From positions 62,001 through 126,000 of the forward strand of contig NZ_JAOEGB010000023.1 of NCBI RefSeq assembly GCF_025420585.1: 64,000 bases of DNA, read 5' to 3'. The notes below the pieces were generated by a model. The model did not search any database and had not been told where the DNA came from. It worked only from the letters and a program-made list of their open reading frames with translations. A program made the translations under genes and the position numbers. Positions within the stretch are counted from its first letter, which is position 1. Each line of letters begins with the position of its first letter. Positions 1-64,000 of this stretch are shown piece after piece. The stretch is from Planotetraspora sp. A-T 1434 (GTDB lineage Bacteria > Actinomycetota > Actinomycetes > Streptosporangiales > Streptosporangiaceae).

Positions 1-2
1 GG

Positions 3-662
3 CAGGCCGACCTTCACCGGCTGCGGCAGATCGCCGCCGAGGCAGCGACCGCGGCGGACTACGCGACGAACATGTACTCGCCCCGTGCGGAAGCGCGGCT
101 GCACGAACTCATCGAGGAGCGGCTGCGCCACGCCCTGGAGGCCTATCATCACCTGGGCCAGCTTGTGGCCATGCCCAGCCTGCTCAAGACGTATGGCAAG
201 CCTGGCACCAGCGGCTCGGCCGGGTTCGGGGAATCGCGCAAGAAGCTGCCACGTCCCGGTCAGGCTGGCTTCGACCCGTGGTGTCTCACCCAGCCCAGGT
301 CGGTGAGCCGTTGGAAGAACGACCTGCGCGCACGTGAGTCGATCACGGAGATGTGGCGCCACGATCCCAACCCGGCTCAGACCTTGCGGTTCCAGGAGGA
401 CATCAATGCATGTCTCGAACGTGGCTACATTGCGCCGACCGGTGCCCATTACTACTGCTGCCCGTGGGCGCCGATCTTCCGGGTCAACCGGCCCGTGCTG
501 ATCGGCGACCGCCGGTTGCAGCCGGGCCAGGAGTTCACTCTCGAAGTCTCGGCGGAGGAAATCCTGGAGACTGGGCGGTTCGTAAGGGAGATCGTCAACG
601 GGCCGTTCCACCCCACCAACCAGATCGACTACTGCAATCCCGGCGACTTCCACGACGACTGA
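3..662 (+). CDS. hypothetical protein, 5'-truncated by the window edge
   Basis: The reading frame is open from the left edge, so the true start lies outside the window; the first internal ATG is at 72. The visible 219 residues begin with a helical, Glu/Arg-rich segment, then a Gly/Ser/Pro linker, then a C-terminal part with HYYCCPW and an acidic end (NPGDFHDD). The Cys pair and aromatic cluster could bind metal, but no family was recognised. No signal peptide or membrane segment is visible in this part. Nothing downstream is close enough to form an operon with it. Coding is supported by codon bias and the long open frame; the function is unknown. Confidence 0.55.
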   Translation, partial: QADLHRLRQIAAEAATAADYATNMYSPRAEARLHELIEERLRHALEAYHHLGQLVAMPSLLKTYGKPGTSGSAGFGESRKKLPRPGQAGFDPWCLTQPRSVSRWKNDLRARESITEMWRHDPNPAQTLRFQEDINACLERGYIAPTGAHYYCCPWAPIFRVNRPVLIGDRRLQPGQEFTLEVSAEEILETGRFVREIVNGPFHPTNQIDYCNPGDFHDD

Positions 663-1310
663 CAGTGATGATGTAGATGAGCGCCTCCCCGGCGGGGTTT
701 GACCCATCGACTGACTGACTTGGGTCCTCAATGGGATATGTCGGCCCTGGCCGGGAGGTGCTCGTGTGCACTGATCGGACGTGGCGTTGTGACTTCATGG
801 GAGCCTGGCCAGAGGCCCCATCACTGTCTTGTCCGCGTTGCCCGGCTGGTGCGTGCCGCCCTGCTCCGGTCAACAACGACAGGACGACGATGCGCCCTAT
901 TACATCTGAAGACGCGCCAGTGATCGTGGCCCGAGATCCCTCGAACTGCGCGCCGAACTCCACGAACTCCTGCACCGCTTGGTATCCCAAGGCTGGTCAG
1001 GCACCTGCCCGGCACGGATCCGGCTTGCGCAACCTTGATAGCCGGCGTCGCCGCGTGCGGCTGGCCTGCACACATCAAGTGATCAAACCAGCGGCATGAC
1101 CGGGGGAGCATCCCCTCAAAGCCGACGAGCCTCATTGAGAGGCTCGCACCCCCACGATGGCAAAGGTTAGTTGAGCGAGTGACCGCTCCCGTGTAAACGC
1201 TAAGTAATTGGATAACTACTAACAGTGGGAATCGCGAGGGTGGATTCCTCCTGATCGACCGGCTCGCCGGAGCGGTTGGGCCATTGCGATACAGAGCGAA
1301 GGGAGACGGC
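663..1310. other. gene-poor stretch with no supported gene
   Basis: No frame here has both an actinomycete codon pattern and a plausible start with a ribosome binding site. One short open segment near 910-1042 (+) reads as a helical stretch (LELRAELHELLHRLVSQGW) after a stop codon and without a start, and may be a gene remnant. A perfect hairpin lies at 1126-1146. Otherwise I see nothing. Confidence 0.5.
1126..1146. terminator. 8-bp stem hairpin without a U-tract
   Basis: CGAGCCTC and GAGGCTCG are perfectly complementary around a 5-base loop. No T-run follows, which is common for actinomycete terminators. With no intact gene next to it, its role is uncertain. Confidence 0.3.
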
Positions 1311-1662
1311 ATGACAAATGCCAATCGGATCACCTGCACGCTGACCGTGAGCGCCGCCGCGGGCTGGCTTCTCGTCGCCGAACTGCCGGCCGAGGCCATT
1401 CACCCGGCCTACAGGACCGCCCACCCTGGCCTCGCGTGCACCTGCCTGGTTCGGCATGTACGTCTGAGCGGCTTCTTCGTCCGTAATGGCTCAGGGAAAG
1501 GGTACTCGGCCGGTCGTCGAGATAAAGTTGGCCGACGAGCGTTTCGCCGGGTGGTACCGGTTTGCGAACGGCTGGTCGGCGGTCAAGTCCTTCATCGACA
1601 AGCCCTCCTCGGCCGACTACCTGCGGAAGGTGACTAGGAACCAAGCCGCTCCCGAGAAGTAG
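1311..1662 (+). pseudogene. degenerate ORF pair, possible remnant of a small membrane or secreted protein
   Basis: An ATG at 1311 opens a frame with a hydrophobic stretch (TLTVSAAAGWLLVAELPAEA) that looks like a signal or transmembrane segment. It then drifts into implausible Arg/Gly-rich sequence. A different frame, from an ATG at 1486 to the TAG at 1660, reads as ordinary protein (VEIKLADERFAGWYRF, then SAVKSFIDKPSSADYLRKV). The sense-like pieces sit in different frames, which suggests a decayed gene, but no family was recognised. The 59-codon C-terminal ORF could also be an independent small gene; it has no clear ribosome binding site. Confidence 0.3.
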
Positions 1663-1839
1663 CCGCTCATGGCTCTCATTCCGCGCCCTCAGCGGATCAC
1701 GTCAGCTGAGGGCAGGGACTTTCGGACGGGTGATCGCGCCAATCGGCCTGCGGGCCGGCACCCGACCCTGGTGGAGGCTCTGGTGCGCCCGTCCCAATGG
1801 ACCAGGTCGGCTCTGTGCGCTGTCCAGTACTCACCGATC

Positions 1840-2640
1840 ATGGGGATCACCCCAAAAGCGTTGGCGATCTCCTTCCTGCTACTTGTGACGTTGGGCGAGG
1901 TGGGCGGAGGTCACGATCTCGCCAGGGTGTCGGCCTCGTTGATGTGTTCGGCGCCGGGAGTGGTCTCTCATCGGGGCTATCAAGCCTCAGGGGCGGAGAA
2001 CACCCTTAGGGCGTTCCAAGGCGCGCTGGACGCCGGCTCCGGCCAGGTCGAACTCGACGTTCGTTTCACCAGGGACCACCACCCGGTGCTCATGCATGAC
2101 GACACTGTTGACCGGACGACCACCGGTGCCGGCCGGGTCTCGGACATGTCCCTGGCCCAGTTTCGCGCGCTGCGCACCACGGATGGCCAGCGCCCTCCGA
2201 CGCTGTCTGCGGCCCTGGAACTGGTTCGAAGCAGAGGTGGCCAGGTGCTGGTGGAACTCAAGCAGATCCCCGGCGTATCGGACCTCCGCACGCTGCAGCG
2301 TGATTACCGGCGGCTGAACGCCTACGGGTGGGCGAGCCTGATGTCGTTCTCTCCGTCTGCTATGCAGGCGGTGCGATCGATACCAGCCCGCAAGGGCCTG
2401 TTGGCCACGTCGGCGCCGCCGACCTCGTTGGCCAGGAAGTTCGCTTTCGTGGGTATCCGGTACGACAACCTGACGCGGGCCCGCGTTCGTGCCTACATAG
2501 ATGCCGGTGTCGCGGTCTACGCCTGGACGCCCAACGAGCGCAACGCATGGCGGCGCCTGGCCGGCTATGGCGTGAACCGCGTCGTCACTGATCAAACACC
2601 CGCCTACCTGGCATGGGCCGCAACAACGTGCAGGTCGTGA
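1840..2640 (+). CDS. secreted glycerophosphodiester phosphodiesterase
   Basis: Hydrolyses glycerophosphodiesters to glycerol-3-phosphate and an alcohol; probably secreted for phosphate or glycerol scavenging. From the ATG at 1840 (266 aa) the protein opens with a signal-like segment (KALAISFLLLVTLGE). The TIM-barrel GDPD motifs follow: SHRGY...ENT, VELDVRFTRD (metal-binding Glu/Asp) and LMHDDTVDRTT (catalytic His). The C-terminal YAWTPNE...VVTDQTPAYL strand is also typical. The frame is open back to 1669, but the extra 57 residues are poor and would bury the signal peptide, so 1840 is preferred; its ribosome binding site is weak. It stands alone, and no PHO-like box was recognised. The family call is secure; the substrate is not. 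Confidence 0.85.
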   Translation: MGITPKALAISFLLLVTLGEVGGGHDLARVSASLMCSAPGVVSHRGYQASGAENTLRAFQGALDAGSGQVELDVRFTRDHHPVLMHDDTVDRTTTGAGRVSDMSLAQFRALRTTDGQRPPTLSAALELVRSRGGQVLVELKQIPGVSDLRTLQRDYRRLNAYGWASLMSFSPSAMQAVRSIPARKGLLATSAPPTSLARKFAFVGIRYDNLTRARVRAYIDAGVAVYAWTPNERNAWRRLAGYGVNRVVTDQTPAYLAWAATTCRS

Positions 2641-2926
2641 CTCGCGGCCGTGGTCCTGCGGTTCACGGAGAACCAGCAGACCTCCTCGACCCTGGCTTCT
2701 GTCTGGTGGACGGGGCCCGTCACTCCCTGCACCGTCGTGGACGCCCTGGCGTAAACGGCCTCCCGGGCCATCCGGGGTAGCCGACCGGCACGGCGTTCGG
2801 GACGTGTGGTACCGCCTGCTCGTCGCCCACGCCGCGCCGGACGACGCCTCCGCTGTGGCAGGGCCATGGCCCTGGTGGCGTCGTCACGCGATTGACCGTC
2901 GGGCGGTGACGCTCGGCAGCCTTGCT
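2641..2926. other. intergenic stretch with no supported gene
   Basis: The open frames here are high-GC shadows with no start signals or recognisable motifs. Nothing was found apart from the upstream edge of the LuxR remnant that follows. Confidence 0.4.
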
Positions 2927-3271
2927 CAGGGGAACGGATCCGGCGGGTCCGTGCGGCTGTCAGCGAGGCGGAAATGCGGGCACACGGTGAGGCGATCTTC
3001 GGCCCGGCGGTCGCGCTCCGCGTGGCCGAGTTCTTCGCCGGCCCGTCTGCGGCCTCGGACCCTCACCGCGTTCCCGCAGCTCACTTCGCGCGAACGGGAG
3101 ATCCCCTCATTGGTCGCCGCGGCACGATCGAACGCCCAGATCGCGAACACGTTGTTCCTGTCGCAGAAGACCGTGCGCAACAACGTCTCGAACATCTTCG
3201 CCAAGCTGCACGTCGCCGACCGCGCCGAGGCGATCGTCCGCGCCCGCGACGCCGGCCTGGGCCGCACCTGA
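2927..3271 (+). pseudogene. frameshifted C-terminal half of a LuxR/NarL-type regulator
   Basis: Two frames together read as the end of a NarL/FixJ response regulator. The first frame (about 2929-3050) gives RIRRVRAAVSEAEM then HGEAIFGPAVALRVAEFFAG, the usual linker before the DNA-binding domain. The second (about 3060-3271) gives the LuxR helix-turn-helix: LTSREREI...NAQIANTLFLSQKTVRNNVSNIF, ending RAEAIVRARDAGLG. The switch of frame near 3045-3070 means one uncorrected frameshift, and no receiver domain lies upstream. It is therefore a decayed or truncated regulator unless the frameshift is a sequencing error. Its partner genes, usually a histidine kinase, are absent here. Confidence 0.75.
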
Positions 3272-3312
3272 CTGAAAGGCGCCCAGGCTGGCCAGACCGC
3301 CCCAACGAGTGG

Positions 3313-3352
3313 CCGGGCCGCCGTACCCCTTTGGGGAGGTACGGCGGCCCGG
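3313..3352. terminator. strong bidirectional terminator, 15-bp perfect stem
   Basis: CCGGGCCGCCGTACC (3313-3327) pairs perfectly with GGTACGGCGGCCCGG (3338-3352) around a 10-base loop. It ends a few bases past the stop codon of the RidA-like gene on the minus strand, so it probably terminates the amine oxidase-RidA operon. Confidence 0.85.
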
Positions 3353-3358
3353 GACGGC

Positions 3359-3973
3359 TCAGCGGTAGGCGGCGACCACCTCCACTTCCACCAGCCAGCC
3401 GGCGACCGGCAGGTTGGCCACTTCGATGGTGACCCGGGCGGGTCTGGCGGGGTTGGCCAGGATGGGTGGGGCTGGGGCGGCGGTGCCCATGGGAACCGGG
3501 ATCACCGCCCGAGTGGCGAGGTCGGTGTTGGCGAAGTACTGGCGGTAGGCGCGGTTCCACCCGGCGAAGTCGGCCACGTCCTGGCCGGGTGGGTTGGCCA
3601 GGTAGGCCCGCATGGAGATGACATCGTCCACGTCCAGCCCGGCGGCGGCCAGGTTGTCCTTGATCCGCGCCAGCACTCCCAGGGCCTGCGCCTCAGTCAC
3701 CGTGACTCCCGGCGGGAGCGTGGCCGGGGCGTAGCGTTCCGGGCTGCCCGCGGGAGCGGCCGGGTTGGACACGGCGGGACCCAGGCCGCTGGCGGTGTAG
3801 GTGGCCACGTTCGAGCCGATGATCACGCCGTCGGCGATGGACGGGTTGGTCTGCCCCGGCGGCAGGATCGGGGTGACATCGTGCGGTTGGGGGGCGCCCC
3901 GCGTGGCGGCGTCGGCGGCTCCGGCGCCGGACACCAGGACGACGGCGGCCGCGAGGGCGGCGATCTTTCTCAT
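3359..3973 (-). CDS. secreted RidA/YjgF/UK114-family protein
   Basis: RidA proteins hydrolyse reactive enamines and imines released by flavin or PLP enzymes. The 204-residue protein starts with a signal peptide (MRKIAALAAAVVLVSGAGA, cleavage near ADA). The RidA fold follows: IADGVIIGSNVATYTASG, ALGVLARIKDNLAAAGLDVDDV, MRAYL, and a C-terminal ARVTIEVANLP where the conserved Arg sits before the VE(V) strand. The frame is open to 4147, but the ATG at 3973 has AAGGAG just upstream, and its first base is the last base of the previous stop codon (TGATG). It is therefore translationally coupled to the flavin amine oxidase. A periplasmic or extracellular RidA beside an exported amine oxidase suggests it deals with the imine product. 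Homologous secreted forms also exist without proven activity. Confidence 0.85.
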   Translation of the reverse strand: MRKIAALAAAVVLVSGAGAADAATRGAPQPHDVTPILPPGQTNPSIADGVIIGSNVATYTASGLGPAVSNPAAPAGSPERYAPATLPPGVTVTEAQALGVLARIKDNLAAAGLDVDDVISMRAYLANPPGQDVADFAGWNRAYRQYFANTDLATRAVIPVPMGTAAPAPPILANPARPARVTIEVANLPVAGWLVEVEVVAAYR

Positions 3974-5565
3974 CACGACTCCTTGAGCGCCCGCTGGTGC
4001 AACTCGGTGACGGTTTTGCGGGCCGATTCGATCGCCCCGTGCTGCCAGGCGATCATGTAGGTCAGCCAGTCGCCGGCGAAGTGGACGCGGCCCGCCGGGC
4101 GGTTGAGCAGCTGGTAGGCACCCTGGCGCGAGGGCCAGGAGACCCAACCGCCCTCAATATGCGGCTGGAGCTTCCAGGCGACGGACACCGATGACTGGAG
4201 CTCGTCCCGATACTTGGCGCCGTGAATCTTCATGCCCTGCTCGATCGCGCGGCGCTCCCGCTCAGCGTGGGACAGGGCGGCGTAGGTGTCAGCCTGCGGG
4301 CCGAAGTTGTAGTAGCCGACGATCAGGCCGGTGCCCTGGTGGTAACCGTAGGACGGGTACCAGATGGTGCCCAAGTCCAGGTCGGTGTTGGTGACACCGC
4401 CGTAGATGTTCTCGTCCGTCTCCCACCAGCGGCTGCGGTACTCCAGGCCGATCTTGCCCACACTGACCGGTACGGGCGTCGCCAGCGCGGCCTGGACGTC
4501 GGTGCCGAGGTTGTGCGGGGTCCGGGCGAGGATGTGCGGCGGCATCGCGGCGACGCAGTAGTCCGCGGTGATCAGCTGGGTCTTGCCGTTCTTGTCTTGG
4601 TATTCGACCTCGACCCCGGTCTCCAGATTGGTGATCTTGGTGACTCGGCTCTGGGTATTGATCCGGTGCTTGCCGATCGCCTTGGCCAGGGCCATGGGAA
4701 TGGCATCCATCCCACCGACCGGCTGGAACATCAGCATCGCCTGGTCGTAGCCGAACTCGAAGGCGAATCGCTGCCCGACGCCGCTGGCGAACACCGAGGA
4801 AAGCGAGGGGACCGGGCCGAGCGGGGTGCCCGCCTGGTCGCCCGCCCCCGGGTCGACGGTGTAGCCGCGGCGTTCGGTGCCCGTATACGCGAACCCGGAC
4901 GATTTTCCGCCGATGGCGCCGAAGGAGGACAGGAAGGACAGCAGCCGTTCCTTGTCCTGAGCGGTGAGCTTGGCGTTCAGCGCCCCGGCGTCGGTGGCCG
5001 TGGCGAGCAGTTCGGAGATGTATCCGTAGACGTCGGCCTTGGCGGTGCGCCAGCGGACCGGGGCGGTCATCCCGGCGGCCTCGTGGAAGATGTACGCCTG
5101 GGCGTTGGAGTTGGTGAAGACCTCCACGGGCACGCCGAGCTCGCGGCAGTAGTCCAGGGTGACCATCCACTGCGCCAGCCGTGCCGGGCCGGCGTTGAGG
5201 TAGTTCTCCGGGGAGAACCGGGCCGTCTGGGTGGCGCCGCTGAGCTCGGTCAGCCGGTCGCCGTTACGGATGGTCCAGTTCCTGCCGCCGACCCGATCCC
5301 GGGCTTCCAGCAAGGTGCAGTCGTAGCCTGCCTTGCCCAGCTCGTAAGCGGTGGTCAGGCCGGCGATGCCGGCGCCGAGGATGACGACCTTCTTCCCGGC
5401 CCGCCCGGTGAGGGTGAAGTCGGACGGCTGGGGCGGGGTGAACGCGGTCTTCGTGGCCGCCTCAGCGGTGGGGGCCAGGCCGAGTGCCCCCATGGTGGCC
5501 AGTAGTGCTCCCGCGCCGCCGGTCGCGCCGACTGCGGTCAGGAAGCTTCTTCTGGTGTAGCTCAC
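3973..5565 (-). CDS. Tat-exported flavin monoamine / L-amino-acid oxidase
   Basis: An FAD-dependent amine oxidase that oxidises an amine or amino acid to an imine with release of H2O2. The 530-residue product begins with a twin-arginine signal (YTRRSFLTAVGATGG). The dinucleotide-binding motif VVILGAGIAGL (about 61-70) and the family signature LLEARDRVGGRN (about 85-96) follow. The C-terminal FAD contact region is GRVHFAGDWL...QHGAIESA. The start is GTG, with GGAGG five bases upstream. It is the first gene of a two-gene operon with a secreted RidA-like protein. The family (L-amino-acid oxidase, monoamine oxidase or putrescine oxidase) cannot be resolved by eye. The AT-richer leader at 5580-5660 is the likely promoter region. 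Confidence 0.9.
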   Translation of the reverse strand: MSYTRRSFLTAVGATGGAGALLATMGALGLAPTAEAATKTAFTPPQPSDFTLTGRAGKKVVILGAGIAGLTTAYELGKAGYDCTLLEARDRVGGRNWTIRNGDRLTELSGATQTARFSPENYLNAGPARLAQWMVTLDYCRELGVPVEVFTNSNAQAYIFHEAAGMTAPVRWRTAKADVYGYISELLATATDAGALNAKLTAQDKERLLSFLSSFGAIGGKSSGFAYTGTERRGYTVDPGAGDQAGTPLGPVPSLSSVFASGVGQRFAFEFGYDQAMLMFQPVGGMDAIPMALAKAIGKHRINTQSRVTKITNLETGVEVEYQDKNGKTQLITADYCVAAMPPHILARTPHNLGTDVQAALATPVPVSVGKIGLEYRSRWWETDENIYGGVTNTDLDLGTIWYPSYGYHQGTGLIVGYYNFGPQADTYAALSHAERERRAIEQGMKIHGAKYRDELQSSVSVAWKLQPHIEGGWVSWPSRQGAYQLLNRPAGRVHFAGDWLTYMIAWQHGAIESARKTVTELHQRALKES

Positions 5566-5833
5566 ACGTACCTCCGTGATCTCGTGGAGGTTAGTGTGGA
5601 TTTACGGTGTTTCTACCGATTGTTCGTAACTTGCACAATTAGTTTCGGCTGGGTCACAACGGCCATTTAGAGTTCATGATGGGGCACCCAGACTGGTGAA
5701 GGGCCTACTCATGTTGCAAGCAGGCCCAGCGGGCACCCCGAACACCAACCTTCACGATCTTCCGGAATGTCCGCCGTATGTTGTGCGAGTCCAGAGGAGT
5801 GCCGACGGACTGGCCGGGGCTTGTGCGCAAGGC
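5566..5833. other. intergenic region and leader of the amine oxidase operon
   Basis: This region separates two minus-strand genes. Around 5590-5650 it is unusually AT-rich for this genome. On the minus strand, TTGTGC followed 17 bases later by TAGAAA is a possible but weak promoter for the amine oxidase. No gene was found. Confidence 0.35.
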
Positions 5834-7174
5834 CTACCGAGGCCGGATGTTGTGGTTGCCGGCGAACAGATTGCCGGGGTCGTACTGACGCTTGACCGCC
5901 GCGAGCTGCTCATAGGTCTCCGTCCTATAGATCGCGGCGACATCCTCCTCGGTGGCAGAAGCGAGGAAGTTCGCGTAGGCGCCGTTGGCGTGAGGTGCGA
6001 GCCTGCCCCAGATCGCCTCCAAGGCTGGACGTGCGGCCTCGACGACCGGCTTCGGACCCGCGATGGTGGTTACGAACATCAGCTCCGCTCGGCGATGCGC
6101 GTAGGCGGTGGCGTCGTCGGGGACTCGGGATACCGCACCGCCGACGCTGCGAACGGCGATGAACGGCGACCGCTCCGATGCCCCGGCCTCAGCGAGGATC
6201 TGAAGGACCTCGGGCACCGAATCCTTGTTGGCGAAGGCGCTTCGGGTGACAAGCTGGATGCCGGGCGGTGGGGTCGCTCCGTCCACGAGTACGTCGGCGT
6301 AGGGCTTCAGCGCGACATCGTCGTCGATCACCGTGCCGAGCCGGCGGATCGGGTCGATCGCCTTCGAGGCGAGTTCTGGGTCGTCGCCGTCGAAGGCGAC
6401 GTGGATCTCGACCGGCGCCTCAGGTCCGCCGGCGAAGGGGTTGGCAAACTCCGCGATGGATGTGAGCTCTTCCGGGGCGGTGCGGAGGTAGTCCGCCCAT
6501 CCCTGGAGCACAGTGGCCGCCTCCGATGCCGGGAAGGCGATCTTGCCGTGGAAGACGTCTGTCGTCGGGTGTGCCGCGAACTCGAAGGCGGTCACGATCC
6601 CGAAATTGCCGCCGCCACCGCGAATCGCCCAGAACAGCTCCGGGTTCTCCGCCGCGCTCGCCGGCACGATCTCTCCGCTGGCCGTGACCACCTCAGCGGC
6701 GACCACGTTGTCCAGGGCCAGGCCGTACTTCCTGACCTTCCAGCCGATGCCGCCGGTCAACGTCAGCCCACCGACGCCGACGCTCTTGGTGTCGCCCGAG
6801 GAGATCGCCAGGCCATGCGGGGCCAGGGCGGCCGCGACCTGACCCCAGGTGGCGCCCCCGCCGATCCGCACAAGGTGACGTTCCTTGTCGGTGATCTCCA
6901 CGTTCGCGAGCTTGCTGAGGTCGATCACGACGCCGCCGTCATTGGTGCCGAAGCCCGCGAAGCTGTGGCCGCCGCCTCGCACGGACAGCAGATGCCCCGC
7001 GCCGGAAGCGAATCTGACCCCTGCTTGCACGTCCGCGACGCTCTTGGGCCGCAGAACGTAGGCCGGACTACCCGAAACCAATACCGAGCGACTGGCCGAT
7101 TCGTACTCCGCTTCGCCCGGTTCGATGATGTCGCCGCCGAAGTCACGGCGAAGAGTTTCAAGCGCTGAGCTCAT
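5834..7174 (-). CDS. FAD-linked oxidase, PCMH/berberine-bridge type
   Basis: A flavoprotein oxidase of the FAD_binding_4 plus BBE class (6-hydroxynicotine oxidase, berberine-bridge-like). The 446 residues contain the PCMH-type FAD domain with LSVRGGGHSFAGFG, whose His (about residue 70) is the usual site of covalent 8-alpha-histidyl FAD. The substrate-side segment GVGGLTLTGGIGW and the C-terminal BBE motif YDPGNLFAGNHNI are also present. It has no signal peptide, so it is cytoplasmic. The start ATG at 7174 is preceded by AAGGAAC. It is divergent from the ECF41 sigma factor gene, with a near-consensus ECF41-type promoter on its own strand, so it is the likely target of that sigma factor. The substrate is unknown. 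Confidence 0.9.
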   Translation of the reverse strand: MSSALETLRRDFGGDIIEPGEAEYESASRSVLVSGSPAYVLRPKSVADVQAGVRFASGAGHLLSVRGGGHSFAGFGTNDGGVVIDLSKLANVEITDKERHLVRIGGGATWGQVAAALAPHGLAISSGDTKSVGVGGLTLTGGIGWKVRKYGLALDNVVAAEVVTASGEIVPASAAENPELFWAIRGGGGNFGIVTAFEFAAHPTTDVFHGKIAFPASEAATVLQGWADYLRTAPEELTSIAEFANPFAGGPEAPVEIHVAFDGDDPELASKAIDPIRRLGTVIDDDVALKPYADVLVDGATPPPGIQLVTRSAFANKDSVPEVLQILAEAGASERSPFIAVRSVGGAVSRVPDDATAYAHRRAELMFVTTIAGPKPVVEAARPALEAIWGRLAPHANGAYANFLASATEEDVAAIYRTETYEQLAAVKRQYDPGNLFAGNHNIRPR

Positions 7175-7301
7175 GACGTTCCTTTCACACAGGGGAGTTC
7201 CTCGTTATCCGAACCGGCGGGGCTGGTAGTCGCCGGTGGGTGCCCTCTCGTGGCGTTGCATGCCGCGTGGATCGTTCGTTGCGGCGTCCTGACGAACAAG
7301 A

Positions 7302-7328
7302 GATGCCGGCGACCCGATCCTTGTGACA
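7302..7328 (-). promoter_or_regulatory. ECF41-type promoter for the FAD-linked oxidase
   Basis: On the minus strand TGTCACA (7328-7322) is followed after exactly 16 bases by CATC (7305-7302). The ECF41 consensus I recall is TGTCACA and CGTC. The -10 therefore has one mismatch, while the spacing equals that of the promoter in front of the sigma gene. The 5' leader to the oxidase would be about 120 bases. Confidence 0.7.
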
Positions 7329-7362
7329 GCGCAGTGATGTGACGTGCGTCACCGATCCGGGG

Positions 7363-7389
7363 TGTCACAAAGCGGTGGGCGCCGGCGTC
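7363..7389 (+). promoter_or_regulatory. ECF41-type autoregulatory promoter of the sigma gene
   Basis: TGTCACA (7363-7369), 16 bases, then CGTC (7386-7389): a full match to the ECF41 promoter elements, about 43 bases before the sigma factor start codon. This indicates autoregulation. Confidence 0.8.
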
Positions 7390-7431
7390 TTATGCATGGC
7401 ACGGTCGAGAACGAACAGGCAGGAACCAGCA

Positions 7432-8406
7432 ATGAGCGAACGCAGCGAGCGGCCGACGGACACAGCCGAGCCCTTCGCTCGTGGCAACCGTATGGACTCC
7501 GCTATGGACTCCGCTATGGACTCCGCTCTGGACTCCGCTATGGACTCGGCCACCGAGGCGTTCGTCGCCCACCGCCACCTGCTGTTCACCGTCGCCTACG
7601 AGATGCTCGGCTCAGCCGCCGACGCCGAGGACGTCCTGCAGGAGACCTGGTTGCGGTGGGCGGGAGTCGACCTCGACAGCGTTCGGGATCAGCGTGCCTA
7701 CCTGGTCCGGATCACCACCCGTCAGGCGCTCGTCCGGCTGCGTACGCTCGGCCGGCGCAAGGAGTCCTACGTCGGCCCCTGGTTGCCCGAGCCGCTGCTC
7801 ACCGCGCCCGACGTGGCCGAGGACGTCGAGCTGGCCGAGAGCGTCTCGATGGCGATGCTGCTGGTGCTGGAGACGCTCACGCCGACCGAGCGGGCGGTGT
7901 TCGTGCTGCGCGAGGTGTTCGATCTGGACTACGACGAGATCGCCGGAGCCGTCGACAAGAGCCCGGCCGCGGTCCGCCAGATCGCGCACCGGGCGCGGGC
8001 ACACGTCGCGGCGCGCCGACCGCGCGGGGTCGCTTCTCCGGCCGAGGCCCGCGGTGCGCTCGAGGCGTTCCAGAGGGCGGTCGAAACGGGTGATCTGCAA
8101 CGCCTGCTCGACATCCTCGCGCCGGATGTCGTCCTCCTGGCTGATGGTGGCGGAGTCAAGCCGGCCGCGCTGTCGCCCGTCGTGGGAGCCGGCAGGGTGG
8201 CCGACGTGCTGGGCAGGATCGCCGGCACGGCGTCGCTGCGGCCGGCACAGGTCAATGGCTACCCGGCGCTGATCCTTCAGCTCAACGACAAGGTCGACAC
8301 CGTCATGGCGGTGCGCATCGACGACGGCCTCATCACCGGGCTCTACGCGGTGCGCAATCCCGAGAAGCTGGCGCATATGGAGCGGGAGACCGCCCTGCAC
8401 CGCTGA
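7432..8406 (+). CDS. ECF41-family RNA polymerase sigma factor (SigJ-like) with NTF2-like C-terminal domain
   Basis: An alternative sigma factor with a built-in regulatory domain. Region 2 (AFVAHRHLLFTVAYEML, DAEDVLQETWLRW) and region 4 (LTPTERAVFVLREVFDLDYD) are followed by a SnoaL/NTF2-like extension. Three hallmarks that I know from ECF41 are present: WLPEP in the linker, DGGG in the extension and NPEKL near the end. The ATG at 7432 is chosen because GGAA precedes it and it lies downstream of a perfect ECF41 promoter; the frame is open to 7339, but that would include the promoter. The N-terminus carries five copies of a 12-bp repeat encoding MDSA, unusual for the family. ECF41 factors usually control one adjacent oxidoreductase-like gene, here the divergent FAD oxidase. 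Confidence 0.93.
   Translation: MSERSERPTDTAEPFARGNRMDSAMDSAMDSALDSAMDSATEAFVAHRHLLFTVAYEMLGSAADAEDVLQETWLRWAGVDLDSVRDQRAYLVRITTRQALVRLRTLGRRKESYVGPWLPEPLLTAPDVAEDVELAESVSMAMLLVLETLTPTERAVFVLREVFDLDYDEIAGAVDKSPAAVRQIAHRARAHVAARRPRGVASPAEARGALEAFQRAVETGDLQRLLDILAPDVVLLADGGGVKPAALSPVVGAGRVADVLGRIAGTASLRPAQVNGYPALILQLNDKVDTVMAVRIDDGLITGLYAVRNPEKLAHMERETALHR
7492..7551 (+). repeat. five tandem 12-bp repeats encoding (MDSA)5
   Basis: The unit ATGGACTCCGCT occurs five times in frame (the fourth begins CTG, the fifth ends CGGCC) near the N-terminus of the sigma factor. The perfect period suggests recent slippage and strain-to-strain length variation. Confidence 0.95.
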
Positions 8407-8705
8407 GCCCGGGACTCTGCCAACACGTTGACACTCGAGCAGACGACCCGCCAACGTCGCCGCCCTGAGATCGCCGCCCATGAGATCGCCGCCTTGGTCG
8501 TGCTCGGTGAAGGCGGCCTGGCCGTTGAGGCGGCCGGCGCGATCGACCCGGCCGTACTCGCGCGGCTGCGCCGCGCACGCCCGGCCGCGTTTCTCTTGGA
8601 CGCGGCGACCGGGTACGCAGCCGGCAGGTCACATCTCCGAACTCCGAGTGGTACGTCTGGCCGTATAGTGACATCAGCGTCGTCCGTATCGATCAAAAGG
8701 GAGCT
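8407..8705. other. intergenic region upstream of the LacI-type regulator
   Basis: An open plus-strand frame runs through here (from a TTG near 8428), but its Arg/Ala-rich content and lack of a ribosome binding site make it unlikely to be a gene. The last 60 bases are less GC-rich and end with AAAGGGAGCT before the regulator's start, so they probably hold its promoter. Confidence 0.35.
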
Positions 8706-9704
8706 ATGGCCAAGGTCGGAATCAGTGACGTCGCCGCTCGTGCCGGGGTCAGCGAAGCGACCGTCAGTCGCGTGCTCAACCGTCGGGGTGTGGTCGCCGC
8801 CAGGACGCGCCGTGTCGTGGAGGACGCGATCCGGGAGTTGGGTTATGACCGCGGAGGACAGAGCCAGCTCATCATCGTCCTGACCCCGGGCCTCGCCCAG
8901 CCCTTCTTCGGACGGCTCTGCGAGCTGATCGAGTCGGCGTTGGCTCCTCAGGGGTTCAAGGCCGTCGTGTGCTCCACGACGGTGGGCGGGTTACAGGAGA
9001 TCGACTTCATCATCTGCACCATGGATCTGGGCATCGCGGGGGCGGTCTTCGCCTCGGCGAGCAACACTCTGATCGGAGCCGACCCGGCGCCCTACCGGCT
9101 ACTGCAGGAACGCCAGATCCCGTTCGTCTCGATGAACGGCGCGATCGAGGGCATCCCCGCCCCCAGCTTCTCCACGAACGACAAAGTGGCGGCGGCGCTG
9201 GCCGTCGACCACCTGTGGAACCTCGGCCACCGCGAGATCGGCATGATCGTCGGCCCGGCCGGGAACCGGCCGAGCGAGCGGCGCCTCGACGGTTTCGTCG
9301 AGGCGATGAGCTCACGCGGGATCGATGATCCGCAGCGACTCGTCGCGCGCCAGGTTTACAGCGTCGAAGGCGGCATGTCGGCCGCCGAGACCCTGCTCGA
9401 CCAGGGCGTCACCGCCATCGTCGCGGCGAGCGACTACATGGCTCTTGGCGCCATCCGGACGGCGGGCCGCCGCGGTCTGTCCGTGCCGGGCGACGTGTCC
9501 GTCGTCGGATACGACGACTCTGAGATCATGGGCTTCGTCGACCCGCCCCTGACGACGGTCCGGCAGCCGGTCGAGCGGATCGCGCAGGCGATCTCCGCCG
9601 CCATGGTGCATCTGGTGAACAGGAGACCGGTGCCGGCGGGGGAGTTGATGTTCGACCCCGAGCTGATCATTCGCGGATCGACGGCCGCCCCTCACGCCCA
9701 GTGA
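8706..9704 (+). CDS. LacI-family transcriptional regulator
   Basis: A sugar-responsive repressor or activator. Residues 4-50 form the LacI helix-turn-helix and hinge (GISDVAARAGVSEATVSRVL, then RVVEDAIRELGYD). Residues 55-330 form a periplasmic-binding-like effector domain (RQIPFVSMNGAIEG, GHREIGMIVGPAGNRPSERR, GDVSVVGYDDSEIMGFVDPP, LTTVRQP). The 332-residue length is normal. GGGAG lies just before the ATG. It precedes, on the same strand, the glycan uptake and glycosidase locus (10218-24105), so it almost certainly controls that locus. The inducer is not known, and no clear palindromic operator was recognised. Confidence 0.93.
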   Translation: MAKVGISDVAARAGVSEATVSRVLNRRGVVAARTRRVVEDAIRELGYDRGGQSQLIIVLTPGLAQPFFGRLCELIESALAPQGFKAVVCSTTVGGLQEIDFIICTMDLGIAGAVFASASNTLIGADPAPYRLLQERQIPFVSMNGAIEGIPAPSFSTNDKVAAALAVDHLWNLGHREIGMIVGPAGNRPSERRLDGFVEAMSSRGIDDPQRLVARQVYSVEGGMSAAETLLDQGVTAIVAASDYMALGAIRTAGRRGLSVPGDVSVVGYDDSEIMGFVDPPLTTVRQPVERIAQAISAAMVHLVNRRPVPAGELMFDPELIIRGSTAAPHAQ

Positions 9705-9952
9705 CACCGGTCCCAGCCCACCAGGGTGATCCCGCGTAGGAGCGGTCCCTTAGCCTGATCGGCTGATTGCCGATGCGGGCGGGTGACCGAGAGGGCGACG
9801 CTCACCTGGACCGAGGGGAACCCGATGGCGTGTCGTCGGCATGCCAGGACATGTCCCTCGACATCGGCACCGGTCAGACCCACCCGGCGATCCATCCACC
9901 ATTCGTCCACGGTCTGTCCACGGTCTCGTCCTCCGGTGACGATGCCGTGGCA

Positions 9953-10000
9953 ACGCGAGGGCTGTTGGCACGTGCGACGCGAGGGCTGTTGGCACGTGCG
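9953..10000. repeat. perfect tandem duplication of a 24-bp unit
   Basis: Two identical 24-bp units, each containing GGGCTGTTGGCACGTGC, abut at 9976/9977. A third partial copy (GCTGTTGGCAC) follows. It lies about 190 bases upstream of the operon promoter. Confidence 0.9.
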
Positions 10001-10179
10001 AGTGAAGCTGTTGGCACCTCCTCGCCCTGAGGCGCGGCCCCCTGCGCACGCGGTGTCCGGCCGGGATGGGCCGGCCGTCCCTTCATCCGCGACGCGGGGG
10101 TCGCGGGCCAAGCCCGTCGCCGTCGTCGTGGGGTCACGCGTCGCGTTGCCGTCTTGTAATGCACGATTTTGTCTTGCTG

Positions 10180-10208
10180 TTGACGTGTTTATGACGTGTC
10201 TGTAACAC
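10180..10208 (+). promoter_or_regulatory. housekeeping-type promoter of the glycan operon
   Basis: TTGACG (10180-10185), 17 bases, TAACAC (10203-10208). Transcription would begin at about 10214-10216, almost at the ATG at 10218, giving a leaderless or near-leaderless mRNA. Two TGACGTGT direct repeats, 11 bases apart, overlap the -35 and spacer and could be an operator. Confidence 0.55.
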
Positions 10209-10217
10209 TGAGTTTTC

Positions 10218-11594
10218 ATGACGAGGAAGTCGCCACCTGCGGTGTCAGCAGCGAGGGTGGACCGAAATGATCATTCTGGGCATGTCCGGATTGATTCGAG
10301 CATGCGCGATCTTGTCGAGTCTTTCAATTGGGCGTCAACGCGGTCGTACGAGTGGGTTCAGACGGGACGGGATCCGAGATACCTCCCGAGTTACTGGGCC
10401 GGCCTGACGGACCGACCCCTCTTCTATTCGAGAGACCTCGCCCATCAAATGCTCGGCGCCCACCTGCTGGGATTGGATGCCGAGAACCTCGCGATGCTCC
10501 GGCGATTCGCAGGATCGTCGAACGGCGACCGCGCCTGGTATCCGTTGTGGGCATTCGAGTTCGACGGCACGCCGGCGGCCATCGACTACCACTCGGATGA
10601 CGACTTCGTGCGGGAGGTCCCGGCGCCTTTCGAACTCGTCGAGAAGGCGGTCGAGCAGTATCGCTGGACGGCGGACGACCGATTCCTGCTCGCTCCGGAG
10701 ATCGCGTCGTTCCTGCGGAACACGATGACGTCGTTCGTCGACGCCCATGATCCCCTTGGGACGGGCGTCGCAGGCGAACGGGGCAGCGGGGACATCTTCC
10801 GCGGGACCGCCACCTACAACGAGGTGGAGCGACCGCCGTACCTGCAGGTCGCCGCCGACGGGATCGCCAGCCAGTGGGCGGCGCACCGGGCGCTCGGCTC
10901 CGCCGCGGGCACGGTGCTCGACGGGGAGTTCGCCGCGTGGAACCGCGGGCGGGCGGAGCAACTGGACGACCACTTCTCGAGCACATGGTGGTTGCCGGGC
11001 GACCGGCACTACGCGGCGGGCTTCACCGCCGAGGGGCCGGTCGGCGGATTCCGCCTGGAGAGCACCTGGTTCCCGGCGGTCAAGGGGATCATGCGCGAGG
11101 ACCAGCGCGCGAACGCGCACCTCGGCTTCCTCCGGTCCGGCCTCGAGGCGACGCCGCCGGCCAACATCGAGGCCTTCACCTATCTTCCGGAGGCGTTCTT
11201 CCGGTACGGCTGGGACGACGAGGCGTTGCGGTGGATGCGGTACCTCGCCGGCTCCCGGGCGGACTATCCGGAGGTTCCCTTCACGCACGTCGCCCACGTC
11301 GCGGTCGGCCTGACCGGGTTGGAGCCGGGCGCCCACCAGGGCGTCGTCCACACCCGCTCCCATCTTCCGGCCGGCGAGTGGATCGAAGCCGGGGGAGTTC
11401 TCGTCGGCGGTTCGACCGTCGGCGTACGGCACGAGGGCCGGGAGGCCACCGAGTTGCAGGTGACCGCGGGACCAGGAGTGACCTGGACCTCGACCTGGGA
11501 CGACGGGCACACCTCCACCGTCGACGTGCCGAACGGTTCACGTGTACGCGCAGGTGCCGACGGCAGCGTCGTCGTGCTCCGCGAGCAGCGATAG
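10218..11594 (+). CDS. glycoside-hydrolase-like protein of unassigned family, first gene of the glycan operon
   Basis: Not assigned to a family by eye. The 458 residues are rich in Trp, Tyr, Asp and Glu, with repeating helical segments (DLVESFNWASTRSYEWV, YSRDLAHQMLGAHLLGLDAE, APFELVEKAVEQYRWTADDR, HLGFLRSGLEATPPANIEAF) that resemble an (alpha/alpha)6 toroid glycosidase. A C-terminal beta-rich part (WIEAGGVLVGGSTVGVRHEG) could be a sheet domain. No signal peptide is visible. The start is uncertain: ATG 10218 sits just past the promoter and would be leaderless, while ATG 10302 (residue 29) begins the better-looking domain. It is followed closely by the solute-binding protein gene. The context argues for a glycan-active enzyme; this is inference. 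Confidence 0.75.
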   Translation: MTRKSPPAVSAARVDRNDHSGHVRIDSSMRDLVESFNWASTRSYEWVQTGRDPRYLPSYWAGLTDRPLFYSRDLAHQMLGAHLLGLDAENLAMLRRFAGSSNGDRAWYPLWAFEFDGTPAAIDYHSDDDFVREVPAPFELVEKAVEQYRWTADDRFLLAPEIASFLRNTMTSFVDAHDPLGTGVAGERGSGDIFRGTATYNEVERPPYLQVAADGIASQWAAHRALGSAAGTVLDGEFAAWNRGRAEQLDDHFSSTWWLPGDRHYAAGFTAEGPVGGFRLESTWFPAVKGIMREDQRANAHLGFLRSGLEATPPANIEAFTYLPEAFFRYGWDDEALRWMRYLAGSRADYPEVPFTHVAHVAVGLTGLEPGAHQGVVHTRSHLPAGEWIEAGGVLVGGSTVGVRHEGREATELQVTAGPGVTWTSTWDDGHTSTVDVPNGSRVRAGADGSVVVLREQR

Positions 11595-11616
11595 ATCACT
11601 AACTAAGGAGATCCCC

Positions 11617-12891
11617 TTGCAGGGAAAGGCACTCGCCGCCGTCGCCGCCGCCTCGTTCCTCGCGCTCGCCGCATGTAGCAGCGAGCCGAGTGGAGGCTCG
11701 ACCGGGACCGGGACCGGGACCGGGACCGGGACCGGAACCACCAAGATCACCTATGCCTTCTGGGGTAACAACGACGAATCCGCCACCATCAAGTCGATGA
11801 TCGCGGCGTTCGAGAAGGCCAATCCAGGGGTCAAGGTCGAGGCCAACTGGATCCAGAGCGACTACGAGCAGAAGCTGCAAACCTCGATCGCGGGCGGTGA
11901 CGCCCCCACCGTGGCGCAGATCTCCAACACCTCGCTGCCGAGCTTCGCCAACGCGTTCACGCCGGTCAAGGTCGACCCGGGCGTCTACTATTCGGCGGCC
12001 GTCGCCAAGGCCGGCAATGTCGGCGGCACCGACTACGCGGTCCCCTTCGTCGCCAAGAGCAAGGTCATGGCGATCAACAAGGCCGCGTTCGACTCGGCCG
12101 GCGTCGCCGCGCCGTCAGGCTCGGCGCCGATCAGCACCCAGGACTTCGTGTCCGCCGCGAAGCGGTTGACGTCCGGGTCGGGGGCCAAGAAGGTCTACGG
12201 CTCCGCGCCGCTGTGGTACGACGGCTGGCTGATCGCGGAGGGTGGTTCCTACTACGGTCCGGACGGCCAGACGTGCACCATGGGTAACGCTGACGGAATC
12301 CGTGCCGCGCAGACCGTGGTCGACTCCACGAAGCCCGACGGGTTCGCGCCGAACCCGACCGACGCCCAGGGCCAGGACATGTTCCAGTGGTTCACGGACG
12401 GCAAGGTCGCCATGCTGCCCGACTTCGGGCCGTGGAACATCGCCAAGATCGCCGCGCTGGACACCTCGAAGTTCCTCATCGTGCCGATGCCCGGCAAGGG
12501 AGAGCCGATGGAGGTCGACAGCCTCGGCATCTCGAAGTCGGCCACAGAGGCAGAGCGCACCGCGGCGACGACCTTCACGAAGTTCATGAGCACGAGCCCT
12601 GACGCGCAGAACCTGCTGGCGACGACGACGTCCGCGCTCGGCGTCCCGGTCATCCAGGGATCGCTCGACACGTTCAAGGCGATCGCCCCGAAAGTGAACC
12701 TCCAGGCCTTCGTCGACGCCGTCACGAACGCGGTCACCACGCCCTATGTGAAGGACAAGGTGAAGATCGAGAGCACCTTCTCCACCGACCTCAACTCGCG
12801 CACCGCGATCGGCTCGGGGAACGAGGACCCGGCGACCGTGCTGCCGGAGCTTCAGGCCCAGTGCCAGAAGATGCTGGACGCGACCAAGTAG
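11617..12891 (+). CDS. ABC transporter sugar-binding lipoprotein
   Basis: The extracellular solute-binding component of a carbohydrate ABC importer (family 1 type). The start is TTG at 11617, chosen because AAGGAG ends six bases upstream and it gives a compact lipoprotein signal ending LALAAC (Cys about 20); the longer frame from 11542 overlaps the previous gene. After the lipidated Cys comes a Thr-Gly linker made by a 6-bp tandem repeat. The binding fold follows (ITYAFWGNNDESATIKSMIA, ANPGVKVEANWIQSDYEQKL, GDAPTVAQIS). Length is 424 aa. It sits directly before two permease genes. Confidence 0.93.
   Translation: MQGKALAAVAAASFLALAACSSEPSGGSTGTGTGTGTGTGTTKITYAFWGNNDESATIKSMIAAFEKANPGVKVEANWIQSDYEQKLQTSIAGGDAPTVAQISNTSLPSFANAFTPVKVDPGVYYSAAVAKAGNVGGTDYAVPFVAKSKVMAINKAAFDSAGVAAPSGSAPISTQDFVSAAKRLTSGSGAKKVYGSAPLWYDGWLIAEGGSYYGPDGQTCTMGNADGIRAAQTVVDSTKPDGFAPNPTDAQGQDMFQWFTDGKVAMLPDFGPWNIAKIAALDTSKFLIVPMPGKGEPMEVDSLGISKSATEAERTAATTFTKFMSTSPDAQNLLATTTSALGVPVIQGSLDTFKAIAPKVNLQAFVDAVTNAVTTPYVKDKVKIESTFSTDLNSRTAIGSGNEDPATVLPELQAQCQKMLDATK
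11701..11736 (+). repeat. six tandem hexamers encoding a (TG)n linker
   Basis: ACCGGG is repeated five times followed by ACCGGA, encoding alternating Thr-Gly just after the lipobox Cys of the sugar-binding protein. It is a probable flexible tether of variable length. Confidence 0.95.
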
Positions 12892-12934
12892 GACGACTGG
12901 AGTCGGTCGGGCGGCGTAGAGGGAGAACATCGAC

Positions 12935-13996
12935 ATGTCGGACATCGTGCAGAGCCTCGAGGGATTACTCGAACGGCTGCACATCGATGTGGGACTCAGG
13001 CCCATCCTGTCCTTGGTCATCCTGCTGGCCGCCGTGTTCGCGGTCATCTGCGCCGCCCTCTGGGGGGCCGTCCGAGCACGCTGGATCTCGCGGAACACCG
13101 CGGCATTCTGGATCTTCGTCTCGCCATGGATCGTCGGCTTCCTCCTTTTCACGGGAGGGCCGATGGTGTACTCCCTGGTCCTGTCGTTCACGAACTGGAA
13201 CCTCATCGACCCGGCGAAGTTCATCGGGATCGCCAACTACAAGGAAGCGTTGTCGGATCCCGATCTCGGGCAAGCGATCAAGGTCACGCTCACCTACGCC
13301 GTCGTCAGCGTTCCGCTGCAGACGGTGCTCTCGCTGGCCGTGGCTCTGTTGATGAACGTCAAGGTGCGCGGTATCCATGTGTTCCGCACGATCTGGTATC
13401 TGCCGTCGCTCGTCACCGGGGTGGCGCAGGCGGTGCTGTTCATCTGGGTCTTCAACCCGAGTTACGGTCTCGCCAACGGGCTGCTTCGCCTCTTCGGCAT
13501 CGAAGGGCCCAAATGGCTCTTCGACGCGCACTGGGCTCTGGCCACCGTGGTAATCATGAGCCTCTGGACGGTCGGCGGAAACATGATCATCTATCTCGCC
13601 GGCCTGCAGGACATCTCCAAGGACCTCTACGAGGCCGCGGAGCTTGACGGCGCCAACCGATGGCGCCTTTTGTGGAACATCACGATTCCGCAGGTGAGCC
13701 CCGTCATCTTCTTCAACGTGGTCACCGGGCTCATCTACGCGATGCAGACGTTCACTCAGGGATATGTGGTCACCCACAACGGGGGCGGCCCGGCCGACTC
13801 GCTCCTTTTCTACGTCCTGTACCTGTACCAGAACGCGTTCTCCTTCTTCCGGATGGGATACGCGTCGGCCCTGGCCTGGATCTTCTTCGTCATGATCATG
13901 GTGCTCACGGCGCTCGTGTTCCGGGGAAGCGCCTTCTGGGTCTACTACGAATCGCAACGACCGAGGGAGCGAAGGCGGCGTGTCCATGTCGGCTAG
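12935..13996 (+). CDS. carbohydrate ABC transporter permease, MalF/UgpA type
   Basis: An inner-membrane permease of the sugar importer. The 353 residues have an extra N-terminal membrane segment (PILSLVILLAAVFAVICAAL) before the usual six. The family opening AFWIFVSPWIVGFLLFTGGP and the cytoplasmic EAA loop EAAELDGANRWRLLWNITIP (about 232-251), which docks onto the ATPase, are present. AGGGAGAA precedes the ATG at 12935. Its end overlaps the start of the second permease gene. No ATPase gene is present in the locus, so a shared MsiK-like ATPase encoded elsewhere is likely (known for actinomycete sugar importers). Confidence 0.93.
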   Translation: MSDIVQSLEGLLERLHIDVGLRPILSLVILLAAVFAVICAALWGAVRARWISRNTAAFWIFVSPWIVGFLLFTGGPMVYSLVLSFTNWNLIDPAKFIGIANYKEALSDPDLGQAIKVTLTYAVVSVPLQTVLSLAVALLMNVKVRGIHVFRTIWYLPSLVTGVAQAVLFIWVFNPSYGLANGLLRLFGIEGPKWLFDAHWALATVVIMSLWTVGGNMIIYLAGLQDISKDLYEAAELDGANRWRLLWNITIPQVSPVIFFNVVTGLIYAMQTFTQGYVVTHNGGGPADSLLFYVLYLYQNAFSFFRMGYASALAWIFFVMIMVLTALVFRGSAFWVYYESQRPRERRRRVHVG

Positions 13997-14888
13997 CGCG
14001 AAAGCACCGACCGTGAAAGCACCCACCGTGAAAGCACCGACCGCGAAAGGTGCGGGTGGGCCGCGACGTGAGCCGCTCGGCGGTCGGATCCTCGCGGTCA
14101 CGTTGCTCGTGGTCGGGTCGATCGGCTTCGTCTATCCGTTTCTCTGGATGATCGCGACCGCGTTGCGAACGCCGGAGGGTGTGTCGCATGGGGGAGTGTC
14201 GCTCTGGCCGATCCAGTGGCGGTGGTCCAATTTCACCGACGGACTCGGTTCGTTCCCCTTCTGGGCCTATCTGCGCAACTCACTGCTGAGCACGATCGTG
14301 CCGGTCGTCGCGGTGGTCTTCTCCTCGTCACTGGTCGGGTTCGCGTTCGCGCGGATTCGGGCCAGGGGATCCGGCGTGCTGTTCGCGATCGTCCTTTCGA
14401 CGCTCCTGCTTCCGCAGGAGGTGACGATCGTGCCGCAGTTCATCCTGTTCAAGAATCTTGACATGATCGACACGCTGTGGCCGATCATCGTCCCGACCTT
14501 CTTCGGCTCGGCGTTCTTCATCTTCCTGTACCGGCAGTTCTACCTGCGGCTGCCGGAGGCGATGACGGACGCCGCCCTCATCGACGGCGCGGGCTGGTTC
14601 CGCATCTGGTTCTCGATTTATCTGCCGCTTTCCCGGCCGATCATCATCGCCACCGCGGTGCTGCAGTTCATGTCCTACTGGAACAACTTCTTCCAGGCCG
14701 CCATCTACCTGACGACGGACCGGTGGAAGACGCTGCCCCTCGCCCTGGCGGGTTTCCAGTCCGTCAACGGCACGAACACTCCACTCCTGATGGCCACCGC
14801 CTTGGTGGTGACCTTTCCCTGCGTTCTGCTTTTCTTCATCGCCCAGCGCCACATCATCGGCGGAATATCATTCACGGGGAGCAAATGA
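13986..14888 (+). CDS. carbohydrate ABC transporter permease, MalG/UgpE type
   Basis: The second permease of the importer. A Lys/Ala/Pro/Thr-rich N-terminal tail is encoded by three 15-bp repeats. Six membrane segments follow (ILAVTLLVVGSIGFVYPFLW first) with the EAA loop in the form MTDAALIDGAGWFRIWFSIY (about 193-212). GTG 13980 and ATG 13986 are both possible starts; both overlap the end of the previous gene. The stop codon overlaps the ATG of the GH36 gene (ATGA). Length about 300 aa, normal for the family. Confidence 0.92.
   Translation: MSASAKAPTVKAPTVKAPTAKGAGGPRREPLGGRILAVTLLVVGSIGFVYPFLWMIATALRTPEGVSHGGVSLWPIQWRWSNFTDGLGSFPFWAYLRNSLLSTIVPVVAVVFSSSLVGFAFARIRARGSGVLFAIVLSTLLLPQEVTIVPQFILFKNLDMIDTLWPIIVPTFFGSAFFIFLYRQFYLRLPEAMTDAALIDGAGWFRIWFSIYLPLSRPIIIATAVLQFMSYWNNFFQAAIYLTTDRWKTLPLALAGFQSVNGTNTPLLMATALVVTFPCVLLFFIAQRHIIGGISFTGSK
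14001..14045 (+). repeat. three tandem 15-bp repeats encoding KAPTV
   Basis: AAAGCACCGACCGTG and two near-identical copies encode (KAPTV/A)3 in the cytoplasmic N-terminal tail of the MalG-type permease. Confidence 0.9.
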
Positions 14889-16687
14889 CCGACGTCGCAT
14901 CGCCGTCGACCGTTACATTCTGGCTGCCGGGCAGGACGGAGGCGCCGCCCGAGACACCCGTCGTGCTGGCCGGGAGACAGCCCGACGTCGGGCTCCGGCT
15001 GCAGGCGACCCGTTCAGCCGACGTGTGCGTGCGTGAGCTCCGAGGCGGTGTCTTCGAGGTCGTGTTCCGCACGCTCGGCGAGCCGCTCGGTTTCACCGTG
15101 ACCATTCCCGCGACGGACGCCGCCGCCTGGTGGCGCCCCGGCAGCACCGTGCCGCACGCCACCATTCCGCCGTCATGGGAAGAGCCGTCCGACGCGACCG
15201 CCCTGCGGGGACTCCCGATCGGGGCCCTGCTCGCGACGCACGACGTCGCACGGCTGGTCTACGCGGTCGACGCCGGCACGAGCGTGACGAGGGTGCGGGC
15301 CGGTCTCGTGGAGGAGACCGCCGACTTCGCGATCATGGTCACGGTCGGCGCCTCCGGCACATCGGATCACGTGAGGCTGCTCCTGGACGCATCCGGCCGA
15401 TCCTTCGTGGAGGCCGTACCCGAGGCGGGACGGTGGCTCCAGGGGGAGGAAGGCCACCGTGCAGCGCCGGGGGCCGAGGATCCTGTCCTGTGCACCTGGT
15501 ACTTCGCGCATCAGCACGTCACAGCCGCCACCGTGCTCGCACAGGCCGATCGCGCGGTCGCGATGGGGTTCGGCACCGTCATCATCGATGACGGCTGGCA
15601 GACGAACTCGCACGAGCGAGGATACGGATCATGCGGCGACTGGGAGGCAGCGGAGGAGAAGTTCCCCGATGCGGCCGGCCTGGTCGAAGCGCTGCGCGGC
15701 CGGGGGCTGCGCACCGTGTGGTGGGTCGGCACTCCCTTCCTGGGCCATCAGGCGAAGGCCCGTCACCTGGGGCTCTCGACGCTCCGCGACAGGCCGGAAC
15801 TCCAGGCTGAGGTCCTGGACCCGCGCGACCCCTCCACCCGCGCCTACCTGGTCGGGCGGATGGAGGAGATAATCGCGAGGACGGCGGCGGATGGCCTGAA
15901 ACTCGACTTCCTGGAAGAGTTCGAGGACCAGGAGGCGCCGGGGTCCGTGGCAGCGGCCGTCGACACCATGTCCGAGATCGTCGACCGGCTGCGAGGCCTC
16001 GGGACCGAGCCTCTGATCGAGTTCCGCGAGCCGTACGTGCACCCCGCGGTGGGGCGGTTCGCCTCGATGATCCGCGTCGGCGACTGCCCGCTGAACGCGG
16101 TGCAGAACCGCGTCGGCATCCTCGACCTCCGCCTGGCGCGGCCGGGCACGCCCATCCACAGCGACCCGATCATGTGGGCCGAGGGTGACAGCCCGGAGCG
16201 GGTCGCCCATCACCTGATCAACGCCCTGCTGGGCGTGCCGCAGATCTCCATGGACCTGGTGGGGCTTCCCGGCGAACAGTCCGAGGCGCTGGCGTTCTGG
16301 CTCGGCGTCTGGCGCGAGTACCGCGACCTGCTGTTGCACGGCAGGCTCGCGCCGGAGCGTCCCGACCTGCTGTACCCGGTGGCCCGCGTCCATGACGGCG
16401 GACGGCACCTCGTCGCGAGGTACGCGCCCCACACGATTAAGATCCCGGAGGGGGACTGGACGGAACTGCTGGTCGCGAACGCCGACGACAGCCCCCCGAT
16501 CCTGTTGCACGAAGGGGACGAGGTGCGGGCCGGCCTGGAGATCTGGGACGCCAGGGGACGGCAGGTCGCCGATGGGGACGTCGTCCTGGGCCGGGGGCCC
16601 AGTGTGTTGACCGTACCCTCGGGAGGGCTCGCCCGGCTGCGGCGGCCCACGACCGCCGTCGCGGAGGCAAAGTGGGGTCACGCATGA
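14885..16687 (+). CDS. GH36-like alpha-galactosidase
   Basis: Predicted to release terminal alpha-linked galactose from imported oligosaccharides in the cytoplasm; no signal peptide. The frame is open further upstream, but the ATG at 14885 overlaps the stop of the permease gene (ATGA) and gives a 600-residue protein. An N-terminal beta-sandwich is followed by a TIM barrel with VIIDDGWQT (about 233-241), the nucleophile segment GLKLDFLEEF (Asp about 341) and a likely acid/base region RVGDCPLNAVQNR (about 396-408). The C-terminal region SDPIMWAEGDSPERVAHHL also fits clan GH-D. A related GH27/GH31-like specificity is not excluded. It overlaps the next gene by four bases, supporting one operon. 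Confidence 0.82.
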   Translation: MTDVASPSTVTFWLPGRTEAPPETPVVLAGRQPDVGLRLQATRSADVCVRELRGGVFEVVFRTLGEPLGFTVTIPATDAAAWWRPGSTVPHATIPPSWEEPSDATALRGLPIGALLATHDVARLVYAVDAGTSVTRVRAGLVEETADFAIMVTVGASGTSDHVRLLLDASGRSFVEAVPEAGRWLQGEEGHRAAPGAEDPVLCTWYFAHQHVTAATVLAQADRAVAMGFGTVIIDDGWQTNSHERGYGSCGDWEAAEEKFPDAAGLVEALRGRGLRTVWWVGTPFLGHQAKARHLGLSTLRDRPELQAEVLDPRDPSTRAYLVGRMEEIIARTAADGLKLDFLEEFEDQEAPGSVAAAVDTMSEIVDRLRGLGTEPLIEFREPYVHPAVGRFASMIRVGDCPLNAVQNRVGILDLRLARPGTPIHSDPIMWAEGDSPERVAHHLINALLGVPQISMDLVGLPGEQSEALAFWLGVWREYRDLLLHGRLAPERPDLLYPVARVHDGGRHLVARYAPHTIKIPEGDWTELLVANADDSPPILLHEGDEVRAGLEIWDARGRQVADGDVVLGRGPSVLTVPSGGLARLRRPTTAVAEAKWGHA

Positions 16688-19410
16688 CCGTTCCGGAGAA
16701 TCCGGGCATCGTCCTCGTGCCCCACACGCACTGGGACCGCGAGTGGTACGAGCCCTTCCAGGTGTTCCGCCACCGCCTTGTCGACGCGCTCGACCGCGTG
16801 CTCGACATGGCGGAGGCCGACCCCGCGTTCCGGTTCACCCTCGACGGGCAGACCGCGGCGATCGAGGACTACCTCGAGATCCGGCCCCAGCACATCGAGC
16901 GCGTGCGCGCGGCCGTACGGCGTGGGCAGCTCGCGCTCGGCCCCTGGCTCATCCTGCTCGACGAGTTCCTCTGCACCGGCGAGACGATCGTGCGCAACCT
17001 CCAGCTGGGATGGGCGGGCGCGGAACGCCTGGGCGGTGCGATGGACATCGGCTACCTGCCCGATATGTTCGGCCACATCGCGCAGATGCCGCAGATCCTC
17101 GCGCGGGCCGGCATCCGGCACGCCGCGTTCTGGCGCGGCGTGCCCGGGAGCGTGACCGGCCACTCGTTCCGCTGGGTCGCCCCCGACGGTTCGAGCGTGC
17201 GTGCGGAATATCTCTTCGACGGGTACGGCAACGCCCTCGACGTGCTGCTCGTCCCCGACGAGATCCCCCGCGCGCTGAGCGACTACCGTGCGCTCACCCG
17301 ATCCCGCTGGGGCGCCGACCCGATCCTCGGGATGGTGGGAACCGACCACATGGCGCCGCGTGCGGACCTGATGGACCTGGTCCGACGCTTCGACTCGCCG
17401 GACTTCCCCATCACGGTCGCCACCCTCGGCGAGTACATCCACGGGCTGCCGGACGACGGTGACCTGATGTGGGTCCACGGCGAGCTCCGCAGCCACGCCC
17501 GCGGCAACATCCTGCCGGGGGTCGTCTCCATTCGCCGCCGGCTCAAGGACGCCATGGCGGAGGCCGAGCGCATCGTCGGTGAGGCGGAACGCGTGTCCCT
17601 CGGCGTCCCTCTCGACCGGACGGCTCCGTTTCTTGATTTGGCCTGGCGCGACATCGTCGAGTCCAGCGCACACGACTCGGTGGTCGGGTCCGGCACCGAC
17701 GAGACGGTCGAACAAGTCGCGTCGCGTCTCGCCGAGGCGGCGCAGCTCGGTCGTGCCGTACGCGACCAGGCCGTCCGCGAGGCCGCCCTGGAGGTGCCGA
17801 GCGACGCGATCCTGGTCGTCAACACCCTCACCTCGCCGCGCACGATCGTCGTCGAGACCGACGTCGCGGCGCCGTCCGACGGGCTGGCGGTCAGCGCGAC
17901 GCTCCCCGACGGGCGACGGCTCCTTGTGCAGGAGTCGGACCGCGCGCCGGTGGTCCTCGGAGACGAGGTCTGGGAGGCCGCGGACGTCGAACGGGTCCTG
18001 CGGCGGATCCACCGCCGCGAGCTGTTCGGCCAGGAGATCGACAGGTACGAGATCGTCCCCGGCCGTCTCACCTTCTGGGTCGCGCGGGTGCCGTCGACAC
18101 CGGCGTTCGACCTGCTCGCCCTCCGGAGCGAGCTCCGCCGCGCGGTCGACGCGCACCAGGGCCCGTGGAACGTGCGGACCCTGGCGGAGCCGAGAAGGAG
18201 CGTCCTCATCCCCGTTCCCGTGGGCGCTTCCGGGAGCACCGCGGTGCGGATCGCCCAGGATCCGGGCGACGCGCCAGGCGGGCCTTCCGGTCCGGTGCCG
18301 CGCGCGACGGAGTCCCGCCTGGACAACGGGCTCGTCTCCGTGGAGGTGCTCGCAGACGGCACCTTCGACGTGCGCGGGCAGGACGGGACCGTGCTGCGCG
18401 GTGTCGGCCGTCTGGCCGACGGGGGAGACCGGGGCGACAGCTACAACTACGGCCCGCCGGCCTTCGATCGGCTGGTCGAGGTGCCGGCGAGCGTCGAGGT
18501 GCGGGTCGTGGAGTCCGGACCGGTCCGCGCCGCCGTCGAGATCGACCGGCGGTACGGACTGCCGGCCGCGTTGAGCGAAGACCCCGACCGCCGCTCGGAG
18601 GAGATCCTGGACATGCCGGTGCGCACGCGGGTCGAGCTGCGCGCCGGCGAGCCGTTCGCGCGCGTGTCGGTGTCGTTCGTGAACGTCGTGGCCGATCATC
18701 GGCTGAGACTGCACGTCCCCCTGCCGCGGCCCGCGTCGCACTCCTCGGCCGAGGGCCAGTTCTCGGTCACCGATCGCGGGCTGACGAACGAGGGCGGCTG
18801 GGGGGAATTCCCGATTCCCACTTATCCGGCCACCGGTTTCGTGTCCGCGGGCGACGCGACCGTCCTGCTGCGCGGCGCCACGGAGTACGAGCTCGTCGCG
18901 GACGGCGCGGAACTCGCCGTGACGCTTCTCCGCTCGGTCGGGTCGATCAGCGTCAACGTCCACCCGCTGCGGGACGAACCGGCCGCGTCCCAGATCCCGA
19001 TCCCCGGCGGCAGGGAACTCGGCAGCGAGATCAACGTGGATCTGGCCGTCCTCCCGTCCGCGGGCGGCTGGCACGCCGCCGACGCGGTCCGCTGGGCCGA
19101 GCACTTCCGCTCGCCAGGGCTGTGGCGGCACGGTTCGGCCGAGCCGGGTGCCGCGCTGTCACCGGCCCGGTCGGGCATCGAGGTCTCCGGCCAGGGCGTC
19201 CACGTGTCGGCGCTGCGCGCGGTGCCCACCGGGGTAGAGCTGCGGATCGTCGCCATGACGCCGGAGCCCACCGTGGCGACCGTCGCGGGCCCGCATGAGG
19301 ACGCGACCACCGTCGACCTGCTCGGCCGGCCCATCGAACGTCTCCCCGCCGCGTCCGTGCGAGAAATCCCACTGCGGCCGTGGGAAATCCGCACCCTCCA
19401 CCTGAGCTAG
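16684..19410 (+). CDS. GH38 alpha-mannosidase
   Basis: A zinc-dependent retaining alpha-mannosidase. The start ATG at 16684 overlaps the previous stop (ATGA). Near the N-terminus is the hallmark HTHWDREW (His14-Trp21), which supplies zinc ligands. GYLPDMFGHIAQMPQ (about 123-137) holds the nucleophile Asp, and SSAHDSVVGSGTDE (about 328-341) holds the last zinc His. The C-terminal half is beta-rich, as in the family. The 908-residue length is typical of bacterial GH38. No signal peptide, so it acts on imported glycans. Together with GH36, GH2 and GH110 it implies a mixed mannose/galactose oligosaccharide as substrate, for example an N-glycan fragment. Confidence 0.93.
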   Translation: MTVPENPGIVLVPHTHWDREWYEPFQVFRHRLVDALDRVLDMAEADPAFRFTLDGQTAAIEDYLEIRPQHIERVRAAVRRGQLALGPWLILLDEFLCTGETIVRNLQLGWAGAERLGGAMDIGYLPDMFGHIAQMPQILARAGIRHAAFWRGVPGSVTGHSFRWVAPDGSSVRAEYLFDGYGNALDVLLVPDEIPRALSDYRALTRSRWGADPILGMVGTDHMAPRADLMDLVRRFDSPDFPITVATLGEYIHGLPDDGDLMWVHGELRSHARGNILPGVVSIRRRLKDAMAEAERIVGEAERVSLGVPLDRTAPFLDLAWRDIVESSAHDSVVGSGTDETVEQVASRLAEAAQLGRAVRDQAVREAALEVPSDAILVVNTLTSPRTIVVETDVAAPSDGLAVSATLPDGRRLLVQESDRAPVVLGDEVWEAADVERVLRRIHRRELFGQEIDRYEIVPGRLTFWVARVPSTPAFDLLALRSELRRAVDAHQGPWNVRTLAEPRRSVLIPVPVGASGSTAVRIAQDPGDAPGGPSGPVPRATESRLDNGLVSVEVLADGTFDVRGQDGTVLRGVGRLADGGDRGDSYNYGPPAFDRLVEVPASVEVRVVESGPVRAAVEIDRRYGLPAALSEDPDRRSEEILDMPVRTRVELRAGEPFARVSVSFVNVVADHRLRLHVPLPRPASHSSAEGQFSVTDRGLTNEGGWGEFPIPTYPATGFVSAGDATVLLRGATEYELVADGAELAVTLLRSVGSISVNVHPLRDEPAASQIPIPGGRELGSEINVDLAVLPSAGGWHAADAVRWAEHFRSPGLWRHGSAEPGAALSPARSGIEVSGQGVHVSALRAVPTGVELRIVAMTPEPTVATVAGPHEDATTVDLLGRPIERLPAASVREIPLRPWEIRTLHLS

Positions 19411-22362
<2,952 letters not shown>

Positions 22363-24105
22363 GTGCCGGTGCCCGCATCGCTGGCCGTCACCGACTTCGG
22401 GGCCATTCCCGGTGGTCACTCCGATGCCGCGCCCGCGGTCGGAGCGGCCCTCCAGTCCGCCGCCTCCCTGGAAGGCCCGGTGGTGCTCCGGTTCCCCCCG
22501 GGCGACTACCATCTCTGGCCGGAGGCCGCACCACGCCGTGAGCTGTACGTTTCCAACACGGTGGGGGACGATCCGCGATATCGCGACAAGACGATCGCCC
22601 TGCTCGTCGAGGCGATGGATGATCTCGTCATCTCGGGGGAGGGGGCCCGGCTCATCCTCCACGGGATCCAGACGACCTTCGCCGTCATCGACTCGCGCAG
22701 GGTGCGGATCGACGGGCTCGAGTTCGATTTCGCCGTGCCGACGGTTGTCGACGCCACGGTCGTGGAGGCGGGCGTCGCGGCGGGGTGGCCGTTCCGCGTG
22801 ATCCGGGTGCCCGAGACCACGCTGTTCTCCGTCGAAGGACGCTCGATCCGCTGGCACGGAGAGGTCCTCGGCTCGGGGGCCGTCGCCTGGGAGGGCCGCG
22901 ATTCGCTGGAGTACACCCAGATCCATGATCCTTTCAGCGGGCGGACGCGCCGTGGTCCGAACCCGCTCTTCGAGAACGTCCGGTCGATCGAGGCGGTGGG
23001 ACACCGGGAGATCCGGATCGACTACGACCATGGCGAGGAACCGGCCGATCTCGGTCTCGTCTACGAGATGCGCCTGACGACACGCGATCATCCTGGCGCA
23101 CTCGTGCTCGACAGCTCAGGCGTGACGTTATCCGGGCTTCGTTTCCGGTTCCTGCACGGCTTCGGCGTCGTCGCACAAGGGAGCCGTGACGTCGCCATCG
23201 AGAGCTGTGAGTTCCGGACTCCACCGGGGAGCGGGCGGCACACGGCGGGTTTCGCCGACTTCGTCCAGTTCTCCGGATGCTCGGGACGTGCTGTCGTGCG
23301 CGATTGCCTCTTCGACGGGCCGCACGACGATCCGGTCAACGTGCACGGCACCTATCTCCGCGTCGGCGGTCAGCCGGATCGTCGCACGTTGGAGCTCGAG
23401 TACGCACATGGGGAAACGGCCGGACTGCCCCAGTTCTCGCCGGGGGACGAGATCGAGATCGTCAATCGGGAGACGCTCCAGGCGATCGCCTGGGCGACTG
23501 TGGAGGGGGTGCAGCAGCCGAGCGGGCGCGACCACACCCGCCCGCTCAGGAGCATCACCCTGACCTGCGGGTCCGACCTTCCGGGTGATCTGGCCGATTG
23601 GACCGCGGTGGAGAACGTCACCCGCACGCCGGCCGTGCACATCGCCCGCAACGTCTTCCGCAACGTGCCGACGCGGGGCGTGCTCGTGACCACCCGGCGG
23701 CAGGTGCTGATCGAGGAGAACCGTTTCGAACGTCCGGGAATGGCCGGCGTCTACGTCTCCTGCGACGCCGGTGAGTGGTGGGAGTCCGGGCCGGTGCGCG
23801 ATCTGACCGTCCGCGGCAACGAGTTCGTCGAACCGGGTGGGCCGGCAGTCTTCGTTGATCCGCGGATCGCGCGGGCCGACTCCGCGCACCCGGTCCACCA
23901 CGGCGTCGCCGTTGAAGGGAACCGCTTCGTGCTCGGCGAGGTGCCGGCGCTCGATGCCACGAGCACCCAGGGCATTCGCTTCAGGGACAACAGCATCGTG
24001 CGCTCAGGGCCAGAGGGTTGGGACGTCGTCCTCCGGGCGTGCTCAGACGCGGACATTGAGCACGATGTCGGCGAGCTGCCATTGCGGATCGCGGAGATCC
24101 GATGA
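22363..24105 (+). CDS. GH110 alpha-1,3-galactosidase, parallel beta-helix
   Basis: Predicted to remove alpha-1,3-linked galactose, as on blood-group-B or linear alpha-Gal structures. The 580 residues show right-handed beta-helix repeats (VTDFGAIPGGHSDAAPAVGA, VVLRFPPGDYHLW, FAVIDSRRVRIDGLEFDF, VTLSGLRFRFLHGFGVVAQG). The GH110-like core CLFDGPHDDPVNVHGTYL (about 315-332) carries paired Asp residues. Late turns include NVFRNVPTRGVLVTTRRQVL. The start is GTG directly after the GH2 stop, with GAGAGGGG upstream. No signal peptide. This is the last gene of the operon. The GH110 assignment is from memory of the motif; another beta-helix glycosidase is possible. Confidence 0.78.
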   Translation: MPVPASLAVTDFGAIPGGHSDAAPAVGAALQSAASLEGPVVLRFPPGDYHLWPEAAPRRELYVSNTVGDDPRYRDKTIALLVEAMDDLVISGEGARLILHGIQTTFAVIDSRRVRIDGLEFDFAVPTVVDATVVEAGVAAGWPFRVIRVPETTLFSVEGRSIRWHGEVLGSGAVAWEGRDSLEYTQIHDPFSGRTRRGPNPLFENVRSIEAVGHREIRIDYDHGEEPADLGLVYEMRLTTRDHPGALVLDSSGVTLSGLRFRFLHGFGVVAQGSRDVAIESCEFRTPPGSGRHTAGFADFVQFSGCSGRAVVRDCLFDGPHDDPVNVHGTYLRVGGQPDRRTLELEYAHGETAGLPQFSPGDEIEIVNRETLQAIAWATVEGVQQPSGRDHTRPLRSITLTCGSDLPGDLADWTAVENVTRTPAVHIARNVFRNVPTRGVLVTTRRQVLIEENRFERPGMAGVYVSCDAGEWWESGPVRDLTVRGNEFVEPGGPAVFVDPRIARADSAHPVHHGVAVEGNRFVLGEVPALDATSTQGIRFRDNSIVRSGPEGWDVVLRACSDADIEHDVGELPLRIAEIR

Positions 24106-24212
24106 CGTGCGCTGCTGCGCCGCATGACCGAGGCCGGGTTCCTCGCCGCAAGTCTTCGCCCGGGTGCCGGCCACGAACGGACATCCGTGTTGCGCCAGCG
24201 GACGTGGGCGGG

Positions 24213-24818
24213 TCAGGAGAACAGTCCGAGTACGTGTTCCGATGTCAGGCAGCCGGCCGTCGCCAGATCCAGGTTGGCCAGCGAGGCGTGGTGGGTCTCG
24301 TCGGTCGCGGCCGTGACGCAATCGCTGACGGTGTGGACGGTGAGGCCGAGGTCGGTGCCGTGCCTGGCAGTCTGCTCGACTGTGAGGTTGGTGGCGACTC
24401 CGGTCACCAACAGCGTGTCTATCCCGTGCTCGGCCAGCCACTGGGGGAGGTGGTTACCGGCCAGGCCGGACAGCTTCTGGTTGTCGACGACCTGGTCGAT
24501 CCCGGCCAGAGTCCGCATCTCCGGGATCAACTGCGTCCCCGGAGCATCCGGACGGAAGGCCTCCTGCGCGTCGCCGACCGCGTTCATGAAGCCCGTGTTG
24601 CGGACCAGGCCACCCCCTCCCACGGGCACGGTGAACCGGGTGAAGATCACCGGCACTCCTGCGGCACGCATGGATTGGTGGAACCGTACGGCACGCTCCA
24701 CGACGCCACTGCGCGCGACCGGCTCGGCGAGCATCGCGCCGAAGAATCCCTCGGGCTTGATGACGTTCACCTGCCAGTGCAGAGCGAGAACGGCGGCAGT
24801 CCGCGGATCGTAGGTCAT
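24213..24818 (-). CDS. isochorismatase-fold protein lacking catalytic Cys and Asp
   Basis: The Rossmann-like fold of cysteine hydrolases is clear (FGAMLAEPVARSGVV, AAGVPVIFTRFTVP, LVTGVATNLTVEQTARHGTD, HASLANLDLATAGCLTSEHV). The active site is altered. The usual Asp of the first strand (VIDMQ) is His in LALHWQ (about residue 14), and the nucleophilic Cys (ATNxCVE) is Thr146 in ATNLTVEQ. The Lys of the triad remains (NQKLSG). It may be a non-catalytic or differently acting subfamily. The ATG at 24818 is chosen (201 aa); the longer frame from 24953 overlaps the upstream lipoprotein gene and lacks a domain there. It lies 20 bases downstream of that gene on the same strand. Confidence 0.85.
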   Translation of the reverse strand: MTYDPRTAAVLALHWQVNVIKPEGFFGAMLAEPVARSGVVERAVRFHQSMRAAGVPVIFTRFTVPVGGGGLVRNTGFMNAVGDAQEAFRPDAPGTQLIPEMRTLAGIDQVVDNQKLSGLAGNHLPQWLAEHGIDTLLVTGVATNLTVEQTARHGTDLGLTVHTVSDCVTAATDETHHASLANLDLATAGCLTSEHVLGLFS

Positions 24819-24837
24819 GGTTACGATCCTGCCGCAC

Positions 24838-25740
24838 TCAGGACTGGCGTGGATCCCAGTGCGAGTAAGTCTGGGCCAGCTGGACGTCCGTTCCCCGCAA
24901 TAAGGGCAGGCCGCTGCTGGAGTCCAACACCAGCCTGTCGCCGAGAGCGCCACCGAGCTTCACGCTGATCCGGTCGACGCGCATCATCGCGTTGCATACC
25001 CGCACGTTGTCGCGCACGTCAACATCGACGACCACCACGTGCGGGGTCTCATATGCCCTCGCGCCCCGCGTCGTGTCGCACGTGCCGTGCCCGTAACGCA
25101 TTTCCAGTTCGTACGGCGTGGGCGTCTCGTAGGTGAACACCTCCTGGAGCTCTCCTTGCCGCACCTTCGGTGGCACGCTCATCGCCGACGGATCCACGGC
25201 GACCCGCCGAAACGGCTCCCGTACCCCTTTCACGGTGAACTCCCACGTGGGCACGCGGACCTGTCCCCGGCTGGTGGTCACGGTCGCCTCACCCATCACG
25301 GCGCCGATCACACGAAGCGGCCGGCACCCTTTGGCCGGGCACTTCTCGTCCACGAAGTCGTTGGGCTTGCTCAGCCGGGCGAATGCGGCCGTGGCCGGGA
25401 CGACCGGCACGGTAAGCGTGGAACCGTCTTCCCAGCTCAAGATGGCCGGAGCGGGTTGCTGGGACGGGAGGTCCGCTTCCAGCTTCCAGACGCTGTTGAG
25501 CTCGCTGACCGGCACCCAGTCCGGCATCCGCTGCCAGTCCGGTTCCAGGGCCAGGTTCTGCAGCGGGACGAAGCCCTCACGCCATGCTCGATCCTCTTTC
25601 GAGGCCTGCCAGCGCTCGGCCACCTCCCTCGCGCGGGCGGTGAAGTCGTCCATGGTCGTGGTGGTCGACGCCTGCATGGAACCGCAGGCTGACAGCAACA
25701 TCAGCGCCGCCGTGGCTTGCCCGGCGAGAAGGATCCGCAT
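24838..25740 (-). CDS. putative lipoprotein of unknown function
   Basis: The 300-residue product starts with a lipoprotein signal ending ALMLLSACGS (lipobox Cys about 19). A Ser/Thr-rich tether, a short helix (FTARAREVAERWQASKEDRA) and an all-beta region with conserved-looking Cys pairs (EKCPAKGCRPL, GTCDTTRGA) follow. It is exported and anchored in the membrane. I do not recognise the family; it may be a surface protein with two disulfides. It is followed by the isochorismatase-like gene on the same strand. Confidence 0.75.
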   Translation of the reverse strand: MRILLAGQATAALMLLSACGSMQASTTTTMDDFTARAREVAERWQASKEDRAWREGFVPLQNLALEPDWQRMPDWVPVSELNSVWKLEADLPSQQPAPAILSWEDGSTLTVPVVPATAAFARLSKPNDFVDEKCPAKGCRPLRVIGAVMGEATVTTSRGQVRVPTWEFTVKGVREPFRRVAVDPSAMSVPPKVRQGELQEVFTYETPTPYELEMRYGHGTCDTTRGARAYETPHVVVVDVDVRDNVRVCNAMMRVDRISVKLGGALGDRLVLDSSSGLPLLRGTDVQLAQTYSHWDPRQS

Positions 25741-25889
25741 GCCAGGAAGACGCTTCGCGGGGGGCGAAGGTTCGCTGTTACGACTCCACCCGGCCCGGGG
25801 CGCATCAGACTTGCACCGACGCGGTCGCTGTCGAAGGCGACCACGACGTCGTTCCTGCAGAGATTCGTGTGCGCGCTTAGTGTTCTGAG

Positions 25890-26003
25890 TTGTATGGCTG
25901 GGGCTACCGGAGCATCGGTGCTCGGCTACGCGTCCTCGGTGTCAAGGTCCCCGTGTCCACCGTCTGGGAGATCCCGAATGGCGGCATCGACGCGGCGGGA
26001 CGA
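25890..26003 (+). pseudogene. transposase/integrase-core remnant
   Basis: About 38 codons read GWGYRSIGARLRVLGVKVPV and then STVWEI...GIDAAGR. This matches the segment that in many IS481/IS3-like rve transposases reads GYRRIAGEL..LGIKVAxSTVWEIL..AGIDPAPR. There is an in-frame stop just upstream and no catalytic domain after it, so only a fragment remains. It lies antisense over the end of the MarR-family gene. Confidence 0.65.
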
Positions 26004-26474
26004 ACGGAGACGCGTGCGGAGCGTCGCGGCGAGCTCGCCTGCCGCGAGGAGTTGGTCTGGTGTGAGCGTGTCGACGAAGAGTTCGCGGACGGCGCGCAGG
26101 TGCGGAACTGTGGCACGCCCGAATGCCTTGGCGCCGGTCGGGGTGAGCACGACCTCGGCTCCGCGGTTGTCAGTGGCGCACTCCTCTCGGCGGATGAGCC
26201 CGCGCCGCTCCATGCGGGCGAGGTGATGGGACAGGCGGCTGCGTTCCCAGCCGATGTGGGCCGCGAGCTCGGAGGAGCGCATCCGCTGCCCCTGCGACTC
26301 GCTGAGGGCGAGCAGTACGACGTAGTCGCCGGGCGACAGCGAGGACTCGCTTTGCAGGCGCGACGCGAGTTCGGAGCGGAGTGCCTCCGCCGTCTCGATG
26401 AAGTCCCGCCAGATGCGCAGCTCCTCTGCGCTCGGCAACTGGCGTCCCCTCCGCCGCGGTGTGTCCTCCGTCAA
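25926..26474 (-). CDS. MarR-family transcriptional regulator
   Basis: A winged-helix repressor. The start is TTG at 26474, with AGGAGGG six bases upstream. The domain runs from IWRDFIETAEALRSELASRL through SPGDYVVLLALSES, the recognition helix SSELAAHIGWERSRLSHHLARM, and the wing RRGLIRREECATDNRGAEVV. The last 25 or so residues (from about 158) are read from DNA that on the other strand encodes a transposase remnant, so this tail is probably not ancestral. Palindromic operators (ATTGACATGTCAAT type) lie just upstream at 26487-26526 and again at 28595-28635 before the luciferase-like gene. It is therefore likely autoregulated and controls that module. Confidence 0.9.
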   Translation of the reverse strand: MTEDTPRRRGRQLPSAEELRIWRDFIETAEALRSELASRLQSESSLSPGDYVVLLALSESQGQRMRSSELAAHIGWERSRLSHHLARMERRGLIRREECATDNRGAEVVLTPTGAKAFGRATVPHLRAVRELFVDTLTPDQLLAAGELAATLRTRLRSSRRVDAAIRDLPDGGHGDLDTEDA

Positions 26475-26486
26475 TGGGCCCTCCTG

Positions 26487-26526
26487 ATTGACATCTCAAT
26501 AATATGTTACTTATTGACATGTCAAT
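26487..26526. promoter_or_regulatory. paired palindromic operators upstream of the MarR gene
   Basis: ATTGACATCTCAAT (26487-26500, one mismatch) and ATTGACATGTCAAT (26513-26526, perfect palindrome) are 26 bp apart centre to centre. On the minus strand the distal site contains a TTGACA -35, with TATTAT 15 bases further on, so occupancy would block the MarR promoter. The tract is strikingly AT-rich for the window. Confidence 0.8.
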
Positions 26527-26635
26527 CGTCTCGGTTCCCTGACGACAGTGCCCGGGCCCGGAAGCTGCCGCTCCCCGCCCCTCCATCGTCCCGTAGCCCG
26601 GGCTGCCTACACCACTCGTTTCTCCAAGGACGTGA

Positions 26636-27352
26636 TCAGGCCGCTTCCGCGGGCGTCTTGGCGCGAGCCTGGGCGATGATCTTCCCGCGCTCGGATTCCG
26701 GGAAGCGGTCGAGTCTGGCGCGGACCTCGTCGGCGTCCACGTCGGCGCCGAAGAGGTCGGTGCCCGGCTCGAAGCGCATGCCTTCGGCGAGGGGGCCGGC
26801 GATGACCGGATCGAAGCCGAGCGCGTCGACGAGGGCGGCGACGGCTGCAACGTCGGCGGGGTCGTCGCCGGCCATCGCGATGGCGCGGCGTCCGGCTTCG
26901 CCGGCGGGGCGGGCCTCGTCCTCGAGGTCGTGGTAGCCCATGTGATTGAACGCCTTGACGATGCGGGAGTGGGGGAGGAAGGCCTGGACGATCTCGCTGG
27001 ACGAGGTGCGCGGGTCGGTGAGGTCGTCGCGGATGCCGTCGACCTCCCACCAGTAGTTCATGGCGTCGACGACGAGCTTGCCGCGTAGCGCGTCTGCGGG
27101 GATTGTGCGGTGCTTGCCGAGCGGGAGGGCGAGGATGACGATGTCGGCACGGGCCGCGGCGTCGGCGGCGGTCGTGGCGACCGCGCCGGGGGTGAGCACC
27201 TCGACGGTGAGGGCGATCCTGGCGGGGTCGCCGGATCCGGCGAGGAGCACCTTGTAGCCGGCGGCCAGGGCGAGCCGGGCGAGTACGGTGCCCACCTTGC
27301 CGGCGCCGAGGATGCCGACGGTCTGCCGACCGTTCTCGGTGGCGTCGTTCAT
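26636..27352 (-). CDS. NADPH-dependent F420 reductase-like oxidoreductase
   Basis: Resembles F420H2:NADP+ oxidoreductase, which exchanges hydride between NADPH and coenzyme F420. The 238-residue protein opens with the Rossmann motif [20 protein letters not shown] (Gly14-Gly21 region). It continues with [31 protein letters not shown] and [20 protein letters not shown]. The ATG at 27352 is preceded by GGAGAACG. It lies 31 bases after the luciferase-like monooxygenase on the same strand, so the two are likely cotranscribed and could share F420 or flavin chemistry. The exact cofactor cannot be read from sequence alone. Confidence 0.87.
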
Positions 27353-27383
27353 GTCGTTCTCCAGGTGTCGATGCCGTGGCCGG

Positions 27384-28415
27384 TCAGCCGGCGAGGATAT
27401 CGCGGACCATCGGGATCACCGTGGTGCCGTAGAGCTCGACGGCGCGCAGACGGGCGCTTGCCGGCTGTGATCCCGCGGCGTAGATGAGGTCGAACCGGCC
27501 GACGCCGAGGGTGCTGATCGCGCTTGCGATCTTGCGGGCGACGGTCTGCGGTGAGCCGATGTAGAGGGACCCGTGCTCGGCCTCGGCGTCGAACTCCTCG
27601 CGGCGAACCGGTGGCCAGCCGCGTAGGGCGCCGATCCGGTCGCGAATGACCCGGTAGCGTGGCCAGAACAGCTCCTTGGCCTCCTCGTCGGTGTCGGCGA
27701 TGAAGCCTGGCGAGTGCATTCCGACCGGATGCGCGGTCGTCCCGATTTCCTCGGCGGCTCGCCGGTACAGTTCGATGTAGGGGGCGAAGCGCTTGGGCGG
27801 GCCCCCGACAATGGCGAGCATGAGCGGCAGGCCGTAGTGTGCGGTGCGTACGACCGACTGCGGCGAGCCGCCGACGCCCACCCAGGTGGTGAGGCGCCCC
27901 GACTCGGTTTTCGGGAAGACGTCGGCCTGCTCGAGTGGGGCGCGTAGCTTGCCGCTCCAGGTGACCGGCTGTTCGTCGAGCAGCTTCACGAAGAGCTCGA
28001 TCTTCTCCTCGAACAGCGCGTCATAGTCGGCCAAGTCGTAGCCGAACAGCGGGAAGGATTCGGTGAACGAGCCGCGGCCGAGGATGATCTCGGCGCGGCC
28101 GCGTGAGAGCGCGTCGACCGTGGCGAAGCGTTGGAACACCCGGACGGGGTCGTCGGAGCTCAGCACCGTCACACCTGAGGAGAGCCGGATGCGCGAGGTG
28201 CTCGTCGCGATCCCGGCGAGCACGGTCTCCGGGGTCGACACCGAGTACTCAGGCCGATGGTGCTCGCCGAGGGCGATGACGTCGACGCCGAGCTCGTCGG
28301 CCAGCACCGCCTCGTCTACGACCTGCCGGATCGCTGCGGCGTAGGAGAGCAGCGTCCCGGTGTCGTCCTCCGGCACGTCACCGAAGGTGTCGAGGCCGAA
28401 CACGAGATCAGACAT
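27384..28415 (-). CDS. LLM-class flavin/F420-dependent oxidoreductase
   Basis: A bacterial-luciferase-like TIM-barrel oxidoreductase. The 343 residues include [14 protein letters not shown] at the start, [58 protein letters not shown] and the late [20 protein letters not shown]. The start is ATG 28415 (MSDLVFG), overlapping the stop codon of a 43-codon upstream ORF by eight bases. The frame from 28463 is rejected because it runs into that ORF. It is cotranscribed with the F420 reductase-like gene and preceded by the two MarR operators at 28595-28635. The substrate is unknown. Confidence 0.9.
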
Positions 28416-28539
28416 GGGCGGGCTCCATCGTGAGCGGTTCGCGGACCCGCGGGGCAACCTCACGCCCGAGCAGTTCGACGATGCGGGCGCAGGCCTTCCC
28501 GAACAAGTCGAGTCCTGGTTCGAAGCGTTCGCTCGTCAT
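28408..28539 (-). CDS. 43-residue ORF translationally coupled to the LLM gene
   Basis: ATG 28539 is preceded by a perfect AGGAGG at a good distance, and the stop overlaps the start of the luciferase-like gene. It begins MTSERFEPGLDLFGKAC and continues ARIVELLGREVAPRV. The first part resembles the [10 protein letters not shown] segment of the neighbouring F420 reductase-like protein, which may be chance or a relic of duplication. It could be a leader cistron or the truncated start of a lost gene. Function unknown. Confidence 0.5.
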   Translation of the reverse strand: MTSERFEPGLDLFGKACARIVELLGREVAPRVREPLTMEPAHV

Positions 28540-28594
28540 GGTTCCTCCTGCTCCGGTCCCGGGCGGTGCCGCGCGCCGTCAAGGCGTCGAGACG

Positions 28595-28635
28595 ATTGAC
28601 GTGTCAATAATGCATCATAAGGTTGACATGTCAAT
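28595..28635. promoter_or_regulatory. second pair of MarR-type operators
   Basis: ATTGACGTGTCAAT (28595-28608) and GTTGACATGTCAAT (28622-28635) match the operators in front of the MarR gene and are 27 bp apart centre to centre. They lie about 60 bases upstream of the 43-codon ORF and luciferase-like gene on the minus strand. There TTGACA and CATTAT, 16 bases apart, form a promoter overlapped by the sites. Confidence 0.8.
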
Positions 28636-28660
28636 CAGGAGCCCCGTGGCGAGATCACAG

Positions 28661-28764
28661 GTGACCGGCATCAAGGCCGTCCCGCGGCGGCTGATCGTGC
28701 TCGGCGGCGGGCCGGTCGGGGTGGAGAATGCCCAGGCGGTACGCCGCCTGGGCGGCGAGGCTTC
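28661..28764 (+). pseudogene. remnant of an FAD/NAD(P) disulfide oxidoreductase
   Basis: About 34 codons read VTGIKAVPRRLIVLGGGPVG, then VENAQAVRRLGGEA. This is the NAD(P)-binding Rossmann entry of pyridine nucleotide-disulfide oxidoreductases (mercuric reductase or dihydrolipoamide dehydrogenase type). Before it is only a short AT-rich operator region, and after it the similarity stops. It is a fragment beside the MarR operators, perhaps of a former divergent target gene. Confidence 0.6.
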
Positions 28765-28901
28765 AGGGGTAACACCGGTGGGCAGCGATGGGAGGCTCGT
28801 CAAGCAAGGGCGGCGAGCCTGCGCATGGCGCCAAGGAGACCAGGAACGTCGCGTATCGCTGAGCAGAGGCGCCGTCCAGGTCATTGTGTTCGTAGTCCGG
28901 A

Positions 28902-29438
28902 TCAGCTTCCCCAGGTGCCGACGGTCTCGCCTGAGGTGATCGCCGCATCCTTGATCTGCTGGTGCACCGCTTTCGCGTCGCCACTCGGCTTGATCGGGCT
29001 CGGCAGGGCGTACACGATGAAGTGGTAGTGATGCACGCCACCTGGCGGGCAGGGGCCCGAGTAGGCAGCCCTGCCATTGCTGCCCGGCAGGACCTTTCCC
29101 GGGGCCCGGCCCTCTCTCACGCTCGTCTCGGAGACGGGGATGCCGGTTACGATCCAGTGGATGTACGTCCCGCCGGGGGCATCCGGATCGTTCACCACGA
29201 TCGCGAGCTCACGAGCAGACTCGGGAACGCCGCTCCAGTCCAGCGGCGGCGAGACGTCCTGCCCTCCCTGCCGGGCGCACACGTACTTCTTGGGGATCGC
29301 GGCACCCTCGGTGAACGCCGGGGTGCTCACCTTCAGAGCGGCCGCGGCCGCGGGGGAGGCGCTCTCGGCCGAGCACCCCGGGAGGACGACTGCCAGGAGA
29401 AGGACACCGCCCACCACGCGAAGCCGGCCGATCTTCAT
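28902..29438 (-). CDS. PEBP (YbhB/YbcL) family lipoprotein
   Basis: A phosphatidylethanolamine-binding-protein fold, exported and lipid-anchored. The signal ends LLLAVVLPGCSAE (lipobox Cys about 22). The PEBP core follows: KVSTPAFTEGAAIPKKYVC, DVSPPLDWSGVPESARELAI, DPDAPGGTYIHWIVTGIP and YSGPCPPGGVHHYHFIVYAL (ligand-site His and Pro). The 178-residue length is normal. No obvious operon partner; the neighbouring segment contains remnants. The ligand and role are unknown; bacterial members have been proposed to bind small anions or phospholipids. Confidence 0.92.
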   Translation of the reverse strand: MKIGRLRVVGGVLLLAVVLPGCSAESASPAAAAALKVSTPAFTEGAAIPKKYVCARQGGQDVSPPLDWSGVPESARELAIVVNDPDAPGGTYIHWIVTGIPVSETSVREGRAPGKVLPGSNGRAAYSGPCPPGGVHHYHFIVYALPSPIKPSGDAKAVHQQIKDAAITSGETVGTWGS

Positions 29439-29659
29439 TCGCCCAGGATAAGGGGCTGAAGCATGGCGGTGTCGTGAACGCGACCGGGTGTGTTCCTCTG
29501 GTGATGGCGAGCGCCACGCGTCCGGATCGCGCGTACGGCCGGGCCGGGGCGGGTGACGGCGGAACTGTCGTCGTGGTCATGTGCGGCTCCGCGCTCTTCG
29601 TATATAGGACCTGATTCGGATATTCTCACGGCCGTTGGACTTCGGGCGGAGGTCTGCCG

Positions 29660-32521
29660 GTGAGCCTGGCCGAGGGCGTGCGGTTCGGGGTGTTAGGGCC
29701 ACTTCGGGCTGAGGTGGAAGGGCGATCGGCGGGGCTGGGCGGACCCCGTCAGCGGGCTCTGCTGGCGCTGCTGCTGATCGCGCGGGGCAGGAATGTCTCG
29801 GCGGAGCGGATCCTCTCCGAGGTGTGGGAAGGCTCCCGGCTGCCTTCCGCGACGACGCTTCATGGGCACATCAATGATCTGCGCAGGGCGCTGGAGCCGG
29901 AACGGGCCCCGCGCGCTCCGGCCCGGCTGCTGGTGCGAGAGGGGCCCGGATACGCCCTTCGAGTCGCCCCCGCCGCGGTCGACGCCGAACGCTTCACCGA
30001 TCTGGGCGCGCGTGGCCGGCGGGCGCTGGACGACGACGAACCGGAACGCGCCGTGGAACTCCTCGGAGAAGCGCTCGCGCTGTGGCGGGGCCCGGCCTAC
30101 GCGGACATCGGCGAGGCCGCCTTCGCCGTGCCCGAGGCGAACCGGCTGGAGGATCTGCGGGCCACGGTGCAGGAGGACCGGCTCGCGGCCGTCATCGCGT
30201 CCGGACAGCACGCCGCTGCAGTGGGCGAGCTGGAGGCTCTGGTGGCGGAGCGGCCGCTGCGGGAGCGCGGTTGGGAGCTGCTCGCCCTGGCGCTCTACAG
30301 GTCCGGGCGGCAGGCCGACGCGCTCGCCGCGCTACGCGCCGTGCGCAGGCGGCTGGCCGACGAGCTCGGCATCGACCCGGGACGAGGACTGCGCGACCTG
30401 GAAGCGGCAGTATTGGCCCAGGACCCGCGGCTGGCCCCCGTAGCCGCGAGGGCCGGCGGCGTGTCCACCTCCGGGCCGCAGGCCGCCGCTCCGGCACCGC
30501 CTTCGGGCAATCTGCCGTTCGCGCTGTCCAGCTTCGTCGGCCGCGGCGGCGACCTCGCCGCCGTCGCCGCTCTGCTGGACGGTTCCCGGCTGGTCACACT
30601 CACCGGCCCGGGCGGGGTGGGCAAGACCCGCCTGTCCCTGGAGGCCGCACGCGCCCGTGCCGACGCCGACGGACCCTGGCTGGTGGAGCTGGCGGGTCTG
30701 CACACACCCGAACTGCTCACCGCCACCATCGCCGCCGCCCTGGGCCTGCCCGCGACGTCGTCCCCCGATCAGCTGGCCGGAATGCTGGCCCACCGCGACC
30801 TGCTGATCGTCCTGGACAACTGCGAGCACCTGCTGGTTCCCGCCGCCATGCTGGCGCACACCCTGCTGGCCCGCTGCGGTGGCGTGCGGATCCTGGCCAC
30901 CAGCCGCGAACCCCTGGGCATCACGGGGGAGACCGTCTACGAAGTACAGCCCCTGCACGCCGACACGGACGCCACAGAACTCTTCCTCCGCCGCGCGGCC
31001 GCCGCCCAGCCCGGCTGGGTGCCCGGGCCGGGCGAACTCGGCAGGATCGCCGACCTGTGCGCGGGGCTCGACGGCGTCCCGCTGGCCATCGAGCTCGCCG
31101 CCGCGCAGTGCCGTACGCTCTCCGTCGGCCAGATCGCCGATGCCCTGCGGGACCGCTTCACCCTGCTGGTGGGCGGGTCGGCCGGACGGCCGGACCGGCA
31201 CCGCACGCTGCTGGACACGGTCACCTGGAGCGACCAGCTGCTGCAGCCGGCGGAGCGCCGGCTCTTCTACCGGCTCGGCGTGCTCCGCGCCGGCTTCGAC
31301 CTCGAGGCGGCTGCCGCCGTCGGAGGAGTCGCTCCCGTGCTGGCTCCGCTTTCGGCGCTGGTCCGCAAATCGCTGGTCACCGCCGAACCTGGCACGGGGC
31401 CACGCCGCTACCGGATGCTGGAGACTCTGCGCCAGTACGCGCTGGGCGCGCTTTCTCCCGACGAACTGGCTGCCGCCGAGGAACGCCACCGCACGTGGGC
31501 CCTGACCCGGGCCGAGAACGCCGAACGCCATCTCCGGGGCCCGCAGGGGGCGGTGTTGCTGGAAGGGCTGAGCCGGGAGCAGCCGGAATTCCGGGCCGCT
31601 TTCGCCTCCGCGCTGGCGGCGGGTGACGGCGACTACGCGCTGCGGCTGGGCGCGGCGCTCCTCTGGTTCTGGTTCCGCATGGGCCATGTCGGGGAGGGGC
31701 TCGCCTGGCTGTCCGAGGCCTTCGCGGCCGCCCCGCAGGCCGGTCCGGGCATCCGGGCGCGTGCCCGGTTCGCTGTCGCCTCACTCCGCTACCTGGCCGG
31801 ACAGACCGCGCAGGCTCACGAGGCGGCTCGTACGGCCGTGGGGGAGGCGCGCGAGGCCGGCGACCTGGTGACCGAGGCCGGTGCGACCGCCTACGCCGGC
31901 TACTTGGGCCTGCTGGCCGGGGTTCCTCTCGACGCGGCGTCCCTCGCCCGCACGGCCGTCGAGATCGCCCGGCGCAGCGCCCAAGGCTGGCTGGAGGCCG
32001 AGACGCTCATGATCCAGGGCATGGTGCTCCGAATCCTGGGGGACCTGCCGGGCGCGGACGCCGTCTTCCAGGAGGCGCTCGCCGCTGCCCACACCAGCGG
32101 CCATGATTGGGTCGCGGACGGGGCGGCCTGGTGCGACATGAAAACGGCCTCGGACCGCGGGGACGGCTTCCGGGCACTGGCCATCGCGAGGGAGATCCTG
32201 GCCGCGATGGACCGTTACGGTGACATCTCCTTCTGGCTGGTGACGGTCCACAGCGCGGCCCGCGCGCTCGCGCTGACCGGACAGGCCGAGCAGGCAGCCG
32301 TGCTGATGGGCGCGGTGGAGGCCATCGGTGAGCGGGCCGGCGTCTCCCCGGAGCTGATGGACCCGATGGACGGGCCACGCGAGGCCGCCGCCGTACGCGG
32401 GGCACTGCCGCCGGACGAGTACGACCGCCACGCGGCCCGCGGGCGCACGCTGTCCCGGCGGGAGGCGAGCGCTTTGCTGGCCGACCTGATCGCACCTCGC
32501 CGAGTTCCAAGTGCGCCTTAG
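29660..32521 (+). CDS. AfsR/SARP-type regulator with NB-ARC ATPase and TPR-like region
   Basis: A large signal-integrating transcription activator. An N-terminal winged helix (VRFGVLGPLRAEVEGRS to about 95) and a BTAD helical domain (about 100-250, ending RRLADELGIDPGRGLRDLEA) are followed by an NB-ARC ATPase. Walker A is TGPGGVGKTRLS (about 315-326) and Walker B is LLIVLDNCEHLL, with GGVRILATSREPLG after it. A helical-repeat C-terminus runs to 953 aa. The start is GTG 29660, with CGGAGG upstream. It is a close paralogue of the protein at 33448-36357 (same LPFALSSFVGR, CEHLL and EQPEFRAAFASALAAGDGDY segments). The two bracket two small secreted genes. Confidence 0.92.
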   Translation: MSLAEGVRFGVLGPLRAEVEGRSAGLGGPRQRALLALLLIARGRNVSAERILSEVWEGSRLPSATTLHGHINDLRRALEPERAPRAPARLLVREGPGYALRVAPAAVDAERFTDLGARGRRALDDDEPERAVELLGEALALWRGPAYADIGEAAFAVPEANRLEDLRATVQEDRLAAVIASGQHAAAVGELEALVAERPLRERGWELLALALYRSGRQADALAALRAVRRRLADELGIDPGRGLRDLEAAVLAQDPRLAPVAARAGGVSTSGPQAAAPAPPSGNLPFALSSFVGRGGDLAAVAALLDGSRLVTLTGPGGVGKTRLSLEAARARADADGPWLVELAGLHTPELLTATIAAALGLPATSSPDQLAGMLAHRDLLIVLDNCEHLLVPAAMLAHTLLARCGGVRILATSREPLGITGETVYEVQPLHADTDATELFLRRAAAAQPGWVPGPGELGRIADLCAGLDGVPLAIELAAAQCRTLSVGQIADALRDRFTLLVGGSAGRPDRHRTLLDTVTWSDQLLQPAERRLFYRLGVLRAGFDLEAAAAVGGVAPVLAPLSALVRKSLVTAEPGTGPRRYRMLETLRQYALGALSPDELAAAEERHRTWALTRAENAERHLRGPQGAVLLEGLSREQPEFRAAFASALAAGDGDYALRLGAALLWFWFRMGHVGEGLAWLSEAFAAAPQAGPGIRARARFAVASLRYLAGQTAQAHEAARTAVGEAREAGDLVTEAGATAYAGYLGLLAGVPLDAASLARTAVEIARRSAQGWLEAETLMIQGMVLRILGDLPGADAVFQEALAAAHTSGHDWVADGAAWCDMKTASDRGDGFRALAIAREILAAMDRYGDISFWLVTVHSAARALALTGQAEQAAVLMGAVEAIGERAGVSPELMDPMDGPREAAAVRGALPPDEYDRHAARGRTLSRREASALLADLIAPRRVPSAP

Positions 32522-32648
32522 AACCGGTCCCTGACCAGGGCGTTTTCGGGACAAGTCATTTCCTAGTGCCCGCCAAGCGGCGACCCGCATCCTCGTTGTT
32601 GTGAAGCAAGCGCCGCCCCGCACGGGCGGCCCGACAACGAGGTGAACC

Positions 32649-32792
32649 GTGATCAAGCGAATCATGCGCACCGTGGCGACGGCCGCGATCGCTCTGGGAG
32701 TCATCGCCGGCCTGGGCGGTACCGCCGCCCACGCCGCCACCGGAGACCCCTCGCAGTGGTCCGTGACCGGCGACCCCTCCCAGTGGGGCTGA
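32649..32792 (+). CDS. 47-residue secreted pre-peptide with duplicated TGDPSQW motif
   Basis: The start is GTG 32649 after GAGGTGAACC. Residues 1-29 form a signal peptide (IKRIMRTVATAAIALGVIAG, then cleavage after AHA). The predicted mature part is ATGDPSQWSVTGDPSQWG, an 18-mer built from two copies of TGDPSQW joined by SV. No Cys is present. Such a tiny repeat peptide is reminiscent of secreted signalling or precursor peptides, but I know of no matching family. It follows the first AfsR-like gene by about 130 bases and is closed by a nested hairpin at 32795-32845. It could be sensed by, or controlled by, the flanking regulators; this is inference. Confidence 0.65.
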   Translation: MIKRIMRTVATAAIALGVIAGLGGTAAHAATGDPSQWSVTGDPSQWG

Positions 32793-32794
32793 TC

Positions 32795-32845
32795 CGGCCC
32801 CTTCGCGACGCCTGTCGTCAGGCGTCCTGCCCGTGATCGGGGCCG
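32795..32845 (+). terminator. nested hairpin after the small peptide gene
   Basis: An inner perfect stem GACGCCTG/CAGGCGTC (32807-32826, 4-base loop) lies inside an outer CGGCCCC/GGGGCCG stem. It starts three bases after the stop codon and probably terminates the peptide transcript. Confidence 0.7.
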
Positions 32846-33003
32846 CGTTCCGGCGGCCCCCGGCCCACCATCCCCACCCCAACCACCACCGCCCCAAGTT
32901 CACGTATCAACCCGCCATCACCCGCGGCCCGGGAGAAGAGCCCGGCCGCTCGGAGACGCCCCCGCCGTAGAAGCGGCCCGGGGACCCAAGAAAGGACATT
33001 CCC

Positions 33004-33342
33004 ATGAACAGGCGTATCGCTGCCCGCATCCTGCTCGCCGCCTCGGCCGTGGCCGGTGGAGTGCTGGCCACCGCCGTCCCCGCCTCCGCGTACACGACCG
33101 GGGCGGGCAACGCGGTCTGGGTCGAGCCCGGCACCACCAGATCCTTCCTGGTGATGTGCCCCTCGTACGCGCCAACGATGCTGACCAACACGATCAGCAT
33201 CACCTCCGGCCCCGCCGTGTCGGTCTCCACCAGCCTGGACACCGACTCCGACGCCTTCAGCCGCGACAAGCTCACGGTGACGGCCACGAACGGAGGCGCC
33301 GTCCGCGTCTATGTGTCCGTGAAGGCGACCTGCAGCGACTGA
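33004..33342 (+). CDS. small secreted protein of unknown function
   Basis: The 112-residue product has a classical signal peptide (RRIAARILLAASAVAGGVLA, cleavage near ASA). A mature domain of about 80 residues, rich in Thr/Ser and beta-branched residues (NAVWVEPGTTRSFLVMCPSY, KLTVTATNGGAVRVYVSVKA), has two Cys that could form one disulfide. The fold is probably a small beta-sandwich. AAGAAAGGA precedes the ATG. No family was recognised. It sits with the 47-residue peptide between two AfsR-like regulators, which suggests common control. Confidence 0.75.
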   Translation: MNRRIAARILLAASAVAGGVLATAVPASAYTTGAGNAVWVEPGTTRSFLVMCPSYAPTMLTNTISITSGPAVSVSTSLDTDSDAFSRDKLTVTATNGGAVRVYVSVKATCSD

Positions 33343-33447
33343 CGACCTGATCGTCCCCTCCGCCTCAGGGGGCCTCGGGGGGTTCTTGGATCGCGGCCGA
33401 TTCGGTTACCCTCGCACAAGATCTACGTGAGTGTGCGAGGGAGGCCG

Positions 33448-36357
33448 ATGGGACGGGTCGATGCCGCCGCTGTGCGGTTCGGGGTCCTGGGTCCGCTCCA
33501 GGCCGAGCGGGATGGACGGGCAATCCGTCTGGGAGGCCTCCGTCAGCGAGCGGTACTGGCCGTCCTGCTGATCGCCCGGGGGCGCATGGTGCCCGCCGAG
33601 CGGATCATGTCCGACGTGTGGGAGGGGTCCACTCTCCCGTCGCCGACCACCCTCCACGCGTACGTCTCCGAGTTGCGCAGGGCGCTGGAGCCGGAGCGGG
33701 AGGCGCGCGCACCCTCCGGGCTCCTGGTCCGTGAGGGGCCCGGGTACGCGCTGCGAGCCGATCCGTCCGGGGTCGACGCCGAACGGTTCGCCGACTTGGC
33801 CGTGGCCGGGCGGCGCGCCCTGACCGGCGGAAGACCAGGCGCCGCCGAGGAACTTCTCAGCGAGGCGCTGGAGCTGTGGCGCGGTCCCGCCTACGCGGAC
33901 TTCGCCGGGACCGGTTTCGCCCTGTCGGAGGCGGCACGGCTGGAGGGGCAGCGTGCCGCCGCATACGAGGACCGGCTGGCCGCCGCCATCGACCTCGGCC
34001 GGCATGCCGCCGCGATCGGCGAGTTGGAAGCGCTGGTGGCCGAGCAGCCGCTGCGGGAACGCGGCTGGGAACTGCTCGCCCTCGCGCTGTACAGGTCGGG
34101 GCGGCAGGCCGACGCCGGCGCGGCGTTGCGCGCGATACGGCGACGGCTCGCCGACGAGCTCGGCATCGACCCCGGCCCTGGACTGCGCGACCTGGAGTCG
34201 GCCGTGCTCGCCCAGGATCCGCGGCTCGACCCGCGGCTCGATCCGCCGCCCGCCCGCGCCGCCGACACCACTGGCACCACCACCGTCTTCCAGACCGACC
34301 CCGCCGCAGAGGCCCGGCGCCCGGCGCCCACCGGCAACCTGCCGTTCGCGTTGTCGAGCTTCGTCGGGCGTACGGAGGACATGGCCGCTGTCCGCGGCCT
34401 GCTCGCCGACTTCCGGCTGGTCACCCTCACCGGCCCGGGCGGGGTGGGCAAGACCCGCCTCGCATTGGAGACGGCCAGAGGCCGTACCGGCGACGACGAC
34501 GGGCCGTGGCTCGTGGAGCTGGCCGGTCTCACCTCGCCCGAACTGCTGCCGGCCACCATCGCCACCACCCTGGGGATCCCGGGAGCGGCCACCACCGAAG
34601 CGGTGGCGGCCGTGCTCGCCGGGCGCCGGCTGTTGCTGGTGCTCGACAACTGCGAGCACCTCTTGGACGCGACCAGTGCCCTCACCGGCGTACTGCTCAG
34701 CCGCTGTGGTGGCTTACGCGTGCTGGCCACCAGTCGCGAACCGCTGGGCGTGGAAGGCGAGGCGGTCTACGAGGTCCCGCCGCTCGACCCGGCCGGAGAC
34801 GGCACAGAACTCTTCCGAAGCAGGGTCGCCGCGGCAGTTCCCGCGTGGACCCCCGACCCGGGCGACATCGACCGGATCCCGAGGCTCTGCGCCGGTCTTG
34901 ACGGGATCCCGCTCGCCATCGAACTGGCCGCCGCGCAATGCCGGATGCTCTCCGTCGGCCAGATCGCCGACGCCCTGGAAAACCGCTTCGACGTGCTGGT
35001 CGACGGTCCGCTCGACCTGCCGGCCAGGCATCGTGCGCTGGAGGCCACCGTCGCCTGGAGCCACCAGTTGCTCGAGCCCGAGGAGCAACTGCTCTTCCAC
35101 CGCCTCAGCGTGTTCGCCGCCGGATTCGATCTCGACGCCGCGGGCGCGGTCGGGGCCCGGACTCCCGTCCTGCCTTCGCTGTCGGCCCTCGTTCGCAAGT
35201 CGCTGGTCAGCGTCGAGCCCGGCACCGCACCCCGCCGGTACCGGCTGCTGGAGACGCTGCGTCAGTACGCGCTGCGGGGGCTCGACCCGGACGACCTCTC
35301 GCAGACCCAGGGACGCCACCGGGCCTGGGCCCTGGCGCAGGCCGAAAGCGCCGAACGCAGGCTGCACGGCCCGCAGGCGGCCGAACTGCTGGCCCGGCTG
35401 ACCCGGGAGCAGCCGGAGTTCCGGGCCGCCTTCGCCTCCGCGCTGGCAGCCGGGGACGGAGACTACGCGCTGCGGCTGGGCGGCGCGCTGTACTGGTTCT
35501 GGTACCGCATGGGGCACATCGCCGAGGGCCTGTCCTGGATGTCCAGGTCTTTGGCCGCGGCGCCGGACGCCGAGCCGGCGGTCCGGGCGCGGGCGCGCCT
35601 CGCCGTGAGCGGGCTCAGCTATCTGGCCGGGAGGCCGACACAGGCGTACGAGGCCGTCGTGATGGCGGAACAGGAGGCCCAGGAGGCCGGCGACATGATC
35701 GTTGAGGCCTCGGCACGGGTCTACCAGACCCACTTCGGCGTGCTCGCCGGAATCCCCCTCGACGCTCCGGCACTGGCCCGCAGTGGCGTCGAGCTCGCGC
35801 GGCGTGCCGGAGAGGATTGGCTGATAGCCGAAGCGCTGATGGTGCAGGGCATGCTCGCCCGGGTCATGGGTGACCTTCCGGCCGCCGCCGCCGTACTGGC
35901 CGAAGCCGTCGCCACCGCCGACTCCTGCGGACACGACTGGGCGGCCGGTTCCTCGGCCTGGGCCGGGATGAAGACGGCATGCGATCGCGGCGACGGACGG
36001 CGCGCGCTGGAGATCGCGGCCGGCATCCTGGACGCGCTCGACCGCCACGAGGACGTCACGTCCCGGCTTGTGCTCATGCACACCGCTGCCCACGCACTCG
36101 TGCTGACCGGCCAGGCCGAGCAGGCGGCGGTCCTTATGGGGGGAGTGGATGCCGTCGGCCGCCGGGTGGGCTTCTCCCCGGAGCTGATGGACCCGCTGGA
36201 CGGCCCCCGCGAGGCCGCGGCCGTACGCGACGCCCTCACGCCGGACAGGTACGAACGCCTGGCGGCGCAGGGCCGCGAACTGTCCCTGCCGGAACTGACC
36301 GCCTTCCTGATAGTTCGGCTCGCGGAGTACTCCCGCCGCACAGGGTCGGACACGTGA
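33448..36357 (+). CDS. second AfsR/SARP-type regulator, paralogue of the 29660 gene
   Basis: Same architecture as its neighbour: winged helix (VRFGVLGPLQAERDGRAIRL), BTAD domain ending RRLADELGIDPGPGLRDLES, NB-ARC with TGPGGVGKTRLALE and LLLVLDNCEHLL, then helical repeats (969 aa). The ATG at 33448 is preferred over GTG 33427 because GAGGGAGG lies just before it. High similarity across the whole length indicates tandem duplication, with the two small secreted genes now in between. A sequence repeat (DPRLDPRLDP) after the BTAD domain is private to this copy. Its DNA targets are unknown. Confidence 0.92.
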   Translation: MGRVDAAAVRFGVLGPLQAERDGRAIRLGGLRQRAVLAVLLIARGRMVPAERIMSDVWEGSTLPSPTTLHAYVSELRRALEPEREARAPSGLLVREGPGYALRADPSGVDAERFADLAVAGRRALTGGRPGAAEELLSEALELWRGPAYADFAGTGFALSEAARLEGQRAAAYEDRLAAAIDLGRHAAAIGELEALVAEQPLRERGWELLALALYRSGRQADAGAALRAIRRRLADELGIDPGPGLRDLESAVLAQDPRLDPRLDPPPARAADTTGTTTVFQTDPAAEARRPAPTGNLPFALSSFVGRTEDMAAVRGLLADFRLVTLTGPGGVGKTRLALETARGRTGDDDGPWLVELAGLTSPELLPATIATTLGIPGAATTEAVAAVLAGRRLLLVLDNCEHLLDATSALTGVLLSRCGGLRVLATSREPLGVEGEAVYEVPPLDPAGDGTELFRSRVAAAVPAWTPDPGDIDRIPRLCAGLDGIPLAIELAAAQCRMLSVGQIADALENRFDVLVDGPLDLPARHRALEATVAWSHQLLEPEEQLLFHRLSVFAAGFDLDAAGAVGARTPVLPSLSALVRKSLVSVEPGTAPRRYRLLETLRQYALRGLDPDDLSQTQGRHRAWALAQAESAERRLHGPQAAELLARLTREQPEFRAAFASALAAGDGDYALRLGGALYWFWYRMGHIAEGLSWMSRSLAAAPDAEPAVRARARLAVSGLSYLAGRPTQAYEAVVMAEQEAQEAGDMIVEASARVYQTHFGVLAGIPLDAPALARSGVELARRAGEDWLIAEALMVQGMLARVMGDLPAAAAVLAEAVATADSCGHDWAAGSSAWAGMKTACDRGDGRRALEIAAGILDALDRHEDVTSRLVLMHTAAHALVLTGQAEQAAVLMGGVDAVGRRVGFSPELMDPLDGPREAAAVRDALTPDRYERLAAQGRELSLPELTAFLIVRLAEYSRRTGSDT

Positions 36358-36427
36358 GGGACCTGCTCACCGCCATCGCTCCGCCCTCAACCGCCGTCCC
36401 GCTGTTCCGCCACATCGCCGAGCGTCG

Positions 36428-38089
36428 TCACGCTGGTCTCGTCGGGCGCGAGAAGACCTCCGTGATCCGTCCCGCGCTGACCTTCAGATGGCGGCTGACC
36501 TGTACGGCCTGGAGCATTCGCCGGTCGTGTGTGACGAGCAGCAGTGTGCCCGGGTAGTGCGCCAGCGCCGACTCCAGCTGTTCGATGGCGGGTAGATCGA
36601 GATGGTTGGTCGGCTCGTCGAGCACGAGGAGGTTGACGCCCCTGGCCTGCAGCAACGCCAGAGCCGCACGGGTCCGCTCGCCGGGTGACAGGGTCGCCGC
36701 CGGACGCGTCACGTGCGCGGCCTTCAGCCCGAACTTCGCCAGCAGCGTGCGGACCTCGGCGGGTGGCATCGGCGAGACCAGCGCCCCGAAGGCGTCGAGC
36801 AGAGGCTCGTCTCCGAGGAAGAGTCCTCGTGCCTGGTCCACCTCTCCGACCACCACGCCGGGGCCAAGCGAGGCGTGACCCTCCTCCAGGGGGAGCCGGC
36901 CGAGCAGCGCGGCCAGCAACGTGGACTTGCCCGAGCCGTTGACCCCGGTGATCGCCACCCGCTCGGCCCAGCCGATCTCCAGATCGACGGGACCAAGCGT
37001 GAAGGAGCCACGGCGGGCGATCGCGCCGCGCAGGGTGGCGACGACGGCTCCGGCGCGGGGCGCGGCGGCGATCTCCATGCGCAGCTCCCACTCCTTGCGC
37101 GGCTCGTCCACCACCTCCAGCCGCTCGATCAGCTTCTCCGTCTGCCGAGCCTTGGCGGCCTGCTTCTCAGTCGCCTCGACCCGGGTGTTCCGCCCGATCT
37201 TGTCGTTGTCGCTCATCTTGCGGCGCGCGTTCTTGACGCCCTTCTCCATCCAGGCGCGCTGGGTGCGAGCGCGGAGCTCGAGCTGGGCGCGGGTCTCGGC
37301 ATACTGGTCGTATTGCTGTCTGGCGTGCGTCCGCGCGACCTCGCGCTCGTCCAGATATGCCTGGTAGCCGCCGCCGTACAACCGCACCTGCTGTTGGGCC
37401 AGGTCGAGCTCCAGCACGCTGGTGACGGTCCTGGCCAGGAACTCGCGGTCGTGGCTGACCAGCACCGTGCCCGAGCGCAGGCCGGTCACGAACCTTTCCA
37501 GCCGGTCGAGCCCGTCGAGGTCGAGGTCGTTGGTCGGTTCGTCGAGCAGGAAGACGTCGTAGCGGCTCAGAAGCAGCGAGGCGAGCCCCGCGCGGGCCGC
37601 CTGGCCGCCGGACAGCGAGGTCATGGGCTGGTCGAGGTCGATCGTGAGGCCCAGGTCGGCGGCCACCTCGCCGGCGCGCTCGTCGAGGTCCGCGCCGCCC
37701 AGTGTGAGCCAGCGCTCCAGGCTCGTGCTGTAGGCGTCGTCGGCACCCGGCAAGCCCTCGACCAGTGCCTGCGTGGCGGCGTCGAGGTCGCGCTGTGCCT
37801 CCGCGACGCCGGTGCGGCGGGCGAGGAACTGTTGGACGGTCTCGTCTGGTCTTCGCTCCGGCTCCTGGGGAAGGTGGCCGACGACCGCTGTGGCCGGGGA
37901 GAGCCGGATGTCGCCTTGCTCCGGCGCGTCGAGGCCGGCGAGCAGGCGGAGCAGCGTCGACTTGCCCGCTCCGTTGACCCCGACCAGCCCGATGACGTCG
38001 CCGGGGGCGACCACGAGGTCGAGCCCGGAAAACAGGACCCGCTCGCCGTGCCCGGCCGCGAGGTCCTTCACGACGATGGTTGCGCTCAT
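36428..38089 (-). CDS. ABC-F family ATP-binding protein (ribosome protection type)
   Basis: A soluble protein with two ABC domains and no membrane part, which acts on ribosomes; some members give resistance to macrolides, lincosamides or pleuromutilins. First domain: Walker A GVNGAGKST (about 37-45), signature SLSGGQAARA, Walker B DVFLLDEPTNDLDLD. A charged linker of about 100 residues follows (HARQQYDQYAETRAQLELRA). Second domain: GVNGSGKST, LSPGERTRAALAL and LLVLDEPTNHLDLP. The 553-residue length is normal. It is convergent with the second AfsR-like gene. Whether it is a resistance or housekeeping member is not readable from sequence. Confidence 0.93.
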   Translation of the reverse strand: MSATIVVKDLAAGHGERVLFSGLDLVVAPGDVIGLVGVNGAGKSTLLRLLAGLDAPEQGDIRLSPATAVVGHLPQEPERRPDETVQQFLARRTGVAEAQRDLDAATQALVEGLPGADDAYSTSLERWLTLGGADLDERAGEVAADLGLTIDLDQPMTSLSGGQAARAGLASLLLSRYDVFLLDEPTNDLDLDGLDRLERFVTGLRSGTVLVSHDREFLARTVTSVLELDLAQQQVRLYGGGYQAYLDEREVARTHARQQYDQYAETRAQLELRARTQRAWMEKGVKNARRKMSDNDKIGRNTRVEATEKQAAKARQTEKLIERLEVVDEPRKEWELRMEIAAAPRAGAVVATLRGAIARRGSFTLGPVDLEIGWAERVAITGVNGSGKSTLLAALLGRLPLEEGHASLGPGVVVGEVDQARGLFLGDEPLLDAFGALVSPMPPAEVRTLLAKFGLKAAHVTRPAATLSPGERTRAALALLQARGVNLLVLDEPTNHLDLPAIEQLESALAHYPGTLLLVTHDRRMLQAVQVSRHLKVSAGRITEVFSRPTRPA

Positions 38090-38125
38090 ATCCTGACCGA
38101 TGCTAGCCAGCGCCCCGCGCGGAAG

Positions 38126-38728
38126 CTAACGGTTACCCGCCGTCCCAGGTTTCGGCGAACGCGGTTTCGCGCGGACGTGCATGCGCTCGCCCTGCGGTCC
38201 GAACAGGCTGAGAATCTCCACCGGCGCCTCTCCGGCGCTGCCGAACCAGTGCGGTAGCCGGGTGTCGAACTCCGCGGCCTCCCCGGCCTTGAGGATGACG
38301 TCGTGCTCGCCGAGCACCAGCCGGAGCTTCCCGCTGAGCACGTAAATCCACTCGTAGCCCTCGTGCGTACGCGGATCGGGTTCGCGGCGGGTGGTGCCGA
38401 TGACCATCTTCCACGCATGCAGCCCGCCGGCGTGCTGAGTCAGCGGCACAACCGTCAAGTCCTCGTGCTTGATCGGCTTCAACCGCACCCGCGGGTCACC
38501 GACCGGCGGCGCGCCGACGAGCTCGTCGAGTGGCACCTGGTAGGCGCGCGCGAGCGGCAGCAGCAACTCCAGGGCAGGTCTGCGCTCGCCGGATTCGAGG
38601 CGGGACAGGGTGCTGACCGAGATGCCGGTGGTCTCCGCGAGCTGGGCCAGGGTGGTGCCGCGCTCCTTGCGCAGCGCGCGCAGCCGCGGGCCCACGAAGG
38701 CCAGGACCGCGGCGTCGGCGTTTGCCAT
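38126..38728 (-). CDS. XRE-family regulator with C-terminal cupin
   Basis: Residues 12-66 form a helix-turn-helix of the XRE type (LRALRKERGTTLAQLAETTG, ISVSTLSRLESGERRPALEL). Residues 105-180 form a cupin sensor (HEGYEWIYVLSGKLRLVLGE, EAAEFDTRLPHWF). The start is ATG 38728 (MANADAAV), 200 aa; the frame to 38947 crosses the divergent gene's start. It is divergent from the oxidoreductase/methyltransferase fusion gene and probably regulates it. Cupin-XRE proteins often sense small ligands. The 73-base divergent gap must hold both promoters. Confidence 0.9.
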   Translation of the reverse strand: MANADAAVLAFVGPRLRALRKERGTTLAQLAETTGISVSTLSRLESGERRPALELLLPLARAYQVPLDELVGAPPVGDPRVRLKPIKHEDLTVVPLTQHAGGLHAWKMVIGTTRREPDPRTHEGYEWIYVLSGKLRLVLGEHDVILKAGEAAEFDTRLPHWFGSAGEAPVEILSLFGPQGERMHVRAKPRSPKPGTAGNR

Positions 38729-38801
38729 GTCGGCAATATTACTTGTCAGCTCGAGGGCGTCAGGAGCACCGTGGGCGAAGGCTACGAGTGAAGGGACACC
38801 C

Positions 38802-40394
38802 ATGGTGGACGAGGCGTACGACGTGGTCGTGGTGGGCGGTGGCGCCGCCGGGCTCAGTGGCGCCCTCGCGCTGGTGCGGGCGCGGCGGTCGGTGCTGGTG
38901 GTCGATGCCGGGCAGCCGCGCAACGCGCCTGCCGGGCACGTGCACAACTATCTGACCCGGGAGGGCACGCCACCCGCCGAGCTGGTGGCGGCCGCGCGGG
39001 ACGAGGTGACCCGGTACGGTGGCCGGATCGTCACCGGGCGGGTCGAGGCCGCCGCGAACGACGGCGACGGCTTCCTGGTGACGCTGGACGGCGCGCGCTC
39101 CCTGCGGGCGCGCCGGCTGCTGGTGGCCACCGGGCTCGTCGACGAGCTGCCCGACGTGCCGGGATTGGCCCAGCGCTGGGGCCGGGACGTGCTGCACTGC
39201 CCGTACTGCCACGGGTGGGAGGTCCGCGACCGGCGCATCGGCGTCCTGGCGACCGGGCCACTGGCCTGGCACCAGGCGGAGCTGTGGCGGCAGTGGAGCC
39301 CGCACGTGCTGCTCCTGCTGCACCACACCCCCGCGCCGGGGCCGGAGCAGGCCGAGCGGCTTGCGGCGCGCGAGATCACCGTCGTCGACGGCCCCGTCGC
39401 GGCGCTGGAGGTGGCCGGCGACACGCTCACCGGCGTACGGCTGGCCTCGGGCGAGATCGTCGCGCTCGACGGGGTGGTCGTCGCGCCGCGGTTGTCCGCC
39501 CGCGCGGATGTGCTGGAGTCGCTCGGGCTGAAATCGGTCGACGTGGAGTTCGGCGGTCAGGTCGTCGGCAGCCAGGTTCCCGCCGACTCCACCGGAGCCA
39601 CCAGCGTGCCGGGCGTGTGGGTAGCGGGCAACGTGGCCGACGTGCAGGCTCAAGTGATCGTGGCTGCCGCGGCGGGCCTGAAGGCCGGTGCCGCGATCAA
39701 CGCCGACCTCGTCGCCGAGGACACCCGCGACGCCGTCGACGCGTACCGGCACCGGGCGCACACCATGTTCGAGCAGGACGCCTGGGAGGAGCGTTACAGC
39801 TCCCGCCCGGCGCTGTGGAGTGGACGCCCCAACCCGCAGCTCGTCGCCGAGGCCGCCGAGCTCACCCCCGGCCGGGCGCTGGACGTCGGCAGCGGTGAAG
39901 GCGCCGACGCCATCTGGCTCGCCGAGCGGGGGTGGACCGTGACCGGGGTCGACATCTCCACCACCGCCCTGGAGCGGGCCGCCGCCAACGCCGCGGCCGA
40001 GGGTGGGGAGGCCGCCTCCCGCCTCACGTGGACGCACGCCGACCTGCGCGAGGAGCCTCCCGCCGAAAGCGCCTACGACCTGGTGTCGGCGCAGTACATG
40101 CACCTGCCCGGCGACTCCAGGCGGGCGCTGTTCGCCCGGCTGGCCGCCGCGGTGGCTCCGGGCGGAACCCTGCTGATTGTCGGGCACCACCCCTCTGACC
40201 TGCGGACCAACGTCCACCGGCACCACTTCCCGGACATGCTGTTCACCGCCGAAGAAGTCGCCGCCTCGCTCGACCCCACCGCGTGGCGGGTGCTGGCGGC
40301 CGAGACCCGTCCGCGCGCCGTTGTGGACCCCGACGGGCGCGCCATCACCATCCACGACGCCGTCCTGGTCGCACGCCGCCTCTCGCCTTCGTAG
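38802..40394 (+). CDS. thioredoxin-reductase-like FAD oxidoreductase fused to a SAM methyltransferase
   Basis: A 530-residue bifunctional fusion. Residues 1-320 form a TrxR-like flavoprotein: VVVVGGGAAGLSGALALV, a redox-active CPYCHGW (Cys133/Cys136) and VPGVWVAGNVADVQAQVIVA near the FAD end. Residues 345-525 form a class I methyltransferase with motif I ALDVGSGEGADAIWLAERG and YDLVSAQYMHLP. AAGGGA precedes the ATG. The methyltransferase part resembles thiol or tellurite-type enzymes. The fusion suggests reduction followed by methylation of one substrate, perhaps a chalcogen or thiol compound; this is inference. It is divergent from an XRE-cupin regulator. Confidence 0.9.
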   Translation: MVDEAYDVVVVGGGAAGLSGALALVRARRSVLVVDAGQPRNAPAGHVHNYLTREGTPPAELVAAARDEVTRYGGRIVTGRVEAAANDGDGFLVTLDGARSLRARRLLVATGLVDELPDVPGLAQRWGRDVLHCPYCHGWEVRDRRIGVLATGPLAWHQAELWRQWSPHVLLLLHHTPAPGPEQAERLAAREITVVDGPVAALEVAGDTLTGVRLASGEIVALDGVVVAPRLSARADVLESLGLKSVDVEFGGQVVGSQVPADSTGATSVPGVWVAGNVADVQAQVIVAAAAGLKAGAAINADLVAEDTRDAVDAYRHRAHTMFEQDAWEERYSSRPALWSGRPNPQLVAEAAELTPGRALDVGSGEGADAIWLAERGWTVTGVDISTTALERAAANAAAEGGEAASRLTWTHADLREEPPAESAYDLVSAQYMHLPGDSRRALFARLAAAVAPGGTLLIVGHHPSDLRTNVHRHHFPDMLFTAEEVAASLDPTAWRVLAAETRPRAVVDPDGRAITIHDAVLVARRLSPS

Positions 40395-40419
40395 CACGGG
40401 CCGCCGAGGGGGCCGCAGG

Positions 40420-40611
40420 TCACCGGCGGCGCCGTACGCCGGGGACGACCACGGCCCGGTCGTCCCGGGCGGCTTCACTTGGGAGGTGGGCGGTCGACAT
40501 GCGTGTGGCTTGCGCGATCAAATCCATGGACGTGCGGCGATAGCCGTAACGACCGAAGATGCCGAGGGCGGCCGCAATGATCTGCTCCCGTTGCTCGCGC
40601 GCGTCTGACAT
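40420..40611 (-). pseudogene. truncated TetR-family regulator
   Basis: The 63 codons encode only the TetR DNA-binding helices (REQIIAAALGIFGRYGYRRT, SMDLIAQATRMS) and then a non-homologous tail ending in four Arg. The ligand-binding domain is missing and was not found in the other frames. It is therefore a gene fragment, convergent with the fusion gene. Confidence 0.7.
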
Positions 40612-40688
40612 CTTGACATTTACGTCTTCGGCGAAGCGGACGTTGACGGCGTTGACGGTGGTGTCGCGACACGGCCCTTGCGGTTGGG

Positions 40689-41111
40689 TCAGGTTGTGAA
40701 AATGGCGTCGAGGTAGACCCAGGCGCCCTCGTGCCGGGCGAAGCGGCTCCTTTCGTATAGTTCACCGGGCTTTCCCCGGTAGGTGTAGCGGGCACGGAAG
40801 GTGACGGTGCCGGTCGTGTGGAAGGGGCTTCCTCCAGAGGTGGCTTCGATCTCCAGCCCGGTCCACCGCATGCCGGGTTCGAAGCCGATACCGGCCGGGC
40901 GCGTGCTGGGGTGCCAGGTCCGCAGCAGGTAGGTCTCCTCCTCGACGGCGAACGCGGCGTAGCGAGAGCGCATCAGGGCCTCTGCGGTGGGAGCGGCCTG
41001 CCCGGCGTGGTACCGCTCGCAGCACTCGGTGTAGGTGGCCGGCAGGCCGCACGGGCAGCCTGCCGCGGCGTTGACAGGCGCCGAGGCGCGGTTCGGCCTA
41101 GTGCGTGACAT
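40689..41111 (-). CDS. YchJ-family protein with SEC-C-like metal motif
   Basis: A small cytoplasmic protein of the YchJ/UPF0225 type. CPCGLPATYTECCERYH near the N-terminus is the zinc-binding Cys cluster. AEALMRSRYAAFAVEEETYL, LRTWHPSTRP and a beta-rich NTF2-like body (FRARYTYRGKPGELYERSRF) follow. The second ATG (41111) is preferred because GGAG then lies at a proper distance; ATG 41120 is the alternative. Its role is not established. Confidence 0.9.
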   Translation of the reverse strand: MSRTRPNRASAPVNAAAGCPCGLPATYTECCERYHAGQAAPTAEALMRSRYAAFAVEEETYLLRTWHPSTRPAGIGFEPGMRWTGLEIEATSGGSPFHTTGTVTFRARYTYRGKPGELYERSRFARHEGAWVYLDAIFTT

Positions 41112-41195
41112 GCCGTCCATTCTCCGTTAACCGCTGATCCTGTTCACCATGCCGTCCCGAAAGCTCCGGACCTCTTCCTTCTGATAGGGGTCCCG

Positions 41196-42452
41196 CTATC
41201 GGCGACCACGGAAGGTTCGCCGGAGGTCGTCAACCCACTCGCCAGGGATTTCCCACGGGATGAAGTGGCCGCCGTGCTCGTGGGCGTTGAGGTTGACGTG
41301 GTTGTACCAAGCGGCGCGGTCACCGTCGAGGAAGTTCTGCACGCGCTGGCCGGTGCTGACGCCGGGCGGGTTCTCGTAGCCGACGAAGGTGATGCCGGTG
41401 GGCGCCTCGATGGCCGGCTGCCGGTCGTGGGACGGGGTCCACGGGTAGCGGTTGTTGTTGGCATAGGTGCGAATCGAGGTGCCGATCGAATTCGTGACCC
41501 AGAAGATCATGGCGTGGGTGAGCAGGTCGTCTTTGGTGAACACGGTCTCGACGTCGCCGCCGTTGTCGCTCCAGTTCACCCAGCGTTCCAGGATCCAGGC
41601 GAGCATTCCGGCGGGTGAGTCGGACAGCCCGTGGGCGAGCGTGCTCGGGCCGAGCACGTGTGCGGCGAGATGGGCCGCGAACCGCTTCTCCAACGTTACG
41701 ATCCGGGCGTGGATGTCGGCGGGCAGCCCGTCGGGGATGGGCCGGCCACCGCTGAGGTCCCAGGCCCGGTCGCCGTTGAACATGGTGAGCTTCTGGCCGG
41801 AGCCGATGTGGATGCCGTGCAGCTCATCGGCGTACTTGTGCCCGAGTTGGCCGGTGACCAGCGCTCCGACGTCGCAGCCGGCGGCGGCGTACTTGTCGTA
41901 GCCGAGGGTGTGGGTCATGAGGGTGTGCCAGAGGTCGGCGACCTTCCAGAAGTTCATGTCCGGGTTGTCCGGCAGCGGAGTGGAGAACCCGAAGCCGGGA
42001 AACGAGGGGACTATCACGTCGAACGCCTCGGCCGGGTCGCCGCCGTACGCGCCCGGGTCGGCCAGAGGGTCGATCACCTTGGACCAGTGCCAGAACGTCC
42101 AGGGCCAGCCGTGCGTCAGGATCAAAGGTGTCGGGTTCGGGCCGGCACCGGGCTTGCGCATGAAGTGCACCGGCACGCCCTCGACCTCGACGCGGTAGTG
42201 CTCGTAGGCGTTGATCGCGGCCTCGGCCCTGCGCCAGTCGTAGCCGGTCCGCCAGTAGTCGATGAGCTCTTGCAGGTAGGCGCGGTTCACGCCGTAGTAC
42301 CAATCCTTGTTGCCCGCGTCGTCTGGCCAGCGCGTCAACTCCAGGCGCTGCTGGAGGTCGGCGAGCACGTCGTCGGGCACGTGGATCGGCGTCGGCTCCA
42401 ACGGGAACGGCCTGGCCTTGGCACTGTGCGATGAGGTGGTTTCATGGCTCAT
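41196..42452 (-). CDS. epoxide hydrolase, alpha/beta-hydrolase fold
   Basis: Opens epoxides to diols. The 418-residue protein carries the N-terminal EHN lid region (LQQRLELTRWPDDAGNKDWY, ELIDYWRTGYDWRRAEAAIN, HYRVEVEGVPVHFM). The oxyanion-hole motif HGWPWTFWHW and the nucleophile loop GCDVGALV (Asp about 193, where many relatives have GGDWG) follow. The family's catalytic His would be in HEHGGHFIPWEIP near the end. GGGAGAAG precedes the ATG. The substrate is unknown. No neighbouring pathway genes were recognised. Confidence 0.9.
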   Translation of the reverse strand: MSHETTSSHSAKARPFPLEPTPIHVPDDVLADLQQRLELTRWPDDAGNKDWYYGVNRAYLQELIDYWRTGYDWRRAEAAINAYEHYRVEVEGVPVHFMRKPGAGPNPTPLILTHGWPWTFWHWSKVIDPLADPGAYGGDPAEAFDVIVPSFPGFGFSTPLPDNPDMNFWKVADLWHTLMTHTLGYDKYAAAGCDVGALVTGQLGHKYADELHGIHIGSGQKLTMFNGDRAWDLSGGRPIPDGLPADIHARIVTLEKRFAAHLAAHVLGPSTLAHGLSDSPAGMLAWILERWVNWSDNGGDVETVFTKDDLLTHAMIFWVTNSIGTSIRTYANNNRYPWTPSHDRQPAIEAPTGITFVGYENPPGVSTGQRVQNFLDGDRAAWYNHVNLNAHEHGGHFIPWEIPGEWVDDLRRTFRGRR

Positions 42453-42685
42453 TCGTCTTCTCCCGCAATCGAGTCACCCGGATTCGCCGGGACTGTTTCG
42501 ACATGGTGGCGGCCTGGGCTTACGTCGTTTCATCCAACCGAAGTGGGTCCTCTTGGATATCAGAAAGGGTCCCATTTCAGGATCCGGCGATCGCAAGTCC
42601 TGCGGAAGCCGGGCAGGAGGCTCCAACCGGGTCCGGCCGCGCGGTGGCAGATCAGGTCAGCGTGGGTGTGCGCGGCGCGCAAGCC
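42453..42685. other. intergenic region between the epoxide hydrolase and HEAT-like genes
   Basis: 233 bases with no supported gene. The part next to 42453 must contain the epoxide hydrolase promoter and shows GGGAGAAG as its ribosome binding site. Nothing else was recognised. Confidence 0.4.
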
Positions 42686-43135
42686 CTAAGAACTTGATCG
42701 ATCCTCGGGAAGCGGATCGACGCCGACCGGAATCCCGCGTGCCACCTGCCATCGGATGTCAGCCTCCGGGTCGGCGGCGAAGCGCAGGAGCGGGAAGAGC
42801 ACACGCTCGTCGTCGCAGATCGTGGCGAGTGCGTGTGCGGCGGACGCACGTACCACCTCGGGGGTCGTGTCCAGAGCGAGGCCGTTCGCCGCTTCGATCA
42901 GGGGCAAGACGTGCCAGGAGTAGTCGAGCGCCTGCACTGCCAGAAGGTCGAATCCGAGTGCCCGCACTCGCTCATCCGGATCAGCCCACCAGCTCCGCGC
43001 CAAAGCCACGATTTCCTCCGGAGAGGAAAGCGATTCGAACAGCCGGTTCAGCGAGTCGAAATGCTCGGTGTAAGACTCGTGATTCCAGTCGATCAACTCG
43101 GCGAGTTGATCGTCGGAGAGCGGTGACCTCGACAT
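42686..43135 (-). CDS. HEAT-repeat-like protein
   Basis: A helical protein of 149 residues with two or three HEAT-type repeats (ERVRALGFDLLAVQALDYSW, VVRASAAHALATICDDERVL, DIRWQVARGIPVGVDPLPED). Such proteins usually mediate protein contacts. The ATG at 43135 (MSRSPLSDDQL) is chosen because AAGGAGGG precedes it; the longer frame from 43240 has no signal. No enzyme motif is visible. Confidence 0.82.
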   Translation of the reverse strand: MSRSPLSDDQLAELIDWNHESYTEHFDSLNRLFESLSSPEEIVALARSWWADPDERVRALGFDLLAVQALDYSWHVLPLIEAANGLALDTTPEVVRASAAHALATICDDERVLFPLLRFAADPEADIRWQVARGIPVGVDPLPEDRSSS

Positions 43136-43537
43136 TCCCAGCCCTCCTTGGCCGATGCCGGTGCCTGAGATGAGATCCGAGCGGACAGCACCGGCAGGGA
43201 TACGAGTATGCCGAGGTAACACTGGCGAAGGCGACAGCATTAACGCTCAAGCACTACTCCGTGATCTTGCGCGAGGTCGGAGACCGGAGCGGACCTGCGC
43301 GACCCCGACAGGCTCCGACCCCACCGAGGTCGGGCGCGCGACGAAGGTGGCTCAGTACGGCGCCGTCGGCCGCCAACCCTGAGGTCCGTACGGCATCTGG
43401 ACGACGGGGGCAGCGTGTGAACGTCGAGGCGTAGGCGCGGAGTCATATCGGCACCGGTGGTGTCACATTTCCCCTTCGTGAGGGCTCTTAGGGGGCGGCG
43501 GCTCAAGCCCCACCACCACCGAGAGTCGAAGGTCAAA
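43136..43537. other. 402-base divergent intergenic region
   Basis: This region separates the HEAT-like gene (-) from the NmrA-like gene (+) and must contain both promoters. A TGTCACA box at 43461-43467 resembles the ECF41 -35 element, but the matching CGTC at 16 bases is missing. No gene was found. Confidence 0.4.
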
Positions 43538-44395
43538 ATGATCCTGATAACCGGAGCGACCGGCGCCGTCGGACGTCCCCTGGTCGAGTTCCTCGCCGGT
43601 CAGGGCGCCGAGGTCCGCGCCGTCACCCGAGCCCCGGAGAGCGCCGACCTGCCCGCCGGCGTTGAGGTCGTCGAAGGCGATCCGTCCCGGCCCGACACGG
43701 TCGCTCCCCACCTGGACGGCGTCGCCGCCGTCTTCCTGCACTCGCGCACCTTCGGCGAGACCGCCGACCGGCTGCTCTCCCTCGCCAGGGAACGAGGGGC
43801 GACGCGCGTGGTGGCGCTGTCGGCCATGAACGTCGATGACCCCCTCGAACTGCAGCCCTCCCGCTACCGAGGAGACAGGAACAAGGAGTCCGAGGAGGCC
43901 GCCGTCGCGAGTGGCTTGGAGTGGACCAGCCTGCGGGTCAGCTCTTTCGCCGGCAACACACTCCAGGCGTGGGGCGCCCAGATCCGCGCCGGTGACGTCG
44001 TCCGTTACGTCTACGCGGCGTTCGAGGAGTCACTGATCGACGAGCGGGACCTGGTGGAGGTCGCCGCACGCGCGCTGCTCACCGATGAACTGGCAGGCCG
44101 GAGACTGGAGTTGACCGGCCCGCAGTCGCTCTCCCACGAGCAGATGGTGGCCGTCATCGCCCGCGTGATCGGCAGACCGCTGCGCTACCACGAGGTCCCG
44201 CCGGAGGCCGCCCAGCAGGCCATGATCGGGAACGGCCTTCCAGAACCGTTCGTCGAGGCACTGATGGCCAGGTATGCCGCATACGTCCAGTGGCAACAGC
44301 ACCCCGTGACGGACGAGGTGGAGAAGATCCTCGGCCGCCCCGCGCGCACCTATGCCGAGTGGGTCGCCGACCACGTCGCCGGCTTCCAGAACTGA
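43538..44395 (+). CDS. NmrA-like NAD(P)-binding protein
   Basis: An atypical short-chain dehydrogenase of the NmrA/quinone-oxidoreductase-2 type. The first residues give MILITGATGAVGRPLVEFLA (Rossmann GATGAVG), then VRAVTRAPESADLPAGVEVV, VVALSAMNVD and the substrate-side SGLEWTSLRVSSFAGN. Length 285 aa. ATG 43538 is preceded by GAAGG; the frame to 43457 is rejected. A DoxX-like membrane gene follows 88 bases later on the same strand. Function as a reductase or redox sensor is not resolved. Confidence 0.9.
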   Translation: MILITGATGAVGRPLVEFLAGQGAEVRAVTRAPESADLPAGVEVVEGDPSRPDTVAPHLDGVAAVFLHSRTFGETADRLLSLARERGATRVVALSAMNVDDPLELQPSRYRGDRNKESEEAAVASGLEWTSLRVSSFAGNTLQAWGAQIRAGDVVRYVYAAFEESLIDERDLVEVAARALLTDELAGRRLELTGPQSLSHEQMVAVIARVIGRPLRYHEVPPEAAQQAMIGNGLPEPFVEALMARYAAYVQWQQHPVTDEVEKILGRPARTYAEWVADHVAGFQN

Positions 44396-44483
44396 CCGTC
44401 CTGATCCGCGCCATGTCGGTTCACCTGGGAACCGCGCGCGAACCCGTCACCAGCGATCGCCTGAATGCTTCATGGGAGTTCTC

Positions 44484-44891
44484 ATGTCCACCGCCTACGT
44501 CGTCACCGCTCTCGTCACCGCCGCCGCCAACACCTTCTCGGGCGTCGCGGCCATCACCCGCTTCGCGCCCGTCATGCGGACGCTTCGTCCCGCCCTCCGG
44601 AAAGCCGGTGTTCCGGAATCGTGGCTGGTCTTTCCGATAGGCATTCCCAAGGCCATGGGCGCGCTCGGACTGGTGCTCGGGCTGCTCGGCGTGCCACTGG
44701 TCGGTACGGCTGCCGCGGCCGGCCTCATCCTCTACTTCGTCTGCGCCCTCTACACCCATCTCCGCGTATACGACTTCGCGCCGCAGTTCTACTTGGCGGC
44801 CGTGTTCCTCGGGCTGGCGGTGGCCACGCTGGCGCTGGACCCCACGCTGGTCCTGAACACCGCGAACTCGGCGACGCTACTGACCCAGTAG
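44484..44891 (+). CDS. DoxX-like membrane protein
   Basis: A 135-residue integral membrane protein with about four hydrophobic segments (TAYVVTALVTAAANTFSGVA, AMGALGLVLGLLGVPLVGTA, AAAAGLILYFVCALYTHLRV, FYLAAVFLGLAVATLALDP). The order and the GIPKAMGALGL motif fit the DoxX-like family. GGGAG precedes the ATG at 44484; ATG 44472 is a second option. It probably forms an operon with the NmrA-like gene. Role unknown. Confidence 0.88.
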   Translation: MSTAYVVTALVTAAANTFSGVAAITRFAPVMRTLRPALRKAGVPESWLVFPIGIPKAMGALGLVLGLLGVPLVGTAAAAGLILYFVCALYTHLRVYDFAPQFYLAAVFLGLAVATLALDPTLVLNTANSATLLTQ

Positions 44892-45120
44892 GGGTGTGCC
44901 AGGGACGCCGAGGCGTCGCTCGACGCCCGGCGGTTGCCGCGGGTCGCCGGGCCCGTGCCGGCAGGCGGCAGTGACCTGGTCCTGGGCCGTCGCGTGCCGC
45001 GTCCTCGTTCGGGGCGTGACCGGTGCGCGCGCGGATCGGCAATCCAACCGAGTTCCAACCACACTCCAAGGTGAAGCCGACAGGATCGGGCCATCCCTCA
45101 AGATCGAAAGGAGATGGGAC
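44892..45120. other. leader region of the RiPP locus
   Basis: 229 bases with no gene. A hairpin at 44925-44952 probably terminates the DoxX-like gene, and a ribosome binding site AAAGGAGA lies just before the precursor start. No clear promoter was identified. Confidence 0.4.
44925..44952 (+). terminator. hairpin after the DoxX-like gene
   Basis: GCCCGGCG (44925-44932) pairs with CGCCGGGC (44945-44952) around a 12-base GC-rich loop, about 35 bases past the stop codon. It separates the DoxX-like gene from the RiPP locus. Confidence 0.5.
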
Positions 45121-45288
45121 ATGTCTGTCCGCATCGACGACCTCGGCTCGGCCGCGGAGCTTGCCGAGGACTTCCTGGACGATGTCATCGGCGGCAAGGG
45201 AGGGGTGCAGTCCATGTACCCCGTGTGCGCGTGGGCCGCGAGCACCCACAGCAATGGGACCTCCGACCCCATCGACATCATGGTCTGA
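45121..45288 (+). CDS. RiPP precursor peptide, 55 residues
   Basis: A ribosomal peptide precursor inferred from size and context. The leader is acidic and helical (MSVRIDDLGSAAELAEDFLD, then DVIGGKGG), ending in a Gly-rich site where cleavage could occur. The candidate core is VQSMYPVCAWAASTHSNGTS followed by DPIDIMV. It contains one Cys, six Ser/Thr and two Asp, which could give ester or amide crosslinks as in graspetides. AAAGGAGA precedes the ATG. It lies 88 bases before an ATP-grasp gene, whose product is the likely modifying enzyme. The leader/core boundary is a guess. Confidence 0.8.
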   Translation: MSVRIDDLGSAAELAEDFLDDVIGGKGGVQSMYPVCAWAASTHSNGTSDPIDIMV

Positions 45289-45376
45289 CAGATCGTCCTC
45301 CGACCTGCGATGTAAGGCGGGGAACGGCGTGTCCGACGTGCTGCGGGCACGCCGTTCCTCCGGTGGGGAGCGCGTG

Positions 45377-46378
45377 ATGATTCTGATACTCAGCGGCAGA
45401 GGTGACAGATCGGTGGAGATGGTCACCCCGAAGCTCGTCGAACGAGGCGCCGAGTTCCTCTGGTGGGATCCGGGTGACTACCCGGCCGAGAGCCGGATCA
45501 CCTCGCGGCTCACCGGCGGGTCCTGGCGGCACACCCTGCACACGGGCGGCCGGGACTACGACACCTCCCTGTTCAGCGCGGTCTGGAACCGCCGTCCCTC
45601 CCGGTCGCGCGCCCCGGATTCCGTCACCGACGCCGACCACAGGAAGTACGTCGAGAAGATCTCAAGAATTCTGGTGTACGGCTGGGAGGACACCGTCGAC
45701 AGCCGCTGGTTCCCCGGCAGGACCATGGACATCGTCCGCTTCCAGAACAAGCTCTTCAACCTGGCCGCGGCGGCCAGACTCGGCTTCGCCACGCCCGAGA
45801 CCCTGATCACCAACGACGTCGAGGAACTGATCCCGTTCTGGGAGGCGGCGCAGGGTGAGCTGATCGCCAAGGAGGTGGAGTTCGCCGAGTTCCAGATCGA
45901 CGGGGAAGACCACGCCTTCTACAGCACTCCGGTCACCCGCCGCCACCTCACCGACCGGCACCGGCTCGCCGTCTCCCCGGCCATTCTCCAGCCGTACATA
46001 AGGAAGTCCATCGAGCTGCGAATCACGATCGTGGGAGAGCAGGTGTTCGCCGCCGAGATCCACTCTCAGGCGTCCCGAGCGACCCGGCACGATTACCGCC
46101 ACCACGAATGGAGCTTCTCGGTGTACGGCGTGCACCGGCTGCCCGACGACGTCGAACGCCGGTGCCTGGCGCTGACCGCGTCCCTTGGCCTGCCGTACGG
46201 CTGCATCGACATGATCCTCACCCCTGAGGGCCGCTACGTCTTCCTGGAGATCAACCCCACCGGCCAGTGGGGCTGGATCGAAGCGGCCACCGGCCTTCCC
46301 ATCTCCGCGGCGATCGCCGACTGGCTCGTCGCGGCGGAACCCCGGCTTCCGCCCCGTCCCCAAGTGACCATCCCATGA
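45377..46378 (+). CDS. ATP-grasp peptide maturase (graspetide-synthetase-like)
   Basis: Predicted to activate carboxylates of the precursor peptide with ATP and join them to hydroxyl or amino groups. The 333-residue product opens MILILSGRGDRSVEMVTPKL and includes VWNRRPS, MDIVRFQNKLFNLAAAARLG, FATPETLITND, LIAKEVEF, LAVSPAILQPYIRKSIELRI, GLPYGCIDMILTPEGRYVFL and EINPTGQWGWIEAATGLPIS. The last two contain the metal/ATP ligands of ATP-grasp enzymes (DM..., E.NP.GQW). The frame is open to 45023, but ATG 45377 has GGGGAG at the right distance. It overlaps the next gene by ATGA. Confidence 0.9.
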   Translation: MILILSGRGDRSVEMVTPKLVERGAEFLWWDPGDYPAESRITSRLTGGSWRHTLHTGGRDYDTSLFSAVWNRRPSRSRAPDSVTDADHRKYVEKISRILVYGWEDTVDSRWFPGRTMDIVRFQNKLFNLAAAARLGFATPETLITNDVEELIPFWEAAQGELIAKEVEFAEFQIDGEDHAFYSTPVTRRHLTDRHRLAVSPAILQPYIRKSIELRITIVGEQVFAAEIHSQASRATRHDYRHHEWSFSVYGVHRLPDDVERRCLALTASLGLPYGCIDMILTPEGRYVFLEINPTGQWGWIEAATGLPISAAIADWLVAAEPRLPPRPQVTIP

Positions 46379-47406
46379 CGACCCAAACGCCCGACACCGC
46401 CTTCGCCGCCGTGCTGGCCGAGGCCGTGGACCTGCTCCGGACGCTCTCACGCAGGCGCCCGGATGTGCCCGGCGCCCGGCGGGCCGTCGAGCGGTGGCGT
46501 GCCGCCAACCCCGGCACCCGGGCTCAGCTCGTCGCCGACGTCCGGCCCGGCAGCCCCATCGTGGACTACGACCTGGTGCTCAGCCACCCCGGCGGCGGGA
46601 CCGTGGCGCTGACCGCCCCCGCCGACGACGGTGTGCCCTGGACCGTCGACCATTCCACCCACTGGGCCTCCGGCAGGCTGCTCACCGTCAACGACCAGGA
46701 ACTTCTGATCCAGAACGCGCTGCTGACCCTGCGCGCCCGCGAGCAGACCATCCAGGAAGAGCTCGTCGAGCACTGCATCCTCACCGAGCTGGCCGCGCGG
46801 GAAACCGAACCGACCCAGTCCGAGCTGCAGGAGGCCTCCGACGCCTTCCGGCTCCAGCGAGGGCTGCGCGGCCGCGCCCAGACGCTGCGCTGGCTGGAAA
46901 ACGTGGGGCTGACGCCGTCGGCCTACGACAATCACATCCACGGCCTGGCGCTCAGACGCCGCCTGCGGCAGCGGGTGGAGCACGAGACGGCGCGGGACTA
47001 CCTGGAGCGCCATCCATCGGAGTTCGACCACGTCTGGGCTGTATGGGCGGTCGGGCCCAAGGACCGCCTCACCGCTGTCGCCGTCCAGGACGATCCCCTG
47101 ACCGCCCTTGCCCACGTACTGCTGTCCCCGCCGCCCTCGCCGGGTGGCGGGGGCGGCGACGACCTGACCGTCACCACAGCCCACCGCGCTGCCCGGGAGA
47201 TGCCCGAGCCCTTCCGCGACGCCGCCGCCGGGGCCGTGGTGGGTCCCGTACCCCACGGTGAGGACCACCTGTTCGGAATCGTCCGCGGACGACGCCCGGC
47301 CGACCCCGAGGATCCCGGAACGCTCGCCGCCGCGGGACGGGCGGGCTTCGCCGCCTTCATGGCCGAGCAACGCGCCAAGGCCGAAATCACCTGGTACTGG
47401 CTCTGA
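46375..47406 (+). CDS. parvulin/SurA-like peptide maturation protein
   Basis: The 343-residue product is soluble. Its N-terminal half has a helical region (ERWRAANPGTRAQLVADVRP, then QELLIQNALLTLRAREQTIQ, EELVEHCILTELAARETEPT, SELQEASDAFRLQRGLRGRA) like the SurA/trigger-type chaperone fold. The C-terminus resembles a degenerate PpiC rotamase (REMPEPFRDAAAGAVVGPVP, EDHLFGIVRGRRPADPED). I recall this family being annotated as a 'peptide maturation system protein' next to peptide precursors; the exact model must be checked. The start overlaps the ATP-grasp stop (ATGA), so all three genes form one operon. Confidence 0.82.
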   Translation: MTTQTPDTAFAAVLAEAVDLLRTLSRRRPDVPGARRAVERWRAANPGTRAQLVADVRPGSPIVDYDLVLSHPGGGTVALTAPADDGVPWTVDHSTHWASGRLLTVNDQELLIQNALLTLRAREQTIQEELVEHCILTELAARETEPTQSELQEASDAFRLQRGLRGRAQTLRWLENVGLTPSAYDNHIHGLALRRRLRQRVEHETARDYLERHPSEFDHVWAVWAVGPKDRLTAVAVQDDPLTALAHVLLSPPPSPGGGGGDDLTVTTAHRAAREMPEPFRDAAAGAVVGPVPHGEDHLFGIVRGRRPADPEDPGTLAAAGRAGFAAFMAEQRAKAEITWYWL

Positions 47407-47421
47407 GAGGCGGCATCGCCG

Positions 47422-47550
47422 GTGACCGACCCAGGCCGTTCGTCCCCAGGCGCATCCCTCTTCATCTTTCCCGAGGAGGCGCTGCGCGGGCATGCCCGGC
47501 CGTACGGACCGACGATCCGGACTGAGGACTGCCACCCGCCCGTCACCGGC
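47422..47550 (+). other. possible truncated ORF after the RiPP operon
   Basis: GTG 47422 opens a frame reading MTDPGRSSPGASLFIFPEEA, then LRGHARPYGPTIRTEDCHPP. It looks coding for about 40 codons and then runs into the antisense of the next gene. It could be the stub of a further RiPP-pathway gene cut by rearrangement, or chance. The ribosome binding site is weak. Confidence 0.3.
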
Positions 47551-48582
47551 TCAATGGGCCCTTCGCCCTTTCTCCGGCCAGTGCTGAAGTCGCCCTTCGC
47601 GGCGCAGGCGTCTCTGTACGGTGATCAGATGAACGGCGGTGGCGAAGAACGACACCAGCGCCGAGCCGAACCAGTACATGCTGGCGGTGTTCAACGCGTC
47701 CTCGCTCACACCAGTGATCAGCGCCCATGAGAACGTGCCGATCACGCCGTAAGCCGCGATCACCTGGAAGAGCAGCAGGCGGCTGAGCCCGACGGCCCGC
47801 GCAACGGGTTGACGGCCCGCGCATGCGGTTGCCGCGGCGATCAGGCAGAGCGACATGACGATCGTCCAGGCCGCCACGAGCCAGCCACGGATCGGGCCGC
47901 TCGTCATGATGGCCGGAACCGCGGCGAAAAACACCGAGAAGGGCAACAGCATGGCCACCCCGCCCGCACGATAGCGCAGGTTGTCGTCGTCCAGGTCGGC
48001 CGCGACCCGCCGCGCGCGGGCCCGGCGACCGGCGATCTCGGCTCGCAGGCTCCCGGTCCCGCGTCGCGTTTTGAACGCCCACCAGCCCAGACGCGCCAAC
48101 CCCACGAGAGCGGCGACCATGACGAATCCCGGGATGGAGTGCCCGTCGTACATCATGCGCCCCCGGATCCCCAACTGGGAGGCGAGCCAGTCACCGCAGG
48201 TCTTCATCAGCCAGGGACCACCCCGATGGAGAACACCCAGCGCGACCAAGGCCAGCAGGCAGCCGCCGGCATCCTTGAGCGTGAGCTTCTCAACGGGGTC
48301 TGCCGTCGGCGGGGTCCGGGCCGTCAGCGGATCATCGATGTACGAGCGGAGTTCCGGATGGCCCGATCCGAGTGCGTCCGCCTCGGCGAGAGCCTTGCGA
48401 CAGGAGTCCTCCTCGCCACGGTAGGCGTAGATCAGAGCACGGAGAAGGAGAGGGTGTGGATCGCCGGGCCGCTCCGTCACCAGCCGGTCCACGTAGGCGT
48501 GTGCCCAGGCGAAGCGGCCTTCACCGCACCGCTTGAGCACGTGGGCGCCGTGCCCGGCAGGGTCGGGGAACGGGGGGACCAT
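47551..48582 (-). CDS. membrane protein with TPR-like N-terminus
   Basis: The 343-residue product starts MVPPFPDPAGHGAHVLKRCG. A short helical-repeat-like segment follows (RFAWAHAYVDRLVTERPGDP, LLLRALIYAYRGEEDSCRKA, LAEADALGSGHPELRSYIDD). Five or six membrane segments come after it (GFVMVAALVGLARLGWWAFK, VAMLLPFSVFFAAVPAIM, WLVAAWTIVMSLCLIAAATA, LLLFQVIAAYGVIGTFSWAL). ATG 48582 lies five bases after the stop of the upstream gene, so the two are coupled. The frame from 48972 is rejected because it overlaps that gene. Function unknown. Confidence 0.8.
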   Translation of the reverse strand: MVPPFPDPAGHGAHVLKRCGEGRFAWAHAYVDRLVTERPGDPHPLLLRALIYAYRGEEDSCRKALAEADALGSGHPELRSYIDDPLTARTPPTADPVEKLTLKDAGGCLLALVALGVLHRGGPWLMKTCGDWLASQLGIRGRMMYDGHSIPGFVMVAALVGLARLGWWAFKTRRGTGSLRAEIAGRRARARRVAADLDDDNLRYRAGGVAMLLPFSVFFAAVPAIMTSGPIRGWLVAAWTIVMSLCLIAAATACAGRQPVARAVGLSRLLLFQVIAAYGVIGTFSWALITGVSEDALNTASMYWFGSALVSFFATAVHLITVQRRLRREGRLQHWPEKGRRAH

Positions 48583-48587
48583 CCGGA

Positions 48588-49166
48588 TCAGACGGCGGTC
48601 GCCGCGCCGGCGGGCAGTCTCAACCGAGCGGCTCGCGTGGTCGCCGAGGGAGACATTATCTGCAGCAGCCGGCGGCCCCCGGTTACCTTGAGCGGGTTCC
48701 GAGCGGCATGGGACAGGGCGACGGCCATGGTCTCCGGCCCGCAGACGTCGGCGACCAGCCGGTCCAGGGCGAACGTCCGGACGCGGATACTCCTGGCGAG
48801 AACGGCCACGGACAGTACGGCGAACAATCCATACGCATCGAGCGGGGTCATCGTCGCTGAGAAGACCCCTGATGCGACTCCGATCAGGACGCCGCCGAGG
48901 ACCAGCGTCAGCCGGCCCTGCCAGCCCAGACCACGCGGAACGCGAGCGCGATCCAGTGCGCCGACCATCCACGCCAGGGATGCCTCCTGAACGGGGGCTG
49001 GAATAGGTGTGAACTCGGGTCCGATGACGATCGTCGCGCCCTTACCCGTCCGGCGGAGCGCGGCGGGACACCCTTGTGGCGGCTCGCCCGACTCCACATC
49101 GGGCGCCTGCACTCCGAATTTCAGCGCCAAGTCTTGTACGCGGCCGCGCACCGTCTCGATATCCAC
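48588..49166 (-). CDS. M48-like membrane protein without zinc motif
   Basis: A 192-residue protein. GTG 49166 is preceded by GAGGAGAA and is taken as the start; the frame to 49289 has no support. The order of elements resembles a shrunken M48 peptidase: DIETVRGRVQDLALKFGVQA and IVIGPEFTPIPAPVQEASLA, where the HExxH helix would be but is AWMVGALDRAR. A double membrane hairpin (LTLVLGGVLIGVASGVFSAT, AYGLFAVLSVAVLARSIRVR) and a degenerate FALDRLVADVCGPETMAVAL follow. The zinc ligands are missing, so it is not an active peptidase if related. It is cotranscribed with the following membrane gene. Confidence 0.65.
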   Translation of the reverse strand: MDIETVRGRVQDLALKFGVQAPDVESGEPPQGCPAALRRTGKGATIVIGPEFTPIPAPVQEASLAWMVGALDRARVPRGLGWQGRLTLVLGGVLIGVASGVFSATMTPLDAYGLFAVLSVAVLARSIRVRTFALDRLVADVCGPETMAVALSHAARNPLKVTGGRRLLQIMSPSATTRAARLRLPAGAATAV

Positions 49167-49386
49167 GTGGAAGATTCTCCTCGGGGAGACAACGGATATG
49201 GGCCAAAATGTGATCATTGATTGGCGGGCGGCTTGTGAGCCTTCGGCCAGGCGCTCCTCGAAGCCCAAGTGACCGTCCGGCCAGCCCATCAGGGCGGCCC
49301 GAGGCCGAGCGGGACTATGGGCAAGGCCGATGTCGCTGCCGGAAATCGAGTTGGCGGGTGGCCGGTGAAGGACAACACTTCGGTGC

Positions 49387-49998
49387 GTGGACGAGATGGA
49401 GCAGCTGGCGAGGCAGGTCTATGTGGCCGCGCGGGCGGGAGATCTGGACACCGGACCCATCCTGGAGCTCGCCTTCGCGGTTCATGAGTCGTACTGGAAC
49501 CGCCCTGCCGCGCGGGAGCTGCTGGAACGCCCGACAGCGGAGCTAAGCGACGCCGCTCTGAGTCGGCTGACCTGGCAACTGCTGGACGAGGCAGCGTTTG
49601 AGCCGGGGTTCGATCTCGAACCTGGCTGGTGGCGGACTCTGGAAGAGGCGGTGGCCGTCGTGGAGCGTGACGTGCGGACAGACGGGGTGGCGAAGAGCCT
49701 TCGGCTGGTGGTCGCTGACTGGGACCGCGAGTCGGGTCAGGCGCAGGTGGAGTTGGACGGGGGAGCCGGCGGGCCCTGGATCCGGCCCTCGAGCGGGCAG
49801 GACCTGCAGATCGCGCTGGAGCTGATCGCTGACGCGGTCCAGGACATCGTCATGGAGGCCAGGTGGGCGGTATGGCCCACGTGTGCCGCGCACAACCTTG
49901 GCCTCCGGACCGGCTGTGTGGACGGCCGGGCCGTCTGGACCTGCGCGGGCTCGGACCGCCACGTGGTCGCACCGGTCGGCGATCTGCCGACCGCTTGA
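49387..49998 (+). CDS. hypothetical protein, cytoplasmic
   Basis: A 203-residue acidic protein starting GTG (49387) or ATG (49396). Content: EQLARQVYVAARAGDLDTGP, VHESYWNRPAARELLERPTA, then QLLDEAAFEPGFDLEPGWW and a beta-rich C-terminus with PTCAAHNLGLRTGCVDGRA and VWTCAGSDRHVVAPVGDLP. The late Cys and His residues (PTCAAH...WTCAGSDRH) could bind a metal. No family was recognised. It has its own promoter region, since both neighbours are on the minus strand. Confidence 0.75.
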   Translation: MDEMEQLARQVYVAARAGDLDTGPILELAFAVHESYWNRPAARELLERPTAELSDAALSRLTWQLLDEAAFEPGFDLEPGWWRTLEEAVAVVERDVRTDGVAKSLRLVVADWDRESGQAQVELDGGAGGPWIRPSSGQDLQIALELIADAVQDIVMEARWAVWPTCAAHNLGLRTGCVDGRAVWTCAGSDRHVVAPVGDLPTA

Positions 49999-50166
49999 AG
50001 ACCGACCCGGCTTCCGCTTTCCCCCGCGTGTCCTCGAGGTGGATTCGCCTGGCGACACTGTCGTGCGGCTTCGCGCGATCGCGGTGTCAACCAAATAGCA
50101 CGAATCGACGTTTTCAGCGCTCCGGCGACCATTGACGCGAGACGAGGAGGCTTGGTCGCACTCCGC

Positions 50167-50868
50167 TCAGGCGCGTCCGTGGGAGCGCGGGCCGACCAGT
50201 CCTGTTTCGTAGGCGGCGACGACCGCTTGCGTCCTGTCGCGCAGCCCGAGCTTGCTCAACACGCGGCTCACGTGCGTCTTCACGGTCTCCTCTGTCACCG
50301 TCAACCGGCTTGCTATCTCCGGGTTGGACAGCCCTTCGGCGATGAGCCGCAGGACCTGGGTCTCGCGAGGGGTGAGCGCGCTGAGCGCGGCCTCTGAGGA
50401 GGCGTCGGGCTTGGGGTGCAGCGCGGCGAACTCGCTGATGAGGCGGCGGGTGACCGTCGGCGCCAGCAGCGCCCCGCCGGCGGCGATGACTCGTACAGCG
50501 TCGAAGAGCCGCTCGGCGGTGACGTCCTTGAGCAGGAATCCGCTGGCTCCGGCGCGGAGCGCGTCGTAGACGTACTCGTCCAGGTCGAAGGTCGTCAGGA
50601 TGAGGACGCGCGGCCCGGCGGTCCCGGAGGCGGCGAGCCGCCTGGTGGCTTCGATGCCGTCCATGCCGGGCATGCGGACGTCCATGAGGACGACGTCAGG
50701 GGACAGTTCGCGGCAGACCCGCACCGCCTCGGCCCCGTCGGAGGCGGTGCCGACGACGGTGAAGTCCGGCTGGGTGCCGAGCAGTTCGGCGAAGCCGGTG
50801 CGGACGACCAGATGATCGTCGGCGACGACGACACGGACCGCCGGGGCGACCGGGGACGCGGCGCTCAT
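50167..50868 (-). CDS. NarL/LuxR-type response regulator
   Basis: The output regulator of a two-component system. The receiver domain has VVVADDHLVVRTGFAELL and the phospho-acceptor VVLMDVRMPGMDG (Asp about 63). The C-terminal LuxR helix-turn-helix is LTPRETQVLRLIAEGLSNPE, IASRLTVTEETVKTHVSRVL, SKLGLRDR. 233 aa, full length. Its ATG overlaps the stop of the histidine kinase gene (ATGA), so the two are cotranscribed. It probably controls the divergent ABC exporter operon. Confidence 0.95.
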   Translation of the reverse strand: MSAASPVAPAVRVVVADDHLVVRTGFAELLGTQPDFTVVGTASDGAEAVRVCRELSPDVVLMDVRMPGMDGIEATRRLAASGTAGPRVLILTTFDLDEYVYDALRAGASGFLLKDVTAERLFDAVRVIAAGGALLAPTVTRRLISEFAALHPKPDASSEAALSALTPRETQVLRLIAEGLSNPEIASRLTVTEETVKTHVSRVLSKLGLRDRTQAVVAAYETGLVGPRSHGRA

Positions 50869-52295
50869 CCGGCCGTCGCCTCCTTCCCGGGCAGGCGGGC
50901 CTCGACGAGGAAGCCGCCATCGGCGGCGGGGCCGGTGCGCAGCTCTCCGCCGACGGCAGCGGCGCGTTCTCGCATGCCGGACAGTCCGTGACCGCCGGTG
51001 GATGCCGCCGCGGACAGTCCGTGACCGTCAGCGGATGCCGACGCGGACGGGCCGGGTCCGTTGTCGCGGATGAGCAGCCGCAGGGCGTCGTCGGCGTAGT
51101 GCAGTTCCACGTCGACGGCGGCGCCTGGTGCGTGCCGCCGGGCGTTGGTGAGAGCTTCCTGCACAATGCGGTAGGCCGCGAGCTCGACGCCGGGGTCCAG
51201 CGTTACGGGGGAGCCGCGGAGGATGAGGCGAGTGCCCGTCCGCGACCCGTCCCGTGACTCGTCGAGCAGCTCGTTGAGCTCCCGCAGGCGCAGGCCCGGC
51301 TGAGGCTGGCGGTCGGCCGCCCCCGCCTCCCCGTCCTCTCGCAGCACGCCGAGCAGCCGCCGCATCTCGGTCAGCGCCGCCCGGGAGGCGTCGCCTATGG
51401 CGGACAGCCGCTCCGCCCCGGCGGCCGGCATCCCCGGGGTGGTCAGCCGAGCCGTCTCCGCTTGCACGGCGACCATGGAGATGTGGTGCGCGACGACGTC
51501 GTGCAGCTCGCGGGCGATGCGGGCGCGTTCGCCGCGCGCCGTGTTCTCCAGCAGGGTGTCGGCGATGACCTGCCGCGTGGTCGTGTTCGCCAGGGCCTCC
51601 CCGCGTGCCCGCCGTGCGATCCCGGCCAGGGCCGCCGCCGGGGCCAGCGAGGCCAGCAGCAGCGTGAGCACCCGTATCTCGCCACCAGCGTGATCGATCA
51701 GGATCCGCGCGGTGTTCCCGCCGGCGGAGGCGGCATGCGGCTCGCTGCCCGCCGTACCGGCCAGTGCCAGCAGTACGAACGGCACTGCGAGAAGTACGGC
51801 CGGCGGCCGCGAGCCGGTGCGGCCGAGCCGGTACCCGGCGACCAACTGCGCGCCGAGGCCCGCCACGGTCAGCGTCCGGAAGGCCGTCAGTGAGAGCAGG
51901 CAGGCCGCGGAGACGACCACGGCGGCCGCGGCGGGCTGCGTCCACAACAGTGTGATCGGCAGCGTGGTGGCCAGGCCGAGCAGGACGAACACCATGAGGT
52001 ACAGCACGGCCGCGCCGCCATTCCCGGCATGCGGGATCGTCTGTCCCATCGGCGTGCTGACGGCATGGCCGGACGAATACCCCAGCGGCGTACTGCGAGC
52101 ATGCGTGATCGACTCGGCTGCGGCGACCAGCGCGAGCAGTGCGCCGGCCACGACGGGCGCGTGGGGAGCCGCTGCGATCCGCCTCCATCTGGTGGCCCAG
52201 CTGCCGCGCCGGTCGTACGCTCCGTTCACGAAGGCCATTGTCCCGGCCCGCCGGTGCTCCGGCATCCCTCGTGTGGGGGATGTGACGTCCCTCAT
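50865..52295 (-). CDS. NarL-family sensor histidine kinase
   Basis: A membrane-anchored kinase. About five hydrophobic segments (PVVAGALLALVAAAESITHA, VLYLMVFVLLGLATTLPITL, AAAVVVSAACLLSLTAFRTL, AVLLAVPFVLLALAG, LLASLAPAAALAGIA) precede the HisKA_3 box ARIARELHDVVAHHISMVAV (His about 265). The ATPase domain RLLIRDNGPGPSASA follows. The start is uncertain among ATG 52295, 52265 and 52238; the longest is listed, and 52238 (MAFVNGAYDRR) is plausible. Its partner response regulator follows with a four-base overlap. Divergent from the ABC transporter operon at 52364. Confidence 0.93.
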   Translation of the reverse strand: MRDVTSPTRGMPEHRRAGTMAFVNGAYDRRGSWATRWRRIAAAPHAPVVAGALLALVAAAESITHARSTPLGYSSGHAVSTPMGQTIPHAGNGGAAVLYLMVFVLLGLATTLPITLLWTQPAAAAVVVSAACLLSLTAFRTLTVAGLGAQLVAGYRLGRTGSRPPAVLLAVPFVLLALAGTAGSEPHAASAGGNTARILIDHAGGEIRVLTLLLASLAPAAALAGIARRARGEALANTTTRQVIADTLLENTARGERARIARELHDVVAHHISMVAVQAETARLTTPGMPAAGAERLSAIGDASRAALTEMRRLLGVLREDGEAGAADRQPQPGLRLRELNELLDESRDGSRTGTRLILRGSPVTLDPGVELAAYRIVQEALTNARRHAPGAAVDVELHYADDALRLLIRDNGPGPSASASADGHGLSAAASTGGHGLSGMRERAAAVGGELRTGPAADGGFLVEARLPGKEATAG

Positions 52296-52363
52296 GCCGG
52301 CGACAGTGAAGATCGCTCCGTTGCGTGACGACCGCGCTTCCGCCGCTGCCTAATCTGCCTGGC

Positions 52364-53296
52364 ATGGAAGCAACCATCGAAGTGGCCGGGCTCCGTAAGC
52401 GGTTCGGCGAGACCACGGCGTTGGACGGGATGTCCTTCATCGTGGAGCCGGGGCAGGTCACCGGGTTCGTCGGGCCCAACGGCGCGGGCAAGTCCACCAC
52501 GATGCGGGTGATCCTCGGCCTGGACGCGGCCGACGAGGGCACCGCGCTGATCGGCGGCCGGCCGTACACGAGCCTGCGCAACCCTCTGCGCCACATCGGC
52601 GCGCTGCTGGACGCCGCCGCGCTGCAGCCGAGCCGTACGGCCCGCAACCACCTGCTGTGGCTGGCCCACTCCCAGGGTCTGACCGCCGAGCGGGTCGACG
52701 AGGTGATCGAGCAGGTCGGCCTGGGATCCGTCGCCCGGCGCAGGGCCGGTGGCTACTCCCTGGGCATGCGGCAGCGGCTGGGGATCGCCGCGGCGCTGCT
52801 CGGTGACCCGCCCGTGCTGATGCTGGACGAGCCGTCCAACGGCCTGGATCCCGAGGGCATCGTGTGGATCCGCGGCTTCCTGAGGTCGCTGGCCGCGCAG
52901 GGCCGAGCCGTCCTGGTGTCGAGCCACCTGATGAGCGAACTCCAGGACACCGCGGACCATCTCGTGGTGGTCGGCCGCGGCCGGGTCGTCGCGGACACCA
53001 GCGTGGCCGAGCTGATCGCGACCGCGTCCCGCGATCGGGTCACGCTCCGCACCTCGGCGCGATCGGAGGCGATGACGGCGCTGGCACGCGCCGGCGCCAC
53101 CGTGGCCGCCACCGGCCGCGACACGCTCACCGTCTCGGGGCTGGCGGCCGAGGAGATCGTGACGCTCCTCAGCGCCGACGCGGTGCCGTTCTCCGAATTG
53201 GCCGCCCACCGGGCGACGCTGGAGGAGGCCTACATGGACCTCACCCGGGACGCGGTCGAGTTCCGCGCACCCGGGGGCCGGAAGGCGGCACGATGA
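52364..53296 (+). CDS. ABC exporter ATP-binding protein
   Basis: The nucleotide-binding subunit of an ABC-2 type exporter, 310 aa. Walker A GFVGPNGAGKST (about 34-45), signature YSLGMRQRLGIAAAL and Walker B VLMLDEPSNGLDPEGI, with H-loop SSHLMSEL. The last 90 residues form the domain typical of DrrA/CcmA-like exporters (drug or lantibiotic self-protection). ATG 52364 is chosen; a TAATCT -10 box at 52351-52356 would start a leaderless transcript. It is divergent from the sensor kinase gene. Its stop overlaps the first permease start. Confidence 0.94.
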   Translation: MEATIEVAGLRKRFGETTALDGMSFIVEPGQVTGFVGPNGAGKSTTMRVILGLDAADEGTALIGGRPYTSLRNPLRHIGALLDAAALQPSRTARNHLLWLAHSQGLTAERVDEVIEQVGLGSVARRRAGGYSLGMRQRLGIAAALLGDPPVLMLDEPSNGLDPEGIVWIRGFLRSLAAQGRAVLVSSHLMSELQDTADHLVVVGRGRVVADTSVAELIATASRDRVTLRTSARSEAMTALARAGATVAATGRDTLTVSGLAAEEIVTLLSADAVPFSELAAHRATLEEAYMDLTRDAVEFRAPGGRKAAR

Positions 53297-54864
53297 CCAC
53301 GGGCGCCATCACCCCCTACCGCTCAGGCATGAAGCCGGGGCGAGACGGCTTCGCGCAACTGCTGCGCGCGGAGTGGACGAAGCTCCGCACGGTCCGCGGC
53401 TGGTTGATCGGCATGGTGGTCGCGGCACTGGTCACCGCGCTGCTCGGGCTCTTCTCCGCGTCAGGCAGCCACTCCTCCTGCGGCGGTCCGGGCGATGTCT
53501 GCCCCGCTGTTCCCGTGGGCCCGGGCGGTGAGGCGGTGGACGACAAGTTCTACTTCGTGCACATGCCGCTGGCGGGGGACGGCGGCATCACCGTCCGGGT
53601 GACCTCCATGACCGGCCAGATCCGCCTGCCCGACCTCACCCCGGGGACCCGGCGAGTCGTCCCCGGGGTCGAGCCGTGGGCGAAGGCCGGGGTCATGATC
53701 AAGGCGGGCACGCGGCAGGGGACGGCATATGCGGCGATGATGGTCACCGGCAGCCACGGGGCGCGGATGCAGTACGACTTCACCGAGGACGTGGCCGGCC
53801 GCCCGGGCGGCGTCTCGGCGGCATCCCCGCGCTGGCTGCGGCTGACCCGGTCCGGTGAGGAGCTCACCGGCTACGAGTCGGCCGACGGCACGCACTGGAC
53901 CAGGGTGGGCACCGCCCGGCTGGCCGGGCTGCCGGCCACTGTGCAGGCCGGGTTCTTCGTCGCCTCTCCGGGGGACCTGACGGTGAAGCAGGCTGATTTC
54001 GGCGGGAGCATCGAGCAGATCCGCTTCGCCGAGGCCACCGCCGTCTTCGACCAGGTCGGGCTGCAGGGCAAGGCGCCCGGCGGCACGTGGAGCCACGACG
54101 ACATAGGAGTCACCACGCTGCCCGATGGGTCGTTCCACCATCCGGGCGGGTTCAAGGAGTCCGGCGGCGCCTACACCGTGACGGGGGTCGGCGACATCGC
54201 GCCGTATGCGGACGGCCAGAGAATCGAGAGCACCCTCTCCGGCGTGCCAGCGGGGCTGATCGTGGTGATCGTGGTGGCGGTGATGTTCATCACCGCCGAA
54301 TACGGGCGGGGCCTGATCCGCACCACTCTGCTCGCCAGTCCGCGGCGCGGCCGGGTGCTGGCGGCGAAGGCCATCGTGATCGGCACGGCGACCTTCGTCG
54401 CCGGGCTGGCCGCCGCCGGTGTCGCGGTGCCGTTCGGCACGCGGATCCTGCGCGCCAACGGCAACTACGTCCTTCCGGTGCCGCCGCTCACCGAGGTGCG
54501 GGTCGTGGCCGGAATCGCGGCGCTGCTCGCCGTCGCCGCCGTCCTGGCCCTCGCCTTCGGCGCCCTGTTCCGGCGCAGCGCCGCGGCGGTCACCACCGCC
54601 ATCGCGGTCATCGTCCTGCCCCACATCCTCGCGACCGCCTCGGTCCTGCCCGTGGGAGTGGCGCAGTGGCTGCTGCGGGTCACCCCGGCCGCCGGATTCG
54701 CGATCCAGCAGAGCCTCCGGGAGCACCCACAGGTGATCAGGAACTACGCGCCGTCGGCCGGCTACTACCCGCTGGCGCCGTGGGCCGGCCTCGCCGTGCT
54801 CTGCGCCTACACCGCGCTCGTCCTCGGCCTGGCCGTCTTCCGGCTGCGCCGGAGGGACGCATGA
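53293..54864 (+). CDS. ABC-2 type permease with a large extracytoplasmic sandwich domain
   Basis: The 523-residue permease begins AQLLRAEWTKLRTVRGWLIG, then one membrane segment (MVVAALVTALLGLFSASG). About 230 residues outside the membrane are inserted: DGGITVRVTSMTGQIRLPDL, GVEPWAKAGVMIKAGTRQGT, WLRLTRSGEELTGYESADGT, HWTRVGTARLAGLPATVQAG. These repeats look like a DUF1349/concanavalin-like beta-sandwich. Five further membrane segments follow (VPAGLIVVIVVAVMFITAEY, GTATFVAGLAAAGVAVPFG). It overlaps the ATPase gene by ATGA and the next permease by ATGA. The sandwich could bind a sugar or peptide substrate; this is inference. Confidence 0.88.
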   Translation: MTTGAITPYRSGMKPGRDGFAQLLRAEWTKLRTVRGWLIGMVVAALVTALLGLFSASGSHSSCGGPGDVCPAVPVGPGGEAVDDKFYFVHMPLAGDGGITVRVTSMTGQIRLPDLTPGTRRVVPGVEPWAKAGVMIKAGTRQGTAYAAMMVTGSHGARMQYDFTEDVAGRPGGVSAASPRWLRLTRSGEELTGYESADGTHWTRVGTARLAGLPATVQAGFFVASPGDLTVKQADFGGSIEQIRFAEATAVFDQVGLQGKAPGGTWSHDDIGVTTLPDGSFHHPGGFKESGGAYTVTGVGDIAPYADGQRIESTLSGVPAGLIVVIVVAVMFITAEYGRGLIRTTLLASPRRGRVLAAKAIVIGTATFVAGLAAAGVAVPFGTRILRANGNYVLPVPPLTEVRVVAGIAALLAVAAVLALAFGALFRRSAAAVTTAIAVIVLPHILATASVLPVGVAQWLLRVTPAAGFAIQQSLREHPQVIRNYAPSAGYYPLAPWAGLAVLCAYTALVLGLAVFRLRRRDA

Positions 54865-55637
54865 CACGGCAACTGCACGCGGAGTGGACGAAGGTGCGCA
54901 CCATGGCAGGCCCCGGCCGGCTGCTGCTCGCGATCATCGCGCTGACCACAGCCGTGAGCGCCGCGGCGGCCGCCACCGTGTCCTGCCCGTCGGCAGGATG
55001 CGAACACGACGCCACCAAGCTCGGCCTCATCGGGGTCCAGGCGGGCCAGGCGGTCGTCGCCGTCCTGGCCGTGCTGACGATCAGCGGCGAGTACGGCACC
55101 GGCATGATCCGCACCACCCTGGCGGCGATGCCGCGCCGGGCCACCGTCCTGGCCGCCAAGGCAGCCGTACTGGCCGGCCTGACGGTGGCCGCCGGGACCG
55201 TCGCCGTGCTCGGGTCCGTGCTGGCCGGGCGGCTCATCCTGCCCGGCAACGGCTTCACCCCGGCGCATGGCTACCCGCCCCTGTCCTTGGCGGACGGCCC
55301 GACGCTCCGCGCCGCCGCCGGCTCGGTCCTCTACCTCGCGCTGATCGCCATGCTCAGCCTCGGCGTCGCCACCGCCGTACGTGACTCGGCGACGGCCATC
55401 GGGGTCGTGCTCGGCCTGCTCTACGTCTTCTCCATCCTCCCCTTGATGATCTCCGACCCGGACTGGCAGCGGCTCCTGTGGCGGATCTCGCCGATGGACG
55501 CTGGGCTCGCCATCCAGGCCACCACCCATCTCTCCAGCCTGCCCCTCAGTCCATGGGCAGGTCTCGGCGTGCTCGGCGCGTGGGCCACCGGGGCGCTCCT
55601 GGGCGGTGGGCTCCTGCTGCGGCTGCGCGACGCGTGA
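54861..55637 (+). CDS. ABC-2 type permease
   Basis: The second, shorter permease of the exporter (258 aa). The N-terminus is TRQLHAEWTKVRTMAGPGRL, matching the AEWTK(V/L)RT start of the previous permease. Six membrane segments follow (LLLAIIALTTAVSAAAAATV, AVVAVLAVLTISGEYGTGMI, LAGLTVAAGTVAVLGSVLAG, VLYLALIAMLSLGVATAV, AIGVVLGLLYVFSILPLMI, GVLGAWATGALLGGGLLLRL). It lacks the extracytoplasmic insertion. Its start overlaps the previous stop (ATGA). The substrate is unknown. Confidence 0.93.
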   Translation: MTRQLHAEWTKVRTMAGPGRLLLAIIALTTAVSAAAAATVSCPSAGCEHDATKLGLIGVQAGQAVVAVLAVLTISGEYGTGMIRTTLAAMPRRATVLAAKAAVLAGLTVAAGTVAVLGSVLAGRLILPGNGFTPAHGYPPLSLADGPTLRAAAGSVLYLALIAMLSLGVATAVRDSATAIGVVLGLLYVFSILPLMISDPDWQRLLWRISPMDAGLAIQATTHLSSLPLSPWAGLGVLGAWATGALLGGGLLLRLRDA

Positions 55638-56212
55638 GCGACGCCCTTGGCTGTGAAGACCAGACACTGCAGCAGGAACTCGACCGGGACGCTGACCTTG
55701 GCCGCCGCCCCGGCGAGGGTAGCGGCCGAGCACCGCTCGTGTACGGCAATGGGAAAGTCGGAATTTCCTGAATTTAGGAGGCTAAACATTTTGGGCCCCC
55801 CTCTCGGGGCTCGGTCAAAGGCCAACCTCGGGCGACCGGGAAGGGGCATGTTCAGCATTACGTGCGCTATGGGGCACGGTTTCGGGACGGCCACGTATCA
55901 CTACGCCGCCGGTGGGCCGCTGATGCCGGACGGCGAGCCCTCGCGCGGGGCTGACCTGGGGATATTCCAAGCGATCAGGGCTTCGGGACGCCACCTTCGG
56001 CTCATGAAAAGCTCGCGGCGAATGGTGCGCACGGTCACCGCCTATGAAGAGTGAAAGCAGCAGCCGTATCACCAGATACGCGTCGCTAGTAACCTGAGTC
56101 GCCCTTATCACGTAAACCACTTAGATTGACCAGGCGTCGTCCATTTCGCCATGCTAGATCTCAGCGGCGTACGACCCGAGTCCCCGCTGTCGCCCCACGG
56201 AGGCCTTTGAAC
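55638..56212. other. 575-base intergenic region with no firm gene
   Basis: This region separates the ABC exporter operon from the polysaccharide operon. A minus-strand frame from ATG 55789 (MFSLLNSGNSDFPIAVHERC) reads plausibly for about 55 codons, then overlaps the permease gene; no good ribosome binding site. The section 55980-56125 is less GC-rich and likely holds the promoter of the GT2 gene. Nothing else was recognised. Confidence 0.4.
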
Positions 56213-57820
56213 GTGAGCGCCGCTCCTCGAGCGCGTAGAGCACCCGCAGCTCCCCCGAGAAGTCCCGCCGGGCACCGTGCGAACCGGCAGAAGAACGCGT
56301 ACGGCCTGCTGCCGCAGCCGCCCGACGACCGGGAGAAGGACCTTTACGCCAAGCGGAACCTGTGGGTTCTGACGCTCTCGTCGCTCGTAAGCTTCTGCTG
56401 CCTGGTGGCCAGCCAGGTCCAGCTCGCGAAGTCCACGCCCTGGCTGTGGGTGTATGTCCCGTTCCTGGTCTTCACGGTCGTCTACTACCTGATCTCGTTG
56501 CGGGTCAACGCGTTCACCCCGGACTTCGACCTGGCCGGGCACCGGCTGCTCGTCCGCTCCTGGTTCCCGATCATCTACCCGACCGTGGACGTCTTCCTGC
56601 CGGTCTGCGGCGAACCGATCGAGGTGTTGCACAACACCTGGACACACGTGCGCGCGATGGCCGGCCACTACCCCGGGGTGGTGGCCGTGTACGTGCTGGA
56701 CGACTCGGCGAGCGCGGAGCTGGCCGCGATGGCCGCGGACTTCGGCTTCACCTACGGGACCCGGCCGAACCGCGGCTGGTACAAGAAGGCCGGGAACCTG
56801 CACTACGGGTTCTCCCGGTCCAACGGCGAGTACATCCTCATCCTGGACGCGGACTTCGCGCCTCGCCACGACCTCCTCGACGAGATGCTCCCGTACATGC
56901 ACCGCGATCCGCGGATCGGGATCGTGCAGTCCCCCCAGTACTTCCGCGTGCTGGACTCGCAGAACTGGGTGGAGCGCGGCGCGGGAGCCGTACAGGAGCT
57001 GTTCTACCGCTCGGTCCAGGTCTCCCGGCAGCGCAACGACGGCGCCATCTGCGTGGGCAGCTGCGCCGTCTACCGGCGCGCCGCGCTGGCGCAGAACGGC
57101 GGCACGACGCTCATCGAGCACTCCGAGGACGTGCACACGGGCTTCGACCTCCGCCGGCTGGGCTGGGACGTCAAGTACATCCCCATCGCGCTGTCCACCG
57201 GGGTCTGCCCCGACAGCATCGGCGCCTTCCAGAACCAGCAGTACCGCTGGTGCACCGGCTCGATGAGCCTGTTGGGCAGCAAGAAGTTCCGGGAGACGAA
57301 GCTCCGGCCGGCGACACGGTTGTGCTACATGTCGGGGTTCTTCTACTACGTGCACACAGCCGTGTTCACGTTCGCCGCGCCGCTCATCCCTATCACGCTG
57401 CTGCTGGCGATGCCGGACAAGCTCCGGGTCGAGCACCTGGCCCTCGTGCTGCCCAGCATCCTGTACACGACGCTGATCTTTCCGCTTTGGCACCGCGCGC
57501 CGTACCGGCTGGAGGCGTGGGCCGCCCGAATGGTGTACGGCTGGGCCCACGTCTTCGCGATCTGGGACATCGTGCGCGGCCGCCAGCAGGGATGGCAGCC
57601 CACCGGGTCGGCGGGCGCCAAGAAGAACAAGACCCGGCGGCTGTGGATGGGCATCTCGGTGTGGGGCGGCGGCACCGCTCTGCTCTGGGTGGCCGCCGCG
57701 GTCTGGCGGATGGCGACGATGTACGCGCCCGACTACGCCCTGGTGCTCGCCTCGGGCCTGTTCTACGCGCTCATCGTGGGGCGAGTCCTCGTCCAGCCGC
57801 GGCAGGGGGACCCGGCGTGA
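56213..57820 (+). CDS. cellulose-synthase-like GT2 glycosyltransferase
   Basis: A membrane-bound processive family 2 glycosyltransferase. After a basic, Pro/Ala-rich N-terminal tail come two membrane segments (LWVLTLSSLVSFCCLVASQV, WLWVYVPFLVFTVVYYLISL). The catalytic domain follows: YVLDDSASAEL (Asp163/164), ILILDADFAPRHDLL (Asp212, Asp214), IEHSEDVHTGFDLRR (Asp306) and QNQQYRWCTGSM (QxxRW, about 342-346). More membrane segments and a basic end complete 535 aa. The start is GTG 56213, with GGAGG nine bases upstream. It is first in an operon with a GH26-like lipoprotein and a GT39-like protein. The product is an exported beta-glucan or mannan by inference. Confidence 0.93.
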   Translation: MSAAPRARRAPAAPPRSPAGHRANRQKNAYGLLPQPPDDREKDLYAKRNLWVLTLSSLVSFCCLVASQVQLAKSTPWLWVYVPFLVFTVVYYLISLRVNAFTPDFDLAGHRLLVRSWFPIIYPTVDVFLPVCGEPIEVLHNTWTHVRAMAGHYPGVVAVYVLDDSASAELAAMAADFGFTYGTRPNRGWYKKAGNLHYGFSRSNGEYILILDADFAPRHDLLDEMLPYMHRDPRIGIVQSPQYFRVLDSQNWVERGAGAVQELFYRSVQVSRQRNDGAICVGSCAVYRRAALAQNGGTTLIEHSEDVHTGFDLRRLGWDVKYIPIALSTGVCPDSIGAFQNQQYRWCTGSMSLLGSKKFRETKLRPATRLCYMSGFFYYVHTAVFTFAAPLIPITLLLAMPDKLRVEHLALVLPSILYTTLIFPLWHRAPYRLEAWAARMVYGWAHVFAIWDIVRGRQQGWQPTGSAGAKKNKTRRLWMGISVWGGGTALLWVAAAVWRMATMYAPDYALVLASGLFYALIVGRVLVQPRQGDPA

Positions 57821-58812
57821 TGATCCAGTCACGGGCGGCCCGGCTCGGGCTCGCCCTGGTCCTGTCGCTCACCGTCGCCCTCACGGGCTGTTCCTCGAAA
57901 GCAGAGGAGTCGGCACTGCGGCGGTCGACGGGTGCCGCCCCCGACGAGACCTTCATCCCCTATGACGTGCGGCCTCTGATCAAGCCGTCCCGGAAGTATC
58001 TCGGCGTCGCCATCGACGGCGCCCCGAAGTCGATGGCCCCGATCGAGGCCTTCGCCGCCAACGTCGGCAAGCGACCGAACCTCATTGAGTTCTACGCCGC
58101 CTGGGGCGACCAGTACGAGACGACGCGGGTGCGTAACGCTTGGGACTCGGGAGCGCTGCCGCTGATCGCGTGGGAACCCTTCAAGCCGTCTCTCGCGGCC
58201 ATCGCCCGGGGCGACAGCGACGCCTACATCAGGAAGTTCGCCGATGACGTCCGTAACCTCAACCTCCCAGTGGGGATCAGCTTCGGCCACGAGATGAACA
58301 CCTTCTGGTACCCGTGGGGGACCAGCGATAACGAGCCCACGGACTTCGTCGGAGCCTGGCGCCGCGTCCACGACCTCTTCGCCGAGTCCGGCGCGACGAA
58401 CGTGATCTGGGTCTGGAGTCCCAACGTGATCAACCCGGTGCCGACGGTCGCGCTGCGGCCGTACTACCCGGGTGACTCCTACATTGACTGGGTCGGCGTC
58501 ATCGGTTACTACACCCGGACCGGCGCGCACACGTTCGCGGCTCTGTACGGTCCCACCGTACGGCAGGTCCGGAAGTTCTCCCGTAAGCCGTTCCTCATCC
58601 AGGAGACCGGCTCCGAGCCGGGGCCGCGCAAGCGGCGCGACGTCGCCGATCTCCTAGCGGGGGTCGCCGGCAGCCGCTCGTTCCTCGGATTCGTCTGGTT
58701 CAACTTCAAGAAGCGCGCCGACTGGCGCATCGAGACCGACCCCGAAGCGGTCGCCCTGTTCCGGCGCGGAGCGGCCGACCAGAGGCTCGGCTTCGATGTG
58801 CGGGCACCATGA
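57820..58812 (+). CDS. GH26-like (beta-mannanase type) lipoprotein
   Basis: An exported glycosidase-like lipoprotein of 330 residues. The signal ends LVLSLTVALTGCSS (lipobox Cys about 25). The TIM-barrel shows YLGVAIDGAPKSMAPIEAFA, NLIEFYAAWGDQYE, ALPLIAWEPFKPS, acid/base ISFGHEMNTFWYPWG (Glu158), WVWSPNVINP, IDWVGVIGYYTRTG and nucleophile LIQETGSEPG (Glu262). Starts GTG 57817 and ATG 57820 both overlap the previous stop codon. As in cellulose synthase loci, a hydrolase beside a processive GT2 may trim or release the growing polysaccharide. GH26 versus a related clan A family is not certain. Confidence 0.87.
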   Translation: MIQSRAARLGLALVLSLTVALTGCSSKAEESALRRSTGAAPDETFIPYDVRPLIKPSRKYLGVAIDGAPKSMAPIEAFAANVGKRPNLIEFYAAWGDQYETTRVRNAWDSGALPLIAWEPFKPSLAAIARGDSDAYIRKFADDVRNLNLPVGISFGHEMNTFWYPWGTSDNEPTDFVGAWRRVHDLFAESGATNVIWVWSPNVINPVPTVALRPYYPGDSYIDWVGVIGYYTRTGAHTFAALYGPTVRQVRKFSRKPFLIQETGSEPGPRKRRDVADLLAGVAGSRSFLGFVWFNFKKRADWRIETDPEAVALFRRGAADQRLGFDVRAP

Positions 58813-60752
58813 ATCAGCCCCGCTCGCCGCGGCGGCGCCGCGCCGGCCCGAGACGGTCCACGCCTCCCTCCGGATGGCCGCCACCGGAGAGGGGGCCGAT
58901 GAACCCGCAGCGGCCGGGGGAGAATCCTCCGGCCGCGGACTCGGCGCGTCCGCCGATCCGTCCGCAATGGCCGGGGGAGGATCCTCGGGCGGTGGGTTCG
59001 GGGCGTCCGCCGATCCGTCCGCAATGGCCGGGGGAGGATCCTCGGGCGGTGGGTTCGGGGCGTTCGCCGATCCGTCCGCAATGGCCGGGGGAGGATCCTC
59101 GGGCGGTGGGTTCGGGGCGTTCGCCGATCCGTCCGCACGCGCCCAGTCCGAACGCCGCGCCGCCGGCGCCGCCGCGCTACCCCCAACCGGGGAGGCCGGT
59201 GACGCGGCTGCCCGCGTACCGGATTCCGGAGGTCCCGGAGACCGCCTGGACAGCGGCCCCCAGCGCGCGGCGCACCTGGCTCAGCCGCGGCCTCCTGCTG
59301 GGAATCCTGCTGGTCCAGGCACTGCTGGCGCTGCGGCTGCGGAACACGGCCTACCAGGACGAAGCGCTCTACCTGTACGCGGGCGACATCTATCTGAACA
59401 GCGTGCTCCACGGCACACCCGTCACCGGTGATTACGCCGACTACTTCTCCGGATCCCCGTACTTCTACCCCGTCCTCGCCGCGGTCGCCGACCACGCCTT
59501 CGGACTGGAGGGCGCGCGTGCCCTCAGTCTGCTGTTCATGCTCGGCGGCACCGCGTTGCTCTACTCGTTCACCTGCCGGCTGTTCAACGAGCGGACCGGG
59601 CTCTTCGCCGCGGGGGCCTTCGCGGTTGCGGAGTCCTCACTCGTCCTCGCGAGGTACGCCACCTACGACTCCAGCGCGATCTTCCTGCTGGCCCTGGCGA
59701 CCTGGCTGGTGATCCGCGGCGCCCGGGGTTCGGTCTGGTGGTGCGTCCTCGCCGGACCGGTCGCCGCGTTGGCCGTGGCCGCGAAGTACGCGGCGGGGCT
59801 CTTCATGCCGACCGTCATCGTCCTGGCCGTCCTCGTCGCCCTGCCCCATGAGCGCGTGTGGAAGGCTCTGCTGCGCGGGCCCCTGCTCGCCGCGCTCATC
59901 GGGGGATGCGTCCTCGGCGCCTTCGAGGTCACCGGGACGCTGGAGGGCATCCGCAGCACGACCGTTCAGCGGGCCGAGGGAGTGGAGTCCGTATGGGTGA
60001 TCATGGCGACCTCCGCCAAGTATGGCGGGATCATGATCGCCGTCGCCCTGCTCGGGACGGTCATGTTCACAGTGCGGGGACGTATGGGCGAGTCCCCGAC
60101 GATGGGCAGCGCACCCCTGCCGGGCAGGCCCTGGCGGCTCTGCCTCGGGCTCCTGCTGACGGGAACGGGCCTGCTGGCACCGGCGTACCAGGCGCATCTG
60201 CACACCTGGGTCTCCCTGCACAAGCACGTCGGATACGGGCTGCTGTTCGTCGCTCCCATGGCCGGCGTGGGCATCAGCCGCCTCGTCGGGGCCCATTTCC
60301 GATATCCGCAGGTCGGCATCGGGGTCTGGGTGGCGATGCTGGTCATGGGCATGGCGCAGTCGCAGAACCTCTATGCCGGCTGGCCTGATTCCACCCGGCT
60401 GACGCAGGTGCTGCAGCAGCACGTGACGCCCCAAGGGCGATATCTCAGCGTGGTGCCGCAGATCCCGATCTACTACCTCGGCTCCCGCACCCGCCCCGAG
60501 CAGTGGCAGAACACCTACTACTTCGAATACACGACGCGGACGGGCAAGAAGGTCACCGGCGACGAGGCGTACCGGGCCGCGATCAAAGCGCGGTATTTCG
60601 ACCTCGTGGTCCTGGACTATTTCGAGACTCCGAGAGTGGACCGGCTCGTCGCGGCCGAGCTCCGCCGCGGCGGCCGCTACCGCCTCCTGGCCAGGCTTCC
60701 GTATGAGATCTCATCCGGTCCCGGGTCGTACGAGATCTGGGCCAAGCAGTGA
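58809..60752 (+). CDS. GT39/ArnT-type membrane glycosyltransferase with repetitive N-terminal tail
   Basis: A GT-C fold enzyme that uses a polyprenyl-phosphate sugar. Residues 1-150 are Pro/Arg/Gly-rich and contain three exact 57-bp repeats plus flanking partial copies (RPPIRPQWPGEDPRAVGSG). About ten membrane segments follow, with the catalytic-type first loop YQDEALYLYAGDIYLN (Asp184-Glu185). LSLLFMLGGTALLYSFTC, FLLALATWLVIRGARGSVWW and a C-terminal soluble tail with RYFDLVVLDYFETPRVDRLV are also present. Length 647 aa. ATG 58809 overlaps the stop of the GH26-like gene. It could mannosylate or glycosylate the polymer or a lipid; this is inference. Confidence 0.88.
   Translation: MNQPRSPRRRRAGPRRSTPPSGWPPPERGPMNPQRPGENPPAADSARPPIRPQWPGEDPRAVGSGRPPIRPQWPGEDPRAVGSGRSPIRPQWPGEDPRAVGSGRSPIRPHAPSPNAAPPAPPRYPQPGRPVTRLPAYRIPEVPETAWTAAPSARRTWLSRGLLLGILLVQALLALRLRNTAYQDEALYLYAGDIYLNSVLHGTPVTGDYADYFSGSPYFYPVLAAVADHAFGLEGARALSLLFMLGGTALLYSFTCRLFNERTGLFAAGAFAVAESSLVLARYATYDSSAIFLLALATWLVIRGARGSVWWCVLAGPVAALAVAAKYAAGLFMPTVIVLAVLVALPHERVWKALLRGPLLAALIGGCVLGAFEVTGTLEGIRSTTVQRAEGVESVWVIMATSAKYGGIMIAVALLGTVMFTVRGRMGESPTMGSAPLPGRPWRLCLGLLLTGTGLLAPAYQAHLHTWVSLHKHVGYGLLFVAPMAGVGISRLVGAHFRYPQVGIGVWVAMLVMGMAQSQNLYAGWPDSTRLTQVLQQHVTPQGRYLSVVPQIPIYYLGSRTRPEQWQNTYYFEYTTRTGKKVTGDEAYRAAIKARYFDLVVLDYFETPRVDRLVAAELRRGGRYRLLARLPYEISSGPGSYEIWAKQ
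58947..59117 (+). repeat. three tandem 57-bp repeats in the GT39-like gene
   Basis: Each unit encodes RPPIRPQWPGEDPRAVGSG (19 residues), with a partial fourth unit to about 59140 and a decayed unit before it. Units differ at one or two bases (PPI or SPI). The lengthy, nearly identical repeats suggest recent expansion in a cytoplasmic tail. Confidence 0.95.
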
Positions 60753-60863
60753 GCCCGCCCCACGCGATGAACCCGCGCGGCTCCGGTTCCGGCGCACGCG
60801 CCGGGGATGGGCGTCCAGAAGATTCGCCGCCCGTGGTAGACCGGAAGCTGGGAGGTGTGACAG

Positions 60864-61616
60864 ATGCCTCGTGACCTGGTGCTGGACCGGATGGCCCTGG
60901 TGGCCGCCCTGGTGGCTCCGCTCGCCCTCGCGGCGGTTCTCCTGCCGCTTCGCGGGACTTTCTCGAACGTCGACGTGGCCCTCGTCCTGGTGGTGGTCGT
61001 CGTGGCGGTGGCCGTCACCGGACGCCGGCTCGCCGGTGTGCTGGCGGCTCTTTCGGCCGCCGTATCGTTCGACTTCTTCTTCACCCAGCCCTACCAGCGC
61101 TTCACCATCGTCAAAGCCGAAGACCTCACGACCACTCTGCTGCTGCTCGTGGTGGGTTTGGCGGTCTCGCAACTGGCCGCTCGGGCGCGTCGCCTGAAGG
61201 TGATCGCCGTCACCGACGCCGACCACCTGTCGCGGATCCACGACACCGCCGAGCTGACGCAGACCGCCAGATCGCCCAGCAGGGTGGTCGACCACGTGAA
61301 GAAGCAGCTCATCGACCTGCTGGGGCTGCGCGGCTGCCGGTTCGAGTACGGCACGCTGCTCGGCCACCCGCCACGTCTCGAACAGGACGGCACCGTGACG
61401 GTGGGCCGCAGGCACTGGGACGCCGACACAAGAGGGCTCCCGGGCGAGGAGGTCGAGCTGCGCATCTTCGGCAACGGCCACTTCTACGGGCGCTTCATGC
61501 TCCAGCCCACGCCCGGGACGGTCCCGTCCCAGCAGGCGCGCCTGGTCGCCGTGATCCTCGCCGACCAGGCCGGACGCGCGCTCGACACCGCCGAAACCGC
61601 GCACGGCGCCGGCTGA
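60864..61616 (+). CDS. DUF4118-type membrane sensor protein, KdpD-like without kinase
   Basis: The 250-residue protein has the four-helix membrane block found in KdpD sensors (LVAPLALAAVLLPLRGTFSN, VALVLVVVVVAVAVTGRRLA, AALSAAVSFDFFFTQPYQRF, LLLLVVGLAVSQLAARARRL). A GAF-like cytoplasmic part follows (TAELTQTARSPSRVVDHVKK, HWDADTRGLPGEEVELRIFG, ARLVAVILADQAGRALDTAE). No histidine-kinase or ATP domain follows. GGGAGGTGTGACAG precedes the ATG. It may sense or regulate without kinase activity. It does not overlap its neighbours. Confidence 0.85.
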   Translation: MPRDLVLDRMALVAALVAPLALAAVLLPLRGTFSNVDVALVLVVVVVAVAVTGRRLAGVLAALSAAVSFDFFFTQPYQRFTIVKAEDLTTTLLLLVVGLAVSQLAARARRLKVIAVTDADHLSRIHDTAELTQTARSPSRVVDHVKKQLIDLLGLRGCRFEYGTLLGHPPRLEQDGTVTVGRRHWDADTRGLPGEEVELRIFGNGHFYGRFMLQPTPGTVPSQQARLVAVILADQAGRALDTAETAHGAG

Positions 61617-61649
61617 CGAACCGATCCGGTCGCAGTCTCGGGGCCTGCG

Positions 61650-61857
61650 TCAGTACGCGCGGATCAGAGTGACCTCCTCGCCCACAATCTCTTGTGCGAG
61701 AAGCGTCTCGACCTCCGAGACGTCCGCAGGGTCCGGCCCGATTATCACATCGGCGGCGGCCAGCAGCGAGTGGAAGAGATCGGCGTCCTCCTCGTCGAAA
61801 CAGGGGATTCCCGCCAGCGACCTGGGTCGTGGCCGGCCTTTGTGTCGGTGCCGTACG
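61650..61857 (-). pseudogene. possible gene remnant upstream of the Wadjet locus
   Basis: On the minus strand a frame reads CFDEEDADLFHSLLAAADVI, IGPDPADVSEVETLLAQEIV, GEEVTLIRAY and stops at 61650. Acidic, protein-like content continues for about 50 codons, but no ATG/GTG start with a ribosome binding site lies upstream. It may be the end of a decayed gene. No family was recognised. Confidence 0.3.
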
Positions 61858-61873
61858 GCATACTCGCGGGGTC

Positions 61874-63412
61874 ATGGCAGATTCACGGGGCGGCAGCCGA
61901 GCGCTCGATCTGGACGCGCTGGCGGTGGGCGACAGGTTCAAGCTGTTCAACTTCACCCAGAGGGACGACTACGTCGTCTATCTCTGGGTGCTCAGGGCGA
62001 TGGACCGCCTGCGGGCGGTTCACCGCGTCCAGGTGGACACCGACGACGTCGCGGCGGCGATGGCGGAGCTGGCGCTACTCCACGACGAGGTTCCCCTGGT
62101 GGACACGTCGCTGCGCGGCCGGCTCGACGCTCTGGCCGTCGACGGGATCATCCTCCGGCTGGAGGACGCGTCCCGGGCGGGATCTCTGGCGCGCTACCGC
62201 AACAGGCAGTCCGTCTACCAGTTCAGCGAGCTGGGTTATCGGGCGTTCACCGCGGTGGAGGACGTGCTGGCCGCCCGCGTCCGCGACGCGAACCTCTCCC
62301 GGCTGGTGTTCTCCGACATCCTGGACGACCTGAAGTCGCTGGCCGTGGCGAACCGCGGTGGCGACGACGAGCAGGTCTACCGGCGGCTCTCCCGCCTCGA
62401 CCAGGTCATGGAGGACATGGTGCGCCGGTCCGCCCGGTTCCACGTCACCCTGGGCGAGATCGTCACCTCGACCGAAGCGTCGCCGGAGCTGTTCCTCCGC
62501 TACAAGAACGCCCTGCTCACCCACATGACCGACTTCATGGCGGAGCTCGACCGTTATGTCCCTCGCCTGCACAGAGCCGTGCTGGAGGTCGAGGCGACCG
62601 GCGTCAACACGATGCTCGTCAGAGCCGCGGACGCCGACGACAGGCCGTTCCTCAGCGCGGGCGAGCGGATGGAGGACTGGAAGCGCCGCTGGGAGGTGCT
62701 GCGGGCCTGGTTCACCGTGGAGCCCGGCGCGGAGTCCGGCGCCGCCGACCTGCGCCGCGCGACGCGGACCGCGGTGTCGGGCGTGATCGCCCTGCTCCGG
62801 CAGCTGACGGAGGCCCAGCGCGGTGGCGTCAACCGGGCCTCCGAGCTGCGGCATCTCGCCGAATGGATATGCGACACGCCGGATGAGGACGCGGCGTACG
62901 CGCTGATGTCGGCCGCGTTCAACATGGGGTCGGCGCGGCACCTCGGCGGCGCCCATGACGACGTCGAGCAGATCTCGCCCCGGGCCACGTGGTGGGACGC
63001 GCCGGGTATCGAGGTCGCGCTCACTCCCTTCCGGACGGGACGGCAGGCCGGACCGGGCATTCCGCAACCGGTCCGCGCCGACCTGCGGGCGCGGGCCGAT
63101 CTGCGCAGGCAGCAGATCGCAGCCAGAGCGGCCGAACGCGAGGCCGCCCGCGGCCTCGCGGACAGTGGAGCCCACGGCCGGGTGCTGGACGAGGCCGAGA
63201 CCCGCGTGGTGCTGTCCCTGCTGACCAGGGCGCTGGAGGCCCGTTCCGTCGTCTCGGGCCGCCTGAGATCCGCGACCGGCAGCGACGACACCGTGGTCCT
63301 CCGGCTGGTGCCGCGCTCCGGGGGCAGCAGCGTCCGGACCGCTGATGGCCTGCTGCACCTGCCCGGCTTCGCCCTGGAGCTCTCCGCGCGGTCCGGGGCG
63401 GCGAATGGCTGA
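61874..63412 (+). CDS. jetA: Wadjet-type JetA-like protein (TIGR02677 family)
   Basis: The kleisin-like subunit of a type II Wadjet defence system, which is known to restrict plasmids. The 512 residues start with a winged-helix region (RFKLFNFTQRDDYVVYLWVL, VDTDDVAAAMAELALLHDEV, RNRQSVYQFSELGYRAFTAV). A helical middle (VTLGEIVTSTEASPELFLRY, KNALLTHMTDFMAELDRYVP) and a C-terminal winged helix (LDEAETRVVLSLLTRALEAR) follow. The family call rests on this arrangement and on the adjacent TIGR02678-like gene. Its last codons overlap the next gene by eight bases. Confidence 0.82.
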   Translation: MADSRGGSRALDLDALAVGDRFKLFNFTQRDDYVVYLWVLRAMDRLRAVHRVQVDTDDVAAAMAELALLHDEVPLVDTSLRGRLDALAVDGIILRLEDASRAGSLARYRNRQSVYQFSELGYRAFTAVEDVLAARVRDANLSRLVFSDILDDLKSLAVANRGGDDEQVYRRLSRLDQVMEDMVRRSARFHVTLGEIVTSTEASPELFLRYKNALLTHMTDFMAELDRYVPRLHRAVLEVEATGVNTMLVRAADADDRPFLSAGERMEDWKRRWEVLRAWFTVEPGAESGAADLRRATRTAVSGVIALLRQLTEAQRGGVNRASELRHLAEWICDTPDEDAAYALMSAAFNMGSARHLGGAHDDVEQISPRATWWDAPGIEVALTPFRTGRQAGPGIPQPVRADLRARADLRRQQIAARAAEREAARGLADSGAHGRVLDEAETRVVLSLLTRALEARSVVSGRLRSATGSDDTVVLRLVPRSGGSSVRTADGLLHLPGFALELSARSGAANG

Positions 63413-64000
63413 GCCCCGCGCGGCTGCCGATGTCCCGATCGGCGACCTCGGCGCCTATCAGGACGCGGTACGCCTGGTGCTCACCAGCGACCTCATCACC
63501 GCCGTTCATCCCCGTCCCGGTGTGCTGGAGCGCGTGCTGCCCTGGGCCGACCAGCTCACCCGCGACTTTCGCGACCTGTTCGGCTACAGCCTGATCGCGA
63601 CGACCCGTCAGGTGCGGCTGGTCCGCCGGTTCGACGCCCTGAACCCGTCGCGGGGAAAGGTCTTCGTCAACAAGGCGGGCAAGGCCTTCGACCGGAGGCG
63701 GCTGGCGTATCTCTGCCTGGTGCTGGGCTCCTTCCAGAGGTCACGGGTCGAGATCAGCCTCGCCGACCTGGTGCGCCTGTTCGCCCCGGTGGCCAACTCC
63801 ATCAAGGGCCTCGGCTTCGACCCGGTCGTCCCCGGGCACAAGGCGGCGGTCGTGGACGTGATCGGCTGGCTGGTGGAGCGGGGAGCGCTGAACCTCTCCG
63901 ATGGCTCGGTCGAGGCGTGGGCGCGCGGCGACGGCGGCGACGGCGGCGACGCGCTGTACGACATCGACCACGACATCTGCGCGACGATCTTCCGGCCGTC
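63405..64000 (+). CDS. jetB: Wadjet-type JetB-like protein (TIGR02678 family), truncated by window edge
   Basis: The KITE-like partner of the Wadjet kleisin. ATG 63405 overlaps the end of the preceding gene by eight bases. The 198 visible residues include YQDAVRLVLTSDLITAVHPR, FRDLFGYSLIATTRQVRLVR, KAFDRRRLAYLCLVLGSFQR, SRVEISLADLVRLFAPVANS and VVDVIGWLVERGALNLSDGS. These match the order of TIGR02678 proteins as I know them. The gene runs off the window; JetC (SMC-like) and JetD (Toprim) are expected further right. Confidence 0.82.
   Translation, partial: MAEPRAAADVPIGDLGAYQDAVRLVLTSDLITAVHPRPGVLERVLPWADQLTRDFRDLFGYSLIATTRQVRLVRRFDALNPSRGKVFVNKAGKAFDRRRLAYLCLVLGSFQRSRVEISLADLVRLFAPVANSIKGLGFDPVVPGHKAAVVDVIGWLVERGALNLSDGSVEAWARGDGGDGGDALYDIDHDICATIFRP

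Follow-up and report, generated by a model that had tools for sequence, protein, structure and literature searches.

The window analysed here, a 64,000-nucleotide stretch of the Planotetraspora sp. A-T 1434 genome, carries an operon composed of a precursor peptide gene, an ATP-grasp ligase gene and a TIGR04500 gene. The genes and associated elements are listed below.

29660–32521 (953 aa) and 33427–36357 (976 aa): two large AfsR/SARP-type regulators with a BTAD domain
45043–45069, forward strand: TCCAA-N6-TCCAA-N6-TCCAA triple direct repeat with an 11-bp period, candidate SARP/AfsR-type activator site
45121–45288, forward strand: precursor gene, 55 aa (homologous peptides at the equivalent place in the ten nearest loci)
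45319–45360, forward strand: stem-loop with a 17-bp stem and 8-nt loop, between the precursor stop and the ligase start
45377–46378, forward strand: graspetide synthetase (MvdD/MvdC-type ATP-grasp ligase), 333 aa (TIGR04187, PF21068, PDB and AF2)
46375–47406, forward strand: TIGR04500 partner protein (MirC family), 343 aa (TIGR04500 profile, AF2 and SurA profile match)

The locus is real: the compact RiPP arrangement of precursor, ATP-grasp gene and third gene given in the preliminary description was recovered with the same coordinates. According to the ORF calls, the ligase gene runs from the ATG at 45377 to the stop codon at 46376–46378, and its ATGA overlap with the TIGR04500 gene (46375–46378) bears out the coupling proposed there.

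The precursor ATG at 45121 is preceded by GAAAGGAGATGGGAC. The peptide consists of a leader (residues 1–25, MSVRIDDLGSAAELAEDFLDDVIGG) and a core (residues 26–55, KGGVQSMYPVCAWAASTHSNGTSDPIDIMV), and gave zero matches against NCBIfam and Pfam models. A six-frame scan of the 64 kb found a single occurrence of the leader pattern and a single one of the core pattern, and a homologous peptide occurs in the ten nearest relatives; on sequence grounds, the precursor ORF is therefore not a chance one. In all ten of these loci (10/10), the ligase and the TIGR04500 gene are retained together with a peptide that has a double-glycine leader and is encoded just upstream of the ligase; loss of the peptide from this position in homologous loci had been named beforehand as an observation that would speak against the reading. 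The 55-residue peptide stands as originally described, but the end of its leader is most likely residue 25, at the first Gly-Gly, rather than beyond GGKGG, because all related leaders have their fixed end there.

The triple repeat, located 52–78 bp upstream of the precursor, was the sole match in the window and did not appear in 100 shuffles. It was found at nearly equal distance in L036 and L073, with two copies in L037, and was absent from L070, L038 and L035. SARP regulators bind 11-bp repeats, and several related loci have BTAD/AfsR-type regulators as neighbours; by analogy, the repeat is a candidate SARP binding site, on which the two regulators encoded in the window could possibly act as activators. 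The precursor–ligase intergenic stretch had a folding z of -3.1 versus shuffles, and a stem of different sequence was present at the equivalent place in nearly all related loci examined. This strong stem-loop probably acts as an attenuator or protects the 3′ end of the precursor message, and with it the precursor would probably be made in excess over the enzymes.

The ATP-grasp ligase and its TIGR04500 partner

The ligase matched TIGR04187 (4.8e-69, 232.9 bits) below the curated cut-off of 350, which is no argument against function because the rosaritide-type ligase of L177 is likewise below it (245.8). It scored 200–202 bits against the MvdC and MvdD models, and both PF21068 (MvdD pre-ATP-grasp) and PF08443 were above cut-off. 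A primary-metabolism ATP-grasp ligase (RimK, LysX) was rejected, since such models gave at most 39 bits (RimK, 39) against 200–233 for the graspetide models. The PDB relatives were the graspetide synthetases 5ig8, 5ig9, 7m4s, 7mgv and 9bou (MdnB, MdnC, AMdnB, CdnC and PruB), and the AF2 model (pLDDT 89.6) had MdnC and CdnC as its top Foldseek matches. K125, K165, E213, R215, D239-Y-R241, D278, E291 and N293 are all present; the ATP lysines, R215, the D[FYW]R motif and the Mg-binding D/E/N residues are thus complete, whereas they are partly missing from a paralogue at C57 of the same genome. The alignment suggests that the published "DFR" motif corresponds to D239-Y-R241 rather than to an ELR motif. 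The sequence, tree placement, predicted structure and intact catalytic residues all identify the ATP-grasp protein as a graspetide synthetase. This agrees with the preliminary description, in which grouping with a primary-metabolism ligase was named as the contrary outcome; the protein instead falls among graspetide synthetases.

The third gene product scored 236.6 bits against TIGR04500 (cut-off 180). TIGR04500 had been listed among genes near ATP-grasp loci in an earlier survey (PMC8939145). One family member, MirC, belongs to the biosynthetic system (MirA/MirB/MirC/MirD) of rosaritide, a group 21 graspetide of Micromonospora rosaria; rosaritide synthesis requires the ligase MirB together with MirC, and the pair copurifies as an active complex (Carter et al. 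2026, PMC13097080). The TIGR04500 gene adjoins 68 of 69 related ligases, with an overlap or a gap within 40 nt in most.

The AF2 model of the partner (pLDDT 90.9) gave Foldseek matches to SurA, Cj1289 (3rgc) and PrsA, whereas its sequence alone gave only chance matches against the PDB. It resembles these proteins in its SurA-like helical chaperone part and degenerate parvulin domain, and differs from them in an extra N-domain, in the loss of the parvulin histidines and in having no signal peptide visible by eye. The TIGR04500 family profile aligns weakly to SurA over the chaperone part and GDIVGPIRSGVGFHILKV, where the His is lost. In the SurA profile alignment and column counts, the active-site histidines are absent: LFGI takes the place of FHI(L/I), 41/51 sequences having Gly at the histidine column, and the HILV histidine of the first strand is not conserved in the family. 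Some family members nevertheless had weak Pfam matches to Rotamase/Rotamase_2 and SurA_N. For MirC, the published description gives a SurA-like chaperone part and an N-domain weakly resembling an RRE, and no PPIase-domain similarity was seen in the corresponding part (PMC13097080). The parvulin domain may be a dead parvulin kept as a scaffold, a proposal that goes beyond the 2026 paper. Because the parvulin active site is degenerate, the product is better named a partner chaperone than an active isomerase or, as in the earlier label, a "parvulin-like maturation protein".

Exactly four ligases of the TIGR04187 kind are encoded in the genome, and all four form a pair with a TIGR04500 gene. Among the further graspetide loci, L110 (C1) and L111 (C58) have the cores EPRELGNGATEDPEGGFSDYYPWCG and QRVEVSMGTYIDPPGVCCAD, respectively. 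The C57 pair (L104, about 16440–18340), like L109, lies inside a branched-chain 2-oxoacid dehydrogenase operon; in L104 the usual precursor place is empty, and the D[FYW]R motif and metal-binding positions (D to H, N to D) are no longer intact in the ligase, which is probably a dead enzyme. At L081, L091, L093, L103, L121, L124, L129–L136 and L145, the dehydrogenase locus retains the TIGR04500 gene only, the ligase being gone, and in several of them the N-domain is also missing. Such loci may be a decay series or reflect a second role of TIGR04500 proteins without a ligase.

Related loci and conservation of the core

A relative of the partner was found in 81 of 299 genomes of the Streptosporangiaceae, the family to which the Planotetraspora genome and its named relatives (Spongiactinospora, Herbidospora mongoliensis, Sphaerimonospora thailandensis, Nonomuraea zeae and N. 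solani) belong. The 73-sequence ligase tree placed the ligase of the window in a clade of six (class A, support 100/99), separate from the rosaritide clade; five further ligases form its sister clade (class B; 100/100 for A and B together). A wider hunt through two genera yielded no class A loci beyond the six.

The preliminary description had proposed aligning precursors across genome neighbourhoods; an alignment of the six class A precursors showed five invariant core residues. From the Cys onward, the six cores align without gaps: CAWAASTHSNGTSDPID (window), CAWVSSSLGGGRGDPMD, CMWVASSLGGGKSDPID, CIWLASSLYGGKSDPID, CAWTASAHQGQTVDKRD and CLWTASSHLGQTVDRQD. All follow the pattern C-x-W-x-x-S-(x7)-D-x-x-D, whose invariant columns Cys1, Trp3, Ser6, Asp14 and Asp17 correspond to Cys36, Trp38, Ser41, Asp49 and Asp52 of the precursor. 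Five invariant columns were obtained in 0 of 20000 row shuffles, a count that treats six related sequences as independent. Core position 7 (Thr42 in the window) is Ser or Thr in five of the six and Ala in L037. Ser41 is conserved as a residue and not as a codon, because both AGC and TCC are used among class A. In the leader, changes at third codon positions outnumber those at second positions 1.9-fold, a bias not seen in the core; the leader is conserved and the core fast-changing with fixed residues.

Class B cores include CTSINNGQPDTCWD and similar sequences, nearly all with a Cys; L073 has no Cys and carries three Ser in its place. Cores of other clades include SxSWxxGGKPAEW, EWxxSAWTLDDVPYEWW, RPMERCYHTxGT...DY, DPPGxC and more, and within one actinobacterial family the enzyme–partner pair occurs with seven or more core patterns that differ visibly. 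Tandem precursor genes, two or three with differing cores, occur in L076, L077, L105, L123, L140 and L141.

Predicted product and maturation

The locus almost certainly makes a ribosomal peptide with side-chain rings. We read it, with a probability of about 0.87, as a partner-dependent graspetide operon in which ligase and TIGR04500 partner would form Ser/Thr–Asp macrolactones, with cleavage and export in trans. Partner dependence is expected by homology to MirB/MirC. The ligase, complexed with the chaperone-like partner, would phosphorylate core Asp side chains, and Ser/Thr hydroxyls would attack the activated Asp residues to give macrolactones. The predicted donors are the invariant Ser41 and, probably, Thr42, and the acceptors Asp49 and Asp52. 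One or two macrolactones are predicted, with ring count and connectivity deduced from the pattern; a single ring is possible because the second donor is not invariant. After cleavage behind Gly25, the unmodified core (26–55) would have a monoisotopic mass of 3121.43 Da and the product one of 3103.42 Da (one ring) or 3085.41 Da (two rings). The invariant Cys and Trp fit no role in this simple macrolactone picture.

Other linkages were weighed against this reading. Graspetide synthetases make both esters and amides (PMC13097080), and Lys occupies core-block position 12 in L036 and L038, so that a genuine graspetide synthetase might here form macrolactams or another linkage, involving for example Lys26 or the C-terminal carboxylate; yet the remaining four of the six cores have Thr or Arg at position 12, Lys26 is not conserved and the rosaritide linkages are exclusively macrolactones, and we regard this as unlikely. 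In another reading, Cys36 would be a donor, giving a native macrothioester beside a macrolactone, with Cys36 and Ser41 paired with Asp49 and Asp52. These are the only two invariant nucleophiles for two invariant Asp residues, the Cys is present in all six class A cores and in nearly all of class B, and non-native thioesters can be formed by synthetases (PMC13097080). Against it stand L073 of the sister clade, whose core lacks the Cys, and the alternative that the Cys serves binding or an intermolecular disulfide. We know of no native graspetide thioester, and consider this chemistry rather improbable; if true, it would, as far as we know, be new to natural graspetides.

Two further readings concern the activity of the proteins. 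Pro34 and Pro50 of the core, with the weak Rotamase and SurA_N matches in the family, could be taken to mean that the third gene product is an active peptidyl-prolyl isomerase flipping a core Pro. The replaced and non-conserved parvulin histidines, the lack of Pro in the D-x-x-D turn of the L037 and L035 cores, and the trans prolines of rosaritide together with the requirement of MirC for ligase activity itself (PMC13097080) make this very improbable. That the locus is decaying or non-functional, as the C57 pair of the same genome with its dead ligase and missing precursor might hint, is hardly to be expected either, because the catalytic residues, frames, start sites and precursor are all intact in the window.

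The preliminary description had noted no protease or dedicated transporter in the operon, and none was found there; a local search for transporters or remnants across the window returned unrelated ATPase-domain matches only. Most relatives have one in place, a peptidase-containing ABC transporter following the partner gene in about 50 related loci. In the Planotetraspora genome, a single C39 peptidase domain is encoded, beside the C1 pair, although a second C39 gene may lie in a gap of this draft (136 contigs, 98% complete). Likewise, the genomes G865, G034, G180 and G287, whose class A/B loci are without a local transporter, all carry C39 elsewhere. This distribution makes it probable that the transporter-protease acts from another locus, in trans: the leader would be cut behind Gly25 and the peptide then exported by the C39 peptidase/ABC transporter of another graspetide locus in the same genome. 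This suggests that one transporter-protease serves several graspetide loci.

Comparison with rosaritide and other known systems

Rosaritide is the only characterised peptide from an ATP-grasp ligase needing a TIGR04500 chaperone, and its three linkages (S8–D22, S9–D26 and T11–D24) are all macrolactones (PMC13097080). Rosaritide-type loci (L177 and L178) were found in another actinobacterial family, with a core, LPRNGAGSSKTIDDIPGGGRPDTDTDFD, that fits the published residue numbering. The operon in the window shares with the mir locus the gene order precursor–ATP-grasp–TIGR04500, the double-glycine leader and the ligase and partner families, and shares with L177/L178 the hairpin after the precursor. 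Identity to the L177 type was 37% for the ligase (pairwise E 5e-66) and 31% for the partner.

The two systems differ in the core, where rosaritide has three acceptors in D-x-D-x-D and donors in SSxT, as opposed to two acceptors in D-x-x-D and donors in S(S/T) here; the SSxT...DxDxD pattern is not matched by the core of the window, and the invariant Cys and Trp are a feature of class A. The ligase belongs to a separate, well-supported clade, and the operon lacks a transporter-protease (PCAT). The earlier statement that the core is unlike known graspetides therefore holds against rosaritide, which is the comparison made here among 43 published groups. The general system of ATP-grasp ligase and TIGR04500 helper was demonstrated experimentally in 2026, and we found no report of the present core pattern. 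The three-gene system is suited to asking whether the partner is generally needed and how it shapes ring choice.

To our knowledge, microviridin loci have no TIGR04500 partner. The ligase has the fold and catalytic residues of MdnB/MdnC (5ig8, 5ig9) and CdnC (7mgv); it differs from the microviridin enzymes by its identity of about 30%, and the locus by having neither the TxKYPSD core nor a second ligase. PruB of Streptomyces coelicolor (9bou) is likewise an actinobacterial MvdD-like ATP-grasp ligase, but falls outside the TIGR04500-linked ligase clade in the tree.
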